From Nitrosomonadales bacterium (GTDB lineage: Bacteria; Pseudomonadota; Gammaproteobacteria; Burkholderiales; Gallionellaceae): a DNA stretch of 34,819 nucleotides. Numbering within the stretch: position 1 is the stretch's first letter; every line of letters starts with the position of its first letter. Of the stretch, positions 1-34,819 are shown piece by piece. Made by a program: the position numbers and the translations under genes. The notes below the pieces were generated by a model that ran no database searches, was not told the DNA's origin, and saw nothing but the letters and a program-made list of their open reading frames with translations. The stretch is from assembly GCA_016218475.1 (NCBI GenBank), contig JACREB010000159.1, positions 1 through 34,819 on the forward strand. The letters are read 5' to 3'.

Positions 1-135
1 AATGCTCATTTACTACATGTAAACTCCGCTTTTTGCGAGTTGGGCGGCAACGGCAAGCCGCCCATCCCTGCTTGACCCGCTTCGCCCGATTTTGCCTTGC
101 ACTGCATCCCTTGATCGCTTTGTGACACAGTAAGA
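1..135 (+). mobile_element. MITE copy 1 (left end outside window)
   Basis: This is the right part of a non-autonomous transposon that recurs at 4783-4925 and, inverted, at 28058-28248. Its right terminal repeat ends CGCTTTGTGACACAGTAAGA at 116-135, matching the other copies. It carries the longer internal segment (about 35-85) shared with copy 3 and absent from copy 2. The base pairs after the end are TTAT, similar to the TTAA and CTAA target duplications of the other copies. It lies 15 bp from the trxB stop codon. No transposase is encoded. The left end and left target duplication cannot be seen. Confidence 0.8.
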
Positions 136-150
136 TTATTCAGCGTTTCC

Positions 151-1158
<1,008 letters not shown>

Positions 1159-1187
1159 TTACGGCAGCCTGTCGAGCACTCATCGGT

Positions 1188-1200
1188 TAAAATGGCGTCA
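1188..1200 (+). promoter_or_regulatory. possible -10 box giving a leaderless mltB transcript
   Basis: TAAAAT at 1188-1193 ends six bases before the ATG at 1200, so initiation 6-7 bases downstream would start the mRNA at or next to the start codon. No Shine-Dalgarno is visible between box and ATG, and no convincing -35 is seen. This is a pattern-based guess. Confidence 0.3.
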
Positions 1201-2174
1201 TGAGAATTATCCGTTTCGCCATTGCATTTCTGGCATGGTTTTTTGCGTCGCAATTCGCCCATTCTGCCGCGCTGCCGGGTATTCCCGAATTCGTCGACGA
1301 GATGGTCGCCAGGCACCAATTCAAGCGCGGCGAGCTGGAAAATGTTTTTGCCCGTGCGCAGCATCGCCCGGATGTGATCGAGGCGATTTCCCGCCCCGCG
1401 ACCATCAAGCCATGGCCTGAATACCGTGCGGCATTTGTGAATCCGAAGCGCATCGGGCTCGGGCTGGAGTTCTGGGACAAATACCGGCAGACCTTGAGCC
1501 GCGCCGAGAAAAAATACGGCGTGCCGCAGGAAATCATCATCGCGGTAATCGGAGTGGAAACGCTCTACGGGCAGAATGCCGGCAAATTTCTGGTGCTGGA
1601 TGCGCTGGTCACGCTGGCATTCGATTACCCGCGCCGCGCAGATTTTTTTCGGGGCGAACTGGAGCATTATCTGTTGCTGGCGCGCGACCAGCAATTCGAC
1701 TTGCTGACTATACGCGGCTCTTATGCCGGCGCGATCGGCATCCCGCAATTCATGCCGGGCAGTTATCGCAACTATGCGGTGGACTTTAACGGTAACCGCA
1801 AGATTGATTTGCAGCATGAAAACCAGGATGCGATAGGCAGCGTGGCCAATTATCTGAAAGGTTACGGCTGGGTCAGGGGCGAACCGGTCGCCGTGCGCGC
1901 GAAAATCGGCGAGGAAATCTGCCCCGGCGAGATCAGGGCGCCGCGCAGCCTGGCCGATTGGGCGCTGGCGGGGATAGTGCCGGACACGGGTTCCATATCG
2001 GGAAAATCCGCGCGCCTGGTCGATTTCACGGTGGAGGAGGGCAAGGAATTCTGGCTGGCGTTCAATAATTTCGAGGTCATCACGCGTTACAACAACAGTG
2101 ATTTTTACGCGATGTCGGTGTTTCAGCTCGCGGGGGAATTGAAAGCGGCGCGCAAGGCTGGTTTGCCGAAGTGA
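1200..2174 (+). CDS. mltB: MltB-type lytic murein transglycosylase, soluble periplasmic form
   Basis: Cleaves the MurNAc-GlcNAc bond of peptidoglycan with formation of 1,6-anhydro-muramic acid, in the periplasm. The 324-residue product begins with a cleavable signal peptide (about residues 1-23, ending AHSA). There is no lipobox cysteine, so unlike E. coli MltB it should be soluble rather than a lipoprotein. The catalytic glutamate is Glu120 in GVETLYG, and the family-3 SLT motifs GAIGIPQFMPGSY and NYLKGYGW follow. No Shine-Dalgarno is evident. It is transcribed away from trxB, and a B-type REP plus a second palindromic repeat follow its stop codon. Confidence 0.93.
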   Translation: MRIIRFAIAFLAWFFASQFAHSAALPGIPEFVDEMVARHQFKRGELENVFARAQHRPDVIEAISRPATIKPWPEYRAAFVNPKRIGLGLEFWDKYRQTLSRAEKKYGVPQEIIIAVIGVETLYGQNAGKFLVLDALVTLAFDYPRRADFFRGELEHYLLLARDQQFDLLTIRGSYAGAIGIPQFMPGSYRNYAVDFNGNRKIDLQHENQDAIGSVANYLKGYGWVRGEPVAVRAKIGEEICPGEIRAPRSLADWALAGIVPDTGSISGKSARLVDFTVEEGKEFWLAFNNFEVITRYNNSDFYAMSVFQLAGELKAARKAGLPK

Positions 2175-2197
2175 CGTGCCATGCGCCGTTAAACCCC

Positions 2198-2258
2198 TGA
2201 TGAAACAACTAGCCATTCGACTAGGCCATCAAAAGGCGATGTCCAAGTCGCTGGTTAT
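2198..2258 (+). repeat. REP-like palindrome B, copy 1
   Basis: Imperfect hairpin beginning TGATGAAACAACTAGCC and ending GCTGGTTAT. The arms are CGACTAGGCCATC and GCGATGTCCAAGTCG around an AAAAG loop. The same element recurs at 18561-18615 (inside ileS, opposite strand), 23049-23110 and 29889-29977. It directly abuts the F-type palindrome at 2259-2362. Confidence 0.8.
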
Positions 2259-2362
2259 CCCGGCCTCCCCCTTATCAGGGGAGGAGCAAAAACAACGGAG
2301 TCGTCTTACCTACGCAACTGCGCCGATACTACACCTCCCTTGACAAGGGGAGGCCGGGAGGG
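2259..2362. repeat. F-type inverted repeat (GGCCTCCCC family), copy 1
   Basis: Left arm CCCGGCCTCCCCCTTATCAG pairs with a right arm containing CTTGACAAGGGGAGGCCGGG near 2338-2358. About 50 bp of unmatched sequence lies between the arms. A related element at 22999-23134 also carries a B repeat. It fills the gap between mltB and the next gene; no gene is seen in it. Confidence 0.6.
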
Positions 2363-2388
2363 GTTGGTTTTAGAAAGAAATGTTCTTC

Positions 2389-3240
2389 ATGAAAATTATT
2401 TCCGCGAGCCTCATGCTGTTATTCTCTGCCCCCGTTTTTGCGGAGCTGGAGATCATTGCGCTCAAGCATCGCAGTGCCGAGGAAGTGCTGCCCGTCATCC
2501 GCCCGTTGCTGGGTAAGGAGGACGTTGCCAGCGGCATGAACTACCAGCTTATCTTGCGCACTTCGCCGCACAACATTGAGCAAATTAAAAGATTGCTGGA
2601 AAGCATCGACGTTGCGCCGCGCAGCCTGAAAATTACCGTGATGCAAAACGTGGACAGCGAGACCGTCGCGCGGTTGACCGAGGTGTCCGGTAATGTGGGC
2701 TTGAACCGCGAGGCGCGGGTTACCGTGCCCGGTAGCGGCAATAACAGCGGGCTGAATGTTGAAGCGGGGCAAGGCCGGGACAGGCTAAAGGCGCATGTGG
2801 TCAGTACCCGTTCGCTCGAAGACGACCGTAAAACGCAGCAACTGCAAGTGCTGGAAGGTAATCGCGCACTGGTGCGCAGCGGACAATCCGTTGCCGTTCC
2901 TCAGCGGCAGGTGATACAAAACCAGTGGGGAACCCGTGTGATCGATAGCACGCAATACCAGGAAGTGGGCAGCGGGTTTTATGTGTTGCCGCGTGTCAAT
3001 GGAAACAGGGTGACGCTGGAAATCAGCGCCCAGAACGACTCGCTCGCGCCGGGCAGCGGTGATCCAACCATACGTGTCCAGCAGACTTCCAGCGCCGTGT
3101 CAGGGCGTTTGGGCGAATGGCTGGAAATTGGCGGGTTAGGGCAGCAAAAAAATAACGACGATGCGACTATTTCCACCCGTAGCGCCTCGCGGATGCGCGA
3201 GCAGCGCAGCGTGCTGATCAAGGTGGAAGAAATCAAATAA
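2389..3240 (+). CDS. secretin-domain-related exported protein, function unknown
   Basis: A 283-residue exported protein. Residues 1-20 form a signal peptide ending APVFA. Residues 21-80 (ELEIIALKHRSAEEVLPVIR to ESIDVAPR) read as a secretin N-type (NolW-like) domain. The C-terminal half (GSGFYVLPRVNGNRVTLEIS) resembles the beta-rich secretin core of type II/III systems. It is far shorter than a channel-forming secretin and lacks the rest of the pore domain, and no pilus or secretion genes are nearby. An ATG three codons upstream (2380) is also possible; 2389 was chosen because AGAAAG at 2372 is better spaced and the signal peptide starts there. Its role is unknown. Confidence 0.75.
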   Translation: MKIISASLMLLFSAPVFAELEIIALKHRSAEEVLPVIRPLLGKEDVASGMNYQLILRTSPHNIEQIKRLLESIDVAPRSLKITVMQNVDSETVARLTEVSGNVGLNREARVTVPGSGNNSGLNVEAGQGRDRLKAHVVSTRSLEDDRKTQQLQVLEGNRALVRSGQSVAVPQRQVIQNQWGTRVIDSTQYQEVGSGFYVLPRVNGNRVTLEISAQNDSLAPGSGDPTIRVQQTSSAVSGRLGEWLEIGGLGQQKNNDDATISTRSASRMREQRSVLIKVEEIK

Positions 3241-3618
3241 CGTAGAAACGTGAAACTCGCCTGGCGAGAACGCACCCCTCCCCGTATTTTGGAGAGAGAG
3301 TATTTTAATTTTGAAAAAGGAAAGTGATCGAATGCTTCAATCAGTTTTAGAACACAGATGCCCGTCATGCGGCTTGAACCCGGATTATCCATTAGGCCGT
3401 CATTCCGGCGAAGGCCGGAATCCAGCAATAAAAAAAGCTCCGCAAAGCGGACAAAACAATGGTGTTGTCCTACTGGCGTGGGAATTTGTTAATCAACTGG
3501 ATACCGGCCTACGCCGGTATGACGCAGTTTCTTCTAATGGATTATTTAGGTTGAACCAAGGTTATCCATCGCGCGTACACACCGAATGGATTGCAAAAGC
3601 CGACAGCAAGGGGGCAAG
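3241..3618. other. intergenic region without a credible gene
   Basis: The 378 bases between the secretin-like gene and nnrS hold the dRS3-like inverted repeat at 3398-3524. Reading frames crossing it encode only repeat-derived peptides such as RHSGEGRNP. An nnrS promoter should lie in the last 90 bases, but no convincing -35/-10 pair is seen. Confidence 0.6.
3398..3524. repeat. paired dRS3-like palindromes
   Basis: Two inverted 28-bp arms, 3398-3425 (core CATTCCGGCGAAGGCCGGAA) and 3497-3524 (core ATACCGGCCTACGCCGGTAT), are each palindromic and face each other across about 70 bp. The arm resembles the neisserial dRS3 repeat type (ATTCC...GGAAT). The resemblance is from memory of that family, not a search. 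Confidence 0.65.
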
Positions 3619-4782
3619 ATGAGATTGTCTGCGCATCCGCTATGGCTGGTGGGCTTTCGTCCGTTTTTCGGGTTGGCGTGTTTATCTGGGTTGAGCCTGC
3701 CGATCTTATGGGCATTGTTTTTTTCGGGTATTGTTTCGATGCCGGCCATGCCGTTTTCCATGGTGCAATGGCATGCCCACGAAATGTTCTTCGGCTTCGG
3801 CTGGGCTGTTCTCGGTGGTTTCATGCTGACCTCGACCAAGAACTGGGTGAATGTGCGGGGCTACCACGGTTATCCGCTGATGTTTCTTGTTGCCGCATGG
3901 CTCTTCGAGCGGGCCGGCATGTGGTTTGTGGGGAGTTGGCCGCCATTCCTGTTCCGGATTTCAAACAACCTGTTCCTGGCGGCGGTTGTTGCGATGATTT
4001 TGTGGACGCTGATACGCAACCGCAAGAATGACACTTATCGCGGCGACAACATCTTCTTTTTGGTGATCCTTCCTGTTTTTCTGGTGGCGAAGAACCTGAT
4101 GCTCAGCGCGGAATATGCGCAGGTTGGCTGGAGCATGGCGGTGGGACTTTTCCGGATGGCATTCCTGGTGATGCTGGAACGGACGCTCGCGCAGTTTATG
4201 AAGGCCGGATTCCAGGTTTCGATCCTTAGTAATCCGGTGCTGAACAAGGCAATCAAGATTCTCGGGCTGATGTTGGTGTTCGAAAGCCTGATGCCGCCGC
4301 AGCTATCCGGCTGGATTGCGCTGCTGCTCGCGCTATTGCTGGCGGGACGCTTCTTTTTCTGGAAACCGCAGTTGGCCATGCAGCGGCTCGATATCGGGGT
4401 CATGTACCTGGGCTACCTCGCGCTTGTCGCGCAACTGCTGATCGAGTTCGCCAGGCATGTCGCCCACCCCGAATGGCCTGCATCCATCTCCATCCATGTT
4501 TTTACTTTCGGCGTGATGGGCGTCATTATTCCCGGCATGCTGGTCAGAATATCGAAGGGGCACACGGGCAGAAAAGCGAGTTTCGATGCTGCCGACAAAA
4601 TGGTTCTCAGGGTTATGATCCTGGCATTCGTGTTACGCGTTGTTGCGCCACAGATTTATCCTGCCGGTTACACGCTCTGGATTTACCTCGCGGCATTTTG
4701 CTGGCTGGCCTGTTTTGCGACGCTCGCGTGGCGGTATATTCCCATGCTGGTGCAGCCACGGGTCGATGGCAAGGAACATTAA
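3619..4782 (+). CDS. nnrS: NnrS-family heme/copper membrane protein
   Basis: Polytopic inner-membrane protein of 387 residues with about 12 hydrophobic segments. NnrS proteins are linked to nitric oxide and nitrogen-oxide metabolism and stress. Family hallmarks are the N-terminal GFRPFFGLACLSG, the histidine motif WHAHEMFFGFGWAVLGGF, and HVFTFGVMGVIIPGMLVRIS followed by KGHTGR. An upstream in-frame ATG at 3586 exists. The start at 3619 is preferred because AAGGGGGCAAG precedes it directly and MRLSAHPLWLVGFRPFF matches the family N-terminus. The TAA stop (4780-4782) lies inside the 4-bp target duplication of MITE copy 2. It lies upstream of a signalling operon with a possible nitrate/nitrite-type sensor domain, suggesting but not proving a shared theme. 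Confidence 0.9.
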   Translation: MRLSAHPLWLVGFRPFFGLACLSGLSLPILWALFFSGIVSMPAMPFSMVQWHAHEMFFGFGWAVLGGFMLTSTKNWVNVRGYHGYPLMFLVAAWLFERAGMWFVGSWPPFLFRISNNLFLAAVVAMILWTLIRNRKNDTYRGDNIFFLVILPVFLVAKNLMLSAEYAQVGWSMAVGLFRMAFLVMLERTLAQFMKAGFQVSILSNPVLNKAIKILGLMLVFESLMPPQLSGWIALLLALLLAGRFFFWKPQLAMQRLDIGVMYLGYLALVAQLLIEFARHVAHPEWPASISIHVFTFGVMGVIIPGMLVRISKGHTGRKASFDAADKMVLRVMILAFVLRVVAPQIYPAGYTLWIYLAAFCWLACFATLAWRYIPMLVQPRVDGKEH

Positions 4783-4925
4783 TCTTACTGTGTCACATAG
4801 CGCTGAAGGGTGCATTGCGGCGTTAAAATCGGGCTCAAAATGCTCATTTACGCTATGTAAACTCCGCTTTTTCACCCGATTTTGCCTTGCACTGCATCCC
4901 TTGATCGCTATGTGACACAGTAAGA
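4783..4925 (+). mobile_element. MITE copy 2, complete, 143 bp
   Basis: Terminal repeats TCTTACTGTGTCACATAGCG and its exact reverse complement bound the element, and TTAA flanks it on both sides (4779-4782 and 4926-4929). The inner 30 bp on each side are also imperfect complements, so the whole unit can fold into one long hairpin with a roughly 40-nt loop. It lacks the roughly 50-bp internal segment of copies 1 and 3. The 4-bp duplication and terminal repeats are the classical signs of transposition. No transposase is present. The upstream nnrS stop codon and the leader of the downstream kinase gene are made partly of this element. Confidence 0.88.
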
Positions 4926-4952
4926 TTAACAGGCTTTGTGCGTTGTTCAATT

Positions 4953-5684
4953 ATGGATAAAACATTTCACCCCATTTTGACTGACCGGCAAGAGCTGTCG
5001 GATATGCACCTGCAAATCCGCCGCATGTGCCACGACCTCAACGCGCCCATCCGCGCCATCCACGGCTTTGCGGAAATCCTGCAACGGCGTGAGGCAGCCC
5101 AATTGAGCGAAAAAAGCAATATGTACTTGCAGCGCATGGTTGCGGCTACGTACACCATGGAGCGGATTGTCGGTCGCCTGCACCAGTATGCCCGGCTTGC
5201 CACCCACGAGGTAAAACTCAAGCCTGTCCCGGTCGCGCAGTTTACCGGGGAAATAATCTCCACCCATTACCGCAACCTGCCGGATGGCGCATCGTTGCAA
5301 TGGAAGGCGGACCAGGCTCTGGTATGGTTCAGCGATCCATCGCTGCTGGAAACCATTTTGCGGGAACTGGTGGAAAATGCCCTGCTGTACACAAAGGCGG
5401 GGATTCCTCCCCAAGTGAATATTGACTGGAACGCCGAGCAAGACAGGCTGTTGCTGACAATCAGCGACGAGGGTATCGGCATCGACCCGGGATATCACCA
5501 GCGCGTCTTCGACCTGTTCGAGCGACTGCATGGCCGCGACCATTATCCGGGCGCAGGAGCGGGGCTCACCATGGTGCTCAAGGCGGTCACTTTGCTGGGC
5601 GGCACGATTGCGCTCGCTTCCGCTGTCGGTTTCGGCACCACCGTGCAAATTTTGCTGCCCAAGCATGATGGAGCAAGCGTATGA
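4953..5684 (+). CDS. soluble histidine kinase, phytochrome-like HisKA/HATPase, no sensor domain
   Basis: A 243-residue cytoplasmic kinase made only of a dimerisation/phosphoacceptor domain and an ATPase domain. The phosphoacceptor is His27 in MCHDLNAPIRAIHGF, of the phytochrome-kinase type. The N box is ELVENALLYTK, the G1 box DEGIGID, and the F/G2 region VFDLFERL to GAGAGLTMVLK. No input domain is present, so it presumably depends on a partner, plausibly the membrane sensor encoded next (ATGA overlap at 5681-5684). A GTG at 4938 is an alternative start; ATG 4953 is taken as the conventional choice, but neither has a clear Shine-Dalgarno. The leader is MITE-derived, so the insertion may have changed its expression. 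Confidence 0.85.
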   Translation: MDKTFHPILTDRQELSDMHLQIRRMCHDLNAPIRAIHGFAEILQRREAAQLSEKSNMYLQRMVAATYTMERIVGRLHQYARLATHEVKLKPVPVAQFTGEIISTHYRNLPDGASLQWKADQALVWFSDPSLLETILRELVENALLYTKAGIPPQVNIDWNAEQDRLLLTISDEGIGIDPGYHQRVFDLFERLHGRDHYPGAGAGLTMVLKAVTLLGGTIALASAVGFGTTVQILLPKHDGASV

Positions 5685-7117
5685 GCCGGCAACCCTCATC
5701 TCCGGCATCGCTGCTGGCACCCGGCATCAGGTTTGTGCAGAACCTCAAGTTCGCGGAAAAATTCCTGCTTGTTTTTCTGTTGCTCCTGATCCCGCTCACT
5801 TATGCAAGTTACTACCTTCTTGACGATGTACACCAGCATACCCGGGAGAAACAGTTTGAAATGGATGGGCTGCAATATGCGATTCAGGTTTCTGCGCTGC
5901 TCGAATTGATCCCGCAGCATCGCGGCATGACCAACGGGCTGTTGCAGGGCGACGAACGCTTCCGCGCCAGAATCGCGGCCATGCAACCGGCGCTGGAAAA
6001 GGCGCTGGCCGATGCAGATGCCGCAGACCGGCGCTGGGGAGCCGAATTACGGCTGCACGGGCCATGGCAGCAGGTTCGCTCCCGCTGGCTGAAGCTGCAT
6101 GGCGATACCGGGCAATTGACCGCCGAAGCCAGTTGGCGGCAGCACACCGTCCTGATTGCAGACTACATGAATTTGATTTTTCGCATCACCATCAATAGCA
6201 CACTTTACACTGAAGGCGATCCGTCCACACGCCATCTGATCGAAGTGAATTTTCATTACCTGCCCCAGCTCATCGAGGCTTTGGGTCAATTGCGCGGCAG
6301 CGGATCGGGCATGATCGCGGACGGAAAAATTTCCCATGACGAGAACCACGAATTTGCTCGCCTGATACCAAATGTATCGGCACTCGCCCGTGACGTGCGA
6401 CGCAACATGGGGTTTGCCTTTGAACTCAGCCGACCATTACAAACAGCCTTTGCCGGTCAGGCCAATCAGGCGATCAGCCAGGCTGATGATTATGCGGCGC
6501 TGGCCAAGACGCAAGCGCTGCAGCCTACCCTCTCCGCCCCGCTCTATTTCGACCGCGGAACCGAAGCCATTTCCAGCGGCTACCGCCTGCTCAAGATGAC
6601 CACGGAATATGTCCATAACAGTCTTGCGCAGGAAATCGGGAGCCTCAACAACCACAGAAACACCCTGGTCATTATATTCATCATGGGGATGCTCATCATC
6701 GGCTATCTGATCATGGCCTTTTACTCCTCGATCCGCCATATCACCAAAAGCCTTGAAAATGTTGTGGATCACCTGCAACGCGGCGAGGCGCCGCAGGAGG
6801 TTGCCTTGCCGGGGCGCGACGAGCTGGGCAACATTGTCCGGTTGTTCAACCGGCTATCCGTGCAACTGATCCGAACCAATACCGAACTGCAACGCAGCCA
6901 CCATGAAGATCAACTGCTCGGTAGCCTTTCGCTGCTGGCACTGCAGAACGATGACCTGGAGCAGTTTGCAAAAGCCGCCTTGCCCCTGATTGTCGCCGCC
7001 GGGTGGCTGCCCTGCAAACCGGTCGGTCAGATCAATCTGGTGCGCGACGATAAAAACTGGGCGGGAAATGCCCGCCCGCCATCCTGCTTACCGGCCAGCC
7101 GGATGTGCATTCAATAG
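5681..7117 (+). CDS. membrane sensor (possible NIT-like domain, HAMP), truncated in GAF
   Basis: Residues 24-47 form a first membrane helix. A largely helical periplasmic domain runs to about 328; it contains LIPQHRGMTNGLLQGD, which recalls nitrate/nitrite-sensing (NIT) domains. A second membrane helix lies at about 329-350, followed by a HAMP domain to about 405. A GAF domain then begins (LEQFAKAALPLIVAAGWLP) but is cut after some 40 residues. From about residue 460 the frame reads through a hairpin (7059-7077) into a receiver-domain relic out of frame, giving a nonsense tail ending CLPASRMCIQ. Any original kinase module is lost. GGAG precedes the start, which overlaps the upstream kinase by ATGA. 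It may still act as a sensor subunit, or be a decaying gene. Confidence 0.7.
   Translation: MSRQPSSPASLLAPGIRFVQNLKFAEKFLLVFLLLLIPLTYASYYLLDDVHQHTREKQFEMDGLQYAIQVSALLELIPQHRGMTNGLLQGDERFRARIAAMQPALEKALADADAADRRWGAELRLHGPWQQVRSRWLKLHGDTGQLTAEASWRQHTVLIADYMNLIFRITINSTLYTEGDPSTRHLIEVNFHYLPQLIEALGQLRGSGSGMIADGKISHDENHEFARLIPNVSALARDVRRNMGFAFELSRPLQTAFAGQANQAISQADDYAALAKTQALQPTLSAPLYFDRGTEAISSGYRLLKMTTEYVHNSLAQEIGSLNNHRNTLVIIFIMGMLIIGYLIMAFYSSIRHITKSLENVVDHLQRGEAPQEVALPGRDELGNIVRLFNRLSVQLIRTNTELQRSHHEDQLLGSLSLLALQNDDLEQFAKAALPLIVAAGWLPCKPVGQINLVRDDKNWAGNARPPSCLPASRMCIQ
7059..7077. other. perfect hairpin at a deletion junction
   Basis: GGGCGGG at 7059-7065 and CCCGCCC at 7071-7077 flank a five-base AAATG loop. 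Left of it the sequence encodes a GAF domain in one frame; from 7069 rightwards it encodes the middle of a receiver domain in another frame. The hairpin therefore coincides with the fusion point of two unrelated coding segments. Confidence 0.75.
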
Positions 7118-7236
7118 GCGCATTGGCCAAGGAAACCGCAGGCATTGCTTACTTTCTGACAAAGAGCGAACTTGACACGGAGAACCTCGAACGCACCATC
7201 CGGTTTACGCTCAAGAACCATGAATTGGTCCGTCGG
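7069..7236 (+). pseudogene. relic: C-terminal part of a receiver (REC) domain
   Basis: In the frame of the downstream regulator the bases encode CPPAILLTGQPDVH, then IAYFLTKSELDTENLERTIR. This lines up with CPPLIMLTG, IAGFIVKSEL and LEHSIRYAM in the REC domain of the diguanylate cyclase gene at 7692. The conserved Thr and Lys of a receiver are present. The N-terminal half with the phosphoacceptor Asp is missing, and a stop codon lies upstream in frame at 7051. It runs without a stop into the response regulator, so translation from ATG 7105 could give a 196-residue fusion. Confidence 0.75.
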
Positions 7237-7695
7237 ATGCATAAATTGGTCACTATTCTCATGGCCGATGACGACCCGGATGACCGGTTGCTGGTGGAGG
7301 ATGCTTTTGCGGAAATCCGGCTGGAAAACCCGCTGGATTTTGTCGGGGATGGCATCGAACTGATGGACTATCTGCACCGTAGAGGCGACTACGCCCATCT
7401 CGCCGGGACGCCGTTGCCCGGACTGATCCTGCTCGACTTGAACATGCCGCGCAAAAATGGGCAGGAAGCCCTGCATGAAATCAAGCAAAACGAGATATTA
7501 CGCAAAATTCCGATTGTGATTTTATCAACCTCCAAGGCGGAAGAAGATTTAATCGCCAGCTACAACCTCGGCGCCAATTCATTTATCGTCAAGCCGGTTA
7601 CCTTTGACAAGCTCGTGGAAGTGATCCGGGCAGTCACCGATTATTGGCTGTGTATCGTCACCCTTCCAACCTCAACAGAGAATTTACCAACATGA
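7237..7695 (+). CDS. single-domain response regulator, CheY/Rcp1-like
   Basis: Stand-alone receiver of 152 residues with the acidic triad DDD near the N-terminus, phosphoacceptor Asp67 in LLDLNMPRKNG, Ser/Thr in LSTSKAEEDL and Lys in FIVKPV. Rcp1-type regulators partner phytochrome-like kinases, which fits the kinase at 4953. The start is uncertain: ATG 7237 (MHKLVTIL), ATG 7261, or an upstream start at 7105 that would fuse the REC relic. No good Shine-Dalgarno distinguishes them. The stop overlaps the next gene by ATGA, so it is probably translationally coupled to the diguanylate cyclase. Confidence 0.85.
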   Translation: MHKLVTILMADDDPDDRLLVEDAFAEIRLENPLDFVGDGIELMDYLHRRGDYAHLAGTPLPGLILLDLNMPRKNGQEALHEIKQNEILRKIPIVILSTSKAEEDLIASYNLGANSFIVKPVTFDKLVEVIRAVTDYWLCIVTLPTSTENLPT

Positions 7696-8966
7696 AACAA
7701 CCGCAAAAAATCCTGGTGCTGGATGACGACGAAAACGATTATCTTCTGATTGAGGATATGTTGCGGCAGACTTACGGCGCCGATCTTTCAATCGATTGGG
7801 CAAAGGGCGGTTCAACGGCAACCGGGCTGATTAAAAGCGGCAGCTATGATGTATGTCTGGTTGACCATTACCTCGGCGATGGGATCAACGGCCTGCAATG
7901 GGCGCAATCGATGATTTCGTCACTGAAGCTCGAATGCCCGCCGCTCATCATGCTCACGGGCGTCAAGCCTTGTGAAAACCTCGACCTGAGCGCGAGCGAG
8001 AGCGGCATTGCCGGCTTTATCGTCAAATCCGAATTAACCGCCAGGCATCTCGAACATTCCATCCGTTATGCCATGCAGACCCGGCGCATGTTGCGCGAAT
8101 CCTTGCACTCCGAAGCACGCTTCCACCTGTTCTTCGACCACGCCTACGAAGGTATCATGCTGCTGGATCAGCACGGCAAGGTGCTGCAGGCCAACCGCAG
8201 TGCGGAGCTTATGTTCTGCTATGAAAAGGGAACCATGCAAGGGCTGCACATGCACCAGTTGATCAGTAAATTTTCGCTCGACTATGACCTGCTGAATAAT
8301 CAGGTTGCGGCACGGGAAACGCCCCCCACGATGGAACGGATGATCGGCAAGGATCAACGGGGGAATACGCTGGATTTGGAGGTGGCCACAAATATGGCCA
8401 TGATAAACAATGTGATATTTTATTCCGTCAGCCTGATCGATATACGCCATCATCTGGCGCTGCAGGAAGAACTCGCCGCGCTGGCGCATATTGACCCGCT
8501 GACCGGGCTGATAAACCGGCGTTATTTCCGCATGCTCGCCGATCAGGAGTTTTCCCGTGCCGCACGCACGCACCACCAATTGTTCATGATGATGCTCGAC
8601 ATTGACCACTTCAAGCTGGTCAATGATGCTCATGGCCATGACGTGGGAGATCAGGCATTGGTTGCGGTTGCAGCGGTGCTTAAAAACGGTGTCCGCAGCA
8701 TGGACATACTCGCCCGCTGGGGCGGCGAAGAGTTTCTTGTTTTGCTTCCGGAAACCGATCTGGCGGGCGCCACGCTCATCGCAGAGCGTATCCGCCAGCA
8801 GGTCAGCCAGATTAAATTGCCGAAAATCCAGGAAGGTTTAACCATCAGTATCGGAATGTGTGAAGCAAAGCCGGGCATGGAGTTAAAAATATCCATCAGC
8901 CTGGCCGACCAGGCGCTCTATCAAGCCAAGGCAAGCGGGCGCAACCGCGTCGTCTGCCATCAATAG
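7692..8966 (+). CDS. REC-PAS-GGDEF diguanylate cyclase
   Basis: A 424-residue cytoplasmic regulator predicted to make cyclic di-GMP from two GTP. The N-terminal receiver has LDDDEND, Asp in CLVDHYLGDG, the LTG threonine and Lys in FIVKSE. A PAS domain follows at about 140-260 (FDHAYEGIMLLDQHGKVLQA). The GGDEF domain starts near DPLTGLINRRYF and carries an active GGEEF signature at residues 344-348. An inhibitory I-site RSMD at 335-338 lies exactly five residues before it, so product inhibition is expected. ATG 7692 was preferred over an upstream ATG at 7644 because it overlaps the previous stop (ATGA) and MKQPQKILVLDDDE begins the domain. It is likely phosphorylated by the kinase at 4953. Confidence 0.93.
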   Translation: MKQPQKILVLDDDENDYLLIEDMLRQTYGADLSIDWAKGGSTATGLIKSGSYDVCLVDHYLGDGINGLQWAQSMISSLKLECPPLIMLTGVKPCENLDLSASESGIAGFIVKSELTARHLEHSIRYAMQTRRMLRESLHSEARFHLFFDHAYEGIMLLDQHGKVLQANRSAELMFCYEKGTMQGLHMHQLISKFSLDYDLLNNQVAARETPPTMERMIGKDQRGNTLDLEVATNMAMINNVIFYSVSLIDIRHHLALQEELAALAHIDPLTGLINRRYFRMLADQEFSRAARTHHQLFMMMLDIDHFKLVNDAHGHDVGDQALVAVAAVLKNGVRSMDILARWGGEEFLVLLPETDLAGATLIAERIRQQVSQIKLPKIQEGLTISIGMCEAKPGMELKISISLADQALYQAKASGRNRVVCHQ

Positions 8967-9027
8967 ACGATAAAAATCCGGGGTTGCGGGCATCCGCTAC
9001 GCGGCTTGCATTTTGGCGAACTCTGAA

Positions 9028-9042
9028 TTTTTAGAGGTGCCC
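9028..9042 (+). repeat. TTTTTAGAGG motif, copy 1
   Basis: TTTTTAGAGGTGCCC between the diguanylate cyclase and the convergent permease gene. Related motifs occur at 14128-14139 (minus), 14486-14500 and 29774-29788, all intergenic. Confidence 0.5.
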
Positions 9043-9089
9043 ATATGTTTGACGCACCACCAATTCGTAATGGAAACAGGAATAGCGTA

Positions 9090-9135
9090 GGGTGCGTTCT
9101 ACGCACCTGTTGATAATGGTGCGTAGAACGCACCC
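9090..9135. terminator. perfect 18-bp inverted repeat, possible bidirectional terminator
   Basis: GGGTGCGTTCTACGCACC (9090-9107) and its exact complement (9118-9135) flank a ten-base loop, between two convergent operons. An A/T-rich stretch follows on the right. The position suits bidirectional termination, but the sequence also belongs to the class of GTAGG-type REPs common in proteobacteria. Confidence 0.55.
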
Positions 9136-9166
9136 GAGATTATTATTGTTTGTAACGCAAACTAAA

Positions 9167-10387
9167 TCACTGGTAGCGCAACGCTTCTATCGGGTCTAGC
9201 CGTGCGGCTTTGCGGGCGGGATAGAAACCGAAAAAAATACCTACCGTCGCGGCCACGCCGAATGCTGCCACCACCGAATTTGCCGAGATGATGACCATCG
9301 TGCCGGTCAGCGTTTCGACCAGCAGCGCGCCGCCGATCCCCAATAGCAGGCCGATGAAGCAGCCGCCTACCGAGATGATGATGGCTTCCAGCAGGAATTG
9401 CAGCAGGATGTCGCGTTCGCGCGCGCCGATCGCCATGCGGATGCCGATCTCGCGGGTGCGCTCGGTCACCGAAACCAGCATGATGTTCATGATGCCGATG
9501 CCGCCGACCAGCAGCGAAACCGACGCGATCGCGCCGAGCAGCAGCGACATCACGCGCGTGCTTTCCTCGGCGGAATCGGCCGCGGCGGTGAGGTTGCGCA
9601 GGAAGAAATCGTTGTCCATGCCTTCGCGTATGCGATGCCGCTGGCGCAATAACCCGGTCATGGATTTTTCCACTGCGGGCATATCCTCCTGGGTGGCGGC
9701 CTGCACCATGATCATGCGCACCGATCCCGGAAACTGGGTGCCGAATACCTGTCGCTGTGCGGTGGTGAGCGGAATGATGATGGTGTCATCCTGGTCGCGT
9801 CCATCCATGCTTTGGCCCTTGGCAGCCAATGTGCCGAGGACGACAAACGGGCTCTGCCGGATACGGATGGTCTTGCCGACCGGGTCTTCGTCGCCGAACA
9901 GGTTTTCTGCGGCGGTCTTGCCGATCAGCGCGACGCGTGTGGCGGAGCGCACGTCCGAGCCGGTGAATGCTGCTCCCGAAACCACTTGCCAGGAGCGCGC
10001 CTCCAGATAGTTCGGTGTAGTGCCGAGGATAGAGGTGCTCCAGTTGCTCGGGCCGTACACGACTTGCGCGTTGCCGGTGTGTATCGGCGCGGTCGTTTGC
10101 ACGCCGGGCAGTTCGGCGATGGCATCGGCATCGCCGACGGTCAGGGTGTGGGCGCCACCGCTGCCGGAGCGCACACCTCCGCTCGAAGTGTTCCCGGAGA
10201 GCAACACAAACAGGTTGCTGCCCATCGCGCTGATGGTTTGCTTGATCGCGTATTGCGCGCCTTGTCCGATGGACATCATCAGCACCACCGCACCGACGCC
10301 GATCACCATGCCGAGCATGGTCAGCAGCGTGCGCAGCCGGTTGGCGCCCATCGCGCGCCACGCTTCGCCGAGCATCGCGAAAATCAT
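9167..10387 (-). CDS. MacB-like ABC transporter permease (FtsX family)
   Basis: Inner-membrane subunit of a tripartite exporter, 406 residues. It has the MacB layout: one N-terminal membrane helix (about 20-42, LLTMLGMVIGVGAVVLMMSI), a large periplasmic domain to about 275, and three C-terminal helices with IMLVSVTERTREIGIRMAIG. It ends in the usual FYPARKAARLDPIEALRYQ. In E. coli MacB the ATPase is fused to this domain; here it is a separate gene upstream. GAGG precedes the ATG by about seven bases. The start region carries a small copy of the ATPase gene's 3' end (10384-10401). Substrate unknown; macrolides, peptides or siderophores are typical for the family. Confidence 0.92.
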   Translation of the reverse strand: MIFAMLGEAWRAMGANRLRTLLTMLGMVIGVGAVVLMMSIGQGAQYAIKQTISAMGSNLFVLLSGNTSSGGVRSGSGGAHTLTVGDADAIAELPGVQTTAPIHTGNAQVVYGPSNWSTSILGTTPNYLEARSWQVVSGAAFTGSDVRSATRVALIGKTAAENLFGDEDPVGKTIRIRQSPFVVLGTLAAKGQSMDGRDQDDTIIIPLTTAQRQVFGTQFPGSVRMIMVQAATQEDMPAVEKSMTGLLRQRHRIREGMDNDFFLRNLTAAADSAEESTRVMSLLLGAIASVSLLVGGIGIMNIMLVSVTERTREIGIRMAIGARERDILLQFLLEAIIISVGGCFIGLLLGIGGALLVETLTGTMVIISANSVVAAFGVAATVGIFFGFYPARKAARLDPIEALRYQ

Positions 10388-10401
10388 GCGGTTACCTCAT
10401 T
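10384..10401 (-). repeat. direct repeat of the ATPase/permease junction (permease side)
   Basis: On the minus strand AATGAGGTAACCGCATGA, matching AATGAGGTGGCGGCATGA at 10580-10563 in 15 of 18 positions. Read in the ATPase frame this copy would encode NEVTA-stop; the real ATPase ends NEVAA-stop. It also holds the permease start codon. Confidence 0.6.
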
Positions 10402-10405
10402 GGAT

Positions 10406-10448
10406 GTAGGTCGGGCTCTGCCCGACATGGTGGGCAGAGCCCACCCTA
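10406..10448. repeat. GTAGG-type REP between ATPase and permease genes
   Basis: GGGCTCTGCCC and its exact complement GGGCAGAGCCC are separated by eight bases, within GTAGG...CCTAC outer ends. Related elements lie at 23862-23913 and 26438-26501. Confidence 0.7.
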
Positions 10449-10472
10449 CGGCTATTACCCGCACCGCCGCAG

Positions 10473-10552
10473 CCCTCACCCAAACCCTCTCCCAAAGGGA
10501 GAGGGGACGATCGCCCTTTCCCCCTTTGGGGGAAAGTTGGATAGAGGGTTGG
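10473..10552. repeat. CCCTCTCCC-type double hairpin
   Basis: Two adjacent perfect 9-bp hairpins: CCCTCTCCC/GGGAGAGGG at 10485-10505 with a three-base loop, and CTTTCCCCC/GGGGGAAAG at 10516-10536. They lie inside the exporter operon, between ATPase and permease genes, and could attenuate permease expression. Confidence 0.6.
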
Positions 10553-10562
10553 CGCACCGTGT

Positions 10563-11276
10563 TCATGCCGCCACCTCATTATGCGTGGTCTGGTCGCCGA
10601 CGATGCGCCCGTCATGGAATTTCACCTGACGTTTGGCATGGCGTGCGATCTCCGTTTCGTGGGTCACCAGCACGATGGTGATGCCCTCGCGGTTAAGCGC
10701 TTCAAACAAGGCCATGATTTCTTCACCGGTTTGGCTGTCGAGATTGCCGGTCGGCTCGTCGGCGAGCAGCAGGCGGGGGCGGTTGACCAGCGCGCGCGCA
10801 ATCGCCACGCGCTGTTGCTGGCCGCCGGAAATCTTGTTGGGCATGGAATCCGCCTTGTCTTCCAGGCCGACTTTGGCGAGCAGTTCCCGCGCGCGCCGCC
10901 GGCGTTCCTCGCGTTCCATTCCGCAATAAATCAGCGGCAGGGACACGTTTTCCAGCAGCGTCATGCGCGGCAGCAGGTTGAAACCCTGGAACACGAACCC
11001 GATGGTGCGGTTGCGCAACAGGGCCAGTTCATCCTTGCCCAGATTCGCAACGTCGCGACCGTCCAGCACATAGCGCCCGGCGCTGGGTTTGTCGAGGCAG
11101 CCGAGGAGATTCATGAAAGTGGATTTGCCCGAGCCGGACGGCCCCATGACGGCGACGAATTCGCCGGAAGCGATGCACAGATCTACATTCTTCAATGCCG
11201 GAAATAATCCGGCAGAAGTCTCGTAGGACTTGTACAAGCTTTCAATGCGGATAACGGAGTCGGTCATGGTTCCCAT
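10563..11276 (-). CDS. ABC transporter ATPase, MacB/LolD-type
   Basis: Cytoplasmic ATPase of 237 residues that powers the exporter formed with the adjacent permease, adaptor and TolC-like genes. It shows Walker [10 protein letters not shown], a Q-loop in FVFQGFNLLPRMT, signature [15 protein letters not shown], Walker [13 protein letters not shown] and the H-loop in LVTHE. ATG 11276 overlaps the adaptor stop (TGATG). A second ATG at 11267 is equally plausible because IRIESLYKSYE follows either. The C-terminus NEVAA ends in an ATGA-like overlap remnant. A repeat block now separates it from the permease by 175 bp, whereas the genes presumably once overlapped. Confidence 0.93.
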   Translation of the reverse strand: MGTMTDSVIRIESLYKSYETSAGLFPALKNVDLCIASGEFVAVMGPSGSGKSTFMNLLGCLDKPSAGRYVLDGRDVANLGKDELALLRNRTIGFVFQGFNLLPRMTLLENVSLPLIYCGMEREERRRRARELLAKVGLEDKADSMPNKISGGQQQRVAIARALVNRPRLLLADEPTGNLDSQTGEEIMALFEALNREGITIVLVTHETEIARHAKRQVKFHDGRIVGDQTTHNEVAA

Positions 11277-12535
11277 CAGAACATTCTCATTGGCGGCCTG
11301 CCACCGGAGCCGGTTGCCTTGTCTGTCGCCTGTGTTTCGCCGACGATCACCTGGTCGCCTGTTTTGAGTTCCCCGCCGATGATTTCGGTATTGCGGTTGT
11401 CGGTGATGCCGAGCGACACGGTGACCGGTGCGAGCTCCCCATTTTTCAGCGTATACACCTTGCCGAAAAAGGTATCGCGCGGGTGCCCGGACAAATGTTT
11501 TCCGTCTTTCGGGTGCCCGGCCAAAAGCTTTTCGGAGGGTTTGGCGGGGCCGTCATCGCCCGCACCGCCGGGTTGGCCGCGTTTCTGGCCGCCGCTGGCC
11601 TTGTCGCCGCCGGTCGGCTTGAAGCGCAATGCGGCGTTGGGAACGACCAGCACATCTTTGCGCTCGGCCACGGCGATGCTCACATAAGCGGTCATGCCGG
11701 GCAGCAGGATCTGTTCGGGGTTCCCCACGTTGATCACCACATCGTAGGTGACAACATTTTGAAGGGTAGTCGGGTTAAGGCGTATCAGCTTGACTTCGCC
11801 TTTAAAGCTGCGCCCCGCGAAGGCATCGACGGTGAAACGCACCTCCTGGCCGACACGGATGTTGCCGATATCCGCCTCGGCAAAGTTGGCGTCGATCTGC
11901 ATCTTGGATAAATCCTGCGCGATCTTGAACAGCGTAGGGGTTTGCAGGCTGGCGGCAACGGTCTGGCCGACATCTACCGTACGATCCACCACCACGCCGG
12001 ATACCGGCGAGCGGATGACCGAATAGGCGAGGTTGGCCTGGTCTTTTTCCACTGTCGCCCGCGTCAATTGCAATTGCGCTTCGGCGGCTTTTTTGGCTTG
12101 CACGGCGGTATCCAGTTCCTGGCGCGAAACATATTCCAGCGCGAACAGGCTGCGCATGCGCGCTTCGTTTGCTGTGGTCAGTTCCAGCGAAGCCGTGGCG
12201 CTTTGCACGTTGGCCCGGCTTTGCTTGATCTGCGCGGAAAGCAGCGCATCATCCAGTTCCAGCAGAACTTGCCCTTTTTGAACCTTGCTGTTGAAATCCA
12301 CATATAGTTTTTTTACCGTGCCTGAAACCTGCGTGCCCACATTCACCAGGGACACGGGATTGATCGTGCCGTTGGCCGAAACGGTCTGGCTGACGTCGCC
12401 TTTTTCCACGGGTTGCACGCGGTATTGCTGTTCCGGCGGAACCATGTGGAGCTGGCGGTACGTGGCGGCGCCTGCGGCGATGGCGGCAACGGCGATGAAG
12501 AACAAGGGTATAGGGGAGCGTAATATTTTTTTCAT
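11276..12535 (-). CDS. macA: MacA-like periplasmic adaptor (membrane fusion protein)
   Basis: HlyD/MacA-family adaptor, 419 residues, linking the inner-membrane ABC pump to a TolC channel. An N-terminal membrane anchor (about 9-26) is followed by a biotinyl-lipoyl half (VGTQVSGTVKKLYVDFNS), an alpha-hairpin (about 100-165), the second lipoyl half (VIRSPVSGVVVDRTVDVGQT), a beta-barrel and a membrane-proximal domain. The ATG overlaps the tolC stop by four bases, and the stop overlaps the ATPase start, so the operon is tightly coupled. A linker after ALRFKPTGG is unusually Gly/Pro-rich. Within it, repeat D is translated in frame as [18 protein letters not shown] (about residues 337-354). Confidence 0.92.
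   Translation of the reverse strand: MKKILRSPIPLFFIAVAAIAAGAATYRQLHMVPPEQQYRVQPVEKGDVSQTVSANGTINPVSLVNVGTQVSGTVKKLYVDFNSKVQKGQVLLELDDALLSAQIKQSRANVQSATASLELTTANEARMRSLFALEYVSRQELDTAVQAKKAAEAQLQLTRATVEKDQANLAYSVIRSPVSGVVVDRTVDVGQTVAASLQTPTLFKIAQDLSKMQIDANFAEADIGNIRVGQEVRFTVDAFAGRSFKGEVKLIRLNPTTLQNVVTYDVVINVGNPEQILLPGMTAYVSIAVAERKDVLVVPNAALRFKPTGGDKASGGQKRGQPGGAGDDGPAKPSEKLLAGHPKDGKHLSGHPRDTFFGKVYTLKNGELAPVTVSLGITDNRNTEIIGGELKTGDQVIVGETQATDKATGSGGRPPMRMF
11479..11527 (-). repeat. repeat D inside macA, in frame
   Basis: The minus strand of 11503-11527 is identical over 25 bases to 29932-29956 just upstream of pyrG (starting CTTTTGGCCGGGCACCCG). A second shared block, TGTCCGGGCACCCGC, lies at 11493-11479 here and 29976-29990 there. 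The spacer between blocks differs. Here the repeat is coding (AGHPKDGKHLSGHPRD); upstream of pyrG it is not. Confidence 0.75.
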
Positions 12536-14100
12536 GGCCGGCTTCTCTTCTGTTGGGAACCCGCGCCGGGCTGCTCGCTGCTGTCCGGCAAGGTTTGTAA
12601 TAAGCCGATATCCAGGCTGCCCATTGCCTGGGCGAGCGTGGCGCGGCTGATGTTCCAGTTGAACGTGGACTGGATGCGCTGCTGGCGCGCGCCGGCCAGC
12701 GCGCTTTGCGCATTCAATACATCCAGCATGTTGCCGACTCCGGCCTTGTAGCGGCCGAGCGCGACACGCTCCGATTGCTCTGCGCTATTCAGCAAATCGG
12801 CAGTCGAGCGCAGCGACTGTGTCGCGGTGGTGAGATTCTGGTAGGCCGTCCAGACATCCAAAGCCACCTGTAAACGCAGGCGCTCCAGTTGCGCATTTTT
12901 TGTTTCCACCTGCGCTTCGGCGGCGCGTATCCGGTAGGTTGGCGCGTACCCGGAGAAAATCGGCACACTTAAAGTGATGCCTACCGATGAACCCCGCGAG
13001 GTATCGCCCGCCCTGGTGTTTTGATTGGCAGAGGCGGCGAGGGATACAGACGGTTTATCCGCCGCGCGCGCCGCATCCGCATTGGCTTCGGCGGCCTTTA
13101 CCTGCGCTGCCGCAGCATATAGATCGGGGCGGTGCTGCCGCGCTTCCTCTATCAGCGCGGCCACATCGCGCTCAAAAATCTTAAGGGCTTCACCTTCGCC
13201 CCAATCGCTATTATCCCCTTTACCTTCACGAGAGAGGGCTAGAGAAACGGAAAATCCTTCCGCTGCCGCCAGCGGCACATTCCGGTTGGCGTCCAGCCCG
13301 AGTATGTTTGCCAGCGCACCCTTTGCATTTTTCATGTTGCCGTCGGCGGTAATGCGGTTCAGCGTGGCTTGCGAATAAGCCGTTTGCGCCTGCAGCTTGT
13401 CGGCGGGTGTAGCGCTTCCGGCGTTATAGCGCGCCTCGGCGGCGGCAAAACTTTCTTTCGCGGCACGTTCCGATTCGTGCGCTGCATCCAGTGCGGCAAG
13501 AGCCGCCTGTGTCTGGTAGAAAGACTGCACAGCCGAGAGAAAAACTGTTTGCACCGTGCTGTCCTGGGCGGCCGCCGCCGCGTCCAGCAATTGGCGGGCA
13601 TTCTCCAGGTTTGCATCGCGCGCACCGAAATCGTACAGCAGATAGGAAAGGCTCAAGCCGATACTGTGTTGGTTCACGGCGGATGCGGTATCTACCCAGA
13701 TGCGCTCGCCCGAAGCGGCCATGCTTGCGCTGGGCAAATAGCTTGCCCTGCTTATGCCGACCTGGGCCGCCTGTACCCGTGCGCTTGCCCACGCCTCGCG
13801 TGTTTGCGGGTTGTTGCACAACGCGAGATTGACCACATCCGGCAATCCGAAGAGCTTTTGGCCGGGCGCCCGGTCGAGCGCATCGTTCGGCACGGCTTCC
13901 GCACATGGATCGCCAACTGCGCCACTTGGCCGCAATGCGGGCCGCTCCGACAGGCCCGGGGCAGGCTTCATCGGTGCCAGCGCCTCCGTGCCGAACGGGT
14001 CGGAGATTTCTCCGGCAACAACCGGCCTGCTGCAAAGGCAAAGCAGGGCGCAGATAGCCAGCCGTTTCACCGGCGGTTTTACCGGGGCAGAATATTTCAT
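12532..14100 (-). CDS. TolC-family outer-membrane efflux protein
   Basis: Outer-membrane channel subunit, 522 residues. A signal peptide (about 1-29, ending RPVVAG) is followed by a proline-rich N-terminal stretch and two OEP repeats. Typical motifs are VVNLALCNNPQTREAWA, LSYLLYDFGARDANLENARQ and LSVPIFSGYAPTYRIRAAEA. The reading frame is open upstream to 14334, but ATG 14100 is chosen because the signal peptide starts there. It leads a minus-strand operon with macA, ATPase and permease. A short charged insertion (SREGKGDNSDWGEGE) between the two halves has a repeat-like look. No Shine-Dalgarno is evident. Confidence 0.9.
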   Translation of the reverse strand: MKYSAPVKPPVKRLAICALLCLCSRPVVAGEISDPFGTEALAPMKPAPGLSERPALRPSGAVGDPCAEAVPNDALDRAPGQKLFGLPDVVNLALCNNPQTREAWASARVQAAQVGISRASYLPSASMAASGERIWVDTASAVNQHSIGLSLSYLLYDFGARDANLENARQLLDAAAAAQDSTVQTVFLSAVQSFYQTQAALAALDAAHESERAAKESFAAAEARYNAGSATPADKLQAQTAYSQATLNRITADGNMKNAKGALANILGLDANRNVPLAAAEGFSVSLALSREGKGDNSDWGEGEALKIFERDVAALIEEARQHRPDLYAAAAQVKAAEANADAARAADKPSVSLAASANQNTRAGDTSRGSSVGITLSVPIFSGYAPTYRIRAAEAQVETKNAQLERLRLQVALDVWTAYQNLTTATQSLRSTADLLNSAEQSERVALGRYKAGVGNMLDVLNAQSALAGARQQRIQSTFNWNISRATLAQAMGSLDIGLLQTLPDSSEQPGAGSQQKRSRP

Positions 14101-14127
14101 GCTGGTAAGGTTATGTATAGAATAAAA

Positions 14128-14139
14128 GGCACCTCTAAA
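14128..14139 (-). repeat. TTTAGAGGTGCC motif upstream of tolC
   Basis: Minus-strand TTTAGAGGTGCC ends about 28 bases upstream of the TolC start codon. It matches the motif at 9028-9042 over twelve bases. Confidence 0.5.
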
Positions 14140-14398
14140 GTGCATCCTGAAAATTGCCCAAGGGTGCTGGAGTATATGGAAAACAGTCATGCCGGATTTG
14201 CCTGGCTTGTATCGCGCCAGTATAGCTGCCCCAATGTTGTCGAAAACGGGTTTATTGTAAAAAATTGTATTTGCTGTGGCTTCCGGTGCTGTTCCGGAAC
14301 GATACGCCCGGCCATTGTGATCACCATTTTGCATATATTGTTGGCACTCTAAAAAATGAAGGGGGTTCCGTAATCAGTTTTGTTGCGGAAGCCTGCGC

Positions 14399-14404
14399 TA
14401 TAAT
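14399..14404 (+). promoter_or_regulatory. possible -10 box for glgP
   Basis: A perfect TATAAT lies 105 bases before the glgP ATG. At 16-18 bases upstream only weak -35 candidates such as GTTTTG occur, so this is tentative. Confidence 0.3.
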
Positions 14405-14485
14405 TAATATAATTTACGCAACGCAGCAGTTTGGATGAAGTGGGGTAAGCAGGCAATCCGCGCAGCGGATGCTCGCAAATGTGGA

Positions 14486-14500
14486 TTTTTAGAGGCAACC
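14486..14500 (+). repeat. TTTTTAGAGG motif upstream of glgP
   Basis: TTTTTAGAGGCAACC ends eight bases before the glgP start codon. AGAGG could serve as a distant Shine-Dalgarno. The same ten-base core occurs at 9028 and 29774. Confidence 0.5.
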
Positions 14501-14508
14501 TTTAGGGC

Positions 14509-17070
14509 ATGAATAAGAGCACATCATACATATTGCAAGTCAGCCCGAAAATTCCCGCGCGCCTGGCGCGCATCGAGGAGCTTGCGAACAACCTCTGGTA
14601 TAGCTGGGATCGCCGCACCCGCGCGCTGTTCGCGCGCCTGCATCCGGGTTTATGGAAAGCTACCGGGCAGAGCCCGAAGGCGTTTCTGAAGCGTATTGAC
14701 GAGCAACGCCTGCTGGATGCGGCGGAAGATGAGGTGTTCATCGGCAATTTCAACCGCGTGTTGGCGGCATACGACACTTACCATGAGCATCGTTCGCCGC
14801 CGCGCGGCTCGGATTTGCTGCACAAGGACGATCTGGTAGCCTACTTCTGCGCCGAATTCGGTTTTCACGAAAGCCTGCCGATTTATTCGGGCGGCATGGG
14901 CATCCTGGCGGGAGACCACTGCAAGGCGGCGAGCGACCTGCGCCTGCCGTTTGTCGGTGTCGGTTTGTTGTATCGCCAAGGCTATTTCCATCAAACCATA
15001 GATAGCGATGGCAACCAGATTGCCACCAACCACGATTCCCATTTTGAAGACTTGCCGATCATACCTTCCAGGCACGCCGACGGCACCGAAGCCTACACCT
15101 CGGTGGATTTACCCAACCGCAAACTCGATATCAAGATTTGGCAAACCAAAATCGGCCATATCACGCTGTATCTGCTGGATACCAATCTGGAAAGCAACAA
15201 TTTGCACGACCGCGAGATCACCCACCGGTTGTATGGCGGCGACAAAGTCACGCGCATCGAGCAGGAAATCGTGCTCGGTATCGGCGGGGTGCTCGCACTG
15301 CAGGAACTTGGCTTGAAGCCGACGGTGTGGCACATCAACGAAGGGCATGCGGCGTTTCTGGTGCTGGAACGGATCCGCCAAAAGATGGTCGAGGCAGACC
15401 TGGATTTTGCATCCGCGCTCGAATGCGTGGCGGCCAACACCATTTTTACCACGCATACGCCGGTACCGGCCGGGCATGACCATTTCAGCGAAGGCATGGT
15501 GCAAGCCTACTTCGAACATTATTACCCGAAGTTCAAATTGAGCCGCGATGAGTTTCTGGCGCTTGGCCGCACCAGGGATAGCCCGGATTTCAACATGACG
15601 GCGCTGGCCATCCGCGGCACGCGCTTCAATAACGGCGTATCGCGCATCCACGGCGATGTGTCGGCAAAAATTTGCGGCGACATGTGGCCGGAAATCGAGC
15701 ACAAGGAAAACCCGATGACTTACGTCACCAACGGCGTCCATGCGCCGACTTTCCTTGCGACCGAGTGGATCGAATTGCTGGAGCGCCAGCTAGGGTTGGA
15801 ATGGAGCGCCCGCATGAACGACGTGGATTTCTGGGAAGGCGTCGGCCGTATTCCGGATCACTTGTTCTGGAGCGTGCGCCAGACACTGAAGGCCAAAATG
15901 TTGAACATGGTGCGCGAGCGCATCAGCACGCAGCACTTCCGCAACCACGGTTCCGAGGCGCACCTGGACCGCCTGCTCAAGTATGTCAACCCGGAAAACC
16001 CGAACATCCTCACCATCGGCTTTGCCCGCCGTTTTGCGACCTATAAGCGCGCGACCATGCTGTTTGGCGATCTCAATTGGCTGCGGGAAATTCTGAATAA
16101 CCCCGAACGTCCCCTCGTATTTATTTTTGCCGGAAAGGCGCATCCCGCCGACAATCCGGCGCAAGACCTGATCCGCCACATTACGCATATTTCCAAGATG
16201 CCCGAGTTTATCGGCAAGATATTGATGGTGGAAGGTTACGATCTGGCCTTGGCGCGCAAACTGGTTTCGGGCGTGGATGTCTGGCTGAACAACCCGCTGT
16301 ATCCGCTGGAGGCGAGCGGCACCTCCGGCATGAAGGCGGGCATGAATGGCACCATCAACCTGTCGGTTCTGGACGGCTGGTGGGGAGAGAGCTATGACGG
16401 GAAGAATGGCTGGGCGATCAAACCGGTATCGGAATCGCTGGACGAAGAAGCCCGCACGCGCGAAGAAAGCAGCACCCTCTACGAATTGCTGCAAGATCAG
16501 ATCGTGCCGCTATACTACGAGCACGGCAAGATGGGTTTTTCGCCGAACTGGGTGAAGATGTCCAAGCGTTCGATGTCCACCATCATGCCGCGCTTCAACG
16601 CCAAGCGCATGGTGGGCGAATATCTCGCGAAGTGCTACCTGCCGGCAAGCAAGCAGCATCGCCTGTACAGGCAGGATCAATGCGAGAATTCCCGCCTCAT
16701 TGCCGAGTGGAAGGCGCGCGTTCGACATGCGTGGACAGATGTCGCGCCACGCCGCCTGGATGCGGAGCAGAGGGAGATCGTCTACGGCGAATGCCTGCGC
16801 TTTGAAGTAGCCGTCAAGCTGAATGGCCTCCAGCCAACCGATGTGGCCGTGGAGATGCTGCTGAGCTTATCCTCCAAACGCGAGAAATTGCAGAATGCGC
16901 ATCGCTACTGTTTTGAAGATACCGGCACGATGACCGAAGCGGGTGAAAATATATTTTCCCTGGAAATATGCCCGGAACAATGCGGCAAGCTGGAATACCG
17001 CATCCGCGTCTACCCGTACCACGAGATGCTGACCCACCGGTTTGAAATGGGCATGATGCGCTGGCTGTAA
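14509..17070 (+). CDS. glgP: alpha-glucan (glycogen) phosphorylase
   Basis: Releases glucose-1-phosphate from glycogen by phosphorolysis with a pyridoxal-phosphate cofactor (GT35 family). The 853-residue product belongs to the subfamily with an N-terminal DUF3417-type domain (LANNLWYSWDRRTRALFARL) rather than the classical muscle/E. coli type. The core has ERIRQKMVEADLD, FTTHTPVPAGHD and TIGFARRFATYKRA. The cofactor lysine is Lys609 in EASGTSGMKAGMNGT. It stands alone between the tolC operon and ileS; glycogen synthase (glgA) is 9.5 kb downstream. Only a weak AGGG precedes the ATG. Confidence in the family is high. Confidence 0.95.
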   Translation: MNKSTSYILQVSPKIPARLARIEELANNLWYSWDRRTRALFARLHPGLWKATGQSPKAFLKRIDEQRLLDAAEDEVFIGNFNRVLAAYDTYHEHRSPPRGSDLLHKDDLVAYFCAEFGFHESLPIYSGGMGILAGDHCKAASDLRLPFVGVGLLYRQGYFHQTIDSDGNQIATNHDSHFEDLPIIPSRHADGTEAYTSVDLPNRKLDIKIWQTKIGHITLYLLDTNLESNNLHDREITHRLYGGDKVTRIEQEIVLGIGGVLALQELGLKPTVWHINEGHAAFLVLERIRQKMVEADLDFASALECVAANTIFTTHTPVPAGHDHFSEGMVQAYFEHYYPKFKLSRDEFLALGRTRDSPDFNMTALAIRGTRFNNGVSRIHGDVSAKICGDMWPEIEHKENPMTYVTNGVHAPTFLATEWIELLERQLGLEWSARMNDVDFWEGVGRIPDHLFWSVRQTLKAKMLNMVRERISTQHFRNHGSEAHLDRLLKYVNPENPNILTIGFARRFATYKRATMLFGDLNWLREILNNPERPLVFIFAGKAHPADNPAQDLIRHITHISKMPEFIGKILMVEGYDLALARKLVSGVDVWLNNPLYPLEASGTSGMKAGMNGTINLSVLDGWWGESYDGKNGWAIKPVSESLDEEARTREESSTLYELLQDQIVPLYYEHGKMGFSPNWVKMSKRSMSTIMPRFNAKRMVGEYLAKCYLPASKQHRLYRQDQCENSRLIAEWKARVRHAWTDVAPRRLDAEQREIVYGECLRFEVAVKLNGLQPTDVAVEMLLSLSSKREKLQNAHRYCFEDTGTMTEAGENIFSLEICPEQCGKLEYRIRVYPYHEMLTHRFEMGMMRWL

Positions 17071-17132
17071 CAGGCCGTCATGCTGTTCATCGCTCGCTTT
17101 AACCCCATGCAGGCAATCATTGTGTTGCTTCC

Positions 17133-17190
17133 GCAGGTGCGGATTCATTCGCACATAACCTGTTGTTCGTGCGAATGAATTTGCACCTGC
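17133..17190. repeat. 22-bp inverted repeat after glgP
   Basis: Arms 17133-17154 and 17169-17190 match in 20 of 22 positions (GCAGGTGC..ATTCATTCGCAC) around a 14-base loop. The element lies 60 bases after the glgP stop and could terminate its transcript, though no T-run follows. It resembles a GTGCGAAT-type REP. Confidence 0.65.
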
Positions 17191-17213
17191 AAACCCGTCA
17201 ACTGCGTTTTCCA

Positions 17214-17247
17214 GGATGACAGAATTTTTGGGATGACAGGATTTTTG
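17214..17247 (+). repeat. 17-bp tandem duplication upstream of ileS
   Basis: GGATGACAGAATTTTTG is followed at once by GGATGACAGGATTTTTG (16 of 17 identical). It lies 24 bases before the ileS start. Confidence 0.75.
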
Positions 17248-17270
17248 ATAGATTTTGTTTTGGAATAAAA

Positions 17271-20216
17271 ATGACCGACTACAAGAACACCCTGAATTTA
17301 CCCGATACCCCGTTTCCGATGCGCGGCGACCTCGCGAAGCGCGAGCCGCAGATGGTGGCTCGCTGGCAGGCGCAGCAGCGCTACCGGAAAATCCGCGCGG
17401 CCAAACACGGCAAGCAGAGATTCATCCTGCACGACGGCCCGCCGTATGCGAACGGCGACATCCACATCGGCCACGCGGTGAACAAGATACTCAAGGACAT
17501 TATCGTCAAATCGAAAACCTTGGCCGGATTCGATGCGCCCTATGTGCCGGGCTGGGACTGCCACGGCCTGCCGATCGAGTTGCAGGTGGAGAAGAAACAC
17601 GGCAAGGCGATTCCGCCCGCGCAGTTCCGCGAGCTGTGCCGCGCTTATGCCAAAGAGCAGATCGAGAGGCAGAAGAAAGACTTTATCCGGCTCGGCATAC
17701 TGGGTGACTGGGATCATCCGTACCTGACGATGGATTTCAGGACCGAGGCCGACATCATGCGCGCGCTCGGAACCATCCACGAGCGCGGCTACCTGTATCA
17801 GGGGCGCAAGCCGGTGAACTGGTGCCTGGATTGCCAGTCGGCATTGGCCGAGGCCGAAGTGGAATACGAGGATAAGACTTCGCCCGTGATCGACGTGGGT
17901 TTCGAGGTCAAGGACAGACACGCGCTGGAAAAGGCGTTCGGTGTGTCGTTGCCGGGTGATGCCAGGGTATATGCGGTGATATGGACCACCACACCGTGGA
18001 CGCTTCCGGCCAATCAGGCGGTCTGCGTACACCCGGAGCATACATACAACTTGCTCAAGTCTGATCGCGGATATTTGATATTGGCAAAAGAGCTTGTTTT
18101 GGGCTGGGCTATGCGCCTCGATTTGACGGTAGATGTTGCCGCCAGTTGTACGGGTGCGGCTTTGGAAATGCTATCGCTGCAACATCCATTCCATGACCGC
18201 ATCGTGCCGATCATCTGCGGCGAGCATGTCACGCTGGAAGCGGGTACCGGGCTGGTGCATACCGCACCGGCGCACGGCTTGGACGATTATTTTATAGGGC
18301 AAAAATATGACCTGCCGACCGATAACCCGGTCGGCGACGATGGCAAGTTTATCGCCAGCACGCCACTGGTTGGTGGCTTATTCGTGTGGAAAGCCAACGA
18401 TGTGGTGATCGGCGCATTGCAAGCCAGCGGCCATTTATTGCACCTGGAAAAAGTGCAGCACAGCTATCCGCATTGCTGGCGGCACAAGACGCCGATCATT
18501 TTCCGCTCCACGCCGCAGTGGTTCATCGGGATGGATTCCAGAGGACAGAGGACAGAGGACATAACCAGCGACTTGGCTGTCGTTTCTGGACAGCCTAGTC
18601 GAATGGCTAGTAGTTCCACCAGAGGACAGAATCAGGCACAATCAGCGGCGGACGAATTAGTGCAGGAAAAGCGCGAACATGGTGCGATTCATGCGCAGCC
18701 TGTTGGCGCAAGCTTGCGCGATCTTGCCAATCAAGCGGTCGAGGCTACTCAGTTCTATCCGGCATGGGGAAAGGCGCGCCTCGAAGCGATGATCAAAAAC
18801 CGCCCGGACTGGTGCGTGTCGCGCCAGCGCAACTGGGGTGTGCCGATGCCGTTTTTCGTGCATCGCGAAACGATGCAACTCCATCCGCGCACGCCGGAAT
18901 TGCTGGAGCAGGTCGCGCAGCTTGTCGAGCAGGATGGCATCGAGGCGTGGTTCGACCTGAACTCGGTGGATATGCTGGGCGAGGAGGCGGCGCACTACAG
19001 GAAACTCACCGACACGCTGGACGTGTGGTTCGACTCCGGCGTCACCCATGCGTCCGTGTTGCAGCGCCGCGCGGATTTGCATTCGGGCTCAGATCATCTG
19101 GCAGACCTGTACCTGGAAGGCTCGGACCAGCATCGCGGCTGGTTCCAGTCGTCGCTGCTGACCGGCTGCGCGATCAATGGTCACGCGCCTTTCAAGGCCT
19201 TGCTGACGCACGGCTTCGTCGTGGATGGGCACGGCCACAAGATGAGCAAGTCCAAGGGCAACGTGATCGCCCCGCAGAAGGTGCTCGACACGCTCGGCGC
19301 CGACATCCTGCGCCTGTGGGCGGCCCTGACCGACTACTCCGGCGAACTGACCATCTCCGACGAAATCCTCAAGCGCGTGGTGGAAAGCTACCGGCGCATC
19401 CGCAACACATTGCGCTTCCTGCTGGCCAATATTTCGGATTTTGACCCGCAACGGCATGCCTTGCCCGTGGAGCAATGGCTGGAAATCGACCGCTATGCGC
19501 TGGTGCTGGTTAAAAATTTGCAGGATGAACTCGTTGCGGATTATGCGCGCTATGAATTTCATCTGATCGCACAAAAATTGCAGACTTTCTGCTCAGAGGA
19601 TATGGGCGGTTTCTATCTCGATATTCTGAAAGACCGTCTGTACACCGCCGGGGAAAATTCCGCAGCACGCCGTTCCGCGCAGAATGCGCTGTATCACATC
19701 ACCCACAGCCTGGTGCGCCTGATGGCGCCGATACTCAGCTTCACCGCGGAGGAGGTGTATGAGGTATTGGGCGGCAGGGATGATGCGAGCGTGTTTGAAC
19801 AAGAATGGTATGAACTGCCCCAACACGGACTCGGCGCATCAACTGTGAGTGATTGGTTTGAGATTCGCAGAGACAGAGAATATGCGAATAAGCAGATTGA
19901 AGAATTACGCTCGGAGAGGAAGTTGGGTTCACCCTTGCAGGCGGAGCTGAAAATTCGCGCTTGTATGTCGCGTTATGACAGATTGGCCAGGCTTGGCGAC
20001 GATTTGAAATTTGTTTTTATCACCTCGAAAGTTTCCCTGGAGAAAGCTAGCAACATTGCGGCTGAAGGTATTGAAGTCACGCCCAGCGCCCACACCAAAT
20101 GCGAACGTTGCTGGCACTACCGCGCTGACGTGGGCAGCGATGCCAATCATCCGGCGCTATGCGGCCGTTGCGTGAGCAACCTGTTCGGTAGCGGCGAGGC
20201 ACGGAAATATGCTTAA
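17271..20216 (+). CDS. ileS: isoleucyl-tRNA synthetase with an in-frame repeat insertion
   Basis: Charges tRNA-Ile with isoleucine and edits misactivated valine. The 981-residue product is about 43 longer than E. coli IleRS (938). The HIGH motif is at residues 65-68, KMSKS at 657-661, and the C-terminal zinc site is CERCWHY to CGRC. The extra length lies between WFIGMD (residue 422) and LRDL (482), before [16 protein letters not shown]. coli has only a short linker there. The insertion includes three AGAGGAC units, a B palindrome and a fourth unit (18540-18627), then about 28 further extra residues. All key catalytic motifs are intact and the frame is open, so the enzyme is presumably functional. 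GGA lies seven bases before the ATG. It overlaps lspA by eight bases. Confidence 0.97.
18540..18627 (-). repeat. REP-like palindrome B copy 2 inside an AGAGGAC array, within ileS
   Basis: AGAGGAC units occupy 18540-18560 (three) and 18621-18627 (one). Between them lies a 60-bp block with B in reverse orientation: ATAACCAGCGACTTGGCTGT at its left end, arms 18569-18581 and 18589-18601 (12 of 13 paired), and GGCTAGTAGTT at its right end. Sixty bases equal 20 codons, so the frame is kept. The translation includes [11 protein letters not shown] and [12 protein letters not shown]. Confidence 0.85.
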
Positions 20217-20685
20217 TCGCTGGCTGTGGCTGAGCGCCTTGGTGATCGTGCTCGACCAGTTGAGCAAGGCGTGGATCACCAATTATTTTGCCTATGGCGA
20301 AAATCTTTATGTACTCAGCGTGTTCAATCTGGTGCTGGTGCATAACACCGGTGCGGCGTTCAGCTTTCTCAGCGATGCGGGCGGGGTACAGCGCTGGCTG
20401 TTCGGCATCATCGCAGTCGTCGCATCGGTATGGATCGTCTCGCTGCTGCGCAGGCACGCTACCCAACTCCTGTTTTCCCTGGCGCTGAGCCTGATCCTCG
20501 GCGGCGCATTGGGCAACCTGATCGACCGTATCGCCTACGGCTATGTGATCGATTTTTTGCACTTCCACTGGGATGAGCATTACTTTCCGGCCTTCAATGT
20601 CGCCGATTCCGCGATTACGTGCGGCGCGTTTTTATTGATTCTGGACAGTTTTACGGGGAAAAAGCATGGATCTGCTGCTGGCTAA
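20209..20685 (+). CDS. lspA: lipoprotein signal peptidase (signal peptidase II)
   Basis: Membrane aspartic protease that cleaves the signal peptide of prolipoproteins after lipidation. The 158-residue product has four hydrophobic segments and the family motifs [28 protein letters not shown] and [11 protein letters not shown]. The catalytic pair is Asp106 and Asp133. ATG 20209 overlaps the ileS stop by eight bases, and the C-terminus overlaps ispH by 20 bases. ileS-lspA-ispH is a common proteobacterial order and indicates one transcript. Confidence 0.96.
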
Positions 20686-21589
20686 TCCGCGCGGCTTCTG
20701 CGCCGGGGTAGATCGCGCCATTACCATCGTCGAGCGAGCGCTGGCTTTGCACGGCGAGCCGATTTATGTGCGCCACGAGGTGGTGCACAACAAATTCGTG
20801 GTGGACGGTTTGCGCCGGAAAGGCGCAATATTCATCGAGAAACTGTCCGATGTGCCCCACGGCAGTATCCTGGTTTTCAGCGCGCATGGCGTGCCGCAGC
20901 AGGTGCGCCGCGAGGCCGAAGCGCGCGGGCTGACGGTGTTCGATGCGACTTGCCCGCTGGTGACCAAAATACACATCGAAGTGTCGCGGCTGCGCAAGCG
21001 GGGCAAGGAAATCATCATGATCGGACATGCCGGGCATCCGGAAGTGGAGGGCACGATGGGGCAAAGTGAGGGAGGCATGTATCTGGTCGAGTCGCCCGAT
21101 CAGGTTGCCGGTCTCAAGGTAACCGATGAAAATAATCTCGCTTTTGTCACGCAAACCACCTTGTCTGTCGACGATGCAAGCAGCATTGTCGCCGCGCTCA
21201 AGAAACGTTTTCCGCTCATCACCGGCCCCAGGAAAAATGACATCTGCTATGCCACGCAAAACCGTCAGGATGCGGTCAAGTTGCTGGTCGGGCAATGCGA
21301 CGTCGTGGTTGTGGTGGGCTCGTTGAGCAGCTCAAATTCCAACCGGCTGCGCGAAGTCGCGGCGAAGGCCGGCGTGCCGGCCTATCTGGTGGATGATGCC
21401 GATGTGCTGCGGCCTGAATGGTTTGCCGGAAAATTGCATATCGGCGTCAGCGCGGGTGCATCCGCCCCGGAGCTGTTGGTGCAAGGCGTGGTTGCGCGCC
21501 TGCGCGAGATGGGTGTGGGCAGCGCCATCGAGCTGCAAGGCATCCGGGAAAACGTCGTATTCCCGCTGCCTAAGGCGTTGCAACGGTGA
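20666..21589 (+). CDS. ispH: 4-hydroxy-3-methylbut-2-enyl diphosphate reductase
   Basis: Last enzyme of the MEP isoprenoid pathway, reducing HMBPP to IPP and DMAPP with a [4Fe-4S] cluster. The 307-residue product has the three cluster cysteines Cys12 (NPRGFCAG), Cys96 (DATCPLV) and Cys194 ([10 protein letters not shown]). It also has the catalytic glutamate motif [11 protein letters not shown] and SSSNSNRL for substrate diphosphate. GGGGA precedes the ATG within the overlapping 3' end of lspA. The gene ends 54 bases before tRNA-Thr. Confidence 0.97.
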
Positions 21590-21624
21590 ACACCATTGAG
21601 GTTCCTTTGTTGTAGCGTGTTCTC

Positions 21625-21630
21625 TATAAT
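21625..21630 (+). promoter_or_regulatory. -10 box of tRNA-Thr
   Basis: TATAAT lies 14 bases before the mature tRNA 5' end and is followed by a GC-rich discriminator (CGCACC) typical of stable-RNA promoters. The -35 region (near 21602-21607, TTCCTT) is weak. Confidence 0.5.
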
Positions 21631-21643
21631 CGCACCTGTTTAT

Positions 21644-21719
21644 GCTGGAGTAGCTCAGTTGGTAGAGCAACGCACTCGTAACGCGTAGGTCGGAGGTTCG
21701 ATTCCTCTCTCCAGCACCA
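21644..21719 (+). tRNA. tRNA-Thr, anticodon CGT
   Basis: A 76-nt cloverleaf. The acceptor stem GCTGGAG/CTCCAGC is perfect and CCA is encoded. The D arm is GCTCAGTTGGTAGAGC, the anticodon loop CTCGTAA with CGT at 21677-21679 (reads ACG), and the T arm GGAGGTTCGATTCCTCT has one G-U pair. The anticodon stem ACGCA/CGCGT has an A-C mismatch at the loop-closing 31-39 pair. Confidence 0.95.
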
Positions 21720-21724
21720 TCCGG

Positions 21725-21749
21725 ATCAGGGTTGAAGGCGCGCCCTGAT
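21725..21749 (+). terminator. hairpin after tRNA-Thr
   Basis: ATCAGGG and CCCTGAT pair perfectly across an 11-base loop, starting five bases after the CCA end. There is no T-run, so factor-independent termination is uncertain. Confidence 0.35.
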
Positions 21750-21790
21750 TGCCCTGTCAGCATGGCTGACCCAGCACTTTGGGAATTTGC

Positions 21791-22963
21791 ATGACACTTT
21801 CTCGGCAACGTGAACAAAACCGCCTTTTGAAATACCTCTCTTATCTCGCAGTTCTGCTATTGCTGGCAGCGGCAGCCTGGCATTTCACGCGTCCCGAGCC
21901 GGTTCGCGTGCAGTTGGCCAATGCCGGGCGCGGGACGGTGGAGGCGACGGTGAGCAATACCCGCGCGGGCACGGTCAAGGCGTGCCGCCGCGCCAAACTG
22001 GCGCCACCGGCGGGCGGGCAGATCGCGCGCCTGCTGGTGAGAAAGGGCGAGCGGGTCAAGGCCAACCAGATATTGCTGGAATTGTGGGACGACGATTTGC
22101 AGGCGCAGGCGCGGCTCGCGGAGCAGCAACTCAATACGGCGAACACGCGCGTCGATGAGGTATGCACCGTCGCGGAAATGAGCAGCAAGGAAGCGGTGAG
22201 GGCGAGGCAGTTGCGCGAGCGCGGGTTTATTTCGGCGGAAGGGCTGGAGCGCGCCGAGGCGGACGCGAAGGCCAAGCAGGCTTCCTGCACGGCGGCGCGC
22301 AGCGAGATAGCGCAAAGCCGTTCGCGCATCGACGCGGCTCATGCCGGTTTGCGGCGCATGATCCTGCGCGCGCCGTTCGCCGGCATCGTGGCCGACATCA
22401 GCGGCGAACTGGGCGAATATGCCACACCTTCGCCGCCCGGCATCCCGACCCCGCCCGCAATCGACCTGATCGACGACCGCTGCATGTTCGTCAGCGCGCC
22501 GATCGACGAGGTGGACGCGGCCAACATCAAGGTCGGGCAGGCGAGCCGCATCACGCTGGACGCGGTCAAGGGCAAGTCGTTCCCCGGCAAGGTCAAGCGC
22601 GTCGCGCCGTATGTGCTTGAGATGGAGAAACAGGCGCGCACCGTCGAAGTGGAGGTGGAATTCGTCGAGCTGCCCACGGCGGAAAATCTGCTGGTCGGTT
22701 ACAGCGCCGATGTCGAGATCGTGCATGCCTCCCATGAAAAAGTGCTGCGCATCCCCACACAAACCTTGCTGGAAGGCAAGCGCGTGCTGCTTTTCAGGCC
22801 AACCGACGGTGCGCTGGAAGAACGGGTGGTGACGACCGGTCTTGCCAATTGGGAATACACCGAGATCGTCTCCGGGCTGAACGAAGGCGAACGCATCGTG
22901 ATGTCGCTCGACAAGGAAGGTGTGAAGGCAGGTGTACGCGTGCAGCCGGAAGTTGTGAAGTGA
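21791..22963 (+). CDS. HlyD/MacA-like periplasmic adaptor of a second exporter
   Basis: Membrane fusion protein of 390 residues. It has an N-terminal membrane anchor (about 14-34, LSYLAVLLLLAAAAW), a first lipoyl half (LAPPAGGQIARLLVRKGERV), a coiled hairpin of about 100 residues, a second lipoyl half (LRAPFAGIVADISGELGEYA) and a beta-barrel with VGQASRITLDAVKGKSFPGK. It couples the ABC proteins encoded next to an unlinked outer-membrane channel, possibly the TolC at 12532. GGGA lies seven bases before ATG 21791; the frame extends four codons upstream from a TTG. The gap to the ATPase gene (223 bp) is filled with repeats. Confidence 0.9.
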   Translation: MTLSRQREQNRLLKYLSYLAVLLLLAAAAWHFTRPEPVRVQLANAGRGTVEATVSNTRAGTVKACRRAKLAPPAGGQIARLLVRKGERVKANQILLELWDDDLQAQARLAEQQLNTANTRVDEVCTVAEMSSKEAVRARQLRERGFISAEGLERAEADAKAKQASCTAARSEIAQSRSRIDAAHAGLRRMILRAPFAGIVADISGELGEYATPSPPGIPTPPAIDLIDDRCMFVSAPIDEVDAANIKVGQASRITLDAVKGKSFPGKVKRVAPYVLEMEKQARTVEVEVEFVELPTAENLLVGYSADVEIVHASHEKVLRIPTQTLLEGKRVLLFRPTDGALEERVVTTGLANWEYTEIVSGLNEGERIVMSLDKEGVKAGVRVQPEVVK

Positions 22964-22998
22964 AACGTGAAGCCGTGGAAGGTGAAACGTCAAAACAA

Positions 22999-23134
22999 AC
23001 CCCCTCCCGGCCTCCCCTTGTCAGGGGAGGAGCTATCTGCTTCCCCCCTGATAAAACTACTAGCCATTCGACTTGGCTATCAAAAGACGATAACCAAGTC
23101 GCTGGTTATGACAAGGGGGGATTGAGGGGGGTTG
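22999..23134. repeat. F-type repeat copy 2 enclosing B
   Basis: CCCCTCCCGGCCTCCCCTTG and CAGGGGAGG on the left and GACAAGGGGGG plus GAGGGGGG on the right bracket REP-like B copy 3. Outside it, GTGAAACG-like units at about 22966-22990 face TTTCACCTTTCAC units at 23153-23170 in inverted orientation. Confidence 0.6.
23049..23110 (+). repeat. REP-like palindrome B, copy 3
   Basis: Begins TGATAAAACTACTAGCC and ends GCTGGTTATG. The arms CGACTTGGCTATC and GATAACCAAGTCG pair in 12 of 13 positions around a short A-rich loop. It lies between the adaptor and ATPase genes of the second exporter, within the F-type repeat. Confidence 0.8.
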
Positions 23135-23186
23135 ATTTTGATGTCTCCCATTTCACCTTTCACCTTTCACGCACCTTCTTCGCAAA

Positions 23187-23918
23187 ATGATCCGACTGGA
23201 GAATGTCAGCCGCATCTTCGCCGTCGGCGACCAGCAGGTCGCCGCATTGCGCGGCATCGACCTGAATATTGCGGCGGGCGATTATGTCTCGATCATGGGG
23301 CCGTCCGGCTCCGGAAAATCCACGTTGCTCAATCTGATCGGCCTGCTGGATCGCCCGAGCTCCGGCACTTACCGGCTGGATGGCGGCGACGTCACCGACT
23401 TGTCCGACGAGCAGCAGGCCAAAGTGCGCAGCGAAAAAGTCGGCTTCGTGTTCCAGGCGTTTCATCTGGTGCCGCGCCTGACTGCCGCGATGAACATCGA
23501 ACTGCCGCTGATTCTGGCAGGGATTCCGGCCGATGAGCGCAAGGCGCGCGTGGAGGAGTTGATGGAAAATTACGGGCTGACGGATCGCGCCGATCATCGC
23601 CCCGACCAGCTTTCCGGCGGGCAGCGCCAGCGCGTGGCGATCGCGCGCGCGACCAGCATGCGCCCGACGGTGTTGCTGGCCGACGAGCCGACCGGCAATC
23701 TCGACCAGGCCACCGGCAAGGAGGTGATGAATCTGCTCGAACAACTCGTCGCGCAACAGGTCACGCTGATTGTCGTGACCCACGACCCGATCATCGGCGG
23801 GCGTGCGGCGCGGCAGGTACGCATGGTGGATGGGCAGATTACCGGTGAGACCGGACAATTTGTAGGGCGGGCTATGCCCGCCGAAACGGAACGTCGGGCG
23901 GAGCCCGACTTACGATGA
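23187..23918 (+). CDS. ABC transporter ATPase of the second MacAB-like exporter
   Basis: ATPase of 243 residues with Walker [11 protein letters not shown]-loop [13 protein letters not shown], signature [14 protein letters not shown], Walker [12 protein letters not shown] and H-loop VVTHD. The normal fold ends near [13 protein letters not shown]. Residues 226-243 ([18 protein letters not shown]) are encoded by a GTAGG-type REP read in frame. The stop overlaps the permease ATG (ATGA). No Shine-Dalgarno is evident at ATG 23187. It pairs with the adaptor at 21791 and the permease at 23915. Confidence 0.93.
23862..23913 (+). repeat. GTAGG-type REP forming the ATPase C-terminus
   Basis: Two hairpins, GGCGGGCTATGCCCGCC and GTCGGGCGGAGCCCGAC, lie within GTAGG...TTAC ends. 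The element is wholly inside the coding sequence, up to two bases before the overlapping start codon of the permease. Confidence 0.75.
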
Positions 23919-25120
23919 AATTCGTCGATGTCGTGCAGTTTGCATCGGGCAGCCTGCGCGGCAGCCGCACCCGCGCGTTGCTGATGATGCTCGCGATGTC
24001 CATCGGCGTGGCGGCGGTGGTGGTGTTGACCGGCCTGGGCGAGGGTGCGCGCCGCTATGTCGTCAACCAGTTTTCCTCGCTGGGCACCAATCTGCTGATC
24101 GTGTTTCCCGGCCGCACCGAGACGACGGGGTTCGGGCCGGGCATGCTGCTCGGGCAGATTCCGCGCGAGATCACCCTGGACGACGCGCAGGCCCTGCTGC
24201 GCAGCCGCGCCATCGGGCGCATCGCGCCGCTGACGGTGGGCGCGTCGCAGATTTCCAGGGATGCGCTCAACCGCGAAGTGGCCGTGCTGGGTTCGACCGC
24301 CGACTTGCTGGAAGTGCGCCACATGAGCATCGGTCAGGGGCAGTTCCTTCCCGCCGGGGATGTGTATTCCAGCGAATCGGTGTGCGTGCTGGGCGCCAAG
24401 CTCAAGCGCGAACTGTTCGGCCAGCAGAATGCCATCGGCGCCTGGGTAAGGCTGGGAGACCGGCGCTTCCGCGTGATCGGCGTGCTGGCGATACAGGGCG
24501 AATCGATGGGTTTCAATACCGACGAGATCGTCATCGTGCCGGTCGCCTCGGCGCACATGCTGTTCAACACGTCCGGCCTGTTCCGCATCCTGGTGGAAGC
24601 GAAAAGCCGCGATACCATCGAGCGCGCCAAGCAGGATGCCGAGCAGATTTTGTCCGGGCGGCACGGTGAACGCGACGTGACGGTTATCACACAGGATGCC
24701 GTGCTGGCCACTTTCGACCGCATCCTGCGCGCGCTGACGCTGGCGGTGGCCGGCATCGCCGCGATCAGCCTGGCGGTGGCCGGCATCCTGATCATGAACG
24801 TGATGCTGATCGCCGTTTCGCAGCGCGTCAGGGAAATCGGCCTGCTCAAGGCGCTGGGCGCACCCGCCGCGCAAATCAGGAATCTGTTTTTTGCCGAAGC
24901 AATTTTATTGTCCGGCATCGGCAGCGTGGCGGGGCTGATCCTCGGCGAGATCGGCACAAGGGTGATCGCGCAAATCTATCCTGCGTTGCCGGTATCCGCG
25001 CCGTGGTGGGCGGTGCTGGCGGCTTTCGGCACCGCGCTCGGCACCGGCATCCTGTTCAGCGTGTGGCCCGCGCGCCGCGCCGCGCGGCTCGATCCGGTGA
25101 TGGCGCTGGCGCGATCGTGA
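23915..25120 (+). CDS. MacB-like ABC permease of the second exporter
   Basis: FtsX-family permease, 401 residues. It has an N-terminal membrane helix (about 19-42, [20 protein letters not shown]), a periplasmic domain with [20 protein letters not shown], and three C-terminal helices including [20 protein letters not shown]. The end is [19 protein letters not shown]. It resembles the permease at 9167 in layout but is clearly divergent, so the two exporters are not a recent duplication. ATG overlaps the ATPase stop by four bases. The DNA is GC-rich like its neighbours. Confidence 0.92.
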
Positions 25121-25148
25121 ACCTGCCGGTTTCGCGTGGAGCAGGTAA

Positions 25149-25166
25149 TTCTAATGCGAATTAGAA
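25149..25166. promoter_or_regulatory. A/T-rich palindrome, possible operator
   Basis: TTCTAAT and ATTAGAA flank GCGA. Read as hexamers it gives TCTAAT GCGAAT TAGAAT, loosely like the NNNAAT triplet of Fur boxes. It lies 29 bases after the second permease gene and 250 bases before ribF. No -10/-35 pair overlaps it obviously. Confidence 0.25.
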
Positions 25167-25213
25167 TAAGGCGTAGTATTGTCGCGACTCTTCAACCCCA
25201 GGAAAAACAGTTG

Positions 25214-25343
25214 TCCGCAGATTGCGCAGATTTCCGCATATTAAACAGCAAGCAACTTCAGACTGCCGACCCACCTGCAGGGTGATCTGGCGCCCATCTG
25301 CAACCCTCTTGAAATCTGCGTTAATCTGTGTAATTTGCGGATG
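25214..25343. repeat. imperfect inverted repeat of the CGCAGATT type
   Basis: TCCGCAGATTGCGCAGATTT near 25214-25233 faces the complement of CATCCGCAAATTACACAGAT at 25311-25343. Arms of this kind are scattered in many bacterial genomes. No gene is seen in this gap before ribF. Confidence 0.5.
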
Positions 25344-25402
25344 GGAAGCGGTTTTAGGTTAATTCAGCGGGGCAATCTGCCGATTGTTTTGCGCCCCTCG
25401 GG

Positions 25403-25408
25403 TATAAT
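25403..25408 (+). promoter_or_regulatory. -10 box directly before ribF
   Basis: TATAAT ends eight bases before the ribF ATG, with no Shine-Dalgarno between. Initiation at the usual distance would make a leaderless or nearly leaderless mRNA. No good -35 element is visible. Confidence 0.45.
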
Positions 25409-25416
25409 CCGCGCCC

Positions 25417-26370
25417 ATGCAAATTCTACGCGGACTTTATTCTCCTGACACCAAGCCTGTCGCCCTTACCATCGGTAATTTTGATGGGGTGCATTTGGGG
25501 CATCAGGCGTTGCTGAACGAGTTGCGCGCAACGGCGCAAACGCGCGGGTTATCGGCGGCAGTGATAATTTTCGAGCCGCATCCACGCGAGTTTTTTACCC
25601 CGCAGCAGGCTCCGGCACGGCTGACCAGCCTGCGCGAGAAACTGGAACTGTTCGGTTCCATGGATATCGGCCGCGTGCATGTGTGCCGTTTCAATGCGCG
25701 CTTTGCGCAGATGAGCGCGGTGGATTTTATTCATGCGCTGCATGAAAAATTGTCGGCCAAATTTGTGTTGATCGGCGACGACTTCCGCTTCGGCAGCGGG
25801 CGCGCCGGGAACTTTGCGCTGATGGAAAAAATCGGTTTACAGCAGGGCTTTTCGGTGCAGGCGGTGCATAGTGTGCTGCATGACGGCGTGCGGATTTCCA
25901 GCACGGCGGTGCGTGCCGCGCTGGCTGATGGCGATATGCGCCTGGCACAATGCTACCTTGGGCGGCCATACAGCATCAGCGGGCGCGTGGAGCATGGAGA
26001 CGGCCTGGGCAAACGGCTCGGGTTTCCGACTGCCAACATCCAGTTGAAGCATAACCTTCCGCCGTTATCCGGAATTTTTGTGGTGCGGGTGCATGGCGAC
26101 GATTTGCCGCCCATGGAGGGTGTGGCGAGCCTGGGTGTGCGCCCGACGGTGAGGCAGGATGGCAAACCGGTGCTGGAAGTTCATGTATTTGATTTTTCGT
26201 GCGAGATTTACAACAAGCACATGCGCCTGGATTTTCTGCACAAGCTGCGTGATGAAGAAAAGTATCCTGATGTGAAAACGCTGACGCGGCAAATTGCGCT
26301 GGATGCGGAAAATGCAAAGCAATGGTTTGAACAATATGGCCGAATTAAAAATTCTGTTTGCGACTCCTAA
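25417..26370 (+). CDS. ribF: bifunctional riboflavin kinase / FAD synthetase
   Basis: Converts riboflavin to FMN and then FAD. The 317-residue product has an N-terminal nucleotidyltransferase with TIGNFDGVHLGHQALL and ISSTAVRAAL, and a C-terminal kinase with GKRLGFPTANI, GVASLGVRPT and EVHVFDF. The last residues (NAKQWFEQYGRIKNSVCDS) are encoded by sequence that is also a copy of the glgA 5' end, see 26299-26372. ribF normally sits just upstream of ileS; here it is 5 kb downstream, after the second exporter. Confidence 0.95.
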   Translation: MQILRGLYSPDTKPVALTIGNFDGVHLGHQALLNELRATAQTRGLSAAVIIFEPHPREFFTPQQAPARLTSLREKLELFGSMDIGRVHVCRFNARFAQMSAVDFIHALHEKLSAKFVLIGDDFRFGSGRAGNFALMEKIGLQQGFSVQAVHSVLHDGVRISSTAVRAALADGDMRLAQCYLGRPYSISGRVEHGDGLGKRLGFPTANIQLKHNLPPLSGIFVVRVHGDDLPPMEGVASLGVRPTVRQDGKPVLEVHVFDFSCEIYNKHMRLDFLHKLRDEEKYPDVKTLTRQIALDAENAKQWFEQYGRIKNSVCDS

Positions 26371-26372
26371 AG
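26299..26372 (+). repeat. 74-bp direct repeat of the ribF/glgA junction, copy 1
   Basis: Matches 26507-26580 in 62 of 74 positions. All 12 differences are transitions. Copy 1 contains the functional end of ribF; copy 2 contains the functional start of glgA. Confidence 0.9.
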
Positions 26373-26383
26373 TTTTCTCGTAG
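26336..26383 (+). pseudogene. relic of the glgA start inside the ribF 3' end
   Basis: From ATG 26336, in the glgA frame, the bases encode MAELKILFATPKVFS and then a TAG stop. This corresponds to MAGLKVLFATSEAAP of the real glgA. The relic overlaps the last 35 bases of ribF exactly as the real glgA start overlaps the ribF-like tail in copy 2. Confidence 0.85.
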
Positions 26384-26501
26384 GTTGTGTACGCTACGCT
26401 TTGCCCAACCTACGTATCCTGAGCGGTTGGCTCAAATGTAGGTCGGGCTACGCCCGACATGGTGGGCCGCTTCGACAGGCTCAGGACAGGCATAGCCCAC
26501 C
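26379..26501. repeat. REP cluster between ribF and glgA
   Basis: CGTAGGTTG (26379-26387) pairs with CAACCTACG (26406-26414). A GTAGG-type REP (GTCGGGCTACGCCCGAC, then GTGGGC...AGCCCAC) spans 26438-26501. The second element is itself interrupted by TTCGACAGGCTCAGGACAGG. The cluster is flanked by the two copies of the 74-bp junction repeat. Confidence 0.7.
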
Positions 26502-26506
26502 GGTTA

Positions 26507-26578
26507 CTGGATGTGAAAAATGTAAAGCAATGGTTCAAGCAATATGGCCGGATTAAAAGTTTTATTTGCGACTTCTGA
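26507..26578 (+). pseudogene. relic of the ribF 3' end overlapping the glgA start
   Basis: In the ribF frame the bases encode LDVKNVKQWFKQYGRIK and then SFICDF-stop. The real ribF has LDAENAKQWFEQYGRIK in the same place. The relic stop lies 35 bases into glgA. Confidence 0.85.
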
Positions 26579-27998
26579 AGCCGCCCCGTTAATCAAGACA
26601 GGCGGTCTGGGCGATGTCAGCGGAGCCTTGCCCGCAGCCTTGCGCGCCATTGGTGTGGATGTGCGCGTGCTGATGCCGGGATACCGGCGAGTCATCGGGC
26701 AACTTGTCAAGGTCAAAACCGTCGCGTCATTCGATAACCTGCCGGGCTTTCCATCTGCGCGGTTGTTATCCGGCTGGATGGCGCACGGCATACCGTTCCT
26801 GATACTGGACTGCCCGAGTTTGTACCAGCGCGAGGGCGGTCCTTATCAGGATGCCAAGGGGCATGACTGGGCGGACAACCCGCTTCGCTTCGGGCTGCTG
26901 TCAAAAATTGCCGCCGTGCTCGGCAGCGGCGCATCGCCGCTCGCGTGGCATCCCGACCTGGTGCATTGCAATGACTGGCAAACCGGCTTGGCTCCCGCAT
27001 ATCTGCGCTTGGAGCAGGGTGGGGCACCGAGTGTCATCACTATCCATAACATGGCGTTTCAGGGTAATTTTCCCCCGGCGACGGTGCAGGAACTGCATTT
27101 GCCTCCATCCTGTTTTGGCGTCGACGGCGTGGAATTTTACGGCCACATGTCGTTCCTCAAGGCCGGCCTGTTTTACGCCGACCATATCACCACCGTCAGC
27201 CCGAACTACGCAAAAGAAATTCAGCGGGCTGAACTCGGTTTCGGCATGCAGGGGTTGCTGGCTGCGCGCAGCGGCAATCTTACCGGCATTCTCAACAGCA
27301 TCGATACCGATGAATGGAATCCCGCAACCGATGTGTATCTGGTCAAAAAATTCAGCGCTGCGCGCATGGCCGGCAAGGCGGCCAACAAGGAATCGCTGCA
27401 AGGCAGGCTGGGTTTGAACATTGCGCCGGATGTGCCGCTGCTCGGTGTGATCAGCCGCTTCACCCATCAGAAAGGGCTGGACTTGCTGCTGGAAATCATG
27501 CCGCGCCTTGTCGGATTGCCGGTGCAGTTAGCCGTGCTTGGCAGCGGCGAAGCGCAAATGCAGCGATCCGCGCAGGGGTTATCGCATCGCTATCCCGGCG
27601 AGGTTGGCGTGAACATCGGCTTCAGCGAAACGCTTTCACACCAGATCGAGGCGGGAGCGGATATATTCATCATGCCATCGCGCTTTGAACCGTGCGGCTT
27701 GAACCAGTTGTACAGCCAACGCTACGGCACACCGCCCGTCGTCCACGCGACCGGCGGACTCGTCGATTCGGTGGTGGATTGCACGGCGGAAACCCTCAAG
27801 GACGGCACCGCCAGCGGCTTTGTGTTCAAAGGCATGACCGCCGAAAATCTGTTCACCGCGATCCGGCGGGCGGTCTATCTCTACCATGACCGGCGCAAAT
27901 GGAAAGCCCTGCGCAGGAACTGCATGGCTAAAGACTTCAGTTGGAAGAGTAGCGCAGAGGCTTATCGCGCCGTTTACCTCAAGGTGCTGGGGCGATAG
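26544..27998 (+). CDS. glgA: glycogen synthase (ADP-glucose)
   Basis: Extends glycogen chains from ADP-glucose (GT5). The 484-residue product has the ADP-glucose site KTGGLGDVSGALP (Lys18), HCNDWQTGLAPAYL, the C-terminal VISRFTHQKGLDLLLE and the catalytic FEPCGLNQLYSQRYGT. The C-terminus RNCMAKDFSWKSSAEAYR is typical. There is no Shine-Dalgarno before the ATG. Ancestrally the start overlapped the end of ribF by 35 bases and was probably translated by coupling; a duplicated junction plus REP cluster now separates them. Works with glgP (14509) in glycogen turnover; glgB and glgC are not in the window. Confidence 0.96.
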   Translation: MAGLKVLFATSEAAPLIKTGGLGDVSGALPAALRAIGVDVRVLMPGYRRVIGQLVKVKTVASFDNLPGFPSARLLSGWMAHGIPFLILDCPSLYQREGGPYQDAKGHDWADNPLRFGLLSKIAAVLGSGASPLAWHPDLVHCNDWQTGLAPAYLRLEQGGAPSVITIHNMAFQGNFPPATVQELHLPPSCFGVDGVEFYGHMSFLKAGLFYADHITTVSPNYAKEIQRAELGFGMQGLLAARSGNLTGILNSIDTDEWNPATDVYLVKKFSAARMAGKAANKESLQGRLGLNIAPDVPLLGVISRFTHQKGLDLLLEIMPRLVGLPVQLAVLGSGEAQMQRSAQGLSHRYPGEVGVNIGFSETLSHQIEAGADIFIMPSRFEPCGLNQLYSQRYGTPPVVHATGGLVDSVVDCTAETLKDGTASGFVFKGMTAENLFTAIRRAVYLYHDRRKWKALRRNCMAKDFSWKSSAEAYRAVYLKVLGR

Positions 27999-28402
27999 GG
28001 GGGTATACTTTACGCGCCTGTCGGTGGGCGGATTCAAGTTTGAAGTGCGACAGCTAATTCTACTGTGTCACAAAGCGATCAAGGGATGCAGTGCAAGGCA
28101 AAATCGGGCGAAGCGGGTCAAGCAGGGATGGGCGGCTTGCCGTTGCCGCCCAACTCGCAAAAAGCGGAGTTTACATGGAGTAAATGAGCATTTTGAGTCC
28201 GATTTTAACGCCGCAATGCGCCCTTCAGCGCTTTGTGACACAGTAGAACTAATGGTGGCTTGGGTTAACTGCGCTTCTCGCCGATTATCGTATGGCGCAA
28301 GAATTTTTTGCCGGTTATCATGCGCGGCATGCAGGGCATTCGCACGATAACCTCGCCTGCGGCATTGTGCGAAGTTTTTCATAAGGTGCGGGACGGTTGA
28401 AT
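27999..28402. other. glgA-yihY intergenic region
   Basis: About half of this 404-bp stretch is MITE copy 3. The remainder contains no credible gene. Frames that cross the MITE are repeat-derived (for example the peptide SALCDTV). Confidence 0.6.
28058..28248 (-). mobile_element. MITE copy 3, complete, 191 bp, inverted
   Basis: TTCTACTGTGTCACAAAGCG and its exact complement form the ends. CTAA flanks both sides (28054-28057 and 28249-28252) as a 4-bp target duplication. Compared with copy 2 it is inverted and retains an extra internal segment shared with copy 1. It lies 60 bp after the glgA stop. Confidence 0.88.
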
Positions 28403-29635
28403 ATGCGGAAAAATTGGCGGAATTTCCTGAATTTTGCGCGCTTTATCGCGATGCGTTTCGACCAGGATCGCTGCGCGCAGGTTGCCGCGAGCCTGACCTT
28501 TACCGCGCTGCTGTCGCTGGTGCCATTGCTTACCATCGCCCTTGCGATGTTCTCGGCGTTTCCGCTATTCGATGAACTCTCAAATCAGATCAAGGCTTAT
28601 CTGCTTAACAACCTGATGCCGGAAATGTCGGGAAAGCTCATCACGAGGTATATGCAGCAGTTTACCGAGAGCGCGATGCGCCTGAAGACGGTCGGTATCG
28701 TTTTCCTCGGGGTGACGGCCATGTTGTTGATGCTGACCATAGACCATGCGTTTAATAAGATATGGAGGGTGTCGCGCCCGCGCCCGTTGCTCAAACGGCT
28801 GGTGATTTACTGGGCGGTGCTCACGCTCGCGCCGTTGCTCATAGGAGCAAGCCTGTCGCTGACTTCGTGGCTGGTCGGATTGTCGATGGGCTATGCCAGC
28901 CAGATTCCGGTATTTGGCGTGGGCTCGCTGAAGATATTGCCGGTGCTGTTCACAACGCTGGCGTTCGCCATATTGTTCCGGCTGGTGCCGAACAGCTATG
29001 TGCCGCATAAACACGCGTTGATCGGCGCGGTTGTGGCGGCGGTCATGTTCGAGTCGATGAACCGCATGTTCGGATATTACATCAGCCATTTTTCCACTTA
29101 CAAACTGGTGTATGGCGCTTTCGCCAGCGTGCCGATTTTCCTGATGTGGGTTTATCTGTCATGGCTGGTTACCCTGCTGGGCGCGGTAATCGCGGCATCC
29201 TTGTCGCATTGGGGCGCGACCGCAGCGAAAACATCGCCTTCCGCGCAATTGCTGGATGCGCTGCGCGTGTTGCAGATCATGGCAAACGGTTTGCAGCAGG
29301 GCAAGGTGAATTCATTTCCGGAAATGTCAAAATCCCTGCGCCTCGGCTACGACGCGCTGGAAGAAGTGCTCGACAAGCTGGAAAGCGCGGACATCGTGCG
29401 CAAGTCGGATGGGAACGCATGGCTGCTGATGCGCGATGTGGGGCATATCCGCACCAGCGAATTGATGCGCCTGTTCGTGCTGAATGCCTCGTTGCCCACC
29501 GGGAAAAGTGACGATCCGTTGCAACGATGGTTTGCGAATTGTGTCTGGCAGCTCGAACAAAATGCCGATCTGACATTGCAGGAACTCTTTGCGTACAGCA
29601 CGGAGTATTCCATGTCCATTTCAAGAGCCAAATGA
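28403..29635 (+). CDS. YihY/BrkB-family inner-membrane protein
   Basis: Polytopic membrane protein of 410 residues, the family once mislabelled RNase BN. The conserved N-terminal ARFIAMRFDQDRCAQVAASL and FTALLSLVPLLTIAL is followed by six membrane segments, with HAFNKIWRV, FRLVPN and GAFASVPIFLMWVYLSW. About 130 extra C-terminal residues with a winged-helix look (SLRLGYDALEEVLDKLESAD) are typical of betaproteobacterial members. The frame is open six bases upstream from a TTG, but ATG 28403 with GGGACGG upstream is preferred. Its molecular role is not established. It is separate from glgA and pyrG. Confidence 0.9.
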   Translation: MRKNWRNFLNFARFIAMRFDQDRCAQVAASLTFTALLSLVPLLTIALAMFSAFPLFDELSNQIKAYLLNNLMPEMSGKLITRYMQQFTESAMRLKTVGIVFLGVTAMLLMLTIDHAFNKIWRVSRPRPLLKRLVIYWAVLTLAPLLIGASLSLTSWLVGLSMGYASQIPVFGVGSLKILPVLFTTLAFAILFRLVPNSYVPHKHALIGAVVAAVMFESMNRMFGYYISHFSTYKLVYGAFASVPIFLMWVYLSWLVTLLGAVIAASLSHWGATAAKTSPSAQLLDALRVLQIMANGLQQGKVNSFPEMSKSLRLGYDALEEVLDKLESADIVRKSDGNAWLLMRDVGHIRTSELMRLFVLNASLPTGKSDDPLQRWFANCVWQLEQNADLTLQELFAYSTEYSMSISRAK

Positions 29636-29693
29636 CCCGGTAAGGGCACGATAAATCGCACCCGCACAGATTTGGCATGTGTTCCGGCCAGCA

Positions 29694-29756
29694 GGATGCG
29701 GTGACGAAGGAACCGCATCGTTCGCGATTGATGCGGTTCGCAAGCTCACCGCATCC
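29694..29756. repeat. nested GATGCGGT palindrome
   Basis: Outer arms GGATGCGGTGA and TCACCGCATCC enclose an inner perfect hairpin GAACCGCATC/GATGCGGTTC (29710-29719 and 29730-29739). It lies 58 bases after the yihY stop and may act as a terminator or REP. Confidence 0.6.
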
Positions 29757-29773
29757 TACGGTTCTGAACCCTG

Positions 29774-29788
29774 TTTTTAGAGGCTCCC
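29774..29788 (+). repeat. TTTTTAGAGG motif upstream of pyrG
   Basis: TTTTTAGAGGCTCCC, sharing the ten-base core with 9028-9037 and 14486-14495. Confidence 0.5.
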
Positions 29789-29840
29789 GGATGCGGCGCA
29801 TAACGGCGCACAAAGTGCGGCCCCATAGCCAGTCCGAATT

Positions 29841-29868
29841 TTGAGTGCAGGCCGTTTTACGGTATCAT
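29841..29868 (+). promoter_or_regulatory. candidate sigma-70 promoter for pyrG
   Basis: TTGAGT (29841-29846), a 16-base spacer and TATCAT (29863-29868). Transcription would start near 29875, so the B/D repeat would form most of the pyrG leader RNA. Confidence 0.4.
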
Positions 29869-29888
29869 CACGCATTACGAAAAACATT

Positions 29889-33801
<3,913 letters not shown>

Positions 33802-33802
<1 letters not shown>

Positions 33803-34167
33803 TGCGCCGTGCGGTCACACTGATACTGGCAATCCTGCTGCTGCTGTTGCAGTACCCGTTGTGGCTGGGTAAAGGCGGCTGGCTGAAAGTGTGGGACTTG
33901 AGCCGGCAGGTCGAAGCACAGCAGCAGGCCAACCGGCAAACGCAGGCGCGCAACGCCGCGCTGGATGCAGAAGTGCGCGACCTCAAGCAAGGCGCCGAAG
34001 CCGTCGAGGAGCGCGCGCGCAGCGAGCTGGGCATGATTAAACGCGATGAAGTATTTTTCCAGGTTCTGGAAAAACCACCCAGCCGAATAGACGAAAAATA
34101 TGCGGTGCAACCTTCCGCTTCTGCTGTTTCCGGGGTTTCCGGAATGCAGCCGCGACAAGCGCCCTAA
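33802..34167 (+). CDS. ftsB: cell division protein FtsB (DivIC family)
   Basis: Small bitopic membrane protein of the divisome FtsQLB subcomplex, 121 residues. A short cytoplasmic start is followed by one membrane helix (about 4-22) and a coiled coil (about 30-75, [19 protein letters not shown]) ending [20 protein letters not shown], the family's conserved C-terminal motif. The last 30 residues are a low-complexity tail. The start overlaps the eno stop by one base, the standard arrangement in this operon. Confidence 0.93.
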
Positions 34168-34170
34168 AAC

Positions 34171-34192
34171 GGCGCGCACAATGCAATGCGCC
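34171..34192 (+). terminator. weak terminator-like hairpin after ftsB
   Basis: GGCGC and GCGCC flank a 12-base loop just after the ftsB stop, and CTTTTC follows three bases later. The stem is short, so this is a weak call. Confidence 0.3.
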
Positions 34193-34233
34193 AGCTTTTC
34201 AACTGTGTCAAAATCGAGGATGAATAGCCGTTA

Positions 34234-34262
34234 TTGACATACCAAGGTGGAAGTTGTCTAAT
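34234..34262 (+). promoter_or_regulatory. sigma-70 promoter of the small downstream gene
   Basis: A perfect TTGACA at 34234-34239, a 17-base spacer and TCTAAT at 34257-34262. It is the best -35 element in the window and gives a leader of about 35 bases. Confidence 0.55.
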
Positions 34263-34304
34263 AAAACAGTTCATAGTAGCAATTTCATTTTGAAGGAGGT
34301 AATC

Positions 34305-34682
34305 ATGACTGCCGTATCTGACGCTGCTAAACCAATGACTGTCGCGCTATTACCCGGAAAACCGGAAACAAAAATGCGCCTGGCGGATCTTCAGAAGAAA
34401 GAAAGGCAAGAGCAAAAAGAGCAGGACAAGAAGCTCGATGCTTCTCAAAAGCAGCCGCAATCTTCCACGGTCGTTAATATTTCCGCCAAAGCCAGGGAAT
34501 TAAATCGCGCTGGGACAGCCGGTCAAACATCTTCGGCAGTAAAGGCCGATAACTCTACCGATAAAACCGCCAAGGTTGCTGCGGATACTGAATCAAGCCG
34601 TACAGTTCCAGTTACTCAACCACCATCGGCAGCCAATACCGGTAGCCCTGCCGCTCCATCTGCTGCTGCAAAGAAGGCCTAG
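34305..34682 (+). CDS. small low-complexity protein, unknown
   Basis: A 125-residue hydrophilic product that I do not recognise. There is no signal peptide or membrane helix. Residues about 25-50 are Lys/Glu/Gln-rich (LQKKERQEQKEQDKKLDASQ), followed by VNISAKARELNRAG, then a Ser/Thr/Ala/Pro-rich tail ending AAPSAAAKKA. It is probably disordered apart from one helix. A perfect AAGGAGGT five bases before ATG 34305 settles the start; an upstream in-frame TTG at 34254 is less likely. It has its own TTGACA promoter, so it may be well expressed. It lies 14 bases from a convergent IS630 transposase end. Confidence 0.7.
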   Translation: MTAVSDAAKPMTVALLPGKPETKMRLADLQKKERQEQKEQDKKLDASQKQPQSSTVVNISAKARELNRAGTAGQTSSAVKADNSTDKTAKVAADTESSRTVPVTQPPSAANTGSPAAPSAAAKKA

Positions 34683-34695
34683 TACCATGTAACTT

Positions 34696-34819
34696 TTATA
34701 ATTTCGGATAAAGGCGCGTCAGCTTTATCCGAGCATCCGCAGTTGTAAACTGCCAGTTAATCTTCTTCGAGCGGTTGTTTCGATCTCGCTCCCATGCGGT
34801 CACTTCGGTCTTCATGTCC
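34696..34819 (-). CDS. IS630-family transposase, C-terminal fragment at window edge
   Basis: The minus strand encodes, up to a TAA at 34698-34696, MKTEVTAWERDRNNRSKK, then INWQFTTADARIKL and TRLYPKL. This is the typical C-terminus of IS630/DDE-superfamily transposases, recognised from memory. The rest lies beyond the window. A perfect 9-bp hairpin (CGGATAAAG/CTTTATCCG, 34705-34731) sits in its 3' end. The IS right terminus is not identified. Confidence 0.75.
   Translation of the reverse strand, partial: DMKTEVTAWERDRNNRSKKINWQFTTADARIKLTRLYPKL

Follow-up and report, generated by a model that had tools for sequence, protein, structure and literature searches.

The ileS gene of this Gallionellaceae bacterium contains, between two units of an AGAGGAC heptamer array, a 60-nt palindromic block that recurs throughout the genome and lies in the reading frame of isoleucyl-tRNA synthetase (IleRS), and the finding, first made in an earlier note on this DNA, is real and wider than first noted. 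The explanation that we consider very probable as a whole is that this block, referred to here as PAL, is a REP/MITE-like element which entered the heptamer array, producing an in-frame gain in a tolerated linker. The core inference of the earlier note, namely that a dispersed, non-native palindrome survives in frame in the ileS linker of a betaproteobacterium, is supported by relatives, by a structure model and by other genes. The window referred to throughout is the whole 34,819-nucleotide stretch of DNA that was analyzed, and it belongs to a Gallionellaceae metagenome assembly that is 86% complete and totals 2.3 Mb over 221 contigs. The nearest ileS genes among named contigs are those of Gallionella and related metagenome-assembled genomes, at 78-79% identity in the best segment.

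The ileS gene (17271..20216, plus strand) encodes a product of 981 amino acids, its frame is open through the insert, and the product matches the NCBIfam equivalog TIGR00392 at 883 bits (cut-off 621) over residues 15-894. After codon 423, three in-frame AGAGGAC heptamers (18540..18560, plus strand), translated as RGQRTED, are followed by PAL (18561..18620), recognized by its repeat copies, hairpin and covariation, and then by a fourth heptamer (18621..18627, plus strand), such that PAL sits between heptamers 3 and 4. The 5'-3' direction of the element, by our own definition, runs here on the minus strand. The array layout claimed previously, three AGAGGAC units, a 60-bp block and a fourth unit, is exact on direct reading, and the block does provide 20 codons without a stop in the ileS frame, precisely codons 431-450. 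The earlier note had also taken residues 423-480 as the repeat insert; this holds for residues 424 to ~453 (88 nt, about 29 codons and not 58), whereas the remaining half (18628..18710, plus strand) is native variable linker that is not repeat-derived, the DNA from 18628 to the LRDL motif being present in relatives without repeats (common to G016, locus L212, and from ELVQEKR onward also to L062). In the solved IleRS structure 8c9e, 6 residues (416-421) stand where the window protein has 64. No Rfam family was found in 17200-20300 up to an E value of 1.

Copies, Ends, and Hairpin of the Element

With up to 3 mismatches allowed in a 19-nt core, PAL is found 86 times in the genome, compared with 3 times for the reversed pattern, and it occurs in 68 of the 76 genomes of the genus, our own included, at 0 to 122 copies each (up to 2 mismatches), the reversed control giving at most one match per genome. 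Its recurrence elsewhere in the window, as the earlier note had it, was found at 2199..2258, 3' of a lytic transglycosylase gene, at 23050..23109, within another C/G-rich palindrome, and at 29890..29976, just upstream of pyrG, all three being pattern matches on the plus strand; the last is 87 nt long, and its loop contains a nested 27-bp repeat (29923-29949). With the left edge permitted at any of four offsets, 67 of the 85 copies with a recognizable 3' end are 60 nt in length, and among the remaining 18, several of which are tandem or nested and hence not independent, the length is divisible by three in 12 and not in 6. When the left edge is fixed, the element starts with GATG, GATA, or GGTG in 68/86 copies, and most copies end in TTAT. 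The dinucleotide CT directly precedes the left edge in 55/86 copies at one fixed offset (background 0.048), or in 69/85 on a looser count in which four offsets were permitted.

The element folds as one long hairpin (DNA z-scores of -5.0 and -4.4 on the two strands). In 26 of the 59 equal-length copies, hand-picked as differing, pairing was seen in 96.2% of cells compared with 86.3% in shuffles, double-changed cells numbered 47 vs. 13, 8 of 18 pairs were changed on both sides vs. 4.4, and the covariation score was 0.292 vs. 0.101, none of 500 shuffles being as high on any of these measures; these shuffle results are not a probability because the copies are related. A fifth measure, further pair types, was not raised (18 vs. 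17.1; 195/500 shuffles). The signal was lost when the partner was slid, and pair counts on all 59 equal-length copies agree with those of the sample. The hairpin is thus kept by compensatory changes, a pattern consistent with selection or mobilization on a folded strand. With a compensated hairpin and many dispersed copies, PAL has the general properties of REP-like elements. The idea that PAL is built for openness in many frames was rejected, with 2.6 open frames of 6 compared with 2.28 in shuffles.

The ileS Linker in Relatives

A search of 40 relatives returned 30 ileS loci (one of them the window's own), with the loop visible in 26 and not in the other four (L211, L230, L231, and L234). 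At the same position as in the window, G005 has GATTCC followed by AGAGGAC AGAGGAC AGAGGGC AGAGGAC and no PAL. Removal of the 60 bp from the window gene leaves GATTCC and four AGAGGAC units, as in the G005 array, so the difference is 60 bp, and no target-site duplication was found at the array in this comparison. The ileS of G013 has a degenerate heptamer array without PAL, and that of G016 has no array, with a right flank as in the window. The lack of PAL at this site in all three, taken with the 86 genome copies, upholds the earlier view of the palindrome as a non-native dispersed repeat in ileS. An IleRS tree of 52 rows was built (L111 and L211 lacking the motif, 8 duplicates dropped, and loops classed by motif), in which the window sits with L064 (support 93), apart from G005 and G013. 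With no sister relationship to the window, G005 represents a PAL-free arrangement at the site and not the immediate ancestor.

These comparisons suggest an order of events at ileS in which the array came first and PAL second. The heptamer array would have arisen or arrived in the variable linker after the WFIGM motif of the ileS lineage, and PAL would then have inserted precisely between two of the heptamers. This step would have lengthened the gene by 60 nt, or 20 in-frame codons, without duplicating or deleting any of the target. It is also conceivable, if unlikely, that heptamer-PAL-heptamer entered ileS as a ready-made composite, through recombination or gene conversion from a like locus. 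The separate position of the window from the array-bearing G005 and G013 in the tree would suit such an event, PAL does lie inside heptamer arrays at other loci (7/84 flank pairs in a rough motif sort), and the contig C177 matches 86 of 104 nt (query 10-95) at 92%. However, the C177 match stops within a few bases of the heptamers, and G005 and G013, the latter in degenerate form, have the array at this position without PAL, which indicates that the ileS array can exist alone. Stepwise insertion of PAL into an existing array is the reading that we retain.

The IleRS linker has taken in other repeat families in other Gallionellaceae. Repeat-type loops are seen in 10/52 tree rows (4 C-rich, 2 PPSP, 2 heptamer, L074 and the window), where L208 and L227 were assigned on the motif alone, and the tree requires 4 changes for the C-rich class and 2 for the PPSP class. 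L073, with a 38-residue repeat loop, adjoins G011, with a 10-residue loop, at ~0.035 changes per column (support 94), and this short distance makes the loop difference recent. In the L074 loop, PAL is inverted relative to the window and lies within a different repeat. When 14 loops were compared with the DNA of other loci, 6 matched repeats outside ileS (L064, L066, L073, L074, L078, and the window), with 2 to 4 repeat pieces matched in each of L064, L066, L073, and L078, and the other 8 had no match in the loci compared. The loops of L084, L090, and L065 look repeat-like and were not counted, having no match elsewhere in those loci.

Structure of the Insert

An AlphaFold2 (AF2) model of IleRS from 53 sequences (mean pLDDT 82.7, pTM 0.79; an earlier model from 33 sequences was weak, with a mean pLDDT of 67) matches the solved IleRS structures 8c9f and 1qu2. 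Residues 430-475, between a strand (408-419) and a helix (482-492), form the longest stretch with pLDDT below 50, and the insert is accordingly predicted to be a disordered linker. It would be tolerated because this linker is of variable length and predicted to be disordered. The earlier note had proposed an element aimed at a tolerated surface loop. In-frame survival in a variable, predicted disordered linker agrees with the tolerance, but nothing points to the aiming: PAL lies within a repeat array, and a test for preference for hairpin loops was negative. The survival of intragenic PAL copies in frame and in linkers is likely due to purifying selection and not to targeting, and the added residues would be translated into the protein and probably neutral. 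A functional, selected insertion domain of the genus, for example one that provides a new contact surface, is quite improbable; 21/52 tree rows, as classed by motif, do have a long linker bearing an LVQEKR-like motif, but the repeat-derived part differs by species, being heptamers, PAL in either orientation, C-rich repeat, PPSP or nothing, and is itself predicted to be disordered.

PAL and Heptamers in Other Genes

Across the elements, 125 candidate open ORFs were collected, of which 40 were scanned with Pfam and 10 proteins with NCBIfam. For PAL, 52 copies outside the window have candidate ORFs, and 30 of these were scanned and 22 left out. Family matches lie on both sides of or across PAL in 17 of the 30 scanned copies, which with ileS gives 18/86 copies in 16 genes, a count of candidates chosen as open ORFs, outside which copies that break genes out of frame would fall. 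Besides ileS, these genes encode an RNB exoribonuclease, a glucokinase, a UvrD/Rep helicase, a CobB/CobQ-type amidotransferase, a FAD-dependent protein (with a weak left-hand match of 28.5 bits, cut-off 27.9), a nitrite/sulfite reductase-like protein, an alpha/beta hydrolase, an HAE3 transporter and a 3HCDH-crotonase fusion, together with uvrC, prmC, priA, dnaE, typA, and the farnesyl diphosphate synthase gene ispA, the last two with two copies each. A check suggested by the earlier note thus found, when run, the palindrome inside 15 other genes whose matches flank or span it. A copy in C9 was not counted as intragenic as it is located between the NuoC and NuoD matches. An assembly or binning artifact, with wrong contigs of a repeat-rich metagenome-assembled genome joined inside ileS, can be set aside as extremely improbable despite the 221 contigs and 86% completeness, since the frame is kept across the ileS segment and these 15 other genes, and other genomes have repeats at the same IleRS site, including PAL in L074.

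Several of these inserts can be delimited by comparison with relatives, ten of which were searched in each case. In uvrC, an insert of 87 bp (29 aa) consists of the 27-bp repeat and PAL (60 nt), is absent in 8/8 relatives in which the gene was found (two had no match), and shows no target-site duplication at PAL. The uvrC of G020 has the peptide of the 27-bp repeat (SEKLLAGHP) at a second site and the PAL peptide at a third, where, judged by the protein alignment, it looks to be situated within an apparent repeat that the G013 UvrC has there without PAL. The dnaE insert of 240 bp (80 aa) is absent in 10/10 relatives. The two PAL copies of typA accompany 126 bp (42 aa) more than in G016 and are absent in 8/8 relatives with an orthologue (two had only paralogues). 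In ispA, there are 137 extra residues here, 28 in G013 and 0 in the other 8 of the 9 relatives with the gene (one had only a paralogue); the G013 residues correspond to the host repeat alone, in frame, and the insert here (L161, own genome C198, ~5400-5820) consists of two PALs and the 27-bp repeat, nested. Among solved structures, 3ts7 has 7 residues where the IspA query has 143 unaligned, and 3lfu has 3 where UvrD has 53.

Ten heptamer arrays with ORFs were scanned, and 5 are located in genes whose matches surround or span the array, namely rpoC, mutL, cheA, and those for homoserine dehydrogenase and a family M3 peptidase. The RpoC heptamer dimer was rejected as an insertion because there is no net length gain relative to solved RpoC.

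Companion Repeats and Nesting

The heptamer dimer AGAGGACAGAGGAC occurs at 77 places in the genome compared with 0 for the control, and 48 arrays of at least two exact AGAGGAC units were found in the genome stretches fetched. In these stretches, 10 facing pairs of AGAGGAC arrays surround a double-hairpin core. One example, at C183:5906-6014, has hairpins such as GTGCCGC..GCGGCAC and CGCGGC..GCCGCG, and the arrays resemble the terminal arms of a BIME-like element. The 27-bp repeat TCCGAAAAGCTTTTGGCCGGGCACCCG and its variants are present in 9 uninterrupted copies in the stretches compared. By a rough motif sort, 58/84 PAL copies lie within one of seven other repeat families, with 31 in the C-rich CCCTCT^CCCGC repeat and 7 in AGAGGAC arrays. 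A preference of PAL for hairpin loops was rejected, with stems of at least 6 bp at 6/84 copies vs. 3.1% of random CT sites and stems of at least 4 bp at 24/84 vs. 28%. In the own-genome locus L035 (C48, ~12260-12340), a prepilin-like N_methyl motif follows PAL directly, and the start codon may come from the GGTTATG end of the element; close by, a PilX-like gene begins next to a heptamer array.

Origin and Mobilization

We regard PAL as a non-autonomous palindromic element of the genus, of the REP/MITE-like kind, and propose that the process envisaged for ileS also decorated at least 15 other genes of the genome, with repeats nesting inside earlier repeats. Our best guess as to how PAL moves is a single-strand transposase of the RAYT/TnpA-REP type acting in trans. 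TnpA-REP is described as cleaving at a CT 5' or 3' of REPs (PMC8266576), and the insertion without duplication, the hairpin and the left-edge CT of PAL would be compatible with such single-strand chemistry. No autonomous parent with PAL ends was found, the single 3' ends in C83, C174, and C3 belonging to short or diverged copies. The genome has two Y1_Tnp matches, L141 and L142, one above the family cut-off and one below. A RAYT gene beside PAL was looked for and rejected, as neither locus has PAL at up to 4 substitutions in this 86% complete genome. Both adjoin repeats that, read by eye, are other than PAL (at L141 of the GTAGGGCGGG type), so these Y1_Tnp matches may serve a different REP family. 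Given that PAL is without a GTAG tag and is not found beside the Y1_Tnp matches, a RAYT-type route remains a guess. We also entertain, as a doubtful speculation, a standing system of the genus in which palindromes whose lengths preserve the frame (27 and 60 nt, each divisible by three) insert into one another in genes without target duplication, enzymes such as farnesyl diphosphate synthase, the DNA polymerase III alpha subunit and IleRS gain linkers stepwise, and the lengths are selected for coding compatibility.

Comparison With Known Elements

The genus that hosts PAL is related to free-living iron oxidizers. The Rickettsia palindromic elements (RPE) are described as several families of dispersed palindromes, both intergenic and in frame in housekeeping genes (PMC10969869). 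PAL is similarly dispersed, intergenic and in frame in unrelated housekeeping genes, where it adds tens of residues, and like RPE it lies in frame in unrelated protein-coding genes (18/86 copies, 16 genes), although by the RPE descriptions it is set apart by its 60 nt compared with ~150 bp and by a host genus that differs from the obligate intracellular hosts of RPE (PMC10969869). The RPE of R. conorii is reported to have a CGTC tag at one end (PMC3733652), whereas PAL is without this tag and has ends that are mostly GATG/GATA/GGTG and TTAT. Intragenic REPs with GTAG and CGTC tags have also been described from several bacteria, often in genes for repair and replication, with hosts that include excinuclease ABC, UvrD/Rep, DnaE, and tRNA synthetase genes and with clusters that encode 43 to 82 residues (PMC3733652). 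PAL is likewise a short palindrome in repair, replication and tRNA synthetase genes; however, it has neither tag, lies mostly within other repeats, and by nesting gives in-frame composites that reach 137 residues. The Rickettsial elements, which the earlier note cited as the known precedent, are therefore a fitting one, with PAL likewise in frame in core genes, but not the sole one in view of these intragenic REPs (PMC3733652).

The hairpin of PAL and its edge CT, the TnpA-REP cleavage dinucleotide (PMC8266576), recall the REPs associated with RAYT, but PAL is without their GTAG tag, with CTAG just before its stem, and no RAYT gene is flanked by PAL at the L141 and L142 loci. The enterobacterial RU/ERIC repeats (PMC2759123) and the Coxiella QMITEs (PMC5896051) are described as small mobile repeats with ORFs that become fused to genes, and they are longer than PAL, at 103-168 bp and ~190 bp, respectively (PMC2759123; PMC5896051). 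Full-size QMITE2 is reported to have flanking direct repeats of 7-9 bp (PMC5896051), in contrast to PAL, which lacks the target-site duplication of MITEs at ileS and uvrC, the two sites examined for it. At title and abstract level, in mainly open literature on Gallionella or Gallionellaceae repeats and on palindromes in isoleucyl-tRNA synthetase, no account of this case was found. Intragenic palindromes are already known from Rickettsia and other bacteria; what is new is a 60-nt untagged palindrome that is frequent in core genes and whose nesting is traceable from genome to genome.

Protein-coding palindromes thus occur densely in a lineage other than Rickettsia. The comparison genomes are near enough to show essential genes without an insert, with the host repeat and with nested repeats, and the origin of new protein segments from selfish DNA becomes directly testable. 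The natural insertions also map tolerant places in IleRS, DnaE, UvrC, UvrD, TypA, and IspA. Finally, they serve as a warning for annotation, as some length differences of these enzymes among Gallionellaceae stem from repeats.

Other Repeats of the Window

AGAGGAC occurs 8 times in the window vs. 1.5 expected (0/100 shuffles as high). Four of these heptamers (31618..31645, plus strand) form the last codons of pyrG before its stop, where the CTP synthase match ends at residue 546/553, so that pyrG, after ileS, is a second essential gene of the window in which heptamers are read in frame. The 27-bp repeat is in frame (SEKLLAGHP) at 11510..11536 (minus strand) in a MacA-like adaptor gene (11276-12535, minus strand), and the neighboring outer membrane efflux gene has a degenerate copy in the opposite orientation at 13846-13872. 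A long repeat family with TGTGACACAGTA ends is found in both orientations at 1-138, 4777-4929, and 28055-28254.
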